A stretch of 64,000 nucleotides of DNA from Nitrosomonas halophila. GTDB taxonomy: Bacteria > Pseudomonadota > Gammaproteobacteria > Burkholderiales > Nitrosomonadaceae. A program made the translations under genes and the position numbers. The stretch's first letter is position 1. Every line of letters begins with the position of its first letter. A model generated the notes under the pieces. That model was given only the letters and a program-made list of their open reading frames with translations, did not search any database and was not told the DNA's origin. This document shows, in pieces, positions 1 to 64,000 of the stretch. Location: the NCBI RefSeq assembly GCF_900107165.1, contig NZ_FNOY01000001.1, forward strand, positions 1-64,000, given 5' to 3'.

Positions 1-112
1 GCTGGAAATCGGCGCATGCCTCGGCATGAAGAACATCGGAAAGCCGTGTACGGGAGAACTGTACGCACGGTTTGATGAGGGAGGGCAGGCGCAAGCCTGT
101 TCTCTACTCTAC
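1..112 (+). mobile_element. 3' end of a group II intron (domains V and VI)
   Basis: Positions 41-73 fold as a domain V hairpin: the 5' arm with the catalytic AGC triad at 42-44 pairs with the arm ending at 73 around a GAGA-type loop, matching the bacterial domain V consensus. Positions 79-112 form a domain VI-like stem with a candidate branch-point A near its 3' side and end in AC, the usual AY 3' splice end. The rest of the intron lies left of the window. The reading direction is plus, opposite to the intron-protein fragment that begins directly after it, so this intron appears to end inside another intron's reverse transcriptase gene. Whether it still splices cannot be judged. Confidence 0.72.
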
Positions 113-516
113 CCCTTGGGGATATACTTTCGCCGGATTAACCGGCTTCGGTATTCATCCCGCCTCAGACGCTCTACCAGCCGTTTGATGTTCTCTCCCA
201 GGTTCTTTCCATACTGGGCGATGGTCACCTTGTCGACACCAGGCGCACCCCGTTTGTTCAGGTTGTGCCAGGCTTCATGCAGCAAGGATTCATTCAAACT
301 GCCGTAGAGGTTTTGGAATCGGTGGGCTTTCGCAGTACCCGCCTTGATGGATAATGCCTGCAAGAAGGTTGGCTCGACGTGCTCCGGCCCGACTTTGTCC
401 GGCGCGAGTTGCCTTTGCAGTCTTCGTATGATTGTCACCCCCTTCTCCATGTGATCGGCTCTACCGTCTCGGAGTACTATGAGGTGATCCGACTTCTCGA
501 ACGCCTTCAAGGCCAT
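109..516 (-). pseudogene. ltrA: Group II intron reverse transcriptase/maturase, N-terminal fragment
   Basis: This 135-residue frame holds only the start of a group II intron-encoded protein. The RT-0/RT-1 region is present (HRFQNLYGSL, then LNKRGAPGVDKVT), ending at the RRKYIPKG segment that in full proteins leads into the RT-2 region. The polymerase core with YADD, the maturase X domain and any HNH domain are absent. The stop codon at 109-111 is supplied by the 3' end of the plus-strand intron, which shows that the truncation coincides with the intron junction. Full family members have about 400-600 residues. The true start may lie downstream of the ATG at 514-516. Not expected to be functional. 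Confidence 0.78.
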
Positions 517-913
517 TTCTGTTTGTCGCAGTTCTGGACACTTTACCTCTCCTTAGGAGCATTCGGGATCTCCCGCGTTCATGACGCATCTCTTGTTACA
601 TGCCGTAGCTTGAGAACTCCGCCGGCTCTTTCCAGGCTCACCAATACGCCCAGTCCATTTAGGTTTCACGCACGTTACCACGCTGACCAATCCGGAACGA
701 CTTTTCGAAGCGATACCAACTCTAAGGGGCTGCGACCCCATCCGGCCTATAACATACCCTGTGTACGCTTCACCTCTTTTGTTCGCGCGTGCCGTAGCTT
801 GCACCACAGTCACCGCTCCGCCAGAGGCGCAACACTCGGTAATGGTGGGTGGTTAACCCTTACCATGCCGGGACTTGCACCCGACCAGATACGCCACGCT
901 TTGCGCGGCGCAC
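113..913 (-). mobile_element. 5' part of a second, truncated group II intron
   Basis: Read on the minus strand, the segment begins at 913 with GTGCGCC, a GUGYG-type intron 5' end. It continues through a structured leader with the conserved GGTGCAAGTCC-like element (around 870-885), and then runs into an intron-encoded protein reading frame from 516. It is cut after codon 135 of that frame, at the junction with the plus-strand intron at 112/113, so all later protein domains and RNA domains V-VI of this copy are missing. The 5' end abuts GTTA, which resembles the end of an integron attC core. The exact 5' boundary is inferred from the consensus. Confidence 0.6.
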
Positions 914-986
914 TAACGACGAAGCTCACCGGCGGCGATGGGGCGCAGCGGAATTTCCGTCCGAGTGTAGCGCCTTATTCTGTGCC
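908..986 (-). other. Possible integron attC site downstream of hicB
   Basis: Between the hicB stop and the minus-strand group II intron, the minus strand ends in CCGGTGAGCTTCGTCGTTAG. This GTTAG-terminated, GC-rich arm resembles the R'/L' side of cassette attC sites. The opposite arm is degenerate and I could not pair it convincingly, so the call rests on the end sequence, on the position directly after a cassette-type gene, and on the second attC-like site at 1639-1694 in the same orientation. Confidence 0.38.
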
Positions 987-1199
987 TCATGCATAGACAA
1001 GCCGGCGCCCTTTAGGTGCAGGAATGGGATCCCCAAATTCCCGTGCCGTATCAATCCATAGGTGCATGGCTTCTTGAGCATTCTCCAGCGCCTTTTCCGG
1101 AGAGGCGCCATGCGCCATACAACCCGGCAGCTCAGGCACATCTGCGACGAAAGATTGGTCTTCATCGCTCCAATAAATGATCGTTTCATACTTATACAT
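987..1199 (-). CDS. hicB: HicB-family antitoxin, short form
   Basis: This 70-residue protein matches the HicB partial RNase-H fold: the YKYETIIYWSDEDQSF strand-turn-strand, then PELPGCMAHG and a helix with EKALENAQEAM. It should bind and neutralise the HicA RNase encoded just upstream. Only the UPF0150-like domain is present. The C-terminal helix-turn-helix or ribbon-helix-helix of longer HicB proteins is missing, so autoregulation through this protein alone is uncertain. The start is 2 nt after the hicA stop, so translation is probably coupled. The pair lies between two attC-like sites, as expected for an integron cassette carrying a toxin-antitoxin module. Confidence 0.88.
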   Translation of the reverse strand: MYKYETIIYWSDEDQSFVADVPELPGCMAHGASPEKALENAQEAMHLWIDTAREFGDPIPAPKGRRLVYA

Positions 1200-1201
1200 G
1201 A

Positions 1202-1453
1202 CTATTCACCTGCCAAGTGATATTTCAGTACTATCTCGCGAACCTGCCTTACCTGGTAGGGCTTGACCTTGTTTCCGGACCACTGGATGTTTATCTTCTC
1301 CTCAACGCCTTCCTTTCGGTAGATGTGATGGCTGCCGCGAATTCGTTCATCAAACCCTAAGTTAAGCAGCATTCCTCGAATATCATCAAATGCAATATTT
1401 GCATCTGATGTGCCTCGTAGGAGCTTCTCCATTATTTTATCGTATTTTCCCAT
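1202..1453 (-). CDS. hicA: HicA-family mRNA interferase toxin
   Basis: This 83-residue protein resembles the HicA (YcfA) double-stranded-RNA-binding-like fold: an N-terminal helix (YDKIMEKLLRG), a second helix, then GSHHIYRK with the conserved histidine expected to act in RNA cleavage, and a C-terminal helix containing YQVRQVREIVLK. It is expected to cleave mRNA and arrest translation when not bound by HicB. At 83 residues it is slightly longer than many HicA toxins, with an N-terminal extension that looks natural. The toxin-first gene order is typical for hicAB. A purine-rich stretch precedes the ATG. Confidence 0.87.
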   Translation of the reverse strand: MGKYDKIMEKLLRGTSDANIAFDDIRGMLLNLGFDERIRGSHHIYRKEGVEEKINIQWSGNKVKPYQVRQVREIVLKYHLAGE

Positions 1454-1471
1454 CCCGGTTCCCTTGATGTT

Positions 1472-1637
1472 CTAGTACTCCGTTCCGCCAAACCGCTTAC
1501 ATGAAATCGCGCCTTCGCCTGTCATGCGTTGTTGCAAATCCTCGCCATGGCTACGGCTATGACTGCGGTTTGCGCCTAGCCTGGCAGGCGAATCCATCGA
1601 TTTCATTTGTAAGCTAATTGACGGAACGGAGTGCTAG
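1472..1637. repeat. MITE-like hairpin element A (166 bp)
   Basis: The two ends are imperfect inverted repeats about 50 bp long: CTAGTACTCCGTTCCG at the left against its complement at the right (CGGAACGGAGTGCTAG). The similarity continues inward through GCTTAC and ATGAAATCG to TTCGCCTG. No coding capacity is seen. Both ends sit in CTAG, compatible with TA target duplication by an IS630/Tc1-type transposase acting in trans (inference). It separates hicA from the attC-like site at 1639-1694. Two other hairpin elements of similar size lie at 25531-25697 and 59671-59842. Confidence 0.7.
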
Positions 1638-1638
1638 G

Positions 1639-1694
1639 CACCGAACGACTGAATTAAGCCGCGTTGCGAAGCGGCGTCGGCTTGAATGAATTGT
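1639..1694 (-). other. Integron attC-like recombination site, interrupted
   Basis: The plus strand contains AATTAAGCCG, a GCGAAGC turn, then GGCGTCGGCTTGAATGAATTG. This is very close to the bottom strand of classical cassette attC sites, whose two arms pair imperfectly. The terminal GTTAGGC-type core is missing because the sequence switches at about 1693-1695 to a group II intron 5' end. The orientation means the associated cassette genes read on the minus strand, in agreement with hicAB. Insertion of group IIC introns at the TTGTT position of attC sites is a known behaviour. Confidence 0.6.
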
Positions 1695-1802
1695 GTACGC
1701 CCAGCATGGGCATGAACTAATGAGGTGAAAGTCCTCTGTAGGAAGGTCACCATCCTTAGCGGCTAATGCCGTTATTAGATGCCAACTACTAGCGAATGGC
1801 AA
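1693..1802 (+). mobile_element. 5' fragment of a group IIC-attC type intron
   Basis: Directly after the attC arm the sequence reads GTGTACGCCCAGCATGGGC and continues through TGAGGTGAAAGTCCTCT, which resembles the 5' end and domain I of introns that target attC sites. Only about 110 bp are left. No maturase frame and no domain V is present nearby, so the element is a remnant. It is on the plus strand, opposite to hicAB, the orientation reported for attC-targeting introns. The boundary may shift by 2 nt because GTGT is ambiguous. Confidence 0.5.
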
Positions 1803-1834
1803 GGGCCAACAATTGACAGGGCCAACAATTGACA
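1803..1834. repeat. Exact 16-bp tandem duplication
   Basis: The unit GGGCCAACAATTGACA occurs twice without a gap (1803-1818 and 1819-1834) at the point where the intron fragment ends. It may be a scar of the deletion or replication slippage that truncated the intron. From 1835 to 2055 the sequence is AT-rich and I see no gene. It probably holds the promoter of the gene starting at 2056. Confidence 0.85.
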
Positions 1835-2055
1835 ATGGCAGGACCGTCAAGAATTAAATTCCCTGGTGGTTTGTATCATTTAATCCCATGTTGTTTGCAT
1901 AAGTGTTGGCACGTATTTTATTAGTCAGCATTTTTCATTAATGTGTTCTGACAAAAAAATATGACGATATGATTTTGTCTTTATGCCGCTAATTTTTTTC
2001 TGGTCAATCTTAATTGGCAGGCATGCCGGGCTAAAAATTGCTGATGAGGTGATTC

Positions 2056-2772
2056 ATGCGTAACCCAGACGAAAAGAATGGCGAGCACACCCGCACCAAG
2101 AATACGCGTGATCGAATTGCCAAATGCATGATTTATGGCAGCCTTGCCGTTCTGTTGGTTCTGGCGGCCATGGCTATTTTAGTAGTGGCCATATTTGACC
2201 CAAATGCCCTAAAAGAGACGTCGCAGAATATCTTTAACGGTTTACTGCCGTTGTTTGGCGCCTGGGTTGGGGCTGTGCTGGCCTTCTATTTCTCAAAAGA
2301 CAATTTTCAGACTGCCAGCGAATCTGTCCGGGATACAGTTCGAGAATTTAACCCACAACTTGAGAAACTGCGTCAACGCCAGGTCAAAGATGTCATGGTG
2401 CCCATCGGTGCTATCAAGTACAAAAAGTTGGAGCCGGAGCAGGGTGAAGAGAAGTTAATGATCAAAACACTGGTCGATTCCCTTAAAGAAGGCGAAGTGT
2501 CGCGCATACCGGTGCTCGACGAGAACAATGTGGTCCGCTATGTCCTCCATCAGAGCATGCTCTACAAGTTCATCGCCAAGAAGAGTATGGAACCGGGCGA
2601 AGGCTTTCAGTACGACAAAGCCACCTTGCAGGATTTTCTACGCGTTGAGGGAATGAAAAAGATGGTTGCAAGCACGTTGGCATTTGTGGCGATTGACCGC
2701 AACCTGGCCGATGCTAAGTCCTCAATATTCACCTTCCCCAAACAACGCGGCGATCCGAGATTGCGGGTGTAG
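2056..2772 (+). CDS. Two-TM membrane protein with CBS-like C-terminal region
   Basis: This 238-residue protein has a charged N-terminus and two transmembrane segments (about residues 25-48 and 61-81). A short helical linker leads to a cytoplasmic region resembling a CBS pair: QVKDVMVPIGAI begins the first motif and SRIPVLDENNVVRYVLHQS closes it, while a second motif starts at about residue 208 (VASTLAFVAIDRNLADAKS). The second CBS unit stops early in an atypical tail (FTFPKQRGDPRLRV), so a C-terminal frameshift or truncation is likely. CBS pairs usually sense adenine nucleotides, but the output here is unknown. GAGGTG upstream is a plausible ribosome site. It is flanked by mobile DNA on the left. 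Confidence 0.62.
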   Translation: MRNPDEKNGEHTRTKNTRDRIAKCMIYGSLAVLLVLAAMAILVVAIFDPNALKETSQNIFNGLLPLFGAWVGAVLAFYFSKDNFQTASESVRDTVREFNPQLEKLRQRQVKDVMVPIGAIKYKKLEPEQGEEKLMIKTLVDSLKEGEVSRIPVLDENNVVRYVLHQSMLYKFIAKKSMEPGEGFQYDKATLQDFLRVEGMKKMVASTLAFVAIDRNLADAKSSIFTFPKQRGDPRLRV

Positions 2773-2814
2773 CAGCACCGTCAGCAGCAAGTAGCATCAA
2801 TTTCGTTAGTTTTA

Positions 2815-2853
2815 CCCATCCTTGTGTCGCCGTTCGGGTGACGCAAGGATGGG
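2815..2853. terminator. Inverted repeat between convergent genes
   Basis: CCCATCCTTG pairs with CAAGGATGGG around a second imperfect stem (GTCGCC/GGGTGAC) with a GTTC loop. It lies between the plus-strand gene ending at 2772 and recN ending at 2910 on the minus strand, so it could serve both. There is no strong T tract, so efficiency as an intrinsic terminator is uncertain. Confidence 0.5.
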
Positions 2854-2909
2854 GGCTGGATGTCTAAAGTTGAGTCATATAAAATAGCGGTCAAGCAAGA
2901 TTCCCGGAA

Positions 2910-4592
2910 TCATTGCTCGCCCGGCCGGTTGTTTTGTAACATTTCTGCCGCATGTGTGCGCGTGACCGAGGTGATTGTTTCACCCCCCAGCATGCGGGCG
3001 ATTTCCTCGATTCTTGCTGGCGGGTCCAGATTCAGAATATGGGTGGTGGGTGAGGGTGCGGTTTGGGTGCCAGTGGCTTTGGACACTTGCCAGTGTTGAT
3101 CGCCCATGGCAGCTACCGGGGCTAGATGGGTGATGCACATTACTTGACGCGATTGGCCTAATTGCCTGAGCAGCTTCCCGACCTTTTCCGCCGCTTGTCC
3201 GCCGATGCCTGCATCGACTTCATCAAAAATCAGCGTGGGTGTGATGCCGCTTTGGCTGGTGATGACCTGGATTGCAAGACTGATCCGGGAGAGTTCGCCG
3301 CCAGATGCTGCCTTGTTCAATGGGCGCAGGGGTAAGCCAGGGTGCGCCGATACCTGAAATTCGATTTGCTCCAGGCCATGTTGGCCGCCTTCTGGCAATG
3401 CTGTCAAGGCAACTTCAAAGCGGCCGCCGGCCATCGCCAGGGTTTGCATGATTTCTGTCACCGATCTGGATAGATGGCTGGCGGCGGCATGGCGCGCTTT
3501 GCTTAATGTGCCCGCGAGTTGTGCATATTCGTTCCAGGCAGCTTGTTCGGCATTGATGAGGGTTGCGCCGTCGACCACGCCTTCCAGTATCTGTAAGCGT
3601 TGTTGTGCAGTTGCCAGCAGCTCGGGTATGGCTTCGGGGCTGATGCGGTACTTGCGGGCCGTGCCGTGAATGGCTGCCATGCGGGTTTCCACTGCTTGCA
3701 AGTTTTGCGGGTCCAGATCCAGGCGCTGCTGGTAATGTTTTAGTTCATAGGCGGCTTCCTGCAGCTGAACCTGTGCTGATTCCAGCTGGGCGCAGATCGG
3801 TTCGAGGGTGTGATCGATGTCGATCAAGGCCTGTAGACGGCTGGTCACTGAGCTGATCTGGGACAATGCGGCTGTTTCTCCTTCGGACAAGGCTTCCAGG
3901 CTGTATTGTGCGGTTTCCAGCAAGCTTGCAGTATGCGCCAATCGGTTATGGTCGGCCTGAAGCGCCTGCCAGTCTTCTGCTGAGAAATTCAGGGAAGACA
4001 ATTCCTGCACCTGCCATGTCAGGTGCTCATGTTCCTGCAGGCTTTGAGAACGGTGTTTTTCCCAGGCGAGTCTTTGGCGATGAAGCGCCTGCCAGTGCCG
4101 GTGAGCGGCGGCCACTTGTCGGGCGAGCTCGGTTTTGCCGGCCCAGGCATCAAGCAGTTCACACTGTTTCTGGTTTTGTAGCAATGATTGATGGGCATGC
4201 TGCCCATGGATATCGATTAGCCACTCGCTTATGGTACGCAGTTGCTGCAGGGTGACCGGGGTGCCATTGATAAAATTGCGTGACCGCCCATTGGCTTCAA
4301 TCACCCGGCGGAGTATACAGCTGTCCGGTGTGGCATCGAGCGCATTGGCATGCAGCCAGGCTTGGGCGGCAGAGAGCGCGTGCAGGTCGAATTCTGCGGT
4401 GATTTCCGCGCGTTTGCAGCCATGCCGGATTTGTCCGGTTTCGGCCCGCCCACCCAATGTGAGTACTAAGGCATCAATCAGAATCGATTTGCCAGCACCG
4501 GTCTCGCCGGTGAGTACGGTAAAGCCGGGTTTGAAAACCAGCTCTATGCGGTCGACTATAATGAAATCACGGATAGACAGGCTCAGAAGCAT
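2910..4592 (-). CDS. recN: DNA repair protein RecN
   Basis: The 560-residue length is normal for RecN, an SMC-like ATPase acting in double-strand break repair. The N-terminal ATPase half has Walker A GETGAGKS (about residues 29-36) preceded by IRDFIIVDRIEL. A central helical coiled-coil region follows (about 150-370). The C-terminal half has the signature ASGGELSRISLA and Walker B TLIFDEVDAGIGG, with the H-loop ITHLAPVAA. It starts 9 nt after the nadK stop, so the two are co-transcribed, a common order in betaproteobacteria. No LexA box was identified with confidence. The identification is secure. Confidence 0.96.
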   Translation of the reverse strand: MLLSLSIRDFIIVDRIELVFKPGFTVLTGETGAGKSILIDALVLTLGGRAETGQIRHGCKRAEITAEFDLHALSAAQAWLHANALDATPDSCILRRVIEANGRSRNFINGTPVTLQQLRTISEWLIDIHGQHAHQSLLQNQKQCELLDAWAGKTELARQVAAAHRHWQALHRQRLAWEKHRSQSLQEHEHLTWQVQELSSLNFSAEDWQALQADHNRLAHTASLLETAQYSLEALSEGETAALSQISSVTSRLQALIDIDHTLEPICAQLESAQVQLQEAAYELKHYQQRLDLDPQNLQAVETRMAAIHGTARKYRISPEAIPELLATAQQRLQILEGVVDGATLINAEQAAWNEYAQLAGTLSKARHAAASHLSRSVTEIMQTLAMAGGRFEVALTALPEGGQHGLEQIEFQVSAHPGLPLRPLNKAASGGELSRISLAIQVITSQSGITPTLIFDEVDAGIGGQAAEKVGKLLRQLGQSRQVMCITHLAPVAAMGDQHWQVSKATGTQTAPSPTTHILNLDPPARIEEIARMLGGETITSVTRTHAAEMLQNNRPGEQ

Positions 4593-4601
4593 GGTTGCTG
4601 A

Positions 4602-5489
4602 TCAGCCGCCGTTTTTCTGCAGAATGCCGCTCCAGCCAAGCTTTTCTCGCAGCATGCGGTAATGGCTGTAATGGATGGAATGCATCAGCCTGACTGTTTC
4701 CGGGTAGCGCCGGACCACAACCCGGTCATGTTCACCGAGATCAAACCAGGAATGGCTGTCGGCGTAGATTTTGGTTTCGGTCGTGTAATGAACCTTGATA
4801 TCAACCACTGCATCGGCGCCGACCACGATGGGGCGATTGCTCAGGGTATGTGGGCAGACCGGGACTAACGCCATCAGGTCTAGCCCAGGATGCAGGATCG
4901 GCCCGCCAGCCGAGAGGGCGTAGGCAGTTGAACCGGTGGGTGAGGCCACGATCAAGCCATCCGAGCGCAGCGAATACACATATTCATCGTTAATGCGCAC
5001 TTCAAATTCAATCATGCCGCTACTCACGCCACGGTGCAGTACAACATCATTGAAAGCGAGTTCCTTGTAAACGCATTCCTCGTTGCGCATGACCTCGGTT
5101 GCCAGCAGCGTGCGGTTTTCCACAACGTACTGGCCTTCCAGCATCATAGCCAGCGTGTCGTACATGGTTTCGACAGTCAGATCTGTCAGAAATCCCAGTC
5201 GCCCTTGGTTGACTCCAATCAGGGGGACATTGTATGAAACCAGTGCACGGGCAATATTGAGCATTGTGCCGTCACCGCCGATTACGACCGCCAGATCTGC
5301 CTGTTTGCCAATTTGTTCCAGGGTCAAGGCTGGGTAGGCAAGATCCTCGATATGGGCGGCAGTCAGGACATCCAATACTACGTTGAGATCTCGCTCGGAG
5401 AGAAATTGTGCCAGACTTAGCAAAGGTGTCGTAATATCCGGGTTTTTGTGCTTGCCGATCAATGCAATTGTTTTGAATGGAATGGCCAT
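4602..5489 (-). CDS. nadK: NAD kinase
   Basis: This 295-residue protein phosphorylates NAD to NADP. The hallmark GGDGTMLNIAR (about residues 72-82) and the SPTGSTAYALSAGGP segment (about 183-197) form the NAD-binding active site. NQGRLGFLTDL is also typical. The length matches the proteobacterial family. It is the first gene of a nadK-recN operon and is divergent from hrcA across 232 bp (5490-5721), which must hold both promoters. I saw no CIRCE operator there. Confidence 0.96.
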   Translation of the reverse strand: MAIPFKTIALIGKHKNPDITTPLLSLAQFLSERDLNVVLDVLTAAHIEDLAYPALTLEQIGKQADLAVVIGGDGTMLNIARALVSYNVPLIGVNQGRLGFLTDLTVETMYDTLAMMLEGQYVVENRTLLATEVMRNEECVYKELAFNDVVLHRGVSSGMIEFEVRINDEYVYSLRSDGLIVASPTGSTAYALSAGGPILHPGLDLMALVPVCPHTLSNRPIVVGADAVVDIKVHYTTETKIYADSHSWFDLGEHDRVVVRRYPETVRLMHSIHYSHYRMLREKLGWSGILQKNGG

Positions 5490-5721
5490 CTGCCTTCGAC
5501 TTTGAAATAAGTTCGTTTAATTAAATGAGTGGTCAGGAATTGCCCGTGGGCGGATTGTGGTGCGCATTTCCAAGTGGAGCACAAGTTTGAGAATATTAAC
5601 GCAGCAGCTACTAAAGGTAAAAGTAAGTTGATAAATGTTAAATGTGCCCTTATCTGAAACTTGGGCAATTTTAACTTCGTGGCCACCCATCTGACGGCAC
5701 CTATTGGTGTAGAATAAACCG

Positions 5722-6744
5722 ATGCTCAATGAACGTGCAAAAATACTACTTAAAACTTTGGTTGAACGTTATATCCATGAGGGACAACCAGTTGGTTCGC
5801 GTTCACTCGCCAAATTTTCAGGTCTGGATCTCAGCCCGGCCACTATCCGTAATGTGATGACCGATCTCGAGGAGATGGGCTATGTCGCCAGCCCGCATAC
5901 CTCTGCCGGGCGCATGCCGACAGCGCTTGGCTATCGTTTCTTTGTTGATTCCCTGCTGATCGTCAAGTCTTTGGATGAGACGCAGATCACTACCCTGGCC
6001 AATCAGATGCATCCGGACAATCCCTCGCGGCTGGCCAATGTGACTTCACAGTTGCTTTCAGATCTGACCCAGTTTGTTGGGGTGGTCATGACGCCCAGAA
6101 GAGCAGGTGGGGCAGTGTTCCGGCATATCGAGTTTATGGCATTGACCGAGAAACGCATCCTGCTGATTCTGGTGACGCCGGAAGGCGATGTTCAGAACAG
6201 GATTATTTTTACGGATTCGGTCTATAGCCAGTCTGATTTGATCGAGGCTGGGAATTTTCTCAACCAGAATTATGCGGGCTGCACCCTTGAAGAAATCCGG
6301 ACCCGCATACAGCGCGAGCTGGTGCAATTGCGTCATGATATGACTCGCCTCATGAATGCGGCCATTGAGGCTGGCAGCGATGCTTTCCGCGAGAGCAGCG
6401 AGACGGTGATCATTTCCGGGGAACACAAGCTTCTGGATATCCGGGATTTGTCCGAGAATTTGGCAGGTCTGAAGAAGCTATTTGAATTGTTCGAGCGGAA
6501 ATCAAAATTGCTGCAACTGATGGAGCTGAGCCGTCAGGCGCATGGCGTGAAAATCTTCATTGGCGGCGAGTCTGATGCCACGGTGCTGGAAGAAGTGAGC
6601 GTGGTGATGGCTCCGTACGAAATAGAAGGGGAAGTGGTGGGAACAGTGGGTGTGATTGGTCCGCGGCGCATGGCCTATGAACGTATTATTCCGATTGTTG
6701 ATATCACAGCCAGGCTGTTTTCGAGTAATCTGGCGCAACATTGA
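5722..6744 (+). CDS. hrcA: Heat-inducible transcription repressor HrcA
   Basis: This 340-residue protein is the repressor that binds CIRCE operators and is folded with GroEL help. The N-terminal winged helix includes [19 protein letters not shown] and [11 protein letters not shown] (about residues 34-70). A GAF-like domain and the typical C-terminus with [22 protein letters not shown] follow. A perfect CIRCE element lies in this window upstream of rpoH (58631-58657), giving a likely target. The hrcA promoter itself shows no CIRCE copy. The start ATG is the only one consistent with the family N-terminus. Confidence 0.96.
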
Positions 6745-6779
6745 AGATCGATTCTAATCATTATCGAAGCGAGCAAATA

Positions 6780-7865
6780 ATGCAACCTGAACCCGCCTAC
6801 CAACATGGCTCGATGAACCGGATCGGTGTCTTGCTGATCAATTTGGGCACACCCGATGCGCCGACAGCCAAGGCTTTGAGGCCCTATCTCAAGCAATTCC
6901 TCAGCGAACCGCGGATTATCGAGCTGCCACGCTGGTTGTGGTGGTTCGTCCTGAACGGCATCATCCTCAACACACGCCCCAGGAAATCGGCGGAGAAATA
7001 TGCGCAGATTTGGATGCCGGAGGGCTCGCCACTGAAAGTACACACCGAGCGCCAGACTGAATTGCTGTTGCAATTACTGGAAGAGCGCATCAAACCGGCA
7101 CCGGTGGTGGAATATGCCATGATGATCGGGGCGCCATCGATCGCAGAGAGATTGCAGCGGATGAAAGAAAGAGGATGTGATCGCATTCTGGTTTTGCCGC
7201 TGTTTCCGCAATATTCCGCCAGCAGCAGCGGCTGTGCAATGGACGGGGTATTTTCCGAGTTGCGTCGCATGCGGAACATTCCGGCTGTGCGTACAGTGAA
7301 ACACTACCATGATGATGCCGGCTATATCGAAGCCCTGGCCCAGAATGTTCGTGAATATTGGGACAAGCATGGCCAGCCGGACAAGCTGATCATGAGCTTT
7401 CATGGCGTGCCGCGCAAGACGCTGGACCTGGGCGATCCATATCATTGTGAATGCCAGAAAACAGGCCGGCTGCTGGCGGAGGCATTGGCGCTCACGAGCG
7501 ATCAATACCAGGTATGCTTTCAGTCGCGTTTTGGTTTTTCGGAATGGTTGGGTCCCTATACCTCGAAAACGCTCAAGGAGCTGGGCAAGCAAAAGCTCAA
7601 GCGGGTTGATGTCGTGTGTCCCGGCTTTGTGGCGGATTGTCTGGAAACTCTGGAAGAGATTGCTATCGAGGGAAAAGCGGCTTTCATCGAAGCGGGTGGT
7701 GAAGACTTTCATTATATTCCCTGTCTCAATGAGCATCCTGACTGGATCCAGGTTCTTGGCGACATCACTCACAGGCATCTTGCCGGCTGGCTGGAGCAAC
7801 AGGTTTCCGAGGAAGCTGCCGAATTGTCCCGCAAGCTGGCGCTGGAGATGGGTGCGCAGGAATAG
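6780..7865 (+). CDS. hemH: Ferrochelatase
   Basis: This 361-residue enzyme inserts ferrous iron into protoporphyrin IX, the last step of protoheme synthesis. Family marks are [13 protein letters not shown] near the N-terminus, the catalytic-histidine segment [17 protein letters not shown] (about residues 205-221), and [15 protein letters not shown] with [16 protein letters not shown] chose the ATG at 6780, not an in-frame TTG at 6741, because the latter overlaps hrcA and adds an atypical tail. It lies 35 bp after hrcA and 16 bp before the next gene, so the three may form one transcript. High heme demand would fit an ammonia oxidiser (inference). Confidence 0.95.
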
Positions 7866-7881
7866 CCTGCAAATCTGAACC

Positions 7882-8676
7882 ATGCTGGCCGAGCAGGAAG
7901 CCCTGATCCGGGCGGGATGCTTTCTCGGCATCTTGATCCTGATGGCATCCTGGGAAGTCTATGCGCCCAGGCGCAAGTTGACCATTTCCAAATGGCTGCG
8001 TTGGCGTAACAATTTGTCGCTGACGGTTTTGAATACCATTCTGATCAGGCTGGCTTTCCCTGTGGCAGGCACCGGCATGGCGGTTTATGCCGCGAGCAAT
8101 CAATGGGGCTTGTTCAATCAGCTTGAATTGCCGGCCTGGCTCATGGTTGGCTTGAGCCTGGTGTTGCTTGATCTGGTCATATATGGCCAGCACCTCGTGA
8201 TGCATAGCTATGCGCCTCTGTGGCGTTTGCATCGTGTGCATCATGCTGATCTGGATATCGATGTCACGACTGGCGCGCGTTTCCATCCGCTCGAAATGCT
8301 GCTTTCGATGCTGGTCAAATTCTGTGCCATCCTGCTTTTTGGTGTTTCTGCCTGGGGTGTGCTGCTCTTTGAAATCATTCTCAATGCGATGGCTATGTTC
8401 AATCATAGCAACATCCGCTTGCCTGGCGCGATAGATCGCCGCCTACGAATTTTGATTGTGACGCCCGATATGCATCGCGTCCATCATTCAACTGTGCCAC
8501 ACGAAATGCACAGTAATTTTGGCTTCAATCTCGCCATCTGGGACAGAATATTCGGCACCTATCGTGCCCAGCCACAGGCCGGTCACATCGGCATGACAAT
8601 CGGTCTGGCTGAATGGCGCGATCCGGGTTTATGCAGCCGCTTGGCCAATATTCTCATGATGCCCTTCCGGCGCTGA
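7882..8676 (+). CDS. Sterol desaturase/fatty acid hydroxylase family membrane protein
   Basis: This 264-residue integral membrane protein carries the di-iron histidine clusters of the fatty acid hydroxylase superfamily: HLVMH (about residues 102-106), HRVHH (115-119), FNHSNI (about 173-178) and HRVHHS (about 197-202). At least four hydrophobic segments surround them. The family uses oxygen to hydroxylate or desaturate lipids or sterol-like substrates, and the substrate here cannot be read from sequence. It follows hemH by 16 nt and is probably co-transcribed. Confidence 0.85.
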   Translation: MLAEQEALIRAGCFLGILILMASWEVYAPRRKLTISKWLRWRNNLSLTVLNTILIRLAFPVAGTGMAVYAASNQWGLFNQLELPAWLMVGLSLVLLDLVIYGQHLVMHSYAPLWRLHRVHHADLDIDVTTGARFHPLEMLLSMLVKFCAILLFGVSAWGVLLFEIILNAMAMFNHSNIRLPGAIDRRLRILIVTPDMHRVHHSTVPHEMHSNFGFNLAIWDRIFGTYRAQPQAGHIGMTIGLAEWRDPGLCSRLANILMMPFRR

Positions 8677-8779
8677 CCCGTTGCCTGCCCGGCGGGAAAT
8701 TCATAATATTTGCTTGCTTTTTTATCCTTATATGATAGTTTTGATTACGCAAATAACCTGATTCGCTGGTACAAATAAA

Positions 8780-9559
8780 ATGAAGCTATTCACTAATTTA
8801 TGTTTGGCACTTATCCTGGCCGCTTGCGCGACATCGCCTACGGGCAGAGCGCAGTTCGCATTCATGCCGGATGCCGAATTGAATAGCATGGGGCTGCAGG
8901 CCTTTGAAACGCTCAAACGGGAAAATCCAGTGAGCCGCAACACGGCGCAGATCGAATTTGTCCGTTGTGTCACGGATGCGCTGACCAGGGAAGTCGGCGG
9001 CGAATGGGAGGTGGTCGTCTTCGAGGACCGTTCACTCAACGCATTCGCATTGCCGGGTGGAAAAATCGGTGTGCATGCGGGTTTAATTGACTTGGTAGAC
9101 AACCAGCATCAGCTGGCCACCATCATCGGCCATGAAATCGGGCATGTTCTTGCCCGGCATAGCAACGAGCGGATGTCCCAGCAAGTGGGTACGAAAATGG
9201 GGCTCACCCTCATTCAAGCCGTGACCGCGCCACAGACTGCCATGGGGCAGACGGCTATCGGTCTGCTGGGAGTGGGCGCGCAGTATGGCATCATCATGCC
9301 GTTTAGCAGGCTGCACGAAAGCGAGGCCGACATGATCGGCCTAGATTTGATGGCCAAGGCAGGATTCAATCCGGCAGAAAGCATCACCCTCTGGCAAAAA
9401 ATGACCCAAGCCAGTCAGGGGCCGCAACCCGTCGAATTTCTTTCCACCCATCCTTCTCACAACACGCGTATCCAGGATTTGCAAGCCCGCTTGCCGAGAG
9501 CGCTGCAGCTACAACAACAGGCGAATGCGGCAGGAAAGCATCCTCGCTGCTTCAAATAA
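8780..9559 (+). CDS. M48-family metallopeptidase, lipoprotein
   Basis: This 259-residue protein starts with a lipoprotein signal (lipobox LAAC, Cys16), so it is probably anchored to a membrane facing the periplasm. The zinc site is HEIGH at about residues 118-122, with the third ligand in ESEADMIGLDLM (about 181). The ending STHPSHNTRIQDL is characteristic of the LoiP/YcaL/BepA group of M48 peptidases, which process or degrade outer-membrane proteins. A TATGAT-type -10 lies about 45 bp upstream. It stands alone between the hydroxylase gene and prkB. Confidence 0.9.
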   Translation: MKLFTNLCLALILAACATSPTGRAQFAFMPDAELNSMGLQAFETLKRENPVSRNTAQIEFVRCVTDALTREVGGEWEVVVFEDRSLNAFALPGGKIGVHAGLIDLVDNQHQLATIIGHEIGHVLARHSNERMSQQVGTKMGLTLIQAVTAPQTAMGQTAIGLLGVGAQYGIIMPFSRLHESEADMIGLDLMAKAGFNPAESITLWQKMTQASQGPQPVEFLSTHPSHNTRIQDLQARLPRALQLQQQANAAGKHPRCFK

Positions 9560-9805
9560 TCATGCTTGAGCGGCAGCATAGGCCTGTACCGGGCAATTAT
9601 TCTTCTCTATTCTTTTCTCATCCGTAGTGGATAGTCGTTTATACCAGGAAAACCATAGGGTATAAATTCCTATTTTGTTCAAAGAGTTATAGAATACCTA
9701 CCAAGAACGGCCTAAAAACAAGTATCATTCGCGCTACATTTATACGCAAAACCGTTAAACCAGTATTCTTAATTGATCTTATTATATTCAAGGAGATAGC
9801 AACAA

Positions 9806-10675
9806 ATGTCGCAAAAGCACCCTGTTATCGCCGTGACCGGATCGTCCGGCGCTGGTACCTCCACAGTCAAAACCAGTTTTGAGCATATTTTTCGCCGCGA
9901 GCAATTGAAAGTGGCTGTTGTGGAAGGGGATAGTTTCCATCGCTACGACCGGGAGGCCATGAAGCAGGCGGTTGAGGCGTCAGAGAAAGGGGGCGGACGG
10001 CCAATCAGTCATTTCGGCCCGGAAGCGAATGAATTCGAGAAGCTGGAAACGCTCTTCAGAGAGTATGGCGAAACGGGTTCCGGTCAAACACGCTTGTATT
10101 TGCACAACGATCAGGAAGCTGCGCCCTACAACCAGAAGCCAGGCACCTTTACGCCCTGGAAATCGATCGAACCGGGCACGGATTTGCTGTTCTACGAGGG
10201 CCTGCATGGGGGTGTAAAAAGCGACACCGCCGATGTGGCGCAATTTGTGGATCTGCTGGTGGGTGTGGTGCCCATCGTCAACCTCGAATGGATCCAGAAG
10301 ATTTATCGGGATACGGCGGCCAGAGGCTACTCTGCCGAAGCCGTGACCCATACCATTTTGCGCCGCATGCATGATTACGTGCATTACATCACGCCGCAGT
10401 TTTCGCGCACGCATGTCAATTTCCAGCGTGTGCCAACGGTAGATACTTCCAATCCTTTCATCGCGCGTGAAATTCCCTCATTGGATGAAAGCATGGTTGT
10501 CATTCGCTTCCGTGATTATCATGGCGTGGATTTTCCCTTCTTACTCAATATGATCGGCGATTCTTTCATGTCCCGTCCGAACACGATTGTCGTGCCGGGT
10601 GGCAAAATGGGCATGGCGATCGAACTGATTCTGACACCGCTGATTCTGGATCTGGTCACAAAAAGCAAAAAGTAA
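9806..10675 (+). CDS. prkB: Phosphoribulokinase
   Basis: This 289-residue class I (bacterial) phosphoribulokinase makes ribulose-1,5-bisphosphate for the Calvin-Benson-Bassham cycle. The P-loop GSSGAGTSTVK (about residues 12-22) is followed by the VVEGDSFHRYDR motif, and FYEGLHGG and HYITPQFSRTHVNFQRVP lie further on. The length fits the bacterial form. A strong ribosome site (AAGGAG) sits 11 nt before the ATG. The 246-bp upstream region (9560-9805) has no gene and presumably holds the promoter. No cbb operon partner is adjacent, so in this genome prkB is separate from RuBisCO. Its presence implies autotrophic CO2 fixation. Confidence 0.96.
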   Translation: MSQKHPVIAVTGSSGAGTSTVKTSFEHIFRREQLKVAVVEGDSFHRYDREAMKQAVEASEKGGGRPISHFGPEANEFEKLETLFREYGETGSGQTRLYLHNDQEAAPYNQKPGTFTPWKSIEPGTDLLFYEGLHGGVKSDTADVAQFVDLLVGVVPIVNLEWIQKIYRDTAARGYSAEAVTHTILRRMHDYVHYITPQFSRTHVNFQRVPTVDTSNPFIAREIPSLDESMVVIRFRDYHGVDFPFLLNMIGDSFMSRPNTIVVPGGKMGMAIELILTPLILDLVTKSKK

Positions 10676-10740
10676 CATTCATGATTTTCCTGTTTCACGC
10701 TGGTTGCTGTGCAGGAAATTCGAATATTGCTTCCATTCAT

Positions 10741-12978
10741 ATGACATCGTTACTTTCCGGCCTGAACCCGGAACAGCTCGAAGCCGTCACCTGGCCACAC
10801 CATTCCGCATTGGTGCTGGCGGGTGCCGGTAGTGGCAAGACACGGGTACTGACCACTCGGATCGCTCATTTGCTCCAGACCGGTCAGGCGCATCCGCAAA
10901 ACATCCTGGCTGTGACCTTCACCAACAAGGCCGCCCGGGAAATGATCACGCGCATTGCCGCCATGCTGCCTATCAATATACGCGGCATGTGGATCGGTAC
11001 TTTCCATGGCTTGTGCAACCGGATGTTGCGCATGCATGCTGAGGATGCGGGGTTGCCCCAGGCTTTCCAGATACTGGACATGGCAGACCAGCTGGCAGTC
11101 ATTCGGCGCATGTTGAAGGAACGTTCGCTGGATGAAAAATCTTTTCCACCCAGGCAGGTTCAGTGGTTTATCAACAGTGCCAAAGAGGAGGGCTTGCGCG
11201 CATCCCGGGTCGAGACACAGGACAGCTACCGGCGCAAGCTTGCCGAGTGTTATCAGATTTATGAAGGGATCTGCACCCGTGAGGGTATTGTCGATTTTGC
11301 CGAATTGCTGTTGCGCAGTTACGAGTTGCTGAGCCGCAACGAGCTTTTGCGCGATCATTACCGAGCGCGTTTCAATCATATTTTAGTCGACGAGTTTCAA
11401 GACACCAATCGTTTGCAATACAAATGGCTCAAATTGCTGGCGGGGGCAGATTCGCCACAGCGGGCGGCTATTTTCGCTGTTGGTGACGATGACCAGAGTA
11501 TTTATGCATTCCGGGGTGCGCATGTCGGCAATATGAAAGATCTGGAGCGGGATTTTGCGATTTCCAAAGTCATTAAACTGGAACAGAATTATCGCTCACA
11601 TGGCAATATTCTGGATGCAGCCAATATATTGATCAGCCATAACAATGGGCGCCTGGGCAAAAATCTATGGACTGCTGAGGGGCATGGCGAGCCGGTTCGT
11701 GTTTATCATGCGATCACGGATATTGAGGAAGCGGCCTTTATTGTGGATGAGATCAAGGCATTGCAGGCCGATGGCTTGGCGCTTTCGAATATTGCGCTCC
11801 TCTATCGTTCCAATGCTCAGTCACGGATTCTGGAGCACAGCCTGTTTAATGCATCGATTGCGTACCGGGTGTACGGTGGCATGCGCTTCTTTGACCGGCA
11901 AGAAATCAAATATGCGCTCGCCTATTTGCGTATGATTGCTTTCCCGGATGACGATCATGCATTGTTGCGCATCATTAATTTTCCGGCGCGAGGCATTGGT
12001 GCCCGGACACTGGAGCAGCTGCAGGAAGAGGCCGGTGCCGCAGGCAGCAGTCTATGGCAGGCAGCACTGAAGCGATGTGATGGAGCAGGAGACACAGCGG
12101 CGCGCCGGGCAAATGCATCTGGCAAGAGTGTCGCGGGTTTTGTGCATCTCATACAGACCATGCAGCAGGCCTGTGCCGGCCTGTCGTTGCCTGAAATCGT
12201 TCACCATGTGGGAGAGATGAGTGGCTTGATGGCGCATTATCAGGCCGAGCGCGAAGGCGCCGAACGCTTGGAAAATCTGAAGGAATTGATCAATGCGGCA
12301 ACCAGTTTCGTGCACGAGTCTGAGGATGACAGTCTGCTGGCTTTTCTTTCCCATGCGTCCTTGGAAGGGGGGGAGCATCAGGCTGGTAGTTACCAGGATG
12401 CCGTTCAGCTGATGACAGTGCATGCAGCCAAGGGGCTGGAATTTCATTCAGTCTTCATCAGCGGCCTGGAAGAAGGGTTGTTTCCTCATGAAAATAGCCG
12501 TCATGAGGCAAATGGCCTGGAAGAGGAGCGGCGCCTCATGTATGTGGCGATGACGCGCGCGCAACGGCGCTTATATCTGAGTCACGCCCAGAGCCGCATG
12601 TTGCATGGGCAGACGCGGGTGAATGTGCCGTCACGATTTGTTGAAGAGATTCCCGGTGATTTGCTAAAGAGGCTGCGGCCAGATTCCAGAGCAGACATCG
12701 GGTCACAGCCATTTTTTATGAGTCCGGCAGATGATGCCAGACCTGTCCGCCGTGCGGCAGGAAGCACTGCGAGCAATGCATCCAGCCGATCCGTGGCCGC
12801 TATGGCTGCGCATGCGCCGGGCCTGCGGATCGGTCAGCAGGTCTCGCACACGAAATTCGGGCCGGGTACCATTATTGACTACGAGGGAAGTGGGGCGGAT
12901 ATGCGGGTGCAGGTATGTTTTAGCCATGCTGGCACCAAATGGCTTTCACTTGCGTATGCCAAACTGACGCCTCTGTGA
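10741..12978 (+). CDS. uvrD: DNA helicase II (UvrD)
   Basis: This 745-residue superfamily 1A 3'-5' helicase serves nucleotide-excision and mismatch repair. Walker A is AGAGSGKTR, followed by FTNKAAREM, the DEFQDTNRLQY Walker B segment, the QNYRSHGNIL motif, and VQLMTVHAAKGLEF with MYVAMTRAQRRLY near the C-terminus. The C-terminal Tudor-like end (VSHTKFGPGTIIDYEG) is typical of UvrD. I prefer the ATG at 10741, because the in-frame ATG at 10681 adds 20 residues not found in the family. It follows prkB by 65 bp. Confidence 0.95.
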   Translation: MTSLLSGLNPEQLEAVTWPHHSALVLAGAGSGKTRVLTTRIAHLLQTGQAHPQNILAVTFTNKAAREMITRIAAMLPINIRGMWIGTFHGLCNRMLRMHAEDAGLPQAFQILDMADQLAVIRRMLKERSLDEKSFPPRQVQWFINSAKEEGLRASRVETQDSYRRKLAECYQIYEGICTREGIVDFAELLLRSYELLSRNELLRDHYRARFNHILVDEFQDTNRLQYKWLKLLAGADSPQRAAIFAVGDDDQSIYAFRGAHVGNMKDLERDFAISKVIKLEQNYRSHGNILDAANILISHNNGRLGKNLWTAEGHGEPVRVYHAITDIEEAAFIVDEIKALQADGLALSNIALLYRSNAQSRILEHSLFNASIAYRVYGGMRFFDRQEIKYALAYLRMIAFPDDDHALLRIINFPARGIGARTLEQLQEEAGAAGSSLWQAALKRCDGAGDTAARRANASGKSVAGFVHLIQTMQQACAGLSLPEIVHHVGEMSGLMAHYQAEREGAERLENLKELINAATSFVHESEDDSLLAFLSHASLEGGEHQAGSYQDAVQLMTVHAAKGLEFHSVFISGLEEGLFPHENSRHEANGLEEERRLMYVAMTRAQRRLYLSHAQSRMLHGQTRVNVPSRFVEEIPGDLLKRLRPDSRADIGSQPFFMSPADDARPVRRAAGSTASNASSRSVAAMAAHAPGLRIGQQVSHTKFGPGTIIDYEGSGADMRVQVCFSHAGTKWLSLAYAKLTPL

Positions 12979-13028
12979 GTATTGCCGGTCCTGGCTCCTG
13001 GATTGGCTGTTCCAACCCGCTGACTGAA

Positions 13029-13074
13029 GACAGGGTTAGGTCAACAGTTGCGTGCTTGTTGAACTAACCCTGTC
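13029..13074. terminator. Strong hairpin between uvrD and the convergent gene
   Basis: GACAGGGTTAG at the left pairs with CTAACCCTGTC at the right, extended inward by TCAACA/TTGTTGA. It lies between two convergent genes and probably ends both transcripts. There is no long T run on either side. Confidence 0.65.
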
Positions 13075-13106
13075 TATAGCGGTATTCCCATCATCGGGAT
13101 GCCGGT

Positions 13107-13889
13107 TTAGCGCTGTTCTATCTGACTGGTGTCCTCTTTGTTCTTATGCTCGTCTGGGGCGGAATCCGTGTTGCTATCCTCATCGTAGTGAAAGAGATCC
13201 TTGTAACTCACGTATACGGAGGCGAAGGTGACCGGGAACCATAAAATGAAGCCCAGTCCATAGGGGATTGATGCCAGAAAAGCGAGAAAAAGCAGCGTGA
13301 TGAAATATATCTGGAAAGCAAAGATATTTCTCAGGCAAGCAAAAAAGCTTTTGCGCATGGCAATGACGGGCGGCATATTCTCGAACATTACCAGCATGGG
13401 GGCGAACCAGACGGCCATTAACAGCGGGATGATGAGCAGCAGGGCAAATAGAAAGGCGGACAAGGCATCATCCATCACCGCAGGCAACTCGCTCTCGTCG
13501 AAACGCTTGCCATAGAGCCACATGTCGACGACAGCATCTCCTCCAAGCAGCATGAAAACACCGATGATCAGGACATCGCCAATCAGATAGAGTCCACCTA
13601 TCGTGATCAGTGCCGAGGTGTTCTTTTTGAAACCGACAAATAGGTATCCCAGGTCCAGCTTACCGGTCAGATCCAGTTGTCTGCACCCGACCATGATGCC
13701 GGCCACAAAGACCGGCATGGTCAGTGTGCCGACAAAACTTCCCAGCAGCGGGATAAGGCCGAGCGTGGCACCGATCAGCAGGTAAGTGAAGCATAGCAAT
13801 ATCCAGTTGAGGGGCGCCTGGCGAAAAAAATAGAAACCGCTTACTATCCACTGTAATCCCTGTTTGCCGCGTACATATCGCGCATCCAT
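13107..13889 (-). CDS. BPSS1780-type polytopic membrane protein
   Basis: This 260-residue protein has about six hydrophobic segments and a hydrophilic acidic C-terminal tail. The N-terminal pattern (GLQWIVSGFYFFRQAPLNWI) and the region MPPVIAMRKSFFACLRNI match a family of uncharacterised betaproteobacterial membrane proteins (BPSS1780 type). No catalytic motif is seen and the function is unknown. It is separated from thrB, on the same strand, by 128 bp without an obvious terminator. Confidence 0.72.
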   Translation of the reverse strand: MDARYVRGKQGLQWIVSGFYFFRQAPLNWILLCFTYLLIGATLGLIPLLGSFVGTLTMPVFVAGIMVGCRQLDLTGKLDLGYLFVGFKKNTSALITIGGLYLIGDVLIIGVFMLLGGDAVVDMWLYGKRFDESELPAVMDDALSAFLFALLLIIPLLMAVWFAPMLVMFENMPPVIAMRKSFFACLRNIFAFQIYFITLLFLAFLASIPYGLGFILWFPVTFASVYVSYKDLFHYDEDSNTDSAPDEHKNKEDTSQIEQR

Positions 13890-14017
13890 CTGTATGTTCC
13901 TCCTGTAATGTAAAACGACTCATCTGCGAGCATTGATAGGTGTCAGGACGAGCCGGTAAGCAGAATACCTAGAAACACAAATCATGTTTCTACCGTGTTT
14001 GAAAATCGGTTTCAGAG

Positions 14018-14962
14018 CTAGAGATGCGGCAACATGCTCGGGTTGGTCAAATGATATTCCAGAATTTTTCTAAAATGCACTGGGTCTTTTTTGTGTGTCA
14101 ATTCACCCGGGCGGGGCAAATGATAATCATACAGGCGCGATATCCAGAAGCGCAGTGCTCCGGCACGTAACATCTGCGGCCAGGCATGGTGCTCTTCAGC
14201 ATTTAATGGACGGATGGTGTGATAGGCCACTATAAATGCCCGGGTGCGTGCCTTATCCAGCATTTCATTTCCGAGCATGCACCAGTCATTGACGGTAATG
14301 GCGAGGTCGTAGAGCAGCGCATCGTTGCAAGCAAAATAGAAATCGATAATGCCACCGATGCCGGAAGATGTAAACAGAACGTTGTCGCGAAACAAATCTG
14401 CATGAATGATGCCTTGCGGGAGCCTGCCCGTGGGGTGTGCGGCCTGGTATTCCAATTCCGCCTCAAGCAGCTCATGCTCAGCCGGTGCCAGAAAAGGGCT
14501 GATGTCTTGGGCCGTTGCTTGCCACCAGTCCAGGCCACGTGGGTTTTCATTTCGATCTGAATAGGATAGGCCGGCCAAGTGCATTCTTGCCAGCAGCGCG
14601 CCGATCTGGGCGCACTGTTTCTCTGTGGGGTCAAGCATGGACCGGCCAGGCAGGAAAGTGACAATGCAGGCGGGTTTGCCGTTCAGCCAGCTGAATAAAG
14701 CGCGATTATGCGGCGCAACCGGTCTGGGGCAAGGAATGCCGTGACTGGACAGATGCGCCATGAGATTGAGGTAGAAGGGCAGCTCAGTATCGGTCAGTTT
14801 CTCAAACAGGGTGAGAATGTATTTTCCTTGTGTGGTCGTGACAAAGTAGTTGGTGTTTTCTATTCCTGATGAAATACCCTGTAAATCGATTAATGTGCCC
14901 AGTGAATAATTGTGCAGCCAATTGCTCAGTTGCGTTTGGGTGACGGGAGTAAAAACAGACAT
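14018..14962 (-). CDS. thrB: Homoserine kinase (ThrB, aminoglycoside-phosphotransferase fold)
   Basis: This 314-residue enzyme phosphorylates L-homoserine on the way to threonine. It is the APH-fold type found in many betaproteobacteria and pseudomonads, not the GHMP type of E. coli. Kinase-like motifs include GIENTNYFV, the catalytic [14 protein letters not shown] (about residues 182-195) and the metal-binding GGIIDFYFA. The neighbours (DUF2782, LOG gene and divergent polA) match a conserved betaproteobacterial arrangement. It is the last gene of a likely three-gene minus-strand operon. Confidence 0.92.
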
Positions 14963-15058
14963 GAATGGAGCAATGAGAAAAGCGTTAGCAGGTTAAAAGC
15001 AGCCGGTTTGGAACAATTTGGAAAAGCTTGGATTATGTACGCAGGCCATTGAAGAGAA

Positions 15059-15436
15059 TCAGAAGCGAAAAATTTCCCACATTGGCACACTGACATCGGA
15101 ATCCATAATATCCCCCCGGTGGGGGCCGCCAACCGCACCCCGGCGGTTCAGCAGATAATAAGGCTTGCCGATTCGTGGCGTAATCTTGATCATGTAAAGA
15201 TGGCCATTGATGCGATATTCTTCAATTGTTTCATCTTCGCCTTCGCGTATGGTGATTTCAGGCTCCAGGGATGGATCAAGTCCCAGATCGGGCAGCGGGA
15301 TCTCCTCTTCAGAGGGGGGGTCGGGTAATTCCGGTAAAGGCACCAAATCATCGGGCTGTGGCCGGGGTTGCGCCTGGACCGATGAGGTCGCCCAGATCGA
15401 ACTGGCAAGAAGCAGCAGGATGGTCACCGATCTCAT
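15059..15436 (-). CDS. DUF2782 secreted protein
   Basis: This 125-residue protein has a signal peptide (cleavage probably near residue 23, SVQA), a proline- and acid-rich spacer and a compact C-terminal domain with EYRINGHLYMIKITPRIGKPYYL, matching DUF2782. The function is unknown and the location is probably periplasmic. I chose the ATG at 15436 because GGAG lies 8 nt upstream, while the GTG three codons earlier overlaps that site. It lies between the LOG gene and thrB in the operon. Confidence 0.82.
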   Translation of the reverse strand: MRSVTILLLLASSIWATSSVQAQPRPQPDDLVPLPELPDPPSEEEIPLPDLGLDPSLEPEITIREGEDETIEEYRINGHLYMIKITPRIGKPYYLLNRRGAVGGPHRGDIMDSDVSVPMWEIFRF

Positions 15437-15498
15437 GCAGGGCACTCCAAAATATAGAAAATCTAAACAGGTTGTGGGGAAAGAGATCTGAGCCTATC

Positions 15499-16218
15499 CT
15501 AAAGATTCAGCTGAATATCGCGCTCGGTTGCCGTGGGCTCAAACCCGGATGTTTCGTAGTAGCGGAAGATCGCATCGACCACCTGGGTGGGCTCGTCGAT
15601 GATTTGGATGAGGTCCATGTCTTCTGGCGCGATAAAGTCTTCTGCAACCAGTACCTGACGAAACCAATCGACCACACCCTGCCAGAAATCCGAGCAGACA
15701 AGAATGATTGGCATCTTGCGGGTCTTGCCGGTTTGCACCAGCGTCAGCGCTTCCATCAATTCGTCGAGTGTGCCGAATCCGCCTGGCATGACGACATAGG
15801 CGGTGGCAAATTTGACGAACATATATTTGCGCGCAAAAAAGTGGCGAAAAGTTTGGCTGATGTCCTGGTAGACATTGCGGTGTTGTTCATGGGGCAGCTG
15901 AATGTTCAGCCCCACACTCGGCGATTTGCCAAAAAAAGCGCCTTTGTTGGCTGCCTCCATAATGCCCGGGCCGCCACCGGAGATGACCGAGAATCCGGCA
16001 TCCGACAATTGTCTTGCAATCGCTTCGGTTAATTTATAATGTGGATGGTCGGGGTGCGTTCTTGCGCTGCCAAAAATGCTGACGGCCGGTTGGATGCATT
16101 CCAGTCGTTCTGTTCCCTCGACAAATTCCGCCATGATCCCGAAAACTCGCCATGATTCCTTGGCTGACCAGGGTTTTTCCAAGGTCAATGCATTAGCCAG
16201 TTTAGCTTGCAAGCTCAT
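15499..16218 (-). CDS. LOG-family nucleotide phosphoribohydrolase (TIGR00730)
   Basis: This 239-residue Rossmann-like protein contains GGGPGIMEAANKGAF and PGGFGTLDELMEALTLVQ, the two hallmarks of the LOG (lonely guy) family, formerly annotated as lysine decarboxylase. Characterised members release cytokinin-like bases from nucleoside 5'-monophosphates, and the bacterial role is often nucleotide salvage. The ATG at 16218 was chosen because the frame upstream runs antisense through polA. It is divergent from polA with only 14 bp between start codons, so each promoter must lie inside the other gene. Confidence 0.9.
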   Translation of the reverse strand: MSLQAKLANALTLEKPWSAKESWRVFGIMAEFVEGTERLECIQPAVSIFGSARTHPDHPHYKLTEAIARQLSDAGFSVISGGGPGIMEAANKGAFFGKSPSVGLNIQLPHEQHRNVYQDISQTFRHFFARKYMFVKFATAYVVMPGGFGTLDELMEALTLVQTGKTRKMPIILVCSDFWQGVVDWFRQVLVAEDFIAPEDMDLIQIIDEPTQVVDAIFRYYETSGFEPTATERDIQLNL

Positions 16219-16232
16219 AAAGGTCCTTTTTG

Positions 16233-18959
16233 ATGAAAATGCTTTTGTTGGTCGACGGCTCTTCTTACTTGTACCGCGCTTTCCACGCTTTACCGGATTT
16301 GCGCAATCGTCACAATGAACCCACCGGCGCGATTTATGGCGTGCTGAACATGTTGCGCCGCCTGCACAAGGAGTATCACCCCGATTATAGCGCGTGTGTG
16401 TTTGACGCAAAAGGTAAAACATTTCGAGATGAGATCTACCCGCAGTACAAGGCGCATCGTCCACCGATGCCGGAGGATTTGTCCAGGCAGATTGCACTCT
16501 TGCATGAATGTATACGCGCGATGGGTTGGCCGCTCTTGATGGAAGAGGGTGTTGAAGCCGATGATGTGATCGGCACGTTGGCCAGGCTGGCTGCCAATGA
16601 GCAAGTGCAATGCATTATTTCCACAGGTGATAAGGATATCGCTCAACTGGTGGGGCCGGGGATTCAATTGGTGAATACCATGAATAACGAGCGATTGGAC
16701 GAATCGGGGGTGTTCGATAAATTTGGCGTGACCCCTGCCCAAATTATCGATTTCCTGGCGCTAGTGGGAGACAGTGTCGACAACATTCCTGGGGTCGAGA
16801 AAGTGGGGTCCAAGACAGCAGCCAAATGGCTAAAGAAGTATGGCACGCTGGATAATCTGATTGCCCATGCCGATGAGATCAGTGGGGTAGTGGGCCAGAA
16901 TCTGCGCCAAAGCCTGCCCTGGCTGGAGACTTCGAGGAAGTTACTGGCTATCAAATGTGATGTGCCGCTGGAGATTGACTGGCATAACCTCGTGACGGAC
17001 GCCATGGATACGGAAAAGCTGGCAGCACTCTACGAACGCCTTGAGTTCAAAAGCTGGCTGCGCGAGCTCAAGCAAACCCAGGCCACGAATGGCAGTGATC
17101 CTGCCATGCCTGATCTCGATCCTGCAGTCGTACAGCCAGCGCATACCGAATTGGATCTGGACTACCAGACCATCTTGACCGAATCCCAGCTGGAGGACTG
17201 GCTGCAGCAGTGTGAACATGCTCAGCTGGTCTCGGTGGATACCGAGACAACCAGCCTGAATCCCATGGAGGCAAGGCTTGTGGGGCTGTCACTTTGCATA
17301 CAGCCGGGCCAGGCGGCCTACCTGCCGCTCGCACATCATTATCCGGGTGTGCCGCAGCAGCTGGACAGTAAGCGGGTGCTGGAACGGCTGCAGCCTTGGC
17401 TGGAGAACCCCGATCAAGCCAAGCTTGGCCAAAACCTGAAATATGACAAGCATGTGCTGGCCAATCATGGCATAGCGCTCAACGGGATAGTCCATGATAC
17501 ATTGCTGCAATCCTATGTGCTGGAATCGCATCAGTCGCATGATCTGGATAGCTTGGCTACCCGCCATCTGGGTGTGCAGACTATTCACTACGATGAGCTG
17601 ACCGGCAAAGGCGCGAAACGCATTGGTTTTGAGCAGGTGGAAATTGACCGGGCTGCGCGTTATGCAGCCGAAGATGCGGATATTGCATTGCGTTTGCATC
17701 AGTTTTTGTATCCGTCCATCCGCAGCGATGACCATCTTGAGCAGATTTATCGGCAGATCGAGATGCCGCTGCTGGATATTCTGTTCCATATCGAGCGTCA
17801 TGGCGTGTTGCTGGATGTCGACTTGCTGCGCGCGCAAGGCGGTGAGTTGGCCCGGCAACTGGCGGCGCTCGAACAGCAGGCCTATTCGATGGCCGGACAT
17901 GCCTTCAATCTGAATTCGACCAAGCAGATACAGGAAATATTGTTTGGACAATTCAAACTGCCGGTCATCAAGAAGACGCCCAAGGGTGCGCCCTCTACCG
18001 ATGAAGAGGTGCTTCAGCGGCTGGCCTTGGATTATCCTTTGCCCAAGATTCTGCTGGATTACCGCAGTCTGGCCAAACTCAAATCGACCTATGTCGACAA
18101 ATTGCCGCAAATGGTGAACCGGCAAACCGGGCGTGTCCATACGCATTATGCCCAGGCTGTGGCAGTGACCGGGCGCCTGGCAAGCAACGACCCCAATCTG
18201 CAGAATATTCCCGTCCGTACGCCCGAAGGCCGGCGGATTCGTGAAGCATTTATCGCCCCTGTAGGTTGGCAGATCATTTCTGCCGATTATTCCCAAATCG
18301 AGTTGCGCATCATGGCGCATATTTCCCAGGATGCGGGGCTGCTGCAGGCTTTTTCTGAGGGGCAAGACATTCACCGTGTGACTGCCGCAGAAGTTTTTGG
18401 TGTGCCGGTCGAGCAGGTCAGTGCAGAACAGCGCCGTTACGCCAAGGTGATCAATTTTGGCCTGATCTACGGCATGTCGGAATTTGGATTGGCGGCACAG
18501 CTGGATATCGACCGCATGGCGGCACGTACTTTCATCGATCGATATTTTGCCCGTTATCCGGGCGTGGCCGATTACATGCAGCGCACGCGAACCGAAGCCA
18601 AGCAGAATGGATATGTAAAAACCGTGCTGGGGCGGCGATTGCAATTATCGGATATTCGCAGCAGTCAGCACAACCGGCGCATGGGTGCGGAACGTGCGGC
18701 AATCAATGCGCCCATGCAGGGTACGGCGGCCGATATCATCAAGCTTGCCATGATCGCCGTGCATGGATGGTTGGTGCAGGCGCAACTGCAGAGCAAGCTC
18801 ATCATGCAAGTGCATGATGAGCTGGTGCTGGAGGTCCCCGTTGGCGAGGTTGCTCTGGTCAAGGAGAATCTGCCCAAACTAATGGAGAATGTCCTCGAAC
18901 TGGATGTCCCACTGCGGGTCGAAGTAGGTGTGGGAAATAATTGGGATCAGGCACATTGA
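16233..18959 (+). CDS. polA: DNA polymerase I
   Basis: This 908-residue enzyme has three domains: an N-terminal 5'-nuclease (about residues 1-290), a 3'-5' exonuclease with an intact DxE motif in VDTETTSLNP (about 336-345), and a polymerase domain. The last carries SADYSQIELRIMAHIS, the O-helix region RRYAKVINFGLIYGMS and QVHDELVLEVP. The length is close to the E. coli protein (928). The ATG at 16233 is used rather than the preceding TTG. It processes Okazaki fragments and fills repair gaps. Confidence 0.96.
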   Translation: MKMLLLVDGSSYLYRAFHALPDLRNRHNEPTGAIYGVLNMLRRLHKEYHPDYSACVFDAKGKTFRDEIYPQYKAHRPPMPEDLSRQIALLHECIRAMGWPLLMEEGVEADDVIGTLARLAANEQVQCIISTGDKDIAQLVGPGIQLVNTMNNERLDESGVFDKFGVTPAQIIDFLALVGDSVDNIPGVEKVGSKTAAKWLKKYGTLDNLIAHADEISGVVGQNLRQSLPWLETSRKLLAIKCDVPLEIDWHNLVTDAMDTEKLAALYERLEFKSWLRELKQTQATNGSDPAMPDLDPAVVQPAHTELDLDYQTILTESQLEDWLQQCEHAQLVSVDTETTSLNPMEARLVGLSLCIQPGQAAYLPLAHHYPGVPQQLDSKRVLERLQPWLENPDQAKLGQNLKYDKHVLANHGIALNGIVHDTLLQSYVLESHQSHDLDSLATRHLGVQTIHYDELTGKGAKRIGFEQVEIDRAARYAAEDADIALRLHQFLYPSIRSDDHLEQIYRQIEMPLLDILFHIERHGVLLDVDLLRAQGGELARQLAALEQQAYSMAGHAFNLNSTKQIQEILFGQFKLPVIKKTPKGAPSTDEEVLQRLALDYPLPKILLDYRSLAKLKSTYVDKLPQMVNRQTGRVHTHYAQAVAVTGRLASNDPNLQNIPVRTPEGRRIREAFIAPVGWQIISADYSQIELRIMAHISQDAGLLQAFSEGQDIHRVTAAEVFGVPVEQVSAEQRRYAKVINFGLIYGMSEFGLAAQLDIDRMAARTFIDRYFARYPGVADYMQRTRTEAKQNGYVKTVLGRRLQLSDIRSSQHNRRMGAERAAINAPMQGTAADIIKLAMIAVHGWLVQAQLQSKLIMQVHDELVLEVPVGEVALVKENLPKLMENVLELDVPLRVEVGVGNNWDQAH

Positions 18960-19073
18960 TTCAATCTTATCAATTGTTTATAAAAAAATTATGAAATTCC
19001 TTGACTAATGGATGACATCTCTTTAGATTGATCTAGTTAGAAAGTGGAATTATTTAGGAGGGGTTATACCAAG

Positions 19074-20261
19074 ATGGATATCGCATCGATATTATTAACC
19101 GGTTTAATTGACTTGCCGTGGTGGGGATATATTGTTACAACGCTGATATTTACCCATATCACTATCGCAAGCATCACCATATTTTTGCATCGCCACCAAG
19201 CGCACAGAGCATTGGATTTGCATCCGATACCCAGCCATTTCTTTCGTTTCTGGCTTTGGTTGACGACCGGTATGGTAACCAAGGAATGGGCCGCCGTTCA
19301 CCGGAAGCATCACGCTAAATGTGAAAGCGCAGATGATCCGCATAGCCCGCAAATTTTCGGCATCCAAAAGGTGCTGGCCGAGGGCGCCGAGCTTTACAAA
19401 ATTGAAAGTAAAAACAAAGAGACGCTGGAACGCTATGGGCATGGCACACCCGATGACTGGATGGAGCGTAACGTATATACCAAGCATAGCGTAGCGGGTA
19501 TTGCGTCGATGCTGGTCATCAATGTACTGCTATTTGGTCCGATCGGACTGACTATTTGGGCGGTGCAAATGATGTGGACACCGGTGATGGCAGCCGGCGT
19601 GATCAACGGTATCGGTCATTTCTGGGGTTACCGCAATTTCCGTTCGGAGGATGCCAGCCGTAACATCGCGCCTTGGGGAATCCTGATTGGTGGCGAAGAG
19701 TTGCACAATAACCACCATGCCTATCCGACATCAGCCAGATTATCCAATAAGTGGTTTGAGTTCGATATCGGCTGGATGTATATCCGAATACTGGAAATAA
19801 TGGGACTGGCCAAGGTCAAAAAAGTCGCACCCAAATTACAACTGAACAAAAGCAAGACCGAATGCGATCTGGAAACATTGCAGGCTGTCATTTCTCATCG
19901 CTATGAAGTGTTGGCCAAATATACTCAATCCATGAAGGCGGCCTTCAGTAAAGAGCTGGCACACTTGCAGGGGGTTGCTGCAGAACATGGTGTGGATGGC
20001 CCAACCTTGAAAAACTGGGTATTGGCCGATGCCAAGACCCTGAAGGAAGAAGAGCGGGATAAGCTGACGCAGGTGTTGAGTCATGCGCAGATGCTCGACA
20101 AGCTCTACCATATGCGAGAGGAGCTTTCGATGATATGGGAGCGTTCTGCTGCGACCAAGGATGAATTGCTCAAGCAATTGGAAGACTGGTGCCGCCGTGC
20201 AGAAGAAAGTGGTATCGATTTTCTGCAAAACTTTTCTCGCAGACTGCGCTGCTATGCATAA
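19074..20261 (+). CDS. Acyl-lipid/acyl-CoA fatty acid desaturase with C-terminal extension
   Basis: This 395-residue membrane di-iron desaturase carries three histidine boxes: HRHQAH (39-44), HRKHH (76-80) and HNNHH (211-215), with hydrophobic segments between them, as in delta-9 desaturases that make membrane fatty acids unsaturated. After about residue 250, where typical bacterial members end, a charged, helix-rich tail of about 145 residues follows, including MKAAFSKELAHLQ and KEEERDKLTQVLSHA. Its role is unknown. The ATG at 19074 was chosen over an upstream GTG at 19044, with AGGAGG 12 nt upstream. A strong terminator follows at 20288. Confidence 0.9.
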   Translation: MDIASILLTGLIDLPWWGYIVTTLIFTHITIASITIFLHRHQAHRALDLHPIPSHFFRFWLWLTTGMVTKEWAAVHRKHHAKCESADDPHSPQIFGIQKVLAEGAELYKIESKNKETLERYGHGTPDDWMERNVYTKHSVAGIASMLVINVLLFGPIGLTIWAVQMMWTPVMAAGVINGIGHFWGYRNFRSEDASRNIAPWGILIGGEELHNNHHAYPTSARLSNKWFEFDIGWMYIRILEIMGLAKVKKVAPKLQLNKSKTECDLETLQAVISHRYEVLAKYTQSMKAAFSKELAHLQGVAAEHGVDGPTLKNWVLADAKTLKEEERDKLTQVLSHAQMLDKLYHMREELSMIWERSAATKDELLKQLEDWCRRAEESGIDFLQNFSRRLRCYA

Positions 20262-20287
20262 CCATCGTCTTGCATGATACAAGACAA

Positions 20288-20318
20288 TAAAAAACCCGCT
20301 TCGGCGGGTTTTTTATTG
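20288..20318 (+). terminator. Rho-independent terminator
   Basis: AAAACCCGC, loop TTCG, GCGGGTTTTTT: a perfect GC stem with a stable tetraloop and T/A runs on both sides. It should therefore end the desaturase transcript and also the rpmB-rpmG transcript coming from the other strand. Confidence 0.93.
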
Positions 20319-20330
20319 TCGGTTTTCTGA

Positions 20331-20360
20331 CTCTGATGGACTGGCCTCTGATGGACTGGC
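20331..20360. repeat. Exact 15-bp tandem duplication
   Basis: CTCTGATGGACTGGC occurs twice in direct succession (20331-20345, 20346-20360) between the terminator and the end of rpmG. It looks like a recent slippage event. No function is evident. Confidence 0.85.
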
Positions 20361-20380
20361 TATTGGGGCGCAGGCTCAGG

Positions 20381-20536
20381 TTATTTCAGCTTGGTCTCTT
20401 TGTATGCCACATGCTTTCTTGCTACCGGGTCATATTTCTTGAGCTCCAGTTTTTCCGGATTGGCTCGTTTGTTTTTGGTCGTGGTGTAAAAATGACCTGT
20501 TCCAGCCGACGACTCTAGTTTTATCTTCTCACGCAT
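20381..20536 (-). CDS. rpmG: 50S ribosomal protein L33
   Basis: This 51-residue protein reads [14 protein letters not shown], then [10 protein letters not shown], and ends [18 protein letters not shown], which is L33 of the large ribosomal subunit. It lacks the zinc-binding CxxC pairs of the C+ form, so it is the zinc-independent type. It is the second gene of the rpmB-rpmG pair, 35 nt after rpmB, a universal arrangement in proteobacteria. Confidence 0.96.
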
Positions 20537-20571
20537 AGCTTATGCCTTTTTCAAAACTTTGCAGCAATTAA

Positions 20572-20808
20572 TCAGATGTGCTCTCCACGGGCGCGCATAT
20601 CAGCCAACACTGCATCAATCCCGTTTTTATCGATGGTGCGCAGGGCAGCATTGCTCAGGCGCAGACGTATCCAGCGATTTTCGCTTTCCAGCCAGAAACG
20701 ACGCGACTGGAGGTTGGGCAGGAAGCGACGTTTGGTTTTATTGTTGGCATGGGAAACATGATGGCCACTCATGGGCCGCTTACCTGTGACTTGACATACA
20801 CGCGCCAT
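20572..20808 (-). CDS. rpmB: 50S ribosomal protein L28
   Basis: This 78-residue protein starts [20 protein letters not shown] and has the basic segment [18 protein letters not shown], diagnostic for L28. The ATG at 20808 is supported by an AGGAG ribosome site and by the family N-terminus, and upstream in-frame codons are not used. It is first in the rpmB-rpmG operon, with radC upstream on the same strand. Confidence 0.97.
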
Positions 20809-20876
20809 GATACATACTCCTGTATTCTGAAAACTAAAGTCGGGCATTATAGCCTGATTTGCAATGATTTTTCAAT

Positions 20877-21551
20877 TTAAATCAGGCCGCGTTCAGCAAA
20901 TGATACGACTGCTTCGCTGCCTATGACAAAGTGATCCAGTACCCGTATGTCGACCAGCGCCAGCGCCTGCTTGAGCGATTGGGTCAGGGTTTCATCTGCT
21001 TGACTGGGTTCGGCGACCCCAGAGGGGTGGTTATGTGCAAAGATGATGGCTGCGGCATTATGAAATAAAGCCCGTTTGACCACCTCGCGGGGATATACGC
21101 TCGCCTGTGTCAGGGTGCCGCGGAAGAGTTCTTCGGTTGCAATGGTGCGATGCCGGGCATCCAGGAAAATTCCGACAAATATTTCGTGTGGCTTTCCGCC
21201 AAGGCTCAGACGCAAATAGTTGCGTACCGACTGAGGAGAATCCATGATGTCTCCACTCTTGATTTCCTCGGCGAGCGCACGCCGTGCCATTTCCATCACT
21301 GCCTGCAGTTGGGCAAATTTGGCTGGACCCATGCCGGGTAGCTGACTGAACGCATCTAAATCGGTGCTGCATAATTTTGTCAGGCTGCCAAAATGGGTGA
21401 GTAGCTCTCGTGCCAGTTCGACGGCATTTTTGCCGCTCACCCCCGTGCGCAGAAAAATGGCGAGCAACTCCGCGTCGGATAACGCTGGAGCACCTTTTTC
21501 AATCAGCTTCTCGCGTGGGCGTTCGGAGGCGGGCCAGTCTGAAATTGCCAT
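20877..21551 (-). CDS. radC: RadC-family JAB/MPN domain protein
   Basis: This 224-residue protein has an N-terminal helix-hairpin-helix region (about residues 20-90, with [22 protein letters not shown]) and a C-terminal JAMM metalloprotease-like domain. The zinc motif [14 protein letters not shown] lies at about 172-185. The family is conserved, but its cellular function is unsettled. Despite the name it is not firmly tied to DNA repair. The ATG at 21551 starts the family consensus MAISDWP. It ends 68 bp before rpmB. Confidence 0.93.
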
Positions 21552-21881
21552 GTGGAATTTAATCCTGTAAAAGAAGTCTCTTACCCTAACCACCTCAGTG
21601 GGTCGTGGTTTGGTATGGGTTGCTGTTAGGTTTATATGACACTGCATATGGGAACGGCTGATTTCTGAAAAAATGAATAGCGCCGCACTATCAATGCTAT
21701 GTTTGGCGAAACAGGGAAGTGCGGGAGAAATAACCCGCTGCGGCAGATGGCTGGCACAAAGTGTGCTCTGTGTCGCGCTGGCAGAAGGCCGGGAAGAGGT
21801 GCAAGCCGGGACGCCTATGGCGGAAGCCGGTTTGCTGGCTTTAACGATTAGGATATTCGATAACTATATGATGAGACAGGT

Positions 21882-23111
21882 ATGGCTTTAGCGCGTCCGC
21901 TTGCAGGGAGACGCCTGTTGCTGGGCATAACAGGGGGCATCGCCGCTTACAAGGCTGCGGAGTTGGCTAGATTGCTGGTGCAGGAAGAGATGCAGGTGCA
22001 AGTCGTGATGACCGAATCGGCCTGTCGTTTTGTGGGCGTGGCCACATTGCAGGGGTTGACGGGCAAGAAAGTCTACACCGAGCTATGGGATGACAGCGTT
22101 CCAAACAATATGGCACATATTGGCCTGTCACGTGAAGTGGATGCCATTCTGATCGCGCCAGCGAGCGCGGACTTTATTGCCAAGCTCGTGCATGGCCTGG
22201 CCGATGATTTGCTGTCGACCCTTTGCCTGGCACGCAGTTGTCCGCTGTGGGTGGCGCCAGCCATGAATTTGCAGATGTGGGAAAATCCTTCGACCCAGCG
22301 TAATCTTGCCAGACTGCAACAAGACAATATCGCTGTACTGGGGCCCGCCAGCGGCCAACAGGCATGCGGTGAGACCGGTGTGGGACGTATGCTGGAAGCC
22401 CGGGAACTGCTGACGGAAATTTATCGCCACTTTCAACCCAAATCCTTGAGCGGGAAACGGGTCTTGATCACGGCGGGGCCAACCTTTGAAGCGCTGGATG
22501 CCGTCAGGGGGCTGACCAATCTGAGTTCTGGCAAAATGGGGTTGGCGGTGGCGCAGGCTGCAGGTGATGCCGGTGCGCAGGTGACGCTGATCTGCGGCCC
22601 GGTTTGCTCGCCGCTGCCAGCGGTTCATCAATGCATCAGCATCGTCAGTGCAGCTGAAATGTTTGCCGCCGTGAAAGACGCGGTGCAGGATAACGATATT
22701 TTCATCAGTATCGCGGCTGTTGCCGACTACCGGCCAGCCGAATCTTTCGAGCACAAACTCAAAAAGACTGCTGCCGATCTGACATTAACTTTGGTGCCCA
22801 ATCCGGATATTTTGCAGCATGTGGCCAGTCTGCCGAATGCACCTTTCTGCGTGGGGTTTGCGGCAGAAACCGAGGCCATCGAACAGCATGCCGCCGAAAA
22901 ACGCAAAAAGAAAAAACTGCCTCTGATTGTCGCGAACGATGCGCGCTTGGCGATTGGATCAGATGACAATGCGTTGATTCTGCTGGACGACGCGGGCACC
23001 CACCATTTGCCGAAAGCCGGCAAGATGCAGCAGGCCCGGCTACTGATCGATCACATCGCACATTTATACAACCAACATACAAAGAAGCATGCATGCAATG
23101 AAGAACGTTGA
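21882..23111 (+). CDS. coaBC: Bifunctional phosphopantothenoylcysteine decarboxylase/synthetase
   Basis: This 409-residue protein performs two steps of coenzyme A synthesis. The N-terminal flavoprotein decarboxylase CoaC (about 1-190) has [14 protein letters not shown], the [20 protein letters not shown] region and the [11 protein letters not shown] motif with the catalytic asparagine. The C-terminal synthetase CoaB (about 190-400) has [20 protein letters not shown] and AAVADYRP. The 330-bp region between radC and coaBC (21552-21881) holds the divergent promoters and only a doubtful 72-codon frame. The coaBC 3' end overlaps the dut start, as in many proteobacteria. Confidence 0.95.
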
Positions 23112-23547
23112 TATCAAATTACTGGACGCGCGCTTGCGTGATTATCTCCCCAGCTATGCCACACCCGGGTCGGCCGGACTGGATCTGCGCGCCTGTATCG
23201 ATGACAAAATGGAAATTCGGGCGGGGGAGACATACTTGATTCCAGCCGGTATCGCGATTCACTTGGCTGATCCGGGATTGGCTGCCATGGTGTTGCCGCG
23301 TTCCGGCTTGGGACATAAGCATGGGATTGTGCTCGGGAACTTGGTGGGGTTGATCGATTCGGATTACCAGGGGCAAATCCTGGTTTCCTGCTGGAACCGT
23401 GGACAGTCGAGCTTCGAGCTCAATCCGCTGGAGCGGATCGCACAGCTGGTGATTGTGCCGGTTGTCCAGGCAAGTTTCACACTGGTGGAGAATTTTGATG
23501 CCAGTCAACGAGGCGAGCAAGGGTTTGGGAGCACGGGGAGATGCTGA
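23098..23547 (+). CDS. dut: dUTP diphosphatase
   Basis: This 149-residue trimeric dUTPase hydrolyses dUTP to dUMP. The five motifs are visible: [13 protein letters not shown] (1), [16 protein letters not shown] (2), [17 protein letters not shown] (3), [11 protein letters not shown] (4) and the glycine-rich C-terminal arm [10 protein letters not shown] (5). The start at 23098 matches the family N-terminus ([10 protein letters not shown]). An in-frame ATG three codons earlier (23089) is possible. The gene overlaps coaBC by 14 nt and the next gene by 7 nt, so the three are translationally coupled. Confidence 0.95.
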
Positions 23548-23993
23548 AGCTTGTTGTGCCGGGTTTGTTGCTGCTTGCCAGCAGCTTGCTGTCGTTGAGC
23601 CACGCCGGTCAGGGCGTGCTACCCGTTATAGAACTTGAAATTGCGCAATATTCGATTACAGCCGAGGTCGCGAATACATCGGCCACGCGCGCAGCCGGGC
23701 TGATGCACCGTACCCATCTGCCCGAGGATCATGGCATGCTCTTCGTTTTTCCCACTGCTGCCATTTACAGCATGTGGATGCAAAATACCCCCTTGCCGCT
23801 GAGTGTGGCTTTTCTGGATGAGGCGGGTGCCATCATCAATATCGCCGAGATGGCTCCCAACACGCTGACGGCCCACCGGGCCGAGAAAGCGGCTAAATAT
23901 GCATTGGAGATGAATGCCGGCTGGTTTGCCGCCAAGGGCATCCAAGCAGGAGATGCGGTGCGGGGAATCGAGGGTGCCGCGAACGCCCGCTAG
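23541..23993 (+). CDS. DUF192 secreted protein
   Basis: This 150-residue protein has a signal peptide (about residues 1-22) and a DUF192 domain, with [18 protein letters not shown], then [17 protein letters not shown] and the C-terminal [14 protein letters not shown]. The family is widespread and uncharacterised. It is probably periplasmic. It overlaps dut by 7 nt, placing it at the end of the coaBC-dut transcript. The following 132 bp to the convergent ffh contain no gene. Confidence 0.85.
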
Positions 23994-24125
23994 GAAGCTG
24001 ACCGGATCCTATGTCCTGGTTATGACCGTTGGGGGAGGCGTTCGGAGATGGCAGCTTCAGCTTCCTTCGCGAGGGGTTCCGGTCAAATGTCATGCCGCAA
24101 GGATAGGGGCCGCTGGCTTGCTGGT

Positions 24126-25475
24126 TTAGCGCATTTGCGGAAACATTCCCTTGACTGCGCGCATCATTTTGGACATGCCGCCTTTGTTCATCATCTTCAT
24201 CATCTTGCGCGTTTGTTCAAACTGCGACAAGAGACGGTTGACTTCCTGTACAGAAACGCCCGAGCCGGTGGCAATTCGGCGCTTGCGCGAGGCCTTGATG
24301 ATTTCTGGCTTGGTTCGTTCTTGTGGCGTCATGGCATTGATGATGCCTTCAGTGCGATTGATGATTTTTTCGTCTACGTTCATGTTCTGCGCGGCCTGGC
24401 TTAACTGATGGGGCAGTTTTTCCAGCATGGCGCCCATGCCACCCATTTTTTTCATTTGCTGAAATTGCTGTCTGAAATCATTGAGATCAAATCCCTTGCC
24501 TGATTTCATTTTTTTCATCAAACGCTCGGCTTCTTTCTTATCTGAAGTCCGTTGCGCTTCCTCGATCAACCCCAGCACATCCCCCATGCCCAGTATGCGT
24601 GAAGCCATGCGATCAGGATAAAAGGGTTCCAGTCCGCTCAGTTTTTCGGCTACCCCGGCGAATTTGATCGGTTTGCCGGTCACATGCCGGACCGATAGTG
24701 CCGCACCGCCGCGCGCATCGCCATCGAGTTTGGTGAGGATCACCCCGGTCAGGGGCAAGGCGTCCGAGAACGCCTTGGCAGTATTGACTGCATCCTGGCC
24801 TTGCATGGCATCGACGACAAACAGCGTTTCGACCGGTTTCAGCAATTGTTCCAATTGCGTGATTTCTTGCATCATCGCCTCGTCGATCCCCAGGCGTCCG
24901 GCGGTATCGACGATCACGACATCATGGTGATGGCGGCGGGCATAATCCAGCGCAGTGGTGCCGATTTGTGCTGGCTGCTGGCCAGTCTGTACCGGGAAAA
25001 ATTCGGCGCCCGTCTGCTCGGCCAGTAGGGCCAACTGATCGATAGCAGCCGGGCGGTAAATATCGCAAGACACCAGCAATACTTTTTTCTTCTTTTCTTC
25101 CATCAGCCACTTGGCCAATTTGCCGCTGCTGGTGGTTTTACCCGCACCCTGCAACCCTGCCATTAGAATAACGGCAGGTGGGGCAACGTTCAGACTCAGT
25201 TCAGCCTTTTCTCCACCCATAATGGCAATCAATTCCTGATGGACAATGCCGATCAGAGCCTGTCCGGGTGTCAGGCTGTCCATGACCTCATGGCCAATGG
25301 CTCTTTGTTTGACTTGCTCGATGAATACCTTGATTGCTGGCAAGGCAACGTCTGCTTCGATCAAGGCCATGCGCACCTCGCGCAAAGCTTCTTGAATATT
25401 GCTCTCGGTCAGGCGTGCTTCGCCGCGCAATGTTTTGATTACGCCGGAAAGTCGTTCGGTTAAATTATCAAACAT
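24126..25475 (-). CDS. ffh: Signal recognition particle protein Ffh
   Basis: This 449-residue SRP54 GTPase targets inner-membrane proteins to SecYEG together with 4.5S RNA and FtsY. An N domain is followed by a G domain with GLQGAGKTTSSGKLAK, DTAGRLGIDEAMM and TKLDGDARGGAALS, and then the methionine-rich M domain (about 330-449, with MKKMGGMGAMLEKLP and ATGSGVSVQEVN). The length is standard. A MITE-like element sits just upstream (25531-25697), close to where its promoter should be. Confidence 0.96.
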   Translation of the reverse strand: MFDNLTERLSGVIKTLRGEARLTESNIQEALREVRMALIEADVALPAIKVFIEQVKQRAIGHEVMDSLTPGQALIGIVHQELIAIMGGEKAELSLNVAPPAVILMAGLQGAGKTTSSGKLAKWLMEEKKKKVLLVSCDIYRPAAIDQLALLAEQTGAEFFPVQTGQQPAQIGTTALDYARRHHHDVVIVDTAGRLGIDEAMMQEITQLEQLLKPVETLFVVDAMQGQDAVNTAKAFSDALPLTGVILTKLDGDARGGAALSVRHVTGKPIKFAGVAEKLSGLEPFYPDRMASRILGMGDVLGLIEEAQRTSDKKEAERLMKKMKSGKGFDLNDFRQQFQQMKKMGGMGAMLEKLPHQLSQAAQNMNVDEKIINRTEGIINAMTPQERTKPEIIKASRKRRIATGSGVSVQEVNRLLSQFEQTRKMMKMMNKGGMSKMMRAVKGMFPQMR

Positions 25476-25530
25476 GCGTGCTCCTGGTTAAAATCCTGTC
25501 TTCAGACTGGTGGTAGTGACGGCTCTGGTT

Positions 25531-25697
25531 AGGGCTCGTTAATGAATAACTTGAGCATACGCTGGGGTTGTTGCGTATTCGGGCATCTGCGGCGTTGCGA
25601 GGCTTGCGAATGGAACGACCATTCGGCTGCGCCTCTCGCCTTGCATCTTTCCCGAATACGTAACAACGTATGCCCAAGTTATTCATTAACGAGCCCT
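25531..25697. repeat. MITE-like hairpin element B (167 bp)
   Basis: The ends AGGGCTCGTTAATGAATAAC and its complement at the right are perfect inverted repeats. The similarity continues inward (GCATACG, then CGTATTCGGG, then GCGAGGC-like) so that the whole element can fold as one long imperfect hairpin, with a central GAATGG/CCATTC stem. No coding capacity is seen. TTA/TAA at the borders is compatible with a TA target duplication. It lies between the divergent starts of ffh and the CcsA-like gene and may influence both promoters. Confidence 0.75.
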
Positions 25698-25790
25698 TAA
25701 ACTTTATAGAATAGCAAATTAGCGCTTCATGTTTATTCAATCGCAAGGTAGACTGCTATAGTCTTTGCCAACTAATCCTATTGATTATTA

Positions 25791-26636
25791 ATGTCTAGCA
25801 TTCTAACTTATCTCAGTGCTTCTTTGCTTTACGGGTTTGCCGGATGGTATTTCTGGCGAACCACCCAGAGGCATGGATTCGCCATGCATGACAATGAAGC
25901 TAGCGAAACCTCTGGTATGGCGTTGAGGCATACGATCATGCTTGCGCCGCTGGCATTTCATGGCCTGATTCTCCATCAGTCTATGTTCGAGAATGAGGCA
26001 CTCAGCTTTGGAGTCGGAAATGCCGTGTCATCCATCGTCTGGCTCACTGCCCTGATCTACTGGATCTCGGGCTTTTTGTCATCCTTGCAGGGATTGCAGA
26101 ATCTTATCGCGCCGATTTCGCTGACAGCAGCCATCGCTGTTTTGGCGCCATTGGTATTTCCTTCCGTGCATCCCCTAGCGCATACTGAAATGCCGGTTTT
26201 CAAGGCGCATTTGCTGGCGGCTATGCTGGCTTACAGTCTGTTTACGATTGCCGCCCTGCATGCATTGCTGATGACCATCCTGGAAAGGCGCCTGCATCAT
26301 TCGGCGGTGTCTTCGCTCCTTACGCGGCTGCCACCTCTCCTGACCATGGAAAAAATGCTTTTCCGCTTGGTCTGGACTGGATTTATTCTGCTGAGCCTGA
26401 CGCTATTCAGCGGTGTCGTATTCTCGCAAGAGTTGTTTGGTCAGTCGGTTCCGTTTACGCACAAGACATTGTTCGGTTTTATTTCCTGGGGAATTTTCGC
26501 AGCGCTTCTCGTGGGCAGGCATCTCTACGGCTGGCGGGGACGCATCGCGATTCGCTGGATGTTGACCGGCTTCGTGGTTCTGCTTCTGGCATATATCGGC
26601 AGTAAGTTCGTACTCGAAATCATCCTGGATCGCTGA
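25791..26636 (+). CDS. CcsA-like inner-membrane protein (YpjD/CorE type)
   Basis: This 281-residue protein has eight predicted transmembrane segments and the cytochrome c assembly domain. Conserved features include FKAHLLAAMLAYSLFTIAALHA and the C-terminal HKTLFGFISWGIFAALLVGRH with flanking tryptophans and histidines, as in heme-handling CcsA proteins. A gene of this type next to ffh is conserved in proteobacteria. Its role in heme or metal transport is not settled and is distinct from the Ccm pathway itself. Confidence 0.85.
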   Translation: MSSILTYLSASLLYGFAGWYFWRTTQRHGFAMHDNEASETSGMALRHTIMLAPLAFHGLILHQSMFENEALSFGVGNAVSSIVWLTALIYWISGFLSSLQGLQNLIAPISLTAAIAVLAPLVFPSVHPLAHTEMPVFKAHLLAAMLAYSLFTIAALHALLMTILERRLHHSAVSSLLTRLPPLLTMEKMLFRLVWTGFILLSLTLFSGVVFSQELFGQSVPFTHKTLFGFISWGIFAALLVGRHLYGWRGRIAIRWMLTGFVVLLLAYIGSKFVLEIILDR

Positions 26637-26683
26637 CAAGCGACTGACCAGATCTACCTGGGTATTTGAATTCAAGGTAATCG

Positions 26684-27190
26684 ATGACAGCGGGTCAGCA
26701 TAAAGCGCAATCGACCGTTCCGGAGCGCGATTACCAGGCAAGATTGATCATGCCGTTCGCAGTGCTGGGGATACGCATCGAAGAGGACTGGCTGACCGAT
26801 ATCGACTATTTGCCGTTGCACACCCCCGCGCTCAAGCCGGTCAGTCCGTTCGCAGCCGAGGTCTGTCGTCAATTGCTTGCCTATTTAGATGATCCCAAGT
26901 TCGTCTTTGATTTGTCCTTGCACATCGGCGGCACGCCGCATCAGCAACGGGTCTGGCAATGTATCCAGGCGATACCGCCCGGTGCCACCTGCAGTTATGC
27001 CGAGATCGCTCACAAGCTGCATTCCGCTCCGCGCGCTGTCGGCCAAGCCTGCGGCGCCAATCGTCTGCCCATCATCATTCCATGCCATCGTGTCATCGCC
27101 AAGAATGGCAAACTGGGGGGATTCATGCATGCCAGTGATGGCATGCCACTGACAATCAAGCAATGGCTGCTGCAGCATGAACGCGTCTGA
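26684..27190 (+). CDS. ogt: Methylated-DNA--protein-cysteine methyltransferase
   Basis: This 168-residue protein has an N-terminal alpha/beta domain and the C-terminal DNA-binding/acceptor domain: QRVWQCIQAIPPGATCSYAEIA, then the helix-turn-helix and arginine finger RAVGQACGANRLP, and the active-site motif IIIPCHRVIAKNGKLGGF. The cysteine in PCHRV accepts the methyl group from O6-methylguanine. The start at 26684 is preceded by AAGG. It overlaps xerD by 14 nt. Confidence 0.92.
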   Translation: MTAGQHKAQSTVPERDYQARLIMPFAVLGIRIEEDWLTDIDYLPLHTPALKPVSPFAAEVCRQLLAYLDDPKFVFDLSLHIGGTPHQQRVWQCIQAIPPGATCSYAEIAHKLHSAPRAVGQACGANRLPIIIPCHRVIAKNGKLGGFMHASDGMPLTIKQWLLQHERV

Positions 27191-28088
27191 AGCCAATGCC
27201 AAACTGCTGGATGAATTTGTCGACGCCTTATGGCTGGAAGACGGCTTGGCGCGCAATACGCTCGTCAGTTACCGTACGGATTTGGCAAAACTGAGCCACT
27301 GGCTGCTGCGGCAACAGCGGGCAGATGGCTTCTTGACCAGGGTGGCGCAAGCCGACCTGCTGGCTTTCCTCGCCCATAGAATCGCGCAAGGGATCAAGGC
27401 CAGCACAACTGGCAGAGAGCTTTCCTGCATGAAGCGGTTTTACCGATATTTGCTGCGGCAAGGGAAAATTGCGGTCGACCCCACGGTCAATATCGACAGT
27501 CCAAAAAATTCCCGGCAGCTGCCAATGAGCCTGACCGAGGCGGAAGTGGAAGCGTTGCTGGCTGCACCGGATATCCAGCAAGCACTCGGACTGCGTGATC
27601 GTGCCATGCTGGAAGCACTCTATGCTGCGGGTTTGCGGGTCTCGGAATTAATCGGTTTGAAGATTTCCCAGGTGCGGCAGGATATGGGGATCGTACATAT
27701 CCTGGGCAAGGGCAGCAAAGAGCGCCTGGTGCCTTTGGGGGATGAGGCATTGCATTGGCTTAACCTGTATATGCAGCAGGCCCGGCCGGCAATACTTGCC
27801 GGCCGGCATAGCAGCATGGTATTTGTCACCGCGCGGGGGGATGCCATGACGCGCCAGGCCTGCTGGTATATGATCAAGCGCCAGGCCAGTCAGGCAGGCA
27901 TTCGCAAACCATTGTCGCCGCATAGCCTGCGGCATGCATTTGCGACCCATTTGTTGAACCACGGTGCAGATTTGCGGGTGGTGCAGCTGCTGCTGGGCCA
28001 TACGGATATCTCAACCACGCAAATCTATACCCATGTTGCGCGAGAGCGCCTCAAACGCCTGCACGCCGAGCATCATCCTCGAGGATGA
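27177..28088 (+). CDS. xerD: Site-specific tyrosine recombinase XerD
   Basis: This 303-residue recombinase resolves chromosome dimers at dif with XerC. A SAM-like N-terminal domain (about 1-105) precedes the catalytic domain with the tetrad visible: Arg in AAGLRVSELIGLK, Lys in GKGSKERLVPL, HSLRHAFATHLL with the His-x-x-Arg pair, the second His in LLGHTDIS, and the nucleophilic Tyr in TQIYTHV. The length is typical, and XerD is favoured over XerC by the overall sequence. It is convergent with rne. The 165 bp between them contain nothing recognisable. Confidence 0.92.
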   Translation: MNASEANAKLLDEFVDALWLEDGLARNTLVSYRTDLAKLSHWLLRQQRADGFLTRVAQADLLAFLAHRIAQGIKASTTGRELSCMKRFYRYLLRQGKIAVDPTVNIDSPKNSRQLPMSLTEAEVEALLAAPDIQQALGLRDRAMLEALYAAGLRVSELIGLKISQVRQDMGIVHILGKGSKERLVPLGDEALHWLNLYMQQARPAILAGRHSSMVFVTARGDAMTRQACWYMIKRQASQAGIRKPLSPHSLRHAFATHLLNHGADLRVVQLLLGHTDISTTQIYTHVARERLKRLHAEHHPRG

Positions 28089-28253
28089 AGGGTGCTAGGC
28101 AATGCGGCGTATGCTACATGTCTGGCATGCCAGGGAGTCCGAAGAACCCGGCGCGCCAGTGTTCGCTGGCATCATCCGGGATTTCTTGCTTTTCCGGCTG
28201 AACGGTTGCCGCGTGCGGTTTTCGGGGCACGGGGCCGTTGCGGCCTTGCCGCA

Positions 28254-30857
28254 TCAGTCCTTGGTTTCAACCTGTATCAACGGTTCGGTGTTGTTGGCTT
28301 CCACATGCCGAACCCGTTTGCGCGGTCTTTTGGGAGGTGCCTGCACTGTCGGCGTATCGGATACTTTGTCAGCCGGGGTCTCAATCATAATCAGTCCGCT
28401 CTGGGAAAGATCAGGCAGCACCATTTCCTGGTGAGCCGCCGGCTTGGCCGGTTCGACGGCGTCCATTTGTTCGGCAGCAGGCTGTTCGATTTCAACAGAT
28501 GCTTCCTGTTGCGGCTCAGCCGCTGCGGTTACGCTTTCTGCTGCCAAGAGTGGAATAGGGCTATCTGCTGGCGTCGGCTCTGGTATATCCACACTCTCGG
28601 CTGAGGCAGCTGCCGGAGCTGATACCGGTTGCTCGGCCAGGGCAGCGGGGGCTGCGATGGGTGTTGAGGGTTCGGTGACAGCATCGTCAGTGCTTGCCGG
28701 GGCAGCTTGATCAGACTCAGTCGTTTTGTTATTGAGACGCGCACGTTCTGCCCGGTCGCGATGCAGTCCTCCGCGGCGACGGCGCGGCCGTCCACGTTTC
28801 TCGCTCGTTTTTTCATTTGCCTGGTTGATGATGGCAGGTACTGCTTCTTCCCTGACAGGTTCTGATTCTAAATCAGCCGAAACTGCAGTAGCCGCCAGAT
28901 CCTGCAATGCGTCGGGAGAGCTGACTGGCTGATGACGACGGGGCTTTTGTCCATTGCCGGAGACCTGGTCATCGGTTTGTTCGCGGAGCAATATGCCGCT
29001 CGCTTCCGATGGCGATGCACTCTCGGCCATTTGCTGCTCTGAGAGTTCGCTGGTCAACACAGCTTTGTTGCGTTTGCCACGGTTGCGATCGCGACGACTT
29101 TTGCTGCGCTCGGCCCGCGGGGGGCGTTCCGGTGTGGGATCCTGAGCGGGTTCTGCTTCAGGCAGCTGATTGTGAGCAGGCCTGAACAAACTGAAAAACT
29201 TGTCGAGAAACGAATTCTGCTCGCGCGGTTTGTCTTCGCGTATCGGCGCAGGCTGGTCGGGCTTGATGCCGGTGACGGCGGCCTTGGGGCGAGTCGCCTT
29301 GACTTCTTGGGAAGCTGCTGGTGGCAGAATTTCCTCCGAAATTTTTTCTACCATCTCGTAGCTGGGAGGCAATTCTGTTGACTTGATATCCTCATGGCGC
29401 AGTCGGGTGATGACGTAGTTAGGCGTTTCCATGTGGATATTGGGAACCAGAATAATGCCAACCTTGAGGCGTGCTTCGAGCAAGTGTATTTCCGATCGTT
29501 TCTCATTCAGCAGAAATGTCGCAACGTCGACCGGTAGCTGTACCTGGAGCAGGCTGGTATGCTCCTTCATCGCTTCTTCCTGAATGATCCTGAGAATGTG
29601 CAATGCTGAAGAATCGGTGCCCCGGATATGGCCGGTACCATGGCAGCGGGGGCAGGGAATGTAATTACCTTCGCCCAGGGAGGGCCGCAGGCGTTGCCGG
29701 GATAATTCCAGCAGGCCAAAGCGTGAAATCTTGCCGACCTGGACGCGTGCCCGATCCAACCGCAAGGCCTTGAGCAGGGTTGTTTCCACTTCCCGCTGGT
29801 TGCGGGTGACTTCCATATCGATAAAATCGATGACCACCAGTCCACCCAGGTCCCGTAAACGCAATTGCCGGGCGACCTCATCGGCTGCTTCCAGGTTGGT
29901 GTTGAGTGCAGTGGTTTCGATATCCGAGCCCCGAATGGCACGGGCTGAATTGACGTCGATGGAGACCAGTGCTTCGGTATGATCGATAACCACCGAGCCG
30001 CCCGAGGGTAGTGTCACCTGGCGAGAATAAGCGGTTTCAATTTGATGCTCGATCTGGAAGCGGGAAAACAAAGGAATATCATCTTGGTAGAGCTTGAGCC
30101 GGTCAACGTTGGCTGGCATCACATGTGCCATGAATTGATAGGCCTGCTCGAATATTTCGGGATTGTCGATCAGAATTTCCCCGATCTCGGAGTGGAAATA
30201 ATCACGAATGGCGCGAATGACCAGGCTGCTTTCCTGATAAATCAGGAAAATGCCACTCTGATGATTGGCCGCTTCCTCGATTGCACGCCAGAGCTGAACC
30301 AGATAATTCAAATCCCATTGCAGTTCTTCCTCGCTGCGGCCAATACCAGCGGTGCGTGCGATAATGCTCATGCCGCTCGGCACGTTTAGGTGTGCAATCA
30401 CTTCGCGCAGTTCAGCCCGCTCTTCAGCGCTGATGCGCCGCGAGACTCCGCCACCTTGGGGGTTGTTGGGCATCAGCACCAGATAGCGGCCTGCTAGTGA
30501 GATATAGGTGGTGAGCGCTGCCCCTTTGTTGCCACGCTCGTCCTTATCAACCTGTACGATCAGCTCTTGGCCTTCGCGCAATAATTCGGAGATACGGTGG
30601 TTTGCTGTCTCAGCACTTGCACCAAAACAGGTGGGAGCAATTTCTTTATAGGGCAGGAATCCGTGGCGTCCCGCGCCATAATTGACGAAGGCAGCTTCCA
30701 GACTGGGTTCAAGACGGGTGATGGTTGCTTTGTAAATATTGCTTTTTCGTTGTTCCTTGCCTACGGTTTCGATGTCGAGGTCGATCAGTTTCTGACCATC
30801 GACAATGGCGACGCGCAACTCTTCAGGTTGGGTCGCATTGAATAACATGCGTTTCAT
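28254..30857 (-). CDS. rne: Ribonuclease E
   Basis: This 867-residue endoribonuclease is the scaffold of RNA degradation. The N-terminal catalytic half (about 1-520) has the S1 domain, the 5'-sensor/RNase H region, the catalytic DVNSARAIRGSDIE and DFIDME aspartates, and the zinc-link CPRCHGTGH (about 403-411). The C-terminal half is low complexity: Arg-rich stretches (about 575-610 and 690-720) and Pro/Ala/Glu-rich segments, as expected for the degradosome scaffold. The ribosome site GGGAGG precedes the ATG. The 416-bp region to rluC (30858-31273) has no gene. In relatives rne represses itself through a structured leader, which could lie there. Confidence 0.95.
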   Translation of the reverse strand: MKRMLFNATQPEELRVAIVDGQKLIDLDIETVGKEQRKSNIYKATITRLEPSLEAAFVNYGAGRHGFLPYKEIAPTCFGASAETANHRISELLREGQELIVQVDKDERGNKGAALTTYISLAGRYLVLMPNNPQGGGVSRRISAEERAELREVIAHLNVPSGMSIIARTAGIGRSEEELQWDLNYLVQLWRAIEEAANHQSGIFLIYQESSLVIRAIRDYFHSEIGEILIDNPEIFEQAYQFMAHVMPANVDRLKLYQDDIPLFSRFQIEHQIETAYSRQVTLPSGGSVVIDHTEALVSIDVNSARAIRGSDIETTALNTNLEAADEVARQLRLRDLGGLVVIDFIDMEVTRNQREVETTLLKALRLDRARVQVGKISRFGLLELSRQRLRPSLGEGNYIPCPRCHGTGHIRGTDSSALHILRIIQEEAMKEHTSLLQVQLPVDVATFLLNEKRSEIHLLEARLKVGIILVPNIHMETPNYVITRLRHEDIKSTELPPSYEMVEKISEEILPPAASQEVKATRPKAAVTGIKPDQPAPIREDKPREQNSFLDKFFSLFRPAHNQLPEAEPAQDPTPERPPRAERSKSRRDRNRGKRNKAVLTSELSEQQMAESASPSEASGILLREQTDDQVSGNGQKPRRHQPVSSPDALQDLAATAVSADLESEPVREEAVPAIINQANEKTSEKRGRPRRRRGGLHRDRAERARLNNKTTESDQAAPASTDDAVTEPSTPIAAPAALAEQPVSAPAAASAESVDIPEPTPADSPIPLLAAESVTAAAEPQQEASVEIEQPAAEQMDAVEPAKPAAHQEMVLPDLSQSGLIMIETPADKVSDTPTVQAPPKRPRKRVRHVEANNTEPLIQVETKD

Positions 30858-31273
30858 TTAGTGCCTCCCGCGCTCGGTTTTCACGGGCAGACCTTTCGTT
30901 CACTGTCAGTGTGGCATCCTAATAGTTTTCGCATATATGCGCTTTTTGTTCGGATAATTGGGCCATGATACGGATCATATATTGGTATCCTTGGGAAATT
31001 GACCAATCGATAGTTGCCACTCGGTGTTTTCACTCTCAGACCGATAGGGCCGATCATGCGAACGATACGGGGTATATCAGAACAAATGACCTCTATGCTG
31101 GAGCGTGGAACCAGGAACTTGAATCTATGTGTGCTTTGAGCGCGCAAAATTAATATATATAACTATCGCTACTTCACGTGGTGAGCGACATTAACCAGAC
31201 AAAAACCGGTTTTTTCCAGCATTTGATATTCGAAAATTCGGGTCCACAACATTATTGACTGTGCAATCACGTC

Positions 31274-32320
31274 ATGAAAAATAGATATAGGAATTCAGGT
31301 GTGAAAAGTATAGGTAAAAGCGGGGCATTCAGTAAAGCGATTATGCCAGATATTATGCCAAAACGTGTGGCTGTAGAACATATCGACGAAGCCTCGGATG
31401 GCCAGCGCATCGATAACTTTCTTTTCAGGCATCTGAAAGGCGTGCCCAAAAGTCATATTTACCAGCTGCTTCGTAGCGGACAGGTGCGCGTCAATAGCAA
31501 GCGTATCGATGCGAGCTACCGTTTGCAGTGCGCTGATAAAGTACGCATTCCGCCCGTCACCCGCACGGCCAGAAGCGTCGCTGGCAAACCGGAGCGATCG
31601 TTGAAGTCGTTTGATGTGCTTTATCAGGACGATTGGCTGCTGGTCATCAACAAACCAGCTGGCATGGCGGTGCATGGCGGCAGCGGAATCAGTCACGGTG
31701 TCATCGAGCAATTGCGCTTTCAGCATCCTGACTGGAAGTTTCTGGAGCTGGTGCACCGGTTGGACAGAGAAACTTCGGGGGTATTGCTGTTGGCCAGGAA
31801 ACGGCATGCGCTGCTGGATCTGCATCGGCAAATCCGCGAGGGAACGGTTTGTAAACACTATTGGGTATTGGTCCGCGGCAAGTGGCGCAACCAAAAACAG
31901 AACGTTAAATTGCCACTGAACAAATATCTGACGGCCGAGGGGGAAAGACGCGTCGCCATTGCCACGGGCCAACCTAACCAGCATGCAGTACAGCAGGCAC
32001 ATACTGTGTTCACCCTGCAGCAAGCCTGGGAACACTTCAGTCTGTTGAAAGCGGAACTAAAGACCGGGCGTACCCATCAGATTCGCGTACACTTGGCGCA
32101 CCTCGGTTTCCCGATTGCCGGGGATGATAAATATGGGGACTTTCAGTTGAATAAGCAATTGCTGAAAGGCTGGCAAGGATTGACCTTGAAGCGCATGTTT
32201 TTGCATGCCGCGACATTTTCATGTAGGCATCCAGCAACCGGAGAGTCCTTGCATCTGGAGGCGCCCTTAACCGGGGATTTGCAGCACTTTCTGGCGCAAT
32301 TCGAGAAGAGTAAAGACTAA
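31274..32320 (+). CDS. rluC: 23S rRNA pseudouridine synthase RluC
   Basis: This 348-residue protein has an N-terminal S4 RNA-binding domain (SHIYQLLRSGQVRVNSKRI, about residues 55-75) and a RluA-type catalytic domain with the aspartate in LVHRLDRETSGVLLLAR (about 158-174), plus TGRTHQIRVHLAHLGFPIAGD. It modifies uridines of 23S rRNA (955, 2504 and 2580 in E. coli). Divergence from rne is a conserved arrangement and supports RluC over RluD. The N-terminal 25 residues are unusual, and the ATG at 31343 or 31355 might be the true start. Confidence 0.93.
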   Translation: MKNRYRNSGVKSIGKSGAFSKAIMPDIMPKRVAVEHIDEASDGQRIDNFLFRHLKGVPKSHIYQLLRSGQVRVNSKRIDASYRLQCADKVRIPPVTRTARSVAGKPERSLKSFDVLYQDDWLLVINKPAGMAVHGGSGISHGVIEQLRFQHPDWKFLELVHRLDRETSGVLLLARKRHALLDLHRQIREGTVCKHYWVLVRGKWRNQKQNVKLPLNKYLTAEGERRVAIATGQPNQHAVQQAHTVFTLQQAWEHFSLLKAELKTGRTHQIRVHLAHLGFPIAGDDKYGDFQLNKQLLKGWQGLTLKRMFLHAATFSCRHPATGESLHLEAPLTGDLQHFLAQFEKSKD

Positions 32321-32387
32321 GATTGGCTGTAAACTTCACCCGCTGAGAAAATCAATAAAAAATGAAGTAATCAAACGGAACACCGGA

Positions 32388-34565
32388 ATGGATCAACAGA
32401 TTTTTGGAAAAATACAAAAATTGGAAGCAGTCGAGCGGAGGGTGCAGGCGCATGCTCAAATCATTTCATCAGGGGAGCAGAAAAACATCGCCAATGTTGA
32501 GCTGGTGGCCTATATCGAAGCGATCGAACGGCTTGCCTTGGTGTCAATTACTGACCGCAAAGGGCGCATCCTGCATGTCAATAATATTTTTTGCCGGGTC
32601 AGCGGTTATTCGTTCAGCGAGTTGTTGGGGCAGGATCACCGCATTCTGAACTCGGGTACCCACCCAAAAGCCTTTTTTGTCCATATGTGGCGCGAAATCG
32701 CGTACGGCCGCATCTGGCACCAGGAAATCTGCAACCGTACCAAGCTTGGGGAATTGTATTGGGTCGACTCGACGATTGTTCCAATCAAGAACGGCAACGA
32801 TCACATTGACCGTTTTCTCTCGGTCAGGGTAGATATCACTGCGCGCAAGGAACGGGAAGCGTATCTGGAAAAACGCCTCAAGGCCAGAGACCATTTGTTC
32901 GAAATACGGCGTGAAATTTTGCGGGCACAAAATATTGAGTCGCTGATTGCAACGATTTTGTCGCGCACAGTATTGGCCATGCAATTTCCTCAAGCGGCCG
33001 TGAGTACGATTTATCTCGATGGAAAGCGCTATTCCTCCGATGTCACTGATCAGGTGCTGCCAAGCGGCCCGTCCGCCCTGCAAAACGAGATTTGTGTCAA
33101 GCGCAAGGTGCGTGGCTGGATTCAGGTCGCTTACCGTGAACCGAGACCATTTTTGTTGCCGGAAGAACGGGATCTGGTGCAGTCGGTTGCGGAAGATTTT
33201 GGCGCTTGGCTGGATCGTCAGGAAACCGAAGCCTATGTGCGCTATCAGGCAGACCACGATGGATTGACGCAATTACCCAACCGGCGCTATTTGAAGCGCA
33301 AACTCAAGAAGTTAATCGAAGCGCGGCGTCGGGTAATGGCAGAGCGGCGTCAGGAAGAGAGCCGCTTCGCGATCATGTTCATTGATCTGGACCATTTCAA
33401 AGCCATCAACGACACGCTCGGGCATGAAATGGGGGATTTGTTGCTCAAGGAGGTGGCTGCTCGATTGCTTGCCTGTATGCGCCATGAAGACATTGTGGTA
33501 CGTCAAGGCGGGGATGAGTTCATCGTTCTGATTCAAAGAGTGCAAACACTTGTTGATGTGGAAATCATTGCCCAGAAACTGGTCGAGCAAATGATGCAGC
33601 CTTTCTGTATCGAGAACAAGATGTTGCGCGTCGGTGCGAGCGTGGGCATCGCCATGTTCCCTGAAGACGGCCAGGATGTCAAAATGCTGCTCCGGTGTGG
33701 TGACCTGGCCATGTATCAGGCAAAGCACGCCGGGCGAAATGGCTACCGGTTCTTTTCCCGGGAGCTGGACAAATTGATGGCCGAGCGGCACAGAACCGAA
33801 GTTGCTTTGCGCAGGGCGCTGGACAACAGCGAGCTCGTACTGCATTTCCAGCCGATTGTCGATGATATCAATGCCGGTATTGCATCCATGGAGGTGTTGT
33901 TGCGTTGGCAACATCCGGAAGATGGACTGGTGCCGCCTGCCAGATTCATTCCGCTGGCCGAGGAAACCGGGCTGATCGTGCCCATCGGAGCCTGGGTAAT
34001 TCGAACCGCCTGTCTGCAGATCAAGACATGGCAGCAACAAGGGCTGATCGTACCCAGACTGACGATCAACCTGTCCGTGCGGCAGCTGGGCATGAAGGAT
34101 TTTGCCGGCGATGTGATGGCCATCCTGCAAGAAACGGGTGTGGCAGCAAACCTGATCACGCTGGAAGTGACTGAAAGCATGCTGGTGGAGAATGTCAGCG
34201 AGCTCGCAGCTGTTTTGTGCAGCTTATCGGCTTTGGGTTGTAGAGTTGCGATTGATGATTTTGGAACCGGCTACTCCTGCATGAGTTCTCTCAAGCACTA
34301 CCCGATTGATTTTCTAAAAATAGACCAGCATTTCGTCAGGGATATCTGTACGGACGAGAATGATGCTGCCATTGTGACCGCCATCATTGCAATGGCACAT
34401 GGTCTGGGGATGGAAGTGGTGGCCGAGGGCGTGGAGTCAATTGAACAGCTCGATTTTCTGCGGAAAAAGCATTGCAGATTCTATCAGGGCTATCTGTTTT
34501 GCAAGCCGCTGCCTGCTGCTGAAATCATCCACTTGCTGCAGAAGCAAACACTTTTTTTAAATTGA
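32388..34565 (+). CDS. PAS-GGDEF-EAL cyclic-di-GMP signalling protein
   Basis: This 725-residue protein has a PAS sensor (about 45-160, with GYSFSELLGQDHRILNSG), a GAF-like region (about 165-285), a GGDEF domain with intact RQGGDEFIVL (about 371-380) and an EAL domain. The EAL signature reads EVLLR (about 501-505), a variant known in active phosphodiesterases, with DDFGTGYSC and later motifs intact. Both synthesis and hydrolysis of c-di-GMP are therefore possible. No transmembrane segment is seen, so it should be cytoplasmic. It follows rluC by 67 bp, and its input signal is unknown. Confidence 0.92.
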   Translation: MDQQIFGKIQKLEAVERRVQAHAQIISSGEQKNIANVELVAYIEAIERLALVSITDRKGRILHVNNIFCRVSGYSFSELLGQDHRILNSGTHPKAFFVHMWREIAYGRIWHQEICNRTKLGELYWVDSTIVPIKNGNDHIDRFLSVRVDITARKEREAYLEKRLKARDHLFEIRREILRAQNIESLIATILSRTVLAMQFPQAAVSTIYLDGKRYSSDVTDQVLPSGPSALQNEICVKRKVRGWIQVAYREPRPFLLPEERDLVQSVAEDFGAWLDRQETEAYVRYQADHDGLTQLPNRRYLKRKLKKLIEARRRVMAERRQEESRFAIMFIDLDHFKAINDTLGHEMGDLLLKEVAARLLACMRHEDIVVRQGGDEFIVLIQRVQTLVDVEIIAQKLVEQMMQPFCIENKMLRVGASVGIAMFPEDGQDVKMLLRCGDLAMYQAKHAGRNGYRFFSRELDKLMAERHRTEVALRRALDNSELVLHFQPIVDDINAGIASMEVLLRWQHPEDGLVPPARFIPLAEETGLIVPIGAWVIRTACLQIKTWQQQGLIVPRLTINLSVRQLGMKDFAGDVMAILQETGVAANLITLEVTESMLVENVSELAAVLCSLSALGCRVAIDDFGTGYSCMSSLKHYPIDFLKIDQHFVRDICTDENDAAIVTAIIAMAHGLGMEVVAEGVESIEQLDFLRKKHCRFYQGYLFCKPLPAAEIIHLLQKQTLFLN

Positions 34566-34640
34566 CTGGCATATTCCGTGGCCACGCTCGCCCCTGCCCT
34601 GGATTGGTCGCCAGCCTTGCCCGGCCGGATGCCGGGACAA

Positions 34641-35324
34641 TTACTGAATCGTAACCGGGTCCGTTTCGGTGGCCGTTCCAGTTGTTGCGTGCTCTGTCTG
34701 GAGCGATTCCAGCAAGGGTGTCAGGACCGGCCAGACATTCTCAAGAATTTTTTGCTGCGCCTGGGCATTCGGGTGTATGCCATCGGCCAGAAAATACTCA
34801 CGCTGGTCACCGAAGCCTTCGAGCAGGAAGGGAACCAGCGGCAGCTGATAATGTCTGGCTAAACGTAGGTAAATTTCACGAAACTTCCGTGTATGAGTTA
34901 TGCCATAATTAGGCGGCAGTTGCATGCCGGCCAGTAGTGGGGCAGCATTATATTGTTTGCAGGCCAGGATAATCGCTTCCAAATTATCATAAATGGATCG
35001 AATCGATTTGCCCTGCAGTCCGTCGTTTCCACCCAGCGCAACGATGACGATGTCCGGCTGGTGAGTATTGAGCGCCTGTTCGATGCGTTTGCGTCCACCC
35101 AGGGTGATTTCTCCACTGATGCTGATATTGACAACCTCGTGATCAGGAGACTGCGTTTTCAATTGCTGCTTGAGCAAGGAGACCCATCCGGATTCCGGCG
35201 GCAATCCATAGCCTGTCGATAAACTGTCCCCCAGCACCATAACCGTCAAACCTGTTCCTGACCAGGCCGGATTAAAGGGAAAGGTAGCAAATAAACATAA
35301 TACAATGAGCAAAAATTTTTTCAT
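34641..35324 (-). CDS. tesA: Arylesterase/acyl-CoA thioesterase I (GDSL family)
   Basis: This 227-residue periplasmic SGNH hydrolase has a signal peptide (about 1-21), block I GDSLSTGYG with the nucleophilic serine, block III GGNDG with the oxyanion asparagine, and block V DGIHPN with the Asp-His pair. The ATG at 35324 was chosen because MKKFLLIVLC starts a clear signal sequence. It is divergent from a YbbA-type ATPase gene, as in E. coli tesA-ybbA-ybbP, and the two 5' ends overlap. Confidence 0.92.
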   Translation of the reverse strand: MKKFLLIVLCLFATFPFNPAWSGTGLTVMVLGDSLSTGYGLPPESGWVSLLKQQLKTQSPDHEVVNISISGEITLGGRKRIEQALNTHQPDIVIVALGGNDGLQGKSIRSIYDNLEAIILACKQYNAAPLLAGMQLPPNYGITHTRKFREIYLRLARHYQLPLVPFLLEGFGDQREYFLADGIHPNAQAQQKILENVWPVLTPLLESLQTEHATTGTATETDPVTIQ

Positions 35325-36036
35325 GGCAAAGCATCTCTCAACTGAGCAGTCAACGCTTACAAACAACAGTCAGCCTATCATACAAGCCTACGATCTGACC
35401 AGGGAGGTCGATACCGGCGAGACCATGCTGACCATTTTGCAGGATATCAACTTACAAGTCCGCGCAGGGGAATCGATCGCGGTGGTGGGCGCTTCGGGTT
35501 CCGGTAAATCGACCCTGCTTGGCTTGCTGGCAGGACTGGACGTGCCGACTCACGGCACGGTTTACTTGGATGGAGAAGATATCTTCAAGTTAGACGAAGA
35601 TGAGCGTGCCGAGTTGCGCGGCAGGTTGCTGGGTTTCATGTTTCAGTCATTCCAGTTGCTGCCCTCGTTGACCGCGCTGGAGAACGTGATGTTGCCATTG
35701 GAACTGTCTGGCGCCAGCAATGCCCGCGAGGCCGCTCAGGTTTGGCTGACGCGGGTGGGGTTGGAGAATCGGGTCAAGCATTATCCCAAACAGCTTTCAG
35801 GGGGAGAGCAGCAGCGTGTGGCGATTGCGAGGGCATTTGTGACGCAACCCAAAATGCTGTTCGCCGACGAGCCGACCGGTAATCTGGATGCAGCCACAGG
35901 TGCGCAGATCATCGAGCTGATGTTCGAGATCAATCGCGAGCAGGGCACGACGCTGATATTGGTCACGCATGACGAGCATCTCTCCGCGCGCTGTTCGCGC
36001 ATCATCAAACTGGTTGCCGGGCGGGCCGTCGATTGA
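35305..36036 (+). CDS. ybbA: ABC transporter ATP-binding protein (YbbA type)
   Basis: This 243-residue MacB/LolD-class ATPase has Walker A GASGSGKST, Q-loop FQSFQLLPSL, signature LSGGEQQRVAIARA, Walker B MLFADEPTGNLD and the H-loop VTHDE. It pairs with the FtsX-type permease encoded 170 bp downstream. The substrate is unknown. In E. coli the pair next to tesA is ybbA-ybbP. The start is uncertain: ATG at 35305 or 35323. The first overlaps tesA's first codons by 20 nt and the second by 2 nt. Neither has a clear ribosome site. Confidence 0.9.
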   Translation: MSKNFFMAKHLSTEQSTLTNNSQPIIQAYDLTREVDTGETMLTILQDINLQVRAGESIAVVGASGSGKSTLLGLLAGLDVPTHGTVYLDGEDIFKLDEDERAELRGRLLGFMFQSFQLLPSLTALENVMLPLELSGASNAREAAQVWLTRVGLENRVKHYPKQLSGGEQQRVAIARAFVTQPKMLFADEPTGNLDAATGAQIIELMFEINREQGTTLILVTHDEHLSARCSRIIKLVAGRAVD

Positions 36037-36206
36037 TGGCGTGGATGCTGCCAAGCATCTTGCATAATGAATATTTTTGTGAACAGTGAGTGGTTGCCAG
36101 CCAGCCAATGCCGGGAGCGCGGGCTTGCCTGTCAGCAAACCTGCGTGGCTGCAGACGCGTGCCATGTGGCGCGCAGTGCACTCTTCCAATCTGAGGTTTA
36201 CTTGAA

Positions 36207-38717
36207 ATGAATATGATCAGACTCTCCGCACGGATGTTGTTACGAGACTGGCGCGCGGGAGAATTGCATATCCTGACCCTGGCGCTTGTCATTGCTGTCA
36301 GTGGCGTCGCGACGGTTGGTTTTTTCTCCGACCGGGTGCAGAAGGCGTTGGTGCGCGAGAGCAACCAGTTACTGGGTGGCGACTTGCTGGTCACATCCGA
36401 TAGCCCCTTGCTGCCCGCCTATGCCGAGCGGGCACGCAAGCTGGAGCTGGAAACGACCAGCCTGACCCGCTTCCCCAGCATGGTCAGCTTTGAAGACAAT
36501 AACCTGTTGACGGGCATCAAGGCGGTGGCGCCCGGTTATCCGCTGCGGGGCGTATTGAAGCTGGCCGATCCGCCGACTGATGATACGGCCATCCGGCCAG
36601 TCCGGATGGCGCATGGCATTCCCCGGCCAGGCACAGTCTGGATCGACGAGAAAGTCATGACAGGGTTGAAAGTGACGGTGGGGGACAAGATCGAAGTGGG
36701 TGCCCTGGAAATGATGGTCACAGCCCTGGTGGCCAGCGAACCGGATCATTCGGTTGGATTCGTCAGCATGAACCCACGGTTACTGATGAACGAGGAGGAT
36801 CTGGCAGCCACCCTGCTCATCCAGCCCGGCAGCCGTGTCAGCTATCAATTGCTGGTGGCCGGAGACGAGCATCGGGTGGCCAAGTTCAGACGCTGGATCG
36901 ATGACAGGCTGGCGCCGAACGAACGGGTCGAAGGGATCCAGGACGCACGCCCGGAAATACGCTCGGCACTGGACCGTGCCAGCAAGTTCCTGAGTTTGGC
37001 TGCTCTGGCCAGTGTCGTGGTGGCGGCTGCTGCGGTCGCGTTGGCCACGCGCCGTTTTATTCAGCGTCATTTGGATGGTTGTGCCGTCATGCGCTGTCTG
37101 GGCGCAACCGAGTCGGATTTGATGCGCCTGTATTTATACTATTTTGTGATGCTGGGGACGGCCGCGAGCTTGCTGGGCTGCGTGTTTGCCGGATTGGCAC
37201 AGGAGGTGCTTTCGCACTGGCTGGCTGAGTTGATCGGCATCCAGTTGCCGCTGCCAACGGCATTGCCCGCCATGCAAGGCATGCTGACCGGCCTGGTGTT
37301 GCTGCTGGGTTTTTCCCTGCCTCCGCTGCTGAATTTGCGGCAGGTGCCGGCCTTGCGCGTGATCCGGCGTGATCTGGAATTGACCAATGTACATAGCCTG
37401 GCCGGCTATGGATTCGGGCTGGCCATGCTGTCGACATTGTTCATCTGGAAGGCGGGCTCGCTCATGCTTGGCATCATGATCATGCTGGGCTTTCTGCTGG
37501 CGATAGTTCTGTTCGGACTGTTCGGTTTGTTGCTGATCAGACTGTTCTTGCTGGCCCGCCCGCAGGGATCGAGCCCCTGGAGCTATGGCCTGGCCAATAT
37601 CCGCCGGCGGGCGATTCCCAGTCTGGTGCAGGCGACTGCATTGGGACTGGGGTTGATGGCCTTGCTGACGTTGACGCTGACGCGCAATGATTTATTGCAG
37701 GACTGGCAGTCCCGGCTGCCGGAGGAGGCGCCCAACCGCTTCCTGGTGAACATTCAGCCGGATCAGCAGGCAGCGTTGATGACATTTTTCGATGAGCACG
37801 CGATTGTGCGGCCGGAAATTTTTCCGATGGTGCGCGCGCGCTTGATGAAAATCAACGACCAGGCTGTCAGCCTCGATGATTATCCCGATCCGCGCGCCAA
37901 ACAAATGGTCAACCGGGAGTTCAATCTATCCTGGACGGATACGCTGCAACAGGACAATGAAATTGTGGCGGGCCATTGGTGGAAGGCAGACGTTATTTCA
38001 TCCGAGCCGGAGCTGTCGATGGAAGTGGAGTTTGCCAAGACCCTCGGCCTCAAACTCGGTGACCGACTGACATTCTATACCGGCGGGGGAGATTTCTCAG
38101 CCACGATCACGAGTTTGCGCACGGTGGACTGGGATACCTTTCATGTCAATTTCTTTGCCGTGGTGCGCCCCGGGGTGCTGGATAACTATCCGGCCAGCTA
38201 TGTCACCAGTTTCTATCTGCCGTCCGAGCGGGCAAGAATCCTGCAGGATCTGGTACGCGCGTTTCCAAATATTCTGATTATCGATGTCGCGACCGTGATC
38301 GAGCGGGTGCAAAGCATGATCGAGCAGGTCACGCGCGCAATCGAGTTTGTGTTTCTATTCACCTTGCTGGCGGGGTTCGCTGTCATGTATGCCGCGATCG
38401 CCTCGACACAGGATGAGCGCATTTATGAAGCGGCAATTTTCCGCACGCTTGGGGCAAGAAAACAGCAGCTTGCGCGCGCCTGGGCGGTGGAATTCGCGAT
38501 TCTGGGCGCGCTGGCCGGAATTTTTGCAGCGGCGGGCGCGAGTGTGCTCGGCTACCTGATCGGTAAATATGCCTTGCATATCACCTATACCCCCAATATC
38601 TGGATAGGGCTGGTCGGCATACTGGTCGGTGTGGTGGGTGTGACCGTGGTGGGCCTGCTGGGCACGCGTGCCACGCTCTCCGAACCACCGTTGCTGACGT
38701 TGAAGAAAATCGCCTGA
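36207..38717 (+). CDS. ybbP: FtsX-family ABC transporter permease (YbbP type)
   Basis: This 836-residue integral membrane protein has one N-terminal transmembrane helix (about 20-42), a large periplasmic domain (about 45-250), a block of membrane helices (about 260-475), a second periplasmic domain (about 480-700) and C-terminal helices (about 705-830) with the FtsX-like segment IYEAAIFRTLGARKQQLARAWAVE. Two FtsX units in one chain are typical of YbbP. With YbbA it probably moves lipids or lipoproteins out of, or through, the inner membrane (inference from the MacB/LolCDE group). Confidence 0.9.
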   Translation: MNMIRLSARMLLRDWRAGELHILTLALVIAVSGVATVGFFSDRVQKALVRESNQLLGGDLLVTSDSPLLPAYAERARKLELETTSLTRFPSMVSFEDNNLLTGIKAVAPGYPLRGVLKLADPPTDDTAIRPVRMAHGIPRPGTVWIDEKVMTGLKVTVGDKIEVGALEMMVTALVASEPDHSVGFVSMNPRLLMNEEDLAATLLIQPGSRVSYQLLVAGDEHRVAKFRRWIDDRLAPNERVEGIQDARPEIRSALDRASKFLSLAALASVVVAAAAVALATRRFIQRHLDGCAVMRCLGATESDLMRLYLYYFVMLGTAASLLGCVFAGLAQEVLSHWLAELIGIQLPLPTALPAMQGMLTGLVLLLGFSLPPLLNLRQVPALRVIRRDLELTNVHSLAGYGFGLAMLSTLFIWKAGSLMLGIMIMLGFLLAIVLFGLFGLLLIRLFLLARPQGSSPWSYGLANIRRRAIPSLVQATALGLGLMALLTLTLTRNDLLQDWQSRLPEEAPNRFLVNIQPDQQAALMTFFDEHAIVRPEIFPMVRARLMKINDQAVSLDDYPDPRAKQMVNREFNLSWTDTLQQDNEIVAGHWWKADVISSEPELSMEVEFAKTLGLKLGDRLTFYTGGGDFSATITSLRTVDWDTFHVNFFAVVRPGVLDNYPASYVTSFYLPSERARILQDLVRAFPNILIIDVATVIERVQSMIEQVTRAIEFVFLFTLLAGFAVMYAAIASTQDERIYEAAIFRTLGARKQQLARAWAVEFAILGALAGIFAAAGASVLGYLIGKYALHITYTPNIWIGLVGILVGVVGVTVVGLLGTRATLSEPPLLTLKKIA

Positions 38718-38734
38718 GGCACTTATGCTGGAAA

Positions 38735-38769
38735 CCTGCTCCAGCTGTAGAAGGTACAGCTGGAGCAGG
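38735..38769. terminator. Perfect 15-bp stem between convergent genes
   Basis: CCTGCTCCAGCTGTA, loop GAAGG, then the exact complement TACAGCTGGAGCAGG. It lies 17 bp after ybbP and 75 bp before the end of the minus-strand secreted-protein gene, so it probably terminates transcription from both sides. There is no T tract. Confidence 0.65.
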
Positions 38770-38844
38770 AGATCATTCAAGACATACGATCAAGAGAACT
38801 GCCCTGCACGGGGTTCTCGCTGCGTCTGCCGGATTTGGATTGCA

Positions 38845-39750
38845 TCAGTAATTGAAATTCGGCAAATCACCGATACCACCCATATCATTTGGATCAATGA
38901 ATTGTCCACCAATATTGATCCAGGTTTGGCCGGTATAGGCATCGTGAATCGATATGGCTTCGGTCTGGAAGCAATCAGGCACCCGATCATTGCGCATGGT
39001 GGTTTGGGTGGCATGGGTGATGCTCGAATCAGTAATAGTGATTCCGGGATCGCTTGCGAAATCTTCCATCACTTCGTCAGTCACGTCCAGGCAAATATCT
39101 GTGTTGATTGTTAACGGAGCCTGGTCAGGTGACGCATTGATGACACAAACTGCAGTATTGCCCGAAAATGAATCGGGAATATTGCCAGGCCCATTGTTAA
39201 ATGTGACGCCCCCCCATTCGGATTTCAGAACATCGACCGTAGTCAAAATTGAAATGCCGGTCGGTGCCGCTACTTCTTCCTCAGGCGCTTCGCAGAAATC
39301 GGTGTCTGGCGGCAGCTTGATGCATTGGCCATTGGTCGTGATGTTCACGGTATTGCCGCTCTGGGTATAAACAAAACCAGCCGGGATATCGTCGGTCTTG
39401 CAGGCGGGGATGCTGCCATCGCCACCGGATTGGGTGATGTCGGCCAGAAGAGTCGATACCGGGCTGATTTGGGTTGGGTTGTCATAGCCCCAGGGGCCGC
39501 CCAATACATACACATTCTGATCTTGCGTATTGATGCCGGCGTAAATATTGGTCTGCGGATAATAGCGGAACCGCCAGGGATCGAGTGAGTGGGTGGCCTG
39601 GTGGGTGGGGAACAAATGCGGGAATGTTCTCTCTGCCCAGTTGAGCAGGGTTTCGGTATCGCTGCTGAGATCGGCGAATGCGCTGGAGGTTTGTCCAATC
39701 AGTACGCTGGCGCAGGCGGCGATGAGAGATGCCTTGATTGTTTGCTTCAT
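38845..39750 (-). CDS. Secreted protein of unknown function
   Basis: This 301-residue protein has a signal peptide (about 1-27, ending SSAFA). Residues about 30-85 (LLNWAERTFPHLFPTH, then FRYYPQTNIYAGINTQDQNVYVLGG) resemble a small domain seen repeatedly in exported proteins of Nitrosomonas and other proteobacteria. The rest is rich in Thr, Asp, Asn and Gly with several cysteines (CKTDDIP, GQCIKLP, DFCEAP, AVCVINA, DICLDV, DCFQTE) that could form disulfides. No catalytic motif is recognised. The start was moved to MKQTIKASL, where the signal peptide begins. Confidence 0.7.
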   Translation of the reverse strand: MKQTIKASLIAACASVLIGQTSSAFADLSSDTETLLNWAERTFPHLFPTHQATHSLDPWRFRYYPQTNIYAGINTQDQNVYVLGGPWGYDNPTQISPVSTLLADITQSGGDGSIPACKTDDIPAGFVYTQSGNTVNITTNGQCIKLPPDTDFCEAPEEEVAAPTGISILTTVDVLKSEWGGVTFNNGPGNIPDSFSGNTAVCVINASPDQAPLTINTDICLDVTDEVMEDFASDPGITITDSSITHATQTTMRNDRVPDCFQTEAISIHDAYTGQTWINIGGQFIDPNDMGGIGDLPNFNY

Positions 39751-39910
39751 GTTGATGGTCTCCATCGGTAGTTAAAAATAGTATATCGACAACGAACTTG
39801 TCGCTTGGCTGGAAAAAAGCGTATGGTGACAGGTTCCCGGCAGCAACAGTGTGGGATATATACTATGTTTCGGGTTTTATTTCCAGATTATGAAACCAGA
39901 GGAGGCTGAC

Positions 39911-40555
39911 ATGACGGCAAACAATGATGCGATGCGCGAAGCCATTATCGAAACCGCGATGGTGCTGGCGGCACGTTCATCCTGGGAGGCATTGCGCCTG
40001 CACGAGGTGGCGGAGCAGCTGGCGATTTCGCTGGATGATATCCGCTGCTGTTTTCGTGAAAAGGATGAGCTGATCGATGCCTGGTTCGACCGGGCCGATA
40101 GCCATATGCTCAGGGAAGCCGAGTCGGCCGGATTTCTCGAACTGGCGCCGGCCGAACGGGTTCAGCATCTGATCATGGCCTGGTTGAATGCTCTGGCCGT
40201 GCAGCGCAGGGTTACCCGGCAAATGATCGCTTCCAAACTGGAAATTGGCCATATCCATATCCAGGTGCCCGCCATCATGCGCGTCAGCCGGACCGTGCAA
40301 TGGATCCGTGAAGCCGCTCACCGCGATGCCACGTTTGTCTGGCGCGCGCTTGAGGAAAGCGCGCTGACCAGCATATATCTCATGACCTTTTTTTTCTGGA
40401 TGCGGGACGAATCCGAAGATGCGCGCTATACCAGCCAGTTTCTGCAGCGTCACCTATCGATGCTTCCTTGGCTGGCGGGTTCTAACCAGCGTGCGCATCA
40501 TGCCAATGGGCAGGCTGTTTCCCGTCCACGTCAGCTCCCGTTACAGCTCGATTGA
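39911..40555 (+). CDS. TetR/AcrR-like transcriptional regulator
   Basis: This 214-residue protein has an N-terminal helix-turn-helix region (about 8-55: AIIETAMVLAARSSWEALRL, then EQLAISLDDIRCCFREKDEL) of TetR type, followed by an all-helical ligand domain. The effector and targets are unknown. The start at 39911 has an excellent ribosome site (GAGGAGG, 7 nt upstream), so the longer upstream frame is not used. It is followed by the DUF457 gene after 40 bp, so the two may be co-transcribed. Confidence 0.8.
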   Translation: MTANNDAMREAIIETAMVLAARSSWEALRLHEVAEQLAISLDDIRCCFREKDELIDAWFDRADSHMLREAESAGFLELAPAERVQHLIMAWLNALAVQRRVTRQMIASKLEIGHIHIQVPAIMRVSRTVQWIREAAHRDATFVWRALEESALTSIYLMTFFFWMRDESEDARYTSQFLQRHLSMLPWLAGSNQRAHHANGQAVSRPRQLPLQLD

Positions 40556-40595
40556 TCTGATCGGATCAAACTTCCTGTCAAGGCGCTGAACAGGC

Positions 40596-41639
40596 ATGGA
40601 TCCCGTCACGCATATCCTCAGTGGCGCACTGCTGGTGCGGACCGTGCAGCCGGCCGGCCCGGTCCGGTTGCGGCGGCAGCAAATACTGGTGGGGGGTGTG
40701 GCGGCAGCTTTTCCCGATATCGATATCGTTTTGCGATTGGTCGATACCCTGACCTATCTCAACTGGCACCAGGGGCTGACCCATTCCTTGCTGATGCTGC
40801 CCGGCTGGGCATGGCTGCTGGCGCATTTGTGTGCCAGATGGCTGGGGCAGCGTGCCGCCTGGCGCAATTTTTTCATTCCGGCCTGTCTCGGGCTGCTGAT
40901 TCATATCCTGGGCGATCTGGTGACGGCCTATGGTCTGATGCTGTTTGCGCCAATTTCCAGCAGCCGCTTTGCCTGGCCGCTGGTTTTTGTCATGGACCCA
41001 TGGCTGACAGGGCTGATCATCCTCGGGCTGGTAACAAGCCTGTACAGGCCGGCCAAGCGTGCCTGCGCCATGCTTGCATGGCTGGGCGTGGGCGGGTATC
41101 TCGCCTGTGCGGGGTGGCTGCAAGCGGAAGCGGTCCGTGCCGCTGAGGCATATGCCGTGCAACAAAGGCTGGCACAGCATACAGTCAGCGTATTGCCGCA
41201 ACCATTGTTGCCGTTTAACCGGATGCTGATCGTTGCAGAGGATGACCGGTTGCATGTGGCCTTGATCCACTTGAGGCGTGACGCGCCAGCCGAACCCGTC
41301 GATGGCGGGAACTGGTTGCGTCAGATGGCGGCTGCCTATCGTCCGCTGACGATGGCCGACTGGCAAGTATACGGTTTATACGCCGCGCCTTCCCCGGCTG
41401 AGGCAGCGCTGGCCCGGCTGGCCTGGCAGCAGCCGACGATGATCCCGTTCCGCAACTTTGCAAAATTTCCGGTTCTGGATGGCATCGACTATACTGGCCC
41501 GGGTACCTGTATCTGGTTTATTGATCTGCGCTTCAAGTTACCAGGCTTGCCGCCGTCTTTTCGTTATGGCGCTTGCCGCGAGGATGAGCGCTCGTTCTGG
41601 TATTTGAAGCGGCAGCGTGGCGCATTCTGGATCGATTGA
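40596..41639 (+). CDS. DUF457/YdjM-type membrane metal-dependent hydrolase
   Basis: This 347-residue protein has four to five transmembrane segments in its N-terminal half. MDPVTHILSGALL, the AAFPDIDIV acid pair, the HQGLTHSLL motif and HILGDLVTAYG match the family of putative membrane-bound metal-dependent hydrolases (YdjM/DUF457). Conserved His and Asp residues suggest a metal site near the membrane. The C-terminal 170 residues are soluble and of unknown role. The substrate is unknown. Confidence 0.85.
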   Translation: MDPVTHILSGALLVRTVQPAGPVRLRRQQILVGGVAAAFPDIDIVLRLVDTLTYLNWHQGLTHSLLMLPGWAWLLAHLCARWLGQRAAWRNFFIPACLGLLIHILGDLVTAYGLMLFAPISSSRFAWPLVFVMDPWLTGLIILGLVTSLYRPAKRACAMLAWLGVGGYLACAGWLQAEAVRAAEAYAVQQRLAQHTVSVLPQPLLPFNRMLIVAEDDRLHVALIHLRRDAPAEPVDGGNWLRQMAAAYRPLTMADWQVYGLYAAPSPAEAALARLAWQQPTMIPFRNFAKFPVLDGIDYTGPGTCIWFIDLRFKLPGLPPSFRYGACREDERSFWYLKRQRGAFWID

Positions 41640-41753
41640 ATTTGAGCCCGGAAGCTGAGAGGGTGATCGGCTGCACTGGTTCGCTCGTTCCATGCACACC
41701 GATCCATGCAACGGAGGTTTCCGGATTGCATTATTTTTATGAAAGCGATTTAT

Positions 41754-42983
41754 ATGACCGAATTATCCGCCATCAAGATTTTGATTCTCGATGATGATCC
41801 CTTCATACTGAAGATTCTGGCGCGCATGCTGGAAAAACAGGGGGTGGTGCATATCAGTTGCTGTGAGCGGGGCGAGGATGCACTGGTGCTGATCGATGAC
41901 GCTGAGCGTCGGCCCGATCTGATTCTGCTCGATCTCAACATGCCTGGCATGGATGGCATCGAATTCGTGCGTCATCTGGTCGGCCGCCGCTATGTCGGCA
42001 GCCTGATTCTGGTCAGCGGCGAGGATGAGCGCATGCTCAGAACAACCGAGAAGCTGGTGCAAGCGCACAAGATCACCATTCTGGGTTATTTGCAGAAACC
42101 CGTGCAGCCCGAGGCATTGGAAGCGTTGATGATCAAGCTGGCGCCTCCCGTGCAGCAGCGTGAGCGTGCGAGCGGTGTCAAGAAAACCTATGATGGCCCA
42201 GCTGTCGAGGCTGCCATCGAGGCGGGTGAGCTGGTCAACTATTATCAGCCGAAAGTCCGGGTCGATACCGGCGCGCTGGCTGGTGTGGAAACGCTGGTGC
42301 GTTGGCAGCATCCCGAGGATGGGATCATTTATCCCGATCAGTTTATTGGTGTGGCGGAGAAACATGGCCTGATCAATGCCCTGACGCAGAAGGTGCTCGA
42401 GCAGGCTTTCGCCCAGGCTAGGCTATGGCAACAATCGGGCTACGAATTGAAAGTGGCAGTCAACGTATCGATGGATAACCTGGCATCGCTCGATTTCCAG
42501 GATGTCGTGGTGCGATTGGCCGCCAAGTCTGCTATTCCACCGAACAAGATCGTGCTGGAAATCACTGAAAGCCAGCTGATGGGCGACGTGCGTGTTTCAC
42601 TCGAGATTCTGACCCGGTTGCGCCTGAAACGTTTTCATTTGTCGATCGATGATTTCGGCACGGGCCATTCCTCGCTCGCGCAGCTGCGTGATATTCCGTT
42701 CGATGAGCTCAAGATCGATCAGGGATTTGTGCACCGCGCCTGGGAGAGTGAAACGCTGCGTGTAATTTATGATACCAGTCTTGCCCTGGCCAAGCAGTTG
42801 AACATGGAAACGGTCGCGGAAGGCGTGGAAGACAGGGGGGACTGGGAATTGTTGCGTCAGACCGGCTGCGATCTTGCGCAGGGCAATTTCATCGCCAAGC
42901 CGATGCCGGCCGATAGGCTCAGTCATTGGATGAAAGAGTGGCAGACCCGGATCGAAACCGAGTCGCTGGTGGCCAAGGATTGA
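41754..42983 (+). CDS. Response regulator with EAL domain
   Basis: The N-terminal receiver domain (about 1-125) has the acidic pocket LILDDDPF, the phospho-acceptor in LILLDLNMPG (about residue 60), Ser in VSGEDE and Lys in LQKPV. A C-terminal EAL domain (about 155-400) carries the signature ETLVRW instead of EALVRW, DDFGTGHSS, and KIDQGFVH. The architecture resembles RocR/VieA-type c-di-GMP phosphodiesterases controlled by phosphorylation. No histidine kinase gene is adjacent. The start is uncertain: ATG at 41706, 41739 or 41754. I give 41754, nearest the receiver domain. Confidence 0.88.
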   Translation: MTELSAIKILILDDDPFILKILARMLEKQGVVHISCCERGEDALVLIDDAERRPDLILLDLNMPGMDGIEFVRHLVGRRYVGSLILVSGEDERMLRTTEKLVQAHKITILGYLQKPVQPEALEALMIKLAPPVQQRERASGVKKTYDGPAVEAAIEAGELVNYYQPKVRVDTGALAGVETLVRWQHPEDGIIYPDQFIGVAEKHGLINALTQKVLEQAFAQARLWQQSGYELKVAVNVSMDNLASLDFQDVVVRLAAKSAIPPNKIVLEITESQLMGDVRVSLEILTRLRLKRFHLSIDDFGTGHSSLAQLRDIPFDELKIDQGFVHRAWESETLRVIYDTSLALAKQLNMETVAEGVEDRGDWELLRQTGCDLAQGNFIAKPMPADRLSHWMKEWQTRIETESLVAKD

Positions 42984-43526
42984 TCATTGCGCAGCCGCTG
43001 GGTTTGCGCCGGTTGGCGGTAAGTGGCTGGCTGATTTGCGATCCAGCACCACGAAATGGTATGTCAATCCGGATGTATCATCCTGCTGGATTTCGCGCGA
43101 AATTTCTTGCCAGGCATCGCGCGCGTAGGCCGGAAAAAAAGTATCTCCAGAGAATGCCTGCTGTATTTCAGTGAGATATAGTCGGTCGCAGTAGGGCAGG
43201 GTTTGCTGGTAAAGCTCGGCCCCGCCGATGATGAAAATCGTTCGCGTGTCTTCGCCAAAGCGTTCGAGTACCGCTTCCATCGAGGTTGCAATTTCGACGC
43301 CTGGCAGTTGCAAATCCGGCTGACGGGTGAGCACAACATTCACGCGCCCAGGAAGTGGCCGCCCGATCGAATCGAATGTGCGCCGCCCCATGACGATGAT
43401 CTGGCCCATGGTCAGCGCCTTGAAATGCTTGAGATCTGCGGGCAGGTGCCAGGGCAGCGCGTTGTCGCGGCCGATCACCCGGTTGGCCGCGACTGCGGCC
43501 AGGATGGCAAGCTGGGGCCCGGTCAT
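42984..43526 (-). CDS. folA: Dihydrofolate reductase
   Basis: This 180-residue enzyme reduces dihydrofolate with NADPH. The N-terminal [31 protein letters not shown] contains the substrate loop and catalytic Asp. [19 protein letters not shown] and [13 protein letters not shown] are the NADPH-binding parts. It starts inside the thyA stop (ATGA overlap, 4 nt), which fixes the start at 43526. The C-terminus extends about 15 residues beyond the usual end. The thyA-folA order couples dTMP synthesis with recycling of the dihydrofolate it produces. Confidence 0.95.
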
Positions 43527-44317
43527 ACCGCGACCGGCGCATGGATGGGGGGATGGGGATCGTAGTGCTGCAAGCTGAAGTCCTCGTACTTGAAATCGAA
43601 AATATTGGTGACTGTGGGATTGAGCTGCATGCAGGGCAGCGCTCTGGGTTCTCGGCCGAGCTGCAGCCGGGCCTGATCGATATGATTCAGGTACAAATGC
43701 GCATCGCCAAAGGTATGAATAAACTCCCCAGGTTGCAGTTGGCAGCATTGCGCGATCATGAGTGTCAGCAGTGCATAGGATGCGATATTGAAAGGCACGC
43801 CCAGGAAAATATCCGCGCTGCGTTGGTATAACTGGCAGGACAGTTTGCCATCCACGACATAAAACTGAAACAGTACATGGCAAGGCGCTAGCCGCATTTT
43901 GCCGAGATCGCCGACATTCCAGGCGGAGACCAGCATCCGGCGTGAATCAGGGGTTTCCCTGATCTGCTGAATGACCTGCGTAATCTGGTCGATCGAGTCC
44001 TTGTCCGTAATCGTCCATGAGCGCCATTGATGGCCATAGATCGGCCCCAGATCTCCATTCTGATCTGCCCACTCATCCCAGATGGTGACCTGGTTCTGCC
44101 TGAGATACTGAATATTGGTGTCGCCGCGCAGAAACCACAACAATTCGTGAATGATCGATCTGACGTGACATTTCTTGGTGGTCACCAGTGGAAACCCCGC
44201 CTGCAGATCAAAACGCATCTGATAGCCAAAAATGGACAAGGTGCCGGTGCCGGTCCGATCGGTTTTTTTACGGCCATGCTCGAGCACATGCCGCATCAAA
44301 TCGAGATATTGACGCAT
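43523..44317 (-). CDS. thyA: Thymidylate synthase
   Basis: This 264-residue enzyme, exactly the E. coli length, methylates dUMP with methylene-tetrahydrofolate. It shows [31 protein letters not shown], the catalytic cysteine in [12 protein letters not shown], and the dUMP-binding [17 protein letters not shown]. It is the first gene of thyA-folA. The 137-bp upstream region toward cysB has no gene and probably carries the thyA promoter. Confidence 0.97.
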
Positions 44318-44454
44318 GAATAGCCCTGGTTGATAGTTACCTGACGTGTATCATACACGACTGGGCGTATTATCTCGCTCCAGGAATGGGGCGCAGGCGT
44401 ATGCAAGCGCGTTTCTGCCCGGGCAGTGAGCGATAAACACGAAAGCCGATCGCC

Positions 44455-45393
44455 TCATAACGGCGGGTCCATTTCCTGTTCAACATTCATGCGAACAACA
44501 GCTTCATTGATCGTGGGCACACATAATTCCATGAACCGGTAAGCATAACTGCGCAGATAATGGTTCTGCCTGACAGAAATATAGGTGGTATTTTGTTCGA
44601 ATAGATCGGCGCCATTCAACCTGACAAGATGGGTATCTTTTTCGGGGATGAACGCGACCGAAGCGATAATTCCTACCCCGAGGCCAAGATTCACATAAGT
44701 TTTGATGACATCCGCATCCAGGGCTGACATGGCGATATCGGGGGTAAGCCCGGCGCGAATGAATGCCTGATCGATCCGGGAACGGCCAGTGAAGCCTTCA
44801 TGGTAAGTGACGATTGGAAATTCCGCAATTGCTTCCAGAGTGAGGCCGGGAACGGAGCACAAGGGGTGTCCGGTGGGTACAATGATAATGTGATGCCAGG
44901 AGTAATAGGGGAAGGAAACCAGGTATTTGGTATCCTTGAGCGCTTCGGTCGCAATGCCGATATCGGCCTGATCACCGAGCAGCATGGATACGATTTCACC
45001 CGGACTGGACTGATGCAGCACAAGATGCACTTTGGGAAACGCTTGTTTGAATTGAGTGATGACGGCAGGGAGCGCATATTGCGCCTGGGTATGGGTGGTG
45101 GCAATGATCAATTGTCCCGTGTCATGACAACTGAATTGCTCGGCCAGCCGTTTGATATTGCGGGTGTCCAGTAAAATGCGCTCGACAATTTTGATCAGCG
45201 CCTTGCCGGGCTCGGTCAGACCGGTGAGCCGCTTGCCTCTGCGTACGAACAATTCAATATTGAGTTCGTCTTCCAGATCTTTGATATGCTTGCTGACACC
45301 TGACTGTGAAGTGAACAGCTTGTTGGCCACTTCGGTCAGATTGAAGTTCTGACGAACGGTTTCGCTGATGATACGAAGTTGTTGAAAATTCAA
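44455..45393 (-). CDS. cysB: LysR-family regulator CysB
   Basis: This 312-residue LysR-type regulator has a winged helix at the N-terminus (MNFQQLRIISETVRQNFNL, then LFTSQSGVSKHIKDLEDEL) and an effector domain with TTHTQAQYALPAVI and TYHEGFTGRSRIDQAF, features of CysB/Cbl. It normally activates sulfate-assimilation genes when O-acetylserine or N-acetylserine signals sulfur shortage. It lies 118 bp downstream of the sulfate transporter operon on the same strand, so it probably regulates that operon. Confidence 0.93.
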   Translation of the reverse strand: MNFQQLRIISETVRQNFNLTEVANKLFTSQSGVSKHIKDLEDELNIELFVRRGKRLTGLTEPGKALIKIVERILLDTRNIKRLAEQFSCHDTGQLIIATTHTQAQYALPAVITQFKQAFPKVHLVLHQSSPGEIVSMLLGDQADIGIATEALKDTKYLVSFPYYSWHHIIIVPTGHPLCSVPGLTLEAIAEFPIVTYHEGFTGRSRIDQAFIRAGLTPDIAMSALDADVIKTYVNLGLGVGIIASVAFIPEKDTHLVRLNGADLFEQNTTYISVRQNHYLRSYAYRFMELCVPTINEAVVRMNVEQEMDPPL

Positions 45394-45511
45394 TGTGCGT
45401 CTCGCTGATGTTGGCTGTATGGGTTAAATCGTATGGCAGATCAATTCAAGGGATGTGTGTGCAATGCATGTTTCCCGGCAAAGCGATCAAACTGCTCTGA
45501 GGCAGAGCCAG

Positions 45512-46603
45512 CTAGGAGGCAAGCAAACTTTGGTTGGCTGGATCTGGAAAGAAATCCAAGCGGCGAGGCCGGATATAAACCTTATCCCCTTTTGCCAGCT
45601 GTAACGCCCGGAAGCGCTCCTTGCTCAATTCGACCTGGATGGTGTCCTGGTTTTGATGATTGTTCCGGACAAGTTCCAGTTTGACCACGCGGCCTGTAGA
45701 AAGCACATGTACAACGCGTGCCGCAAGCGCCGGTTCACCGTTGATTTCCCGTTCCACTTCAATCTCATGTGGCCGCACATAAGCAATGGCTTCAAACGCA
45801 TCGGCCTCGGCATGTTCCGGCGCGTGAATTTCAATATTATCAATCCATGCTCGGCCACGCTGTACCCGGCCATGAAATAGATTGACGTGACCCAGAAATT
45901 CGTAAATGAATGGATTGGCAGGCTTTTCATAAACCTCGTCGGGGGTGCCGATTTGTTCGATACGGCCCTGGTTCATCACTACGACTCTGTCAGCGACTTC
46001 AAGGGCTTCTTCCTGGTCATGGGTGACGAAAATGCTTGTGATATGCATATCATCGTGCAATTTGCGTAACCAGGCGCGTAATTCCTTGCGTACCTTGGCA
46101 TCGAGCGCGCCAAACGGTTCATCCAGTAACAGCACTTTGGGCTCCACTGCCAGCGCCCGCGCGAGCGCGATACGTTGCCGCTGCCCGCCAGAGAGCTGAT
46201 GTGGATAGCGGTCTGCCAGCCAATCCAGTTGAACCAGTTTAAGCAAATGGGTGACGCGTTGATCAATTTCCTGGGAAGTGGGGCGATGCTTTTTCGGGCG
46301 AACCCGCAAACCAAACGCCACGTTTTCAAAAATGGTCATATTCCGGAACAGGGCATAGTGCTGGAACACGAAACCCACTTGGCGATCGCGTACATGCTTG
46401 CTGGTCGAGTCTTCGTTATTGAACAATACCTGTCCGCTATCCGCTGTTTCAAGTCCGGCGATTACCCGCAGCAATGTGGTTTTGCCTGAACCGGAAGGGC
46501 CAAGCAAGGCAAGCAATTCGCCGGGTTTGATAGCGAGATGGATATGGTCAAGTGCAACGAAAGATCCGAATTGTTTGGAAAGATTGCTGATTTCAATGCT
46601 CAT
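45512..46603 (-). CDS. cysA: Sulfate/thiosulfate ABC transporter ATPase CysA
   Basis: This 363-residue protein has an N-terminal ATPase with GPSGSGKTT, the Q-loop [12 protein letters not shown], signature [14 protein letters not shown], Walker [13 protein letters not shown] and the [14 protein letters not shown]-loop. A C-terminal TOBE-type regulatory domain follows (about 235-355). It energises sulfate uptake through CysT-CysW. It overlaps cysW by 11 nt. The length matches the family. Confidence 0.96.
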
Positions 46604-47483
46604 GGTTAATTTCTCGTGGTTGATGTTGTTTTGCGAGGCGGTGTTCCACCAAAGTTTTGGCTGCGAGGGTTATCAGAGCGAGCATTGCCAGCAGCGAAGC
46701 GACTGCAAAGGCGGCTGCAAAGCTGTATTCGTTATAGAGAATTTCGACATGCAGCGGCAGGGTATTGGTGCTGCCACGTATATGGCCTGAGACGACGGAT
46801 ACGGCTCCGAATTCGCCCATCGCCCGTGCATTGCAAAGAATGGTGCCATATAGCAACCCCCATTTGATATTGGGAAGCGTGACCCGCCAGAGCGTCTGCC
46901 AGCCGTTTGCACCCAGTATCACAGCAGCTTCTTCCTCTTCTGTTCCTTGCGCTTGCATCAAAGGAATGAGTTCGCGTGCAATAAACGGTACGGTGACAAA
47001 AATGGTCGCCAGGACAATGCCTGGGACAGCAAATATAATCTGAATGTCATGTGCTGCCAGCCACGGTCCTAACCAGCCTTGCAACCCAAAAACCAGTACA
47101 TAGATCAAACCGGCCACGACGGGAGAGACCGAGAAAGGCAGATCGATCAGCGTGATCAGTATGTTTTTTCCACGGAACTCAAATTTGGCGATCGCCCAGG
47201 CAGCCGCAATGCCAAATATCAGATTCAGTGGGACGGCAATTGCCGCGGCGGTGAGGGTCAGTCGCATTGCCGCCAATGCATCGGGCTCGGTGATGGCAGC
47301 ATAATAAACATCCCACCCTTTTTTGAGTGCTTCATGGAAAACCGCTACCAATGGCACGAAAAGAAACAATGCCAAAAAGGTTAGGGCGAGCCCAATTAAT
47401 ATCCAGCGTACCCAGGCGGACTCTTCGGCAATCCGTGCGCTTTGCAGCCTGCCGGAAGATAGCGTTTGTGCAAGTGTCGTCAT
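46593..47483 (-). CDS. cysW: Sulfate ABC transporter permease CysW
   Basis: This 296-residue protein has about six transmembrane helices and the permease EAA loop ([36 protein letters not shown]) that docks on Cys[23 protein letters not shown] is characteristic of CysW. It lies 17 nt after cysT and overlaps cysA, showing tight operon structure. Confidence 0.94.
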
Positions 47484-47500
47484 GAGAGTTTATTTCCGTT

Positions 47501-48334
47501 TTATGCCAGCGAGTTGCGGTGGCGATTCCACCATTGCAGAACATTGATAATCAATAACAGCGCAAATGAAATTACCAGCATCACGACGGCGATAGCCGTC
47601 GCACCAGTGTAATCATATTGTTCCAGCTTGGTGATAATCAGCAGTGGCGTGATTTCTGAAATCATCGGCATATTGCCCGCAATAAAAATCACTGATCCAT
47701 ATTCACCAATGGCACGCGCAAAGGCCAGTGCGAAGCCAGTTGTCAATGCAGGAAGAACCGTTGGGAAAATAATGCGTTGAAAGGTTTGCAGGCGTGTTGC
47801 GCCCAGCATGGCGGCGGCTTCTTCCAGCTCTGGTTCAATATCTTCCAGTACGGGTTGCACGGTACGGACAACGAACGGCAATCCAATGAATGTCAGCGCG
47901 ACGAAAACGCCTAGGGGCGTGTAGGCGATTTTTACGCCTAGCGGTTCCAGGTATTGACCGATCCAGCCGTTGCCTGCGTAGATGGCGGTGAGCGTAATGC
48001 CGGCCACAGCAGTCGGCAGGGCGAAGGGGAGGTCGATCAAGGCATCCACAAAGCGTTTGCCCGGAAATCGATATCGTACCAGCACCCAGGCTACCAGCAA
48101 TCCAAACACAGCATTGACCAATGCCGCAGCCAAAGAAGCGCCGAATGTCAGACGGTATGATGCCACGACCCGGGGTGCGGTCACTGTCGCCCAGAATTCT
48201 TGCCAGCTAAGCTCTGCTGTTTGAATAAACGTCGCTGAGAGAGGGATCAGAACAATCAGGCTCAGATAAAGCAGGGTGAACCCCAACGCCAAACTGAAGC
48301 CTGGCAAGACACTATATTGTTTAAAGGTACTCAC
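47501..48334 (-). CDS. cysT: Sulfate ABC transporter permease CysT (CysU)
   Basis: This 277-residue protein has about six transmembrane helices. LIDLPFALPTAVAGITLTAIY and the EAA loop PVLEDIEPELEEAAAMLGATRLQTFQRIIFPTV identify the CysT partner of CysW. The N-terminus MSTFKQYSVLPGFSLALGFTLLYLSL is typical. It follows sbp by 112 bp in the same direction. Confidence 0.94.
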   Translation of the reverse strand: MSTFKQYSVLPGFSLALGFTLLYLSLIVLIPLSATFIQTAELSWQEFWATVTAPRVVASYRLTFGASLAAALVNAVFGLLVAWVLVRYRFPGKRFVDALIDLPFALPTAVAGITLTAIYAGNGWIGQYLEPLGVKIAYTPLGVFVALTFIGLPFVVRTVQPVLEDIEPELEEAAAMLGATRLQTFQRIIFPTVLPALTTGFALAFARAIGEYGSVIFIAGNMPMISEITPLLIITKLEQYDYTGATAIAVVMLVISFALLLIINVLQWWNRHRNSLA

Positions 48335-48446
48335 AATCTGAACTCCTGGTGATCAAGGTGTCATAACTGGCCTGCAGTACAGTTAGCAAACTGGAACAAG
48401 TGATGTTTGCCGGTATGAGCGAACGACTGCGTCAAATTGGCTGTTA

Positions 48447-49451
48447 TCAATACTCGTAAATTTTGTCGAATAAACCGCCGTCACTGAAATGAATCTTTTG
48501 TGCGTTTTGCCAGCTACCGAATGCTTCATCCACTGTAACCAGGTTGAGTTTTGGAAACTGATGGGTATAGCGCGCTGCAATTTTCGGGTCACTGGGGCGG
48601 TAGAAGTGTCGTGCGGCAATTTCCTGGCCCTGCTGGGTGTAGAGATATTCCAGATAGGCCTGTGCAACATCTCTTGTGCCATGTTTGTCGACGTTCTTAT
48701 CGACGAGTGTTACCGGTGGTTCGGCAAGAATGCTGATTGAAGGAAGGATAATTTCGAATTTATCCGGGCCGTATTCCTTGATGGCCAGAAAGGCTTCATT
48801 CTCCCAGGAAATGAACACGTCCCCGATGCCGCGCTCAACAAAAGTTGTGGTTGACCCGCGTGCGCCGGAATCAAGTACCGGGACGTTTTTATAGAGTTTT
48901 GCCAGAAAATCGCGAACCTGGGTTTCATTGCCATCATATTTCCTGAGCGCGAAGGCCCATGCAGCCAGGTAATTCCAGCGTGCGCCGCCAGATGTTTTGG
49001 GATTGGGGGTGATGACGGCGACGCCGGGTTTGATCAAATCATCCCAATCTTTAATTCCTTTGGGATTTCCCTTGCGGACCAGCAAAACAATGGTCGAGGT
49101 ATAAGGGGAGCTGTTATGAGGCAGACGACTCTGCCAATCCTTGGGGATCAGGCCAGATCGTTCACTGATTTCATCGATATCATAGGCAAGCGCCAGGGTG
49201 ATGACATCGGCCGGCACACCGTCGATGACCGCCCGCGCTTGCTTGCCGGCGCCCCCATGTGATTGTTTGACGGATATTTTTTCTCCGGTTCTGTTTTGCC
49301 AATCCTGGATGAACGCTTGATTGAATGCCTGATACAACTCCCGGGTTGGGTCATAAGAAACATTGAGAATGCTCCTGTCGGCCAGTGCGTGGTGACTGAC
49401 AAGCAGGCTGGATGCAACCAATCCGGCGGATAGCCATATACTGAATTTCAT
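48447..49451 (-). CDS. sbp: Periplasmic sulfate-binding protein
   Basis: This 334-residue solute-binding protein has a signal peptide (about 1-25, ending HHALA) and family motifs [52 protein letters not shown] and [21 protein letters not shown]. It delivers sulfate to CysT-CysW. The start at 49451 is preferred because AAAGG precedes it at good distance and the signal peptide begins there. It lies 27 nt after the outer-membrane channel gene. Confidence 0.95.
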
Positions 49452-49478
49452 AAGAATGCCTTTCATGAGAAATGGATA

Positions 49479-51062
49479 TTATTTAAATGCGCTGACTGAT
49501 ACTTCTACATAGAAAAAATTACTGCCGGAAGCGGTTTCACCTAACGTGGCCAGTTGCCGGTTCTTGACAAATTCACCATTGAACCAGCGTGAGTAACCCA
49601 CAGTGGCGTTGACATGTGACGTCAATTTATAGATTGCCCGGAGATCGATGGCGTGTCCGAGAAAATCGCCGCTGTTGCCAGTGCGGTCACGATTGCCGCC
49701 TCTGCCGTTGAGCAGATTGTTGAAACGATCAGTTTTGCTGGCTAACCAGAACCCGTTGTAGCCACCGTCGATTCTTAGATCAGTATGCGGTTGAAATTCA
49801 AGCCTGATTTTGGGTGCTTTGATATTCTCCGGTACAAAATAATCATCTGCTGACCAGGGGCGCGCAAACCCGAAGAATCTTTCAAAACGATTGTTTACAT
49901 TGTAGTTGGGATCACGATCACCGCTCACAAAGCCATAGAAAGCACTGATGCGCGGTTTCCAGCTCAGTTGCTGAAAGGTATGGCCGAACTCCAGGAAATA
50001 AGCCCAGGCCGCTTTCTTCTGTCCGTTATCGCGCCCAAACTGATAAACTGTGCTCAGGTCAAAGTCTATTTCGGTGCCGGGCAATACCCCATAAGCGCGC
50101 AGGGCAGGAGAATGAATTTCCCGTTTGGCTTGTGTGCCTCCCTTGTCGTCTTGCATGAGGCCCATGTAATAGGGTTGCAAGGTGACGACCTCGGACCATT
50201 TGCGCCAGTGACCGATCGCACCGTAAAACCATTGGCTTTTGTTGCGACGGTCAAATTCGTCTATGAGCCTTATCACCAGCTGCATGCCCCATCCATCGAT
50301 TTCCCAGTCATTGGCTTCCTGACCAAGCGTGACGCGAAACCCTTCGAAGTTATTGGTGGTATTCCGCCACTGGTTATTGCCCAACAAACGCCGGTCTAAT
50401 GCTTCCCAGGCCATGCGGCCGCCCCGGATTCTGATGGGGCGATGATTCCCTAAATCATCTTGCCCTAATGCACCCCTAAAATAGAGTTCGCCATAAGTTT
50501 GAATCAATTCAAATTCATTCCAGTCCCGATTGTCTTTTGGAAACTTGCCGTGATAGCGACGCGCATCCTCAAATTCAACCACGAGCCGCAAAGGATCCAG
50601 AATCTCCCTGATGCCTACATAGGCCCGGGTTCTCAGTAAAACGGGATGATCGGTAGTGATCCGGTCACGGCGAAGATCATTGTTACGCAATTCATAGCGA
50701 ACGCGGTGATCCAGCCCAACATCCAGCCAGTAGAGATCCTTGAAGGCATCAATGCCGGTTTTTGCCAGATTGCGCACGTAGCGGGGCGGATCGGTCTCGG
50801 GATGCGTGCTGTAGCTGCGCGCACGTTGGTAAAAAGTGCCAGGTTTGGCGTCCTGTACCGGATTGCCGGCAGCGGTTGGCGTGTGTATGACGCCAGCTGA
50901 ACGACCGGTATTCGTTAATTGGTTTTGAGCAGTCTGCAACATGTTTTGTTGAGTTGTTTGATCAGTTGATCCAGTAGTGATTATGTTTTTTTCTGCCTGA
51001 ACGGAACCGGCAGTTAAAAAGCTGTTAGCCAGCAGAATCCAGATAAATCTGGCATGCTTCAT
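49479..51062 (-). CDS. Alginate_exp-type outer-membrane beta-barrel protein
   Basis: This 527-residue protein has a signal peptide (about 1-23, ending GSVQA) and a low-complexity stretch (about 25-75). A barrel domain of alternating amphipathic strands follows, with RVRYELRNND, LLRTRAYVGI, IRGGRMAW, SAFYGFVSGDRDPN, NGFWLASKTDRFNN and a C-terminal phenylalanine-containing strand. This resembles the alginate-export porin family. Given its place first in the sulfate transport operon, it probably admits sulfate or organosulfur anions rather than alginate (inference). The 166-bp gap to yezD has no gene. Confidence 0.78.
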   Translation of the reverse strand: MKHARFIWILLANSFLTAGSVQAEKNIITTGSTDQTTQQNMLQTAQNQLTNTGRSAGVIHTPTAAGNPVQDAKPGTFYQRARSYSTHPETDPPRYVRNLAKTGIDAFKDLYWLDVGLDHRVRYELRNNDLRRDRITTDHPVLLRTRAYVGIREILDPLRLVVEFEDARRYHGKFPKDNRDWNEFELIQTYGELYFRGALGQDDLGNHRPIRIRGGRMAWEALDRRLLGNNQWRNTTNNFEGFRVTLGQEANDWEIDGWGMQLVIRLIDEFDRRNKSQWFYGAIGHWRKWSEVVTLQPYYMGLMQDDKGGTQAKREIHSPALRAYGVLPGTEIDFDLSTVYQFGRDNGQKKAAWAYFLEFGHTFQQLSWKPRISAFYGFVSGDRDPNYNVNNRFERFFGFARPWSADDYFVPENIKAPKIRLEFQPHTDLRIDGGYNGFWLASKTDRFNNLLNGRGGNRDRTGNSGDFLGHAIDLRAIYKLTSHVNATVGYSRWFNGEFVKNRQLATLGETASGSNFFYVEVSVSAFK

Positions 51063-51228
51063 TTGTTACCCCCTTGATTCTGAAGGAAAGCGCTTCCGGT
51101 TTTCCGGTCAGGTCGTATCCAGTTGTGGTGACCTTTCTCCTCCAGTTATCTGGTCGGGGTAAAACTCAAATTTTTCCAGGCATGGTTGGGCGTGATTGAG
51201 TTTGTTGATTTGTCATTCGATTGATGAG

Positions 51229-51402
51229 TTAACCCGGATGGCCAATGCGAATTTTTTCTCGACATTCGATTTGAACGACTTTTCCCTCATGGATGACGAT
51301 TTCAACCGATCCATACTTGATCTGTTGAATCGCGCGAAAGATTTGCTGTTCAATCTCAACAGGCGTCTGTTTCCGTTTTGTTGGAGCAATGCCGATAGTC
51401 AT
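51229..51402 (-). CDS. YezD-family (DUF2292) small protein
   Basis: This 57-residue protein, MTIGIAPTKRKQTPVEIEQQ followed by IFRAIQQIKYGSVEIVIHEG and KVVQIECREKIRI, matches DUF2292/YezD small proteins. These are often found with sulfate or cysteine uptake genes and have no proven function. Their fold is predicted as a helix followed by two strands. It lies directly upstream of the porin-sbp-cysTWA operon on the same strand and is probably its first gene. No clear ribosome site precedes the ATG, which lowers start certainty. Confidence 0.8.
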   Translation of the reverse strand: MTIGIAPTKRKQTPVEIEQQIFRAIQQIKYGSVEIVIHEGKVVQIECREKIRIGHPG

Positions 51403-51449
51403 GATGTTTGGAATGAATGTTTATCGAGTTGCGACAAAATATCAGTTTC

Positions 51450-51474
51450 TTTTTATTGTTTGAAACAATAAAAA
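51450..51474. promoter_or_regulatory. Perfect 25-bp AT-rich palindrome upstream of yezD
   Basis: TTTTTATTGTTT, one central base, then AAACAATAAAAA: a perfect inverted repeat about 50 bp before the yezD start, in the 320-bp gene-free region between yezD and the RiPP cluster (51403-51722). It could be an operator for the sulfate operon or a terminator-like element for antisense transcription. The regulator is not identified. Confidence 0.45.
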
Positions 51475-51722
51475 TTCATTTCTTTATCAGAATTAAAGAT
51501 AAACAGGCGTAGTCAATTTTGATGGTTTGGCAAGATGGGGAAAGATTTCGTTGGATTGGTGGGGGTGTGAGGCAAGTGGCGAGAGAGGGGGATGGATGCT
51601 GTTTGATTGCAGTCTTTCTTTATTGCTTGCCCGGCTGCTTTCTTATGACAAGGCGCTATGATTCAGGCGGGTAAAGAGGAGGGCGTGTGTTGCAGATTTT
51701 CAGAAAAGATTGGGAAAAGGGT

Positions 51723-52496
51723 TCATTCGTGCTTCCAGGTGCCTAGCAGCGCGCCACGGGTGGCCAGGTCATGCAGCAACTGGCCACCCGTTTCAATGAC
51801 CCGTTGCGGATTGGGATGGTTGATTTCCGTTGCAATTTGCCTGAGCGCTGCCTGACCGGTCGGCTGTTCGGTTTGAATCAGCTCCAGCAAGCGTGCCGTG
51901 ACTGGATTGAGGGTGGCGAAATGCACTGCATCCTCGGCATCGCGGTACAGCAGGTAACAGTGCATGTGATGGTCCGGGGCTGCGGGTTTGAAGCGGGGAC
52001 CGATACGGTGCACCGGATAGGCATAGCAGGCGAGCCGGGAGCCGGGATGGAGAACCGGACGCTCTGTCAGCAAATCGCCATCGGGATCGATTTGTTCTGG
52101 ATCGGGCTCTGCCTCGGCGATCGAGACCGACAGCTCCAGCCATTCATAGTGCATCAGCTGGACAAGAAAGGGCAGCGCGGTAAAGTCGCTTGCGGCGATA
52201 CCGGCCTCCATCCAATCGAGAAATGCTTGGGGAATATCCCGAAACAGGGGGGAATGACAGCGGTGTTCCCGAAAGAAACGGCGCACTGTCCGCTTCCAGG
52301 CTCGTGTGCTCAGCAGTTCGCGGGTGACCGGATAACAGGCGAGTAAGAAACTTTCCAGGTTGTTGAACAATAATTGTTCATAGACGCGCATGCGGCGTGC
52401 CGTCGCACCGGGTGGGCGGGGCGCGTTGCGTGGATCGCGGATCCTGGCTGCGAAAGCGTTCTGGTAAGCGGCGTGGCCAAGGGTTTCAGGCTGCAT
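51723..52496 (-). CDS. hvfC: HvfC/BufC-like DUF2063 protein, RiPP maturation partner
   Basis: This 257-residue protein has a DUF2063 N-terminal domain (about 1-95: QNAFAARIRDPRNAPRPPGATARRMRVYEQLLFNN with ESFLLACYPVTRELL and FFREHRCHSPLF) and a C-terminal domain resembling DUF2063-associated proteins. Such proteins pair with DUF692 MNIO enzymes and are thought to present the precursor peptide to them. It overlaps hvfB by 11 nt, so the two are translationally coupled. The start at 52496 agrees with the family beginning. Confidence 0.88.
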   Translation of the reverse strand: MQPETLGHAAYQNAFAARIRDPRNAPRPPGATARRMRVYEQLLFNNLESFLLACYPVTRELLSTRAWKRTVRRFFREHRCHSPLFRDIPQAFLDWMEAGIAASDFTALPFLVQLMHYEWLELSVSIAEAEPDPEQIDPDGDLLTERPVLHPGSRLACYAYPVHRIGPRFKPAAPDHHMHCYLLYRDAEDAVHFATLNPVTARLLELIQTEQPTGQAALRQIATEINHPNPQRVIETGGQLLHDLATRGALLGTWKHE

Positions 52497-53328
52497 GGTT
52501 GACCTTGGCTGCACGGGATTGCAATCTCCGGATGGTTTCAATTTCAGGCAGCAAATCGGCGAGTGGGGGAATGTTGAAATCGCGTTCCAGCAGCGTGGGC
52601 CGCTTGCCCTTGCAGGCATAGGTGTATGCGAGCAGCGACCATACCGGATCGATGACCGGCGCGCCATGGGTGTCTATGATGAGATCATCGGCTTCGTGGT
52701 AATGCCCGGCCACATGCAGGTAAACGATGCGCGCCGAGGGCATGGCATCGATGAAGGCATGTGGATCGTAGCGATGGTTGATGGCGTTTACGTAAACGTT
52801 GTTGACATCCAGGTGGAGATCGCAATCGGCTTCGTCGAGTACCGCACGAATGAAATCCTGCTCGTTCAACTCGGCTATCGACGGCGTGACATAATAGGAC
52901 GCATTTTCTAGCGCGATCCGCCGTTCAAGAATATTTTGTGCTTGGCGGATTCGCGTCGCGACATGCTGGACCGCATCGCTCGTGAAGGGTATGGGTAGCA
53001 GATCATATAAATGCCCGTCGTCGCCACACCAGGACAGATGCTCGGTAAACAATTCGATTTGATATTGATCCAGAAAGCGTTTGACGCGTTTCAGAAACGC
53101 CGTATCCAGCGGTGCGAACCCGCCCAGATTGAGGGAGAGCCCATGCGCCACAATGGGGCGCTGCGCTGCGATAGCTTCGAGGTCGCGTCGCCGCCGTCCT
53201 CCCATTTCCATCCAGTTTTCTGGGGCCAGCTCAAAAAAATCGATGGCATTCGGGATATCGGTTCTGAGACCGGAAAGATGCTCCCGTCTCAGACCGAGGC
53301 CCGCGCCATGCAGAGATAGCGCATGCAT
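52486..53328 (-). CDS. hvfB: MNIO-family (DUF692) RiPP maturase, HvfB/BufB-like
   Basis: This 280-residue TIM-barrel protein belongs to the multinuclear non-heme iron oxidase family, which includes methanobactin MbnB. Likely iron ligands are in place: H62 (AHGLSLNLGG), E96 (EHLSW), E141-N142 (LENASYY), D174-N175 (DVNNVYVN), H205 and H209 (HVAGHYH), D219 and H221 (DTHG), with a further Glu in LERDF. These enzymes oxidise cysteine residues of precursor peptides into oxazolone/thioamide or thiooxazole groups that bind copper. The neighbouring seven-Cys precursor is the obvious substrate. It lies 18 nt after the precursor gene. Confidence 0.93.
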   Translation of the reverse strand: MHALSLHGAGLGLRREHLSGLRTDIPNAIDFFELAPENWMEMGGRRRRDLEAIAAQRPIVAHGLSLNLGGFAPLDTAFLKRVKRFLDQYQIELFTEHLSWCGDDGHLYDLLPIPFTSDAVQHVATRIRQAQNILERRIALENASYYVTPSIAELNEQDFIRAVLDEADCDLHLDVNNVYVNAINHRYDPHAFIDAMPSARIVYLHVAGHYHEADDLIIDTHGAPVIDPVWSLLAYTYACKGKRPTLLERDFNIPPLADLLPEIETIRRLQSRAAKVNHAA

Positions 53329-53346
53329 GATCGCACTCCGGCTGGA

Positions 53347-53673
53347 TTATTTATTACCGCCGCATTTACCTTCGCCACATTTACCTTCCCCGCATTTGCC
53401 TTCTTTGGCTTTTTTTGCGCTGTCATCCTTGGCTTTGTCGCCGCCGCATTGACCTTCCTTGGCTTTTTTGCTGTCCTTGGCGCCACCGCACTTGCCTTCG
53501 CCACATTTGCCCTCGCCGCATTTGCCTTCCGCACCCTTGGTGGACGCTTCGGCTATGTTATAACCTTGGGACAGGGATTGCATTTCGAAAGGGTTGTCCG
53601 TGGCATGGGCGAGACCCATGGTGCCGAGTGCGGTCGTGAGTGCGATAGCCAGTGGGGTGTTGGATTTTTTCAT
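53347..53673 (-). CDS. hvfA: EGKCG-repeat RiPP precursor, HvfA/bufferin type
   Basis: This 108-residue precursor has a Sec signal peptide (about 1-24, cleavage near AHA) and a conserved linker DNPFEMQSLSQGYNIAE. Its core holds EGKCG units at 49-63 (three), EGQCG at 73-77 and EGKCG at 91-105 (three), giving seven cysteines at 52, 57, 62, 76, 94, 99 and 104, with Lys-rich spacers between. In HvfA-type peptides the cysteines of EGKCG are modified by an MNIO enzyme and bind copper. A strong ribosome site (AAGGAG) precedes the ATG. The 423-bp upstream region (53674-54096) holds its promoter. Confidence 0.92.
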   Translation of the reverse strand: MKKSNTPLAIALTTALGTMGLAHATDNPFEMQSLSQGYNIAEASTKGAEGKCGEGKCGEGKCGGAKDSKKAKEGQCGGDKAKDDSAKKAKEGKCGEGKCGEGKCGGNK

Positions 53674-53957
53674 TGATTTCTCCTTTCGAGATTGTCAGAT
53701 TAAAAATAAAAACATAGGTGCCGCTATCTATAGCCATCGGGTGACAGCCGACACCAACTTTGCAACAAACTCATAGCATAAGGCAATCAGTCTGGACTAT
53801 GCTAGCGGACTTGTCCAGTTGACCTGCCCATAGTTTGCAGATTCCGGTTGTAGCCGTGGCGTTTCATTATGATTGCATGACGAAGCAGGATTGATTCGCA
53901 ATGTTGACATGTGAATAATCCTGAAAATCTCTTTCAAGCAGATATAATACCGTCACA

Positions 53958-54134
53958 ATGACATTCGATAAAGATGATACCAATCAGACCTCATTCGATG
54001 AGCCAGCGTTACTTAGAGTCCTATTGAAAGAGGGGCGGATCACATGCCATGACTCGATCCGGCAATCCGCTTATATAGACAACTACCAGGAAACTAATGC
54101 TTGCAACACTAATACAAAACGAAGCTTCATTTGA
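53958..54134 (+). CDS. Doubtful small open frame before the aminopeptidase gene
   Basis: A 58-codon frame starts MTFDKDDTNQ and overlaps the aminopeptidase start by 38 nt. TATAAT lies at 53943-53948, but no ribosome site precedes the ATG and no family is recognised. It may be the 5' leader of the aminopeptidase mRNA rather than a gene. Confidence 0.2.
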   Translation: MTFDKDDTNQTSFDEPALLRVLLKEGRITCHDSIRQSAYIDNYQETNACNTNTKRSFI

Positions 54135-55590
54135 TGAATCCACTCCAATCACGCATCTCCTGATAGTCCTGCCCAAGCTCGACAAGATTCCCGGCAAATA
54201 TCGATTGCCAGGTGAGCAAATGCTTAGTGATGTGCTCCAGCGCCGTGCTTTGCCATTGAGCAGTCTCAGCGAGAAACCGCTATCCGCCACGCTCCCGAAC
54301 GGTGCACTTTGTACCTGGGTCATGGTGGATTCCGATCAGTCCCATTTTGAACAACAGACCTGTATCCGCCAGGCGTTACAGCCTCTGCTGGAGGAGAGCC
54401 CGGTGGAAATCAGCCTCGCGGTCTACGGCAGTATGCTACAGAAACGGCATCTGGCCGGACTGGCTGTTTATATCGCCTGGATTAACGGTGCCGTCTTGCC
54501 GGTACGCAAGCGCAAGGCTGACCGTAAATCTTTGGAAAAAATCACGCTCTATGGCTTCGAGGATCCGGATGGATTTTCTTTATTGCGGGCGCAGGCGGAA
54601 GGCAACTTCCTCGCCAGAGGGCTGACCGTATTGCCCCCGAATGAGTTGACGCCCAAAACCTATCGCGAGCAGATCAAAAAACTAGCCGCAAATGAGAATT
54701 GGCAGTATGAAGAATATGATCTGACGCAATTGCGGGAAATGGGCGCTGGCGCATTTGTGGCGGTAGCACAAGGCAGTCAAACCAAGGACGCTGCCATCGT
54801 GCATTTGCGCAGGCAGGTGAATGGCGGACAAAAGGACCGGACCATCGCCTTGGTGGGTAAGGGTATTTGTTTCGACACCGGTGGACATAATCTGAAACCC
54901 GCACGCTATATGTATGGCATGCATGGGGACATGAATGGCTCCGCTGTCGCACTGGGCGTGCTGCTGGCGGCTACCCGGGCCAACCTGCCAATCAATATCG
55001 ATTGCTGGCTGGCGATTGCCCAGAACAGTATCGGCCCTGATGCATTCAAGCAAAACGATGTGGTTACCGCCTTGAATGGGATGACAGTCGAAATCGTCCA
55101 TACTGACGCCGAGGGCCGTCTGATCCTGGCGGATACGCTGGCGCTGGCTGCCAAGGAAAATCCGGATCTGATCATCGATTACGCTACCCTGACGGGCAGT
55201 ATGATTACCGCACTGGGAGCGCGCTACAGTGGGGTTTTCACGAACCGTGATTATCTGGCACAAAATGCAGTGGCCATCGGCAAATCGAGTGGTGAGCGTG
55301 TTTGTATTTTTCCGGTGGATGAGGATTATAAAGCCGATCTTGAGAGCAAAATCGCTGATATTAAGCAATGCCTGATAGAAGGTGATGCCGATCATATTCT
55401 GGCCGCATGTTTTTTGCGACATTTCGTCAATGACATGCCCTGGTTGCATATGGATCTCTCGGCTTGTCATCACAAAGACGGGCTGGGAGCAGTAGGTACA
55501 GAAGTAACCGGTTTCGGTGTCGTTTGGTCCATCCACTTCCTGCAGGAAATTCTCAAGATCATGAACAAGGGTATCGGTAAAAACCGTTAA
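54097..55590 (+). CDS. M17 leucyl aminopeptidase-family metallopeptidase
   Basis: This 497-residue protein has an N-terminal regulatory domain and a C-terminal catalytic domain of the M17 family. Metal and substrate residues are seen in VGKGICFDTGGHNLKP (about 249-264), MHGDMNGSAVALG (about 271-283) and the signature HTDAEGRLILADTLALA (about 332-348, in place of NTDAEGRL). It removes N-terminal residues from peptides in the cytoplasm. The Asn-to-His change at the signature start is unusual but does not touch a metal ligand. It is divergent from the RiPP cluster. Confidence 0.9.
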   Translation: MLATLIQNEASFDESTPITHLLIVLPKLDKIPGKYRLPGEQMLSDVLQRRALPLSSLSEKPLSATLPNGALCTWVMVDSDQSHFEQQTCIRQALQPLLEESPVEISLAVYGSMLQKRHLAGLAVYIAWINGAVLPVRKRKADRKSLEKITLYGFEDPDGFSLLRAQAEGNFLARGLTVLPPNELTPKTYREQIKKLAANENWQYEEYDLTQLREMGAGAFVAVAQGSQTKDAAIVHLRRQVNGGQKDRTIALVGKGICFDTGGHNLKPARYMYGMHGDMNGSAVALGVLLAATRANLPINIDCWLAIAQNSIGPDAFKQNDVVTALNGMTVEIVHTDAEGRLILADTLALAAKENPDLIIDYATLTGSMITALGARYSGVFTNRDYLAQNAVAIGKSSGERVCIFPVDEDYKADLESKIADIKQCLIEGDADHILAACFLRHFVNDMPWLHMDLSACHHKDGLGAVGTEVTGFGVVWSIHFLQEILKIMNKGIGKNR

Positions 55591-55793
55591 CCGGCTGGGT
55601 AACCTGGAAGTTGCGAGATGTTTGTGAAAATGCTGGCTGTCAGCGATCATGCTGCATAGCTGGTGTGTGCCGGTACGCAAGGTTGTTGCTTGAAGTGCCT
55701 GGATGCGAAACTTTAGTTCGTGATGGATATCATAAACGGTCAGCCGGGGTTCCCGGGTTAAATGTCAGTCTGCTAATTTTTGGAGCCGCTGCG

Positions 55794-56111
55794 ATGAAAG
55801 AGGAAATAAAAGAACGGTTGCAAAGAACCGAAACCTGGATGCGCGCATTCTTTATGCTGCTTTTTGTTTTTCTCCAGGGAATAGTGAAATTCCTGGTGCT
55901 AATGGTGGCCGTCTTCCAATTCGGGTGTGTGGCGCTGACTGGTCATACCAATGCGCAGTTGCTGCGACTGGGCCGCCAGCTGGCGGCATATGCCTATCAG
56001 ATCATCTCGTTCTTGACATTCAATACTGAGCAGCGCCCTTTCCCTTTTTCTGCCTGGCCGAGTGAAACGGAAGCGCCACACGAACATGTGAATCAGGACC
56101 GAACGGACTGA
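55794..56111 (+). CDS. DUF4389 membrane protein
   Basis: This 105-residue protein starts MKEEIKERLQRTETWMRAFF, with two transmembrane segments (about 15-50) and a C-terminal amphipathic part with LLRLGRQLAAYAYQIISFLTFNTEQRPFPFSAWP, which matches DUF4389. The function is unknown. GGAG lies 8 nt before the ATG at 55794, which excludes the longer upstream frame. The 203 bp between the aminopeptidase and this gene show no other feature. Confidence 0.82.
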   Translation: MKEEIKERLQRTETWMRAFFMLLFVFLQGIVKFLVLMVAVFQFGCVALTGHTNAQLLRLGRQLAAYAYQIISFLTFNTEQRPFPFSAWPSETEAPHEHVNQDRTD

Positions 56112-56141
56112 TTGATTGCCTGTCCTGCTGCGGAGAGAAAT

Positions 56142-57125
56142 TCAAAAAACGATTAAATGGCGTCCATAAATAAAAATGATCAGAATCAGCAGGGTAACGA
56201 ACCATCCCAGTACATAGATGACCGAAGCGCGCCTGGCTTTTTCTTTTTCAAACCAGATGCGTGGCCGGATTCCTTTAACGAAGAAAACAATCCGGCTTGC
56301 CAGGTTGACGCTTACGATATTGACTGCCAGCAGCAGGCCGGCGCCGATCGCAAGCTCGGTTGCGCCCCGTTCCAGCATCAACCCTAGCGTTGCGGCAGGC
56401 GGGAGCAGGGCCACGGCAACCATCACTCCGACCAGCACACTAGACAGACTGGTGGTCAAAGAGAGGGCTGCTGCGGCACCGGAAGCAAGGGCCAGCACAA
56501 CCGAATCCAAGCCGGGTTCGGTGCGTGACAGCAGCTCATGGCTGGTTAAATCAGCAGGATAAAGCACTCCCAATCCCGCAGACAAAACCACCACCAATAG
56601 AATGCCGGCAAACAGCGTGCGTGCCGATTTTTGTATCAAGGTGATGTCACCCAGGGCGGTGCCGAGACTCAGGGCTAAATTGGGGCCGAGTAACGGCGCG
56701 ATCACCATGGCACCGATCACGACTGCGATATTGTTTTCGATCAGGCCTATCCCGGCAACCAGTGTTGACAGGATGACCAGGACCACAAAATTAAAATCGA
56801 GCCGTGCGCTTTTCTCAACATCCTGATAAATCGCCTCGCGGGCGGCTGTGGCAGAGCCTTCCTGTTTGCGCCTCTCTTCATCCGGTTGGGGCAGAATGGA
56901 CTCGACGGACAAGACTACAATTTTGGCAGTGGGCTGCGCGCCCAGAATGCTTTGCAGTGTATCCAGCACTGACTGAAGCTTGTCATCACTGACCAGTATG
57001 CGCATCGATTGCATGCCATCCTCACCGGTGACACCCAACCGGAAATCCTGTGCATGGGCTTTTTCTGCTATCGCGGCGACGGTATCCGCATTGCCTTGAT
57101 TGGCGATGACTTCGATATATTTCAT
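56142..57125 (-). CDS. DUF389/TIGR00341 membrane protein
   Basis: This 327-residue protein has an N-terminal soluble domain (about 1-105, MKYIEVIANQGNADTVAAIAEKAHA) resembling the first part of DUF389 proteins. Six or so transmembrane helices follow, with the family marks ENNIAVVIGAMVIAPLLGPNLALSLG and LTTSLSSVLVGVMVAVALLPPAATLGLML. The family is of unknown function and possibly a transporter. The start at 57125 was chosen because the upstream frame runs through an imperfect repeat (57179-57241). Confidence 0.88.
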   Translation of the reverse strand: MKYIEVIANQGNADTVAAIAEKAHAQDFRLGVTGEDGMQSMRILVSDDKLQSVLDTLQSILGAQPTAKIVVLSVESILPQPDEERRKQEGSATAAREAIYQDVEKSARLDFNFVVLVILSTLVAGIGLIENNIAVVIGAMVIAPLLGPNLALSLGTALGDITLIQKSARTLFAGILLVVVLSAGLGVLYPADLTSHELLSRTEPGLDSVVLALASGAAAALSLTTSLSSVLVGVMVAVALLPPAATLGLMLERGATELAIGAGLLLAVNIVSVNLASRIVFFVKGIRPRIWFEKEKARRASVIYVLGWFVTLLILIIFIYGRHLIVF

Positions 57126-57178
57126 TGTGGCTGTTGCCTTTTTAGCAATCGGGAGCGAATTGTTCTGGATTTCGCAGC

Positions 57179-57241
57179 CAGGCTGCCTTGTGCTGGGATA
57201 ACCGCGCAGTCCGCTTGGTGGAGCGAATGAGAATTGTTGCT
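57179..57241. repeat. Imperfect direct repeat, copy 1 (left of ppaC)
   Basis: About 63 bp containing GGCTGCCTTGTGCTGGGATAA and GCAGTCCGCTTGG are found again, with substitutions and small gaps, at 58394-58463. The two copies are 1.2 kb apart in the same orientation and bracket the broken pyrophosphatase gene. This suggests that the gene and its borders moved or were duplicated as a unit. Confidence 0.6.
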
Positions 57242-57327
57242 GCGTATCGCATAATACGTAGAGCATAGCAAATTAGACAGGGTTCGTGGGGAATCGGAAA
57301 AGTACTGCTGATCCACAGACGTAGTCT

Positions 57328-58247
57328 CTAGCCCGCCAATGCCGGTAGGATCTGCCTTTTCCGTGAGACGATTCCGGGTAGAGTCACAGTATTTGCGTTT
57401 GTTGATACGGAAAACGAAGTGGATATGATTCGTTTTGTCCAGTCGTTGTAGGTGAATACAGTAGCTTCCCCTTTTAGGATATCAACTATGAAGAATAGAA
57501 CGTCGTCTACGTCTGACTCATTTTCTACACAGTCGGCAATCGCTTCAATGATACCTGCCTGCCGGGCTAATACCGAGTCGGGAGTGGTGGTCTCCAGTAC
57601 TGATACCCGGATGTTGGTATCTCCGACGGCGTACTTCTTACTGTCCATCGTAATCAGTTCTTTATCAGAAAAGCAGGAGATATCGGACTTGGCTTTAAAT
57701 AAATTATCGGCCAAATTATCGATCGAGATCTCGAGGGCGTTAGCGAGAGTCCGGGCAACTTCCTGGTCATGGGAGGTGGTGGTGGGAGAGCGAAAAGCCA
57801 GGGCGTCGGAGAGGATGGCGGACAGCATCAATCCGACTATGGAGTGAGGAAGGTCATTGACGCGGAGGCCCATCAGGTCGTAGATGATGGTAGTGGTACA
57901 CGCGAGGGGACGGATGGTGACACGGGGCGGCGCTTTGGTGGACAGCCCGCCGATTAGTTTGTGGTGGTCGATAATTTCGACGATGGTTGCATCGCTAATA
58001 TTTCCGGGCAGTTCTTGTGGGTTGTTGGTATCTACGATGGTAACCTGATCTTGTTCGGTGATGTCTGGGAGGAGGGGGGGGGCGAGATGTCGAAGCGTTC
58101 CAGAACAAATCGTGTCTCGCTGTTAAGCTCCCCCAGTATAAAGGGAGAGGCCTCCAGGCCACATTTTTCTTGCAGATACCATGCCCACACAATAGCGGAG
58201 CAAACGGTGTCGGTGTCGGGTGATAGGTGTCCAAAGACTTTCAACAT
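57328..58247 (-). pseudogene. ppaC: Manganese-dependent (family II) inorganic pyrophosphatase, frameshifted
   Basis: A complete family II pyrophosphatase of about 306 residues is encoded in two frames. From 58247 the frame gives MLKVFGHLSPDTDTVCSAIV (with the DTD metal motif), GELNSETRFVLERFDIS and a proline run. At the nine-C tract (58074-58082) it shifts, and the other frame continues with LLPDITEQDQVTIVDTNN, EIIDHHKLIGGL (the DHH motif), GLMLSAILSDALAFRSP and the C-terminal SRKRQILPALAG. One extra C (or two fewer) would restore the frame, and no second lesion was found. It is either a pseudogene, a phase-variable gene or a sequencing error in a homopolymer. Confidence 0.85.
58074..58082 (-). 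repeat. Nine-base C tract within ppaC
   Basis: A run of nine C on the coding (minus) strand sits exactly where the reading frame of the pyrophosphatase breaks. Runs of this length are slippage-prone and are known switches in phase-variable genes of other bacteria. Confidence 0.9.
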
Positions 58248-58393
58248 AGGTATATGTTGCACGCTATAGAACGTGCTGATGATAGTATCGTAGAGAGATG
58301 GTTTGATGAAGTGTTGATATTGAGAACCGGGTTATATTTTGTCTGCCGATGCGTTATCCACGCAGCAAAGCGCACATCGAGGTCACGCATATT

Positions 58394-58463
58394 CAGGCAG
58401 CCTTGTGTTGGGATAATTACACACTGCAGTCCGCTTGGCTGAGGAAAATAGGTTGAATATTGC
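58394..58463. repeat. Imperfect direct repeat, copy 2 (right of ppaC)
   Basis: This is the counterpart of 57179-57241, with CAGGCAGCCTTGTGTTGGGA and GCAGTCCGCTTGG. The surrounding 58248-58600 contains no gene. It lies between the 5' end of ppaC and the rpoH promoter region. Confidence 0.58.
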
Positions 58464-58630
58464 TGGAAGTACCGGAATGTATACAACGCACTGCATTTTG
58501 GCACATGTTTCTCAATCCTGCTTGACAGGGTGAATAAAATTGCGCCATGCGATTCAGCTATTAGGCTGGGAGTTGTTCACGGGCTTGCTTGGGAATGAAT
58601 TTAATGAGGGATTGCCGGTCCATAGATTGG

Positions 58631-58657
58631 TTAGCACTCTCTTTAAAGGAGTGCTAA
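58631..58657 (+). promoter_or_regulatory. Perfect CIRCE operator (HrcA site) upstream of rpoH
   Basis: TTAGCACTC, nine spacer bases, GAGTGCTAA: an exact match to the CIRCE consensus, 58 bp before the rpoH start codon. HrcA, encoded at 5722-6744 in this window, is the known CIRCE-binding repressor. TTAGCA and TAAAAT (58655-58660), 18 bp apart, could be the -35 and -10 boxes, which would put the operator right on the promoter (inference). Confidence 0.95.
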
Positions 58658-58715
58658 AATTTACAGCGAATTTCGCAACAGTATTATTTGCAGAGAGCAA
58701 AGGAGGATCAATAGA

Positions 58716-59564
58716 ATGAATGATACTTTGGCTTTGCCGGCAGTGAATGGAGGAAACCTGGAACACTATATCCATGCAGCCAATAGCTTTCCCATTCTAA
58801 CCCGGGAAGAGGAAACATCCCTGGCGAAACGTATGCGGGAGGAGGGCGATATCACGGCCGCTCACCAGCTGGTACTGTCGCATTTACGTGTCGTGATAGC
58901 CATTGCGCGAGGATATCTGGGTTACGGCCTGCCGCATGCGGATCTGATCCAGGAAGGCAATGTCGGATTGATGAAAGCGGTCAGGCGTTTTGACCCCGAG
59001 CGGGGCGTGCGCCTGATTTCATTTGCCATCCATTGGATCAAGGCAGAAATTCATGAATTTATCATGCGTAATTGGCGTTTGGTCAAAATCGCCACGACCA
59101 AGCATCAACGAAAACTTTTCTTCAATTTGCGCAGTATGAAAAAAAGTCTGGACACGATGAGCCAAGCCGAAGTGACTGCCGTCGCAGAACAACTGGGTGT
59201 CAAGGCTGAGGAAGTGATCGAAATGGAGACTCGGTTCAGTGGCAGGGATATTTCACTGGAGCCGCTGTCGGACAATGAAGATGAGGTTTGTGCCAGTCCC
59301 ATTACCTATTTAACCGATGGTTCAGACCCATCCAAGGTGTTGGAGCAGGAAGAGCTGGAGCAAATCACCCATGCACGGCTGAAGGATTCGCTGGAGCATC
59401 TGGATGCGCGCAGCCGTCGTATCATCGAGGCGCGTTGGCTGCGGGAAGAGAAGAGCGCGACCCTGCATGAGCTGGCCGATGAGTTGGGTGTATCGGCCGA
59501 ACGCGTGCGCCAGATCGAAGCCAAAGCGATGCAGAAAATGCGTGCAATGATCGTTTCTGGATAG
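58716..59564 (+). CDS. rpoH: RNA polymerase sigma-32 factor
   Basis: This 282-residue heat-shock sigma factor has region 1.2/2.1 with NSFPILTREEETSLAKRM and region 2 with GLPHADLIQEGNVGLMKAVRRFDPERGVRLISFAIHWIKAEIHEFI. The RpoH box QRKLFFNLR lies at about 131-139, and region 4 ends with LHELADELGVSAERVRQIEAKAMQKMR. The ribosome site AAAGGAGG precedes the ATG. The upstream CIRCE operator means HrcA represses this gene, layering one heat-shock regulator on another. Confidence 0.97.
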   Translation: MNDTLALPAVNGGNLEHYIHAANSFPILTREEETSLAKRMREEGDITAAHQLVLSHLRVVIAIARGYLGYGLPHADLIQEGNVGLMKAVRRFDPERGVRLISFAIHWIKAEIHEFIMRNWRLVKIATTKHQRKLFFNLRSMKKSLDTMSQAEVTAVAEQLGVKAEEVIEMETRFSGRDISLEPLSDNEDEVCASPITYLTDGSDPSKVLEQEELEQITHARLKDSLEHLDARSRRIIEARWLREEKSATLHELADELGVSAERVRQIEAKAMQKMRAMIVSG

Positions 59565-59670
59565 GGCCGGTAAGACCCTATCCAATGAGTTCAGGATGAT
59601 CGAATCCGTGCGCCATGCCTAATTTGTGTGTTTGTTTGAGTGACTATTGCAGGCGTGAGCAGCTAGAATG

Positions 59671-59842
59671 TCTAGGAGGCTGTCCGAGAATAGCGAAGTA
59701 ATCTACTGCGGACGAACCTGCCAGGCGAGATTTTCCGATCCTGTTCGTTGAATAGAACCACTATTTGCCTCAAGTGATCGAAAAATCCCGCTCAGCCAGC
59801 TTCGCCCTCGCTACGATCGCTATTCTTGGACAGCCTCCTAGA
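59671..59842. repeat. MITE-like hairpin element C (172 bp)
   Basis: The left end TCTAGGAGGCTGTCC followed by GAGAATAGCGA is matched by its complement at the right with one mismatch. Pairing continues imperfectly through GGCGAGATTTTCCGATC/GATCGAAAAATCCCGCTC toward the centre (about 59745-59760). No complete gene is present. CTAG at both ends parallels element A and fits TA-targeting transposition (inference). Its right part is read through by the neighbouring PAP2 gene. Confidence 0.75.
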
Positions 59843-60454
59843 AGGGATTGATTGCAAGATCTGATAGACCAACAACCCAATGGAACCGGCCAGCAGTAGA
59901 CTGGCCATTATCTGACTCATCCAATGGCCTCCCAGCACGACGCGTGCCATGGTGCCTGCGATAAGCAGGAGAATGGCCGCAGTGGCTGCGGCAGACTGAA
60001 CCCACCCGCTTCGTGTGTTAGCGATCAGAACGGGTATAAAAATTGCCCCATATACCAAAGCGAAGGTTGAGGGCAGTCCGGACGAGGTGCTGACAGACGC
60101 CACCTGAACCAATTCGGGCAACGGTCTTGGGACATGAATCAGCGCCCGCAAGGCCATATCGATTATTTTGGCAGCGAAGAAAGTGATCGCCACGGTTCCG
60201 GTTCCGCGCCAGCCAGCACGTGTATAGGCTAATAGGCCGCCCAAAACCAGTGCCAGCCATACCAGCGGCTGCTTTGCTGTGCTGGTCATGATATGTGCCC
60301 AAGCTGGCCCGCTGCCGAACAGGCTTTGTAGCCCTTGTGTGAGAAGGATATCGCCCGGCAGCGGCCCCTGAATCAGGATGCTGCTGGCTCCCAGTATGGT
60401 GCTGAGTGCTATCGTCAGGGCTATGGGTGAAAAATTGAAATGACACGCTCTCAT
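59792..60454 (-). CDS. PAP2-superfamily membrane protein, degenerate, with MITE-derived tail
   Basis: This 220-residue protein has about six transmembrane helices in PAP2 arrangement. Motif 1 survives as HVPRPLP, motif 2 (PSGH) reads LPSTF without its histidine, and motif 3 reads ARVVLGGHWMSQ, keeping the arginine and histidine but with Gln at the usual Asp. Phosphatase activity is therefore doubtful. The last 17 codons (from about SRRLSKNSDR) and the stop lie inside hairpin element C, so the insertion replaced the original C-terminus. Confidence 0.78.
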   Translation of the reverse strand: MRACHFNFSPIALTIALSTILGASSILIQGPLPGDILLTQGLQSLFGSGPAWAHIMTSTAKQPLVWLALVLGGLLAYTRAGWRGTGTVAITFFAAKIIDMALRALIHVPRPLPELVQVASVSTSSGLPSTFALVYGAIFIPVLIANTRSGWVQSAAATAAILLLIAGTMARVVLGGHWMSQIMASLLLAGSIGLLVYQILQSIPSRRLSKNSDRSEGEAG

Positions 60455-60555
60455 GCTTTAGTTTCAGTTGAGTGCAAGCAATGCGTCCACCACATTTCTC
60501 GGCAGCCACCCTCATGGGTAGGGTGCGCTTGTGCGCCATAAAATTGAATCGCTGT

Positions 60556-60591
60556 TGCCCTTTGAGGGCAATTATTATCCATCAAAGGGCA
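60556..60591. terminator. 10-bp inverted repeat downstream of the metal-related cluster
   Basis: TGCCCTTTGA and TCAAAGGGCA pair perfectly around a 16-nt AT-rich loop, about 65 bp after the last gene of the minus-strand cluster (stop at 60657). It could end that transcript, but it lacks a T tract. Confidence 0.4.
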
Positions 60592-60656
60592 GGAGCGTCA
60601 GTTATCACATCTCCCTGGATATCCGAGATCAATGTGCTAAACGGTATCGATATGGG

Positions 60657-61469
60657 CTATCGGTTATGTTCCGTTTCAGGAATTTCCTCGGCTGCAATGA
60701 GCTGGAATTGATTGTTGCCGATAAAGTTGAGTTTCGCTTTGTAATATTTCCCGAACGCTTTGACGCGCTGAATATTCAGTATCCCGTTGTCAGCCAATAC
60801 TGAATTTTCATCGAGATCGACTGCTGCAGAAGCTGCTTTTTCAAAGCCCTCATGTTCCAGTCCGCGATTGAAAACGATGGCAATCGGGGCCGTTGCAATA
60901 GAAACGGAAACATCGCTGTTAGGCTGAGATTCAAACAATCTCAGCTGTATGCGGTATGCGCCAGTACTGCCGCCTTGTGCATTGGAAGCGTTGAGAATGA
61001 AAAAATCGAGGTGTTCATGTAGACCTCCCGAGCTATCGATTTCTCCGATGATCGCGGGTATATCGCTGACTTCACCCGCACCAAATTCTATGATATTACC
61101 CCGCGCATCGATGACTTCAACCCGCTCTCCATCTGGAACATGTGGAATCCACTCGCTTCCATTCCAGAAATGAAGCCGGCCAACAGGCTGGAAGCGTAGC
61201 CAATTGCCCGGAGTGAATGCGCCTTTCGCGACATTGATATCCACCCCGGGACTGCTGGTTGCATAAGGGCCCCCTCGCAGATCGCCAAAATCTGTTTCGA
61301 AAAAATTGCTGTTCACAAATATTTCTGCTCCGATTCTCCAGGGTTGGATGTCGTTCTCATGCAGATGGTTTTCGTCATGATCATGGTCATGATTTCCTTC
61401 TGCAACGGCAAGCGAGAAAAATAGACTGACCCCCAAGGCGGTCGATAAAACAATAATCCTTTTCAACAT
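60657..61469 (-). CDS. His-rich secreted protein, all3515-like
   Basis: This 270-residue protein has a signal peptide (about 1-23). Right after the cleavage site follows a His/Asp-rich stretch (GNHDHDHDENHLHEND) suited to bind zinc or another divalent metal. The body (WRIGAEIFVNSNFFETDFGD, GGLHEHLDFFILN, TGAYRIQLRLFES, IAIVFNRGLEHEGFEKAA) resembles the all3515 family, which in cyanobacteria is under Zur control. The C-terminal part repeats the ending of the next protein upstream. No Zur box was recognised in the 87-bp gap before it. A metal-related role is an inference. Confidence 0.72.
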   Translation of the reverse strand: MLKRIIVLSTALGVSLFFSLAVAEGNHDHDHDENHLHENDIQPWRIGAEIFVNSNFFETDFGDLRGGPYATSSPGVDINVAKGAFTPGNWLRFQPVGRLHFWNGSEWIPHVPDGERVEVIDARGNIIEFGAGEVSDIPAIIGEIDSSGGLHEHLDFFILNASNAQGGSTGAYRIQLRLFESQPNSDVSVSIATAPIAIVFNRGLEHEGFEKAASAAVDLDENSVLADNGILNIQRVKAFGKYYKAKLNFIGNNQFQLIAAEEIPETEHNR

Positions 61470-61556
61470 AATAAAATCCTCCCAAATTGTTTGAAATAAG
61501 TGCTGGCTACCTCAATGAATGTGTTGGATTGCTGATATTCTCCTTTTTTACGACGA

Positions 61557-62894
61557 TTACTCAAAAACTGGATCAGTTTCTTCCAGGCGCTCCAGTTGGA
61601 ATCTGGCATCTCCCATGTTGCGCAGAGTAGCTTTGTAGAATTTCTCATGCACATAGACCAACGGGATTTCCAGTATTCCAGTTTCGGTGTTGTAGCGTGC
61701 CGGGGCAGCATAGCGAGGCCGGTCGAGTTGTAGGGTATTCAGGACGAATACCGCCTCATCCTGATACTGCATCTGTGCACGGAAATGCAGATCGTTTGCC
61801 TGGATATCGTTCAGGCTTAGGATGCCGCTATGTCCGTCGAAGACCGTTGCCATATTCAGCGCCGTGGCGGGTTCGATAATCGGGCGCTTGCAAAGCCGGA
61901 GCGTGCAGAGCTCTTTGGCCAAGAGGGCGTCATTGCGGTCGATGACCCCATCGCCATTGACATCGAATCGAATATTATCCGGACGCAGGGGCTCGCTATT
62001 CTGTGCCGCCAGCAGAATCAGCGCGACATCGATTCGATCCACATAACCATTCAAATCCACGTCGCCGGGAATGGATACAGGCGTGGCCGGAGGGAGCGGT
62101 GGGGGAGCGATGCTTGAAGAGTCGCCGATCAAGGCCAGCAGAGCGGCAGCAAATGCATTTTCGTCCAAGCCAGCATTAAACAGGATGAGAAAAGGTTCCG
62201 AAGGGTAGTAACGGGCGTTGGAGGTGACCTGCATTTCGATCAGATAAGCGCCAACCGGGCCGCCTATTTCGCCTTGCTGGTTTTCCAGGAAGAAGCTGAG
62301 ATGCGTGTGGAGGACGCCGTTATTGTTGGTAATGTCGACGACCAATTCAGGATTGCCATGAATCCCGTCTGCGGCAAACACAGTACTGCCATCCGTGCCG
62401 AAGCTGCCTTCGCTGAAGCAAAACAATTGCCCGGCACATTGAGAATAGTCGCTGATGACTTGGCTGCTTGCTTCCAGCCCACCGAACAATTTGATTTGAA
62501 AGCCGTCAGGTGGATTTCCCCAGGAGGAGAATGCCGGATCCCAGTATTTGAGCTTTCCCAGTGCGCGATAGCTGATCAGTTCATTGGGAAGCAATGCGTT
62601 CCGGACTGACTGAAAGCCCGGGTTTCTGGTCCGGAAATCACCCCCGGAAAAATCCCGGAAATCAGCCAGAAAAATGAATTTGCCTGTTGCCGCTTCTCTG
62701 GGCAAGGTGCCTGCCGGTAACTGAAGCGATTCCGCCAGCCGGCCAAGCTCACAGCCGACCACGCCCGGCGTACGGCAATACCCGGTAAACAGTGCGTTGC
62801 CTTGTCCCCAGACTTCCACATCCAGGTGTGGGGCGGCGGCCGCCTGATTGAACATCAGTGCCGCAACGATCGCGAATAAGGCCGGATGTAACAT
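61557..62894 (-). CDS. Secreted all3515-like protein with dockerin-type calcium motifs
   Basis: This 445-residue protein has a signal peptide (about 1-21). An N-terminal all3515-like domain (about 22-250) carries HLDVEVWGQGNALFTGYC, FIFLADFRDFSGGDF, GVLHTHLSFFLENQQGEIGG and EPFLILFNAGLDENAFAAAL. A dockerin I-like pair of EF-hand loops follows (DVDLNGYVDRIDVALI and DVNGDGVIDRNDALL, about 275-330), then a C-terminal beta domain shared with the downstream protein. The start at 62894 is 2 nt after the receptor stop and fixes the signal peptide; the longer upstream frame is antisense to nothing useful and is rejected. It probably works with the receptor in metal capture (inference). Confidence 0.75.
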   Translation of the reverse strand: MLHPALFAIVAALMFNQAAAAPHLDVEVWGQGNALFTGYCRTPGVVGCELGRLAESLQLPAGTLPREAATGKFIFLADFRDFSGGDFRTRNPGFQSVRNALLPNELISYRALGKLKYWDPAFSSWGNPPDGFQIKLFGGLEASSQVISDYSQCAGQLFCFSEGSFGTDGSTVFAADGIHGNPELVVDITNNNGVLHTHLSFFLENQQGEIGGPVGAYLIEMQVTSNARYYPSEPFLILFNAGLDENAFAAALLALIGDSSSIAPPPLPPATPVSIPGDVDLNGYVDRIDVALILLAAQNSEPLRPDNIRFDVNGDGVIDRNDALLAKELCTLRLCKRPIIEPATALNMATVFDGHSGILSLNDIQANDLHFRAQMQYQDEAVFVLNTLQLDRPRYAAPARYNTETGILEIPLVYVHEKFYKATLRNMGDARFQLERLEETDPVFE

Positions 62895-62896
62895 GC

Positions 62897-64000
62897 TTAG
62901 AAGGTTGCCCGTAATCCGAATACCAAGCTTCGGCCAGGTTCGGGTGCAAAATTTCTCAAGAATGAAACCGCGCTGCGTATTTCTTGGTTCAGCAGATTGG
63001 TGCCTCTGACAAATAGCCAGAGATCCGCCCATTTCCCCAGACCCATTTGATAATCCGCGCTTGCAGTCAGTAGATGATAGCCTCGGGTACGGGTTTCATT
63101 TTCACCCGGAAAGTTTTGTGCTTCCGCCCGGGTGTAACGCAGGGCGGTATGCCATTTTGCATGACTGAAACCAAGCTCGGCACCATAGCGCAAAGGTGGC
63201 AGGCGCGGGATGTCGTCGCGCCCACCCTGCACAAAGCGGCCGCGAACGTAGTCGGAAAATACAGTCAGCAGCACATCGCCTTGGGCAAGCCGGTAAAGCC
63301 TGGCTTCGAGCTCGGATTCATAGCCGATAAATTCTGCATTGCGTTGATCATAGGCAAAAATTGATACACATTCCGCCTGACTGACGCATCGCTGGCGAAT
63401 GACTTCATTATCAATTTCATAGACCAGCCCGGTGTTGCGTTGGTAAATAAAATTATTGGCCCGGCTGTAGTAGCCATTGACTCGCAGACCGAAGCGTTCC
63501 TTCTTCAAGCTGAAGCCCAAATCGATCATGTTCATGGTTTCATTGGTCAGTTGCACATTGCCGATATCAAAGCTGCGTGTGGACAAGTGTGGGCCCAGCG
63601 ACAGTAATTCCTGAATATCCGGCGAGCGCTTGCTGTGGTTGAACAGCAGCATGACTGAGGTATCTTTCAGTGGATGCCACTGCACTGAGGCGGAAGCGGA
63701 TACTGCCCGGTACTTCATTTCATCTGGCAATGGGATGGGGGGCAGGGCACTGCCGCGTAGCGATAACTGGTCCGCCCTGGGATTTATCCGGGATTGTTCA
63801 AAGCGGAGGCCGCTGCTAACTGTCCAGTTGTCCCAGGCATATTGCTGCGTCGTATACAAGCCAAGCGACTGCTGCCGGGTTTCGGGAACGAAAGTTTCGA
63901 CCCCCAGTGCGGCAAAATCCCGGTTGATCCATTGCACGCCGACTGTGCCGGTCAAGCGCTGGAAAAAATTATGGTCGATTTCAAACCGTCCTTCCCCGAC
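62897..64000 (-). CDS. TonB-dependent outer-membrane receptor, C-terminal part (cut by window edge)
   Basis: The last 367 residues of a TonB-dependent receptor barrel are present and the frame is open to the window edge. Barrel features include YTTQQYAWDNWTVSSGLRFE, HPLKDTSVMLLFNHSKRSPD, GLRVNGYYSRANNFIY and the end NLLNQEIRSAVSFLRNFAPE, then GRSLVFGLRATF with the C-terminal aromatic. The SFL-x4-PEPGR pattern near the end is shared with ZnuD-like zinc/heme receptors, which fits the metal-related genes downstream. The plug domain and start lie outside. The stop is coupled to the next start. Confidence 0.88.
   Translation of the reverse strand, partial: VGEGRFEIDHNFFQRLTGTVGVQWINRDFAALGVETFVPETRQQSLGLYTTQQYAWDNWTVSSGLRFEQSRINPRADQLSLRGSALPPIPLPDEMKYRAVSASASVQWHPLKDTSVMLLFNHSKRSPDIQELLSLGPHLSTRSFDIGNVQLTNETMNMIDLGFSLKKERFGLRVNGYYSRANNFIYQRNTGLVYEIDNEVIRQRCVSQAECVSIFAYDQRNAEFIGYESELEARLYRLAQGDVLLTVFSDYVRGRFVQGGRDDIPRLPPLRYGAELGFSHAKWHTALRYTRAEAQNFPGENETRTRGYHLLTASADYQMGLGKWADLWLFVRGTNLLNQEIRSAVSFLRNFAPEPGRSLVFGLRATF

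Follow-up and report, generated by a model that had tools for sequence, protein, structure and literature searches.

A 64,000-nucleotide stretch of the Nitrosomonas halophila genome, referred to here as the window, carries a three-gene cluster, hvfABC, which very probably makes a secreted copper-binding peptide of the EGKCG/oxazolin (captophorin) branch. The cluster is of a known kind; what is new is its history, as sequence comparisons make it look borrowed from a distant relative and not inherited with the genus. The reading that we favor, with a probability of roughly 80%, is that of a minimal captophorin cluster that was acquired horizontally and whose product would be thiooxazole-modified and would act as a Cu(I)-binding buffer or sink.

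The operon occupies positions 51723-53673 on the minus strand (Table 1) and is tightly packed, with 18 nt between hvfA and hvfB and an 11-nt overlap of hvfB and hvfC. The original prediction placed three coupled genes here, and all three were found at the stated location. The longest hvfC frame in a mechanical ORF list starts at 52667 and encodes 314 amino acids; we set the start at the ATG at 52496 because the alignment with 3DEE begins there (MQPET). GC content is modestly higher in the operon than in the window (0.57 versus 0.53). No sigma-70-like site was found on the minus strand of the presumed hvfA promoter region, and the four promoter-like sites in the region do not exceed the chance expectation of 3.1. 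A common promoter motif was also rejected, the sole 8-mer present upstream of hvfA in at least three other operons being far upstream. A copper regulator, predicted to be absent nearby, was indeed not found among ten neighboring ORFs and three window ORFs that were scanned.

Table 1. Positions of the hvfABC genes and of the surrounding block in the window
Feature	Position	Strand	Description
hvfA	53347-53673	minus	precursor, 108 aa
hvfB	52486-53328	minus	MNIO maturase, 280 aa
hvfC	51723-52496	minus	partner, 257 aa, DUF2063 + C-terminal NGO1945_C (RRE-type) domain
presumed hvfA promoter region	53674-53911	minus	upstream of hvfA
9.6-kb block	44329-53911		LysR, cysA, two ABC permeases, solute-binding protein, Alginate_exp porin, hvfCBA
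left block end TGAATAGCCCTG	44317-44328	plus	thyA start/RBS region
right block end TGAATAATCCTG	53912-53923	plus	10/12 equal to left copy

The N-terminus of HvfA, read by eye as a Sec signal, consists of an MKKSNT n-region, a hydrophobic stretch and a site between AHA and T; the leader motif is NPFEMQSLSQGY. The translated ORF bears out the cysteine pattern first noted for this protein: seven cysteines (52, 57, 62, 76, 94, 99 and 104) arranged in blocks of 3-1-3, within six EGKCG units and one EGQCG unit (Cys76). Across 20,000 shuffles of residues 25-108, EG(K/Q)CG units averaged 0.0097 and never exceeded one, compared with the seven observed. HvfA passes the HvfA-family domain model NF050137 (38.7 bits, cut-off 19.5), falls below the cut-off of the HvfA equivalog NF050188 (39.8 bits, cut-off 95), and has no match in Pfam.

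The assignment of the two other proteins to DUF692 (MNIO) and DUF2063 is confirmed by Pfam. HvfB passes the HvfB family model NF003818 (416.8 bits, cut-off 360) and scores 347.9 bits against PF05114 (MbnB_TglH_ChrH); it remains below the cut-offs of the BufB equivalog NF050167 (280.2 bits, cut-off 310) and of the MbnB model TIGR04159 (36.1 bits, cut-off 325). By sequence it matches the PDB entries 3BWW, 8HCI (TglH) and 7DZ9 (MbnB). An AlphaFold model built from 29 sequences (pLDDT 88.8, pTM 0.88) matches 3BWW with TM-scores of 0.82/0.90 and MbnB chains with 0.76-0.78 by query length, and its fold also matches that of TglH. In addition to this predicted fold, the expectation of a complete set of iron ligands holds at the sequence level: the candidate ligands H62, H97, E141, D174, N177, H205, H209, D219 and H221 are invariant in all 113 aligned MNIOs, and E248 and D250 are kept in all 111 that have that column. 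R14 is present in 113/113, R15 in 107/113 and F251 in 108/111. Which of these candidates bind iron is in part assumed from MbnB. Mapped by shared motifs, and not by an alignment with HvfB or FonB, N177, D219 and H221 correspond to HvfB N175, D242 and H244, whose alanine variants are inactive (PMC13419390). By the same mapping D250 corresponds to FonB Asp249, and R14, R15 and F251 to FonB Arg15, Arg16 and Phe250, which are described in PMC12668002 as the catalytic base and as substrate-selectivity residues, respectively; the published residues have been either shown or proposed to matter.

The partner, HvfC, passes the HvfC family model NF050145 (287 bits, cut-off 142), contains the Pfam domains PF09836 (DUF2063) and PF22106 (NGO1945_C), and matches 3DEE in the PDB. 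An adjacent DoxX gene had been reported as missing, and DoxX has no match anywhere in the window; its name in the prediction, HvfD, does not agree with PMC13419390, which names the DoxX-like partner HvfX. A search for a doxX remnant in the 660 bp that follow hvfC yielded only chance-level scraps (best E 0.44). Two DoxX genes are present elsewhere in the genome, on contigs C65 and C139, one weakly similar to the DoxX of sister operons (35%, E 2e-4) and the other unmatched. In the seven sister loci outside the genus that are described below, doxX immediately follows hvfC in all except L036, as confirmed by Pfam for L034. Of 26 same-genus loci inspected, 24 extend 1,200 nt or more past hvfC, and none of these has DoxX there.

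Family models, structure and the published chemistry of homologues (PMC12668002, PMC13419390) all back the original assignment to the HvfABC-type copper RiPPs. To regard the exact modification as unknown was too cautious, as characterized EGKCG homologues carry 5-thiooxazoles and bind copper. Fontiphorin, oxazolin and gonophorin each contain 5-thiooxazoles, formed with the loss of four hydrogens per repeat, and FonABC, encoded by the minimal three-gene cluster fonABC, installs seven of them (PMC12668002). The active cofactor of HvfB is a mixed-valent diiron site that is reached only with HvfC (PMC13419390). The modification and its number, export, copper binding and a detoxifying role are accordingly taken from these homologues. 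By analogy, HvfC, through its DUF2063 and RRE domains, would bind the N-terminal part of HvfA and present the core to HvfB, whose mixed-valent diiron site would oxidize each cysteine (-4 H) to a 5-thiooxazole. All seven units, EGQCG included, would be converted, a change of about -28 Da. EGQCG is not among the repeat variants named in the passages considered here; according to PMC12668002, the third position of the repeat tolerates Ala, Arg and Thr, Phe and Glu severely impair processing, and Gln is not named. The modified peptide would then be exported by Sec to the periplasm, where it would bind Cu(I) and, most likely, buffer or sequester excess copper; up to four copper ions are bound by MBP-fontiphorin (PMC12668002). 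With the doxX of six of the seven sister loci missing here, a step could be lacking.

The case for horizontal acquisition is based on the ancestry of HvfB and HvfC and on the insertion site. MNIO matches are present in 64 of 85 genomes of the genus, the window's included, and the best full-length identity of the window MNIO to any of the others is 64%. It is 72-76% identical over its full length to the MNIOs of seven loci outside the genus (two Tepidiphilus MAGs, one Hydrogenophilales MAG and four other betaproteobacterial or unplaced MAGs), which belong to a set that was found by patterns from the window's own MNIO and leans towards its relatives. An MNIO fragment in the same-genus genome G003 reaches 70% over residues 96-272; for these residues only, the gap is smaller, with 75-80% identity to the seven sisters versus 68-71% to eight same-genus loci. 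HvfC follows the same trend (58-66% to the sister loci versus 36-44% to 26 same-genus loci). Both a quick tree of 113 MNIOs (99 SH-aLRT) and a careful tree of 55 (support 95/98) place the window MNIO with the seven outside sequences. Joining it in one clade with same-genus sequences is rejected by AU tests, whether these are the main group (p 0.0002), the EF-hand group (p 1e-8) or the two combined (p 3e-15); the first two groupings were defined once the tree had been seen. Same-genus MNIOs fall in three separate lineages of the tree. The window branch is long (0.35-0.36), and therefore the donor itself is not among the sampled sequences.

The surroundings of the operon in related genomes point in the same direction. 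The eight genomes nearest by LAP protein (74-77%; G063, G017, G036, G001, G067, G012, G021 and G105) have no MNIO match. A 9.6-kb block sets thyA, whose identity was confirmed by Pfam, apart from the LAP promoter region in the window and in none of these eight relatives: in each relative, DNA aligned with thyA (to window position 44328) ends 77-97 bp before DNA aligned with LAP (from 54089-54097). Within this gap, four of the relatives have 37-39 bp that align with window positions 53912-53950. Sulfate transport genes are found beyond LAP, on the side opposite to that in the window, in six relatives, and were not seen in the stretches examined of the other two, G012 and G067. From this difference in position relative to LAP, we read the block as a rearrangement comprising both native genes and the foreign operon. 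The 12-bp repeat at the two block ends may be a target-site duplication, but its left copy also forms the thyA start region; the right end, TGAATAATCCTG, runs into a LAP promoter-like site, CTGAAA-16-TATAAT (53921-53948). There is no tRNA in the window, and hence no tRNA target, and no transposase among the nine main ORFs of the block. A plasmid vehicle was rejected: the MNIO matches 352 plasmid records, in every one of which the best place is below 60% identity, and no donor plasmid emerged. Contamination is unlikely, since in comparisons within the genus LAP reaches 77% and the porin 79% identity, relatives share DNA-level synteny around the locus, and the assembly is 99.21% complete with 0.2% contamination. 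Where the window has one Alginate_exp porin gene, we note that a close relative, G036:C19, has two genes of this type in tandem, one of them apparently broken (L159, 2144-5803).

The operon might instead be native, if an ancestor of the genus had possessed several hvf paralogues and this lineage alone had kept the present one through many losses. Two MNIOs from different clades do coexist in G016, and repeated losses would also empty the eight nearest relatives. Those relatives have an unbroken thyA-LAP junction as well as no MNIO match, however, and with the window MNIO grouping with seven non-genus sequences (95/98) and no same-genus MNIO above 64% over its full length, we regard vertical inheritance as unlikely.

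The function of the product has to be weighed between protection from excess copper and, in the manner of methanobactin, copper acquisition for ammonia monooxygenase. Ammonia oxidizers need copper enzymes yet suffer from copper excess, and N. europaea tolerates up to 100 uM copper (PMC13003922). The genome encodes AMO, a copper enzyme, in line with an ammonia oxidizer, and thiooxazole peptides bind copper, so that an acquisition role can be envisaged. It is nevertheless improbable in our view: the neighboring ORFs scanned include no TonB receptor, the operon being adjoined by the Alginate_exp porin, and PMC12452194 and PMC12668002 connect bufferins and oxazolins with excess copper, and methanobactins with copper acquisition. 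Furthermore, of the 70 good genomes of the genus (completeness of 90% or more, contamination of 5% or less), 17 lack any MNIO match, which would make the system dispensable if these are also ammonia oxidizers.

To place the arrangement of the precursor in context, 60 same-genus loci, including that of the window, were examined, giving 45 precursors with at least three units, 13 with two only, and two loci with none nearby; 55 other loci contributed 29 precursors. The number of cysteine units per same-genus precursor ranges from 1 to 11. The layout seen most often is 2-1-2 (24 of the 45), and a block of three occurs in three further precursors (L090, L123 and, by eye, L077). A conserved 3-1-3 pattern did not emerge from this survey, as the window precursor is the only one of 87 to have it, and its symmetry is equally unsupported as a meaningful design. 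The layouts differ across precursors and therefore vary quickly. The central EGQCG unit is found also in G009 (L019). The 13 two-unit precursors of the genus (L010, L011, L015, L017, L018, L110, L129, L139, L140, L142, L144, L145 and L146) look as if they were losing cysteine units; in six (L010, L015, L017, L140, L144 and L146) a TGA follows EGK or ESK where relatives have a cysteine codon. Selenocysteine was ruled out at these six ends, no EGKCG-like sequence being present after the TGA. One EGKCG cluster, from Sulfuritalea, encodes an ECF-type sigma factor (Sigma70_r2, r4_2; L043, 6657-7241) right after hvfC, which recalls the sigma factors reported for Buf1 clusters.

That the window operon is itself a decaying import, which has lost doxX and whose product is unmade or unmodified, would fit the presence of doxX in six of the seven sister loci and the shrunken and TGA-terminated precursors of the genus, but the three intact ORFs, the conserved active-site residues, the cysteine kept in all seven HvfA units and the production of fontiphorin by a three-gene cluster (PMC12668002) make it very unlikely.

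A second precursor without a maturase of its own clade is encoded elsewhere in this genome. A search with HvfA recovered a further protein on contig C115 (19385-19744; L170:1465-1824; E 4.9e-11), which has a signal-like N-terminus, NPFSLQPMEKGF, GEGKCGEKKCG and then two EF-hands. Roughly 2,000 EGKCG precursors have been surveyed, some of them fused to EF-hands (PMC12452194). Near full-length relatives of the C115 protein (65-78%, or 69-88% in split matches) are present in seven other genomes of the genus: four (G098, G011, G068 and G016) carry an EF-hand-group MNIO, two (G086 and G093) one of the main type, and G067 none that matched. The only MNIO of the window genome is the acquired one, which is of a clade other than the EF-hand group, and the C115 precursor is thus either unmodified or served by the foreign HvfBC. 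We tentatively consider, as a possibility that is more doubtful than not, that the maturase was replaced, such that the foreign HvfBC would act on its own HvfA and also, in trans, on the native EF-hand precursor, the genus having met hvfBC at least three times. If true, captophorin precursors and maturases would be exchangeable parts. The varied MNIO lineages and precursors make cross-specificity and the need for DoxX directly testable. In G067 (C77; L166, 2270-2692 and 1790-2209, minus strand) an EGKCG/EF-hand precursor with one cysteine unit adjoins a small Cys-rich protein; the latter scores weakly against DUF326 (16.3 bits, below the cut-off of 20.4) and recalls copper storage proteins.

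A secreted thiooxazole copper buffer could set the copper range of ammonia oxidizers. Within the open-licence library that was searched, we found no paper linking Nitrosomonas with MNIO or DUF692, or "ammonia oxidizing" with bufferin.

Among known systems, methanobactin MbnABC has the MNIO fold in common with the window cluster, but the partner here is of the DUF2063 type and not MbnC, and the score of 36.1 against the MbnB cut-off of 325 rules out this assignment. The Buf1 bufferins resemble the cluster in their secreted precursor, MNIO, DUF2063 partner and link to copper. The term "bufferin-type" used in the original prediction nonetheless needs narrowing: membership in the HvfABC-type family stands, and the Buf1 part is ruled out by an MNIO below the BufB cut-off and by the lack of any match to DUF2282, the Buf1 family, in the genome at E <= 0.001. 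Most clusters mix RiPP, MNIO, DUF2063 and DoxX genes in varied combinations (PMC12452194). The hvfABC genes of nontypeable Haemophilus influenzae share with the window EGKCG repeats, the HvfB and HvfC families and, as read by eye in the window precursor, an N-terminal secretion signal; the H. influenzae precursor has six cysteines in three AEGKCGEGKCG motifs and is accompanied by the DoxX-like HvfX, whereas the window has no HvfX and its precursor misses the HvfA equivalog cut-off. The closest MNIO and HvfC proteins are those of the Tepidiphilus/Hydrogenophilales-like EGKCG clusters (L032-L037 and L048), with MNIOs 72-76% and HvfC proteins 58-66% identical to those of the window, a similar leader, NPFxMQ(S/T)LxxGY, and similar KAK-containing spacers; they differ in having 4 to 10 cysteine units in other layouts and, in six of the seven, doxX directly downstream. 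The nearest parallel in the literature is the fonABC cluster of Fontimonas thermophila, compared here by its published description; it consists of three genes only (precursor, MNIO and PME1/DUF2063), with seven EGKCG-type repeats in blocks and the same Arg-Arg and Asp-Phe active-site motifs. FonA fragments generated by LysC lose 8, 12 and 8 hydrogens (PMC12668002), which in our own reading corresponds to blocks of 2-3-2, as opposed to 3-1-3 in the window, and the EGQCG unit is a further difference. Because fontiphorin, as described in PMC12668002, matches all three of the features that had been singled out as oddities, the seven cysteines, the Lys-rich spacers and the missing DoxX are not new.
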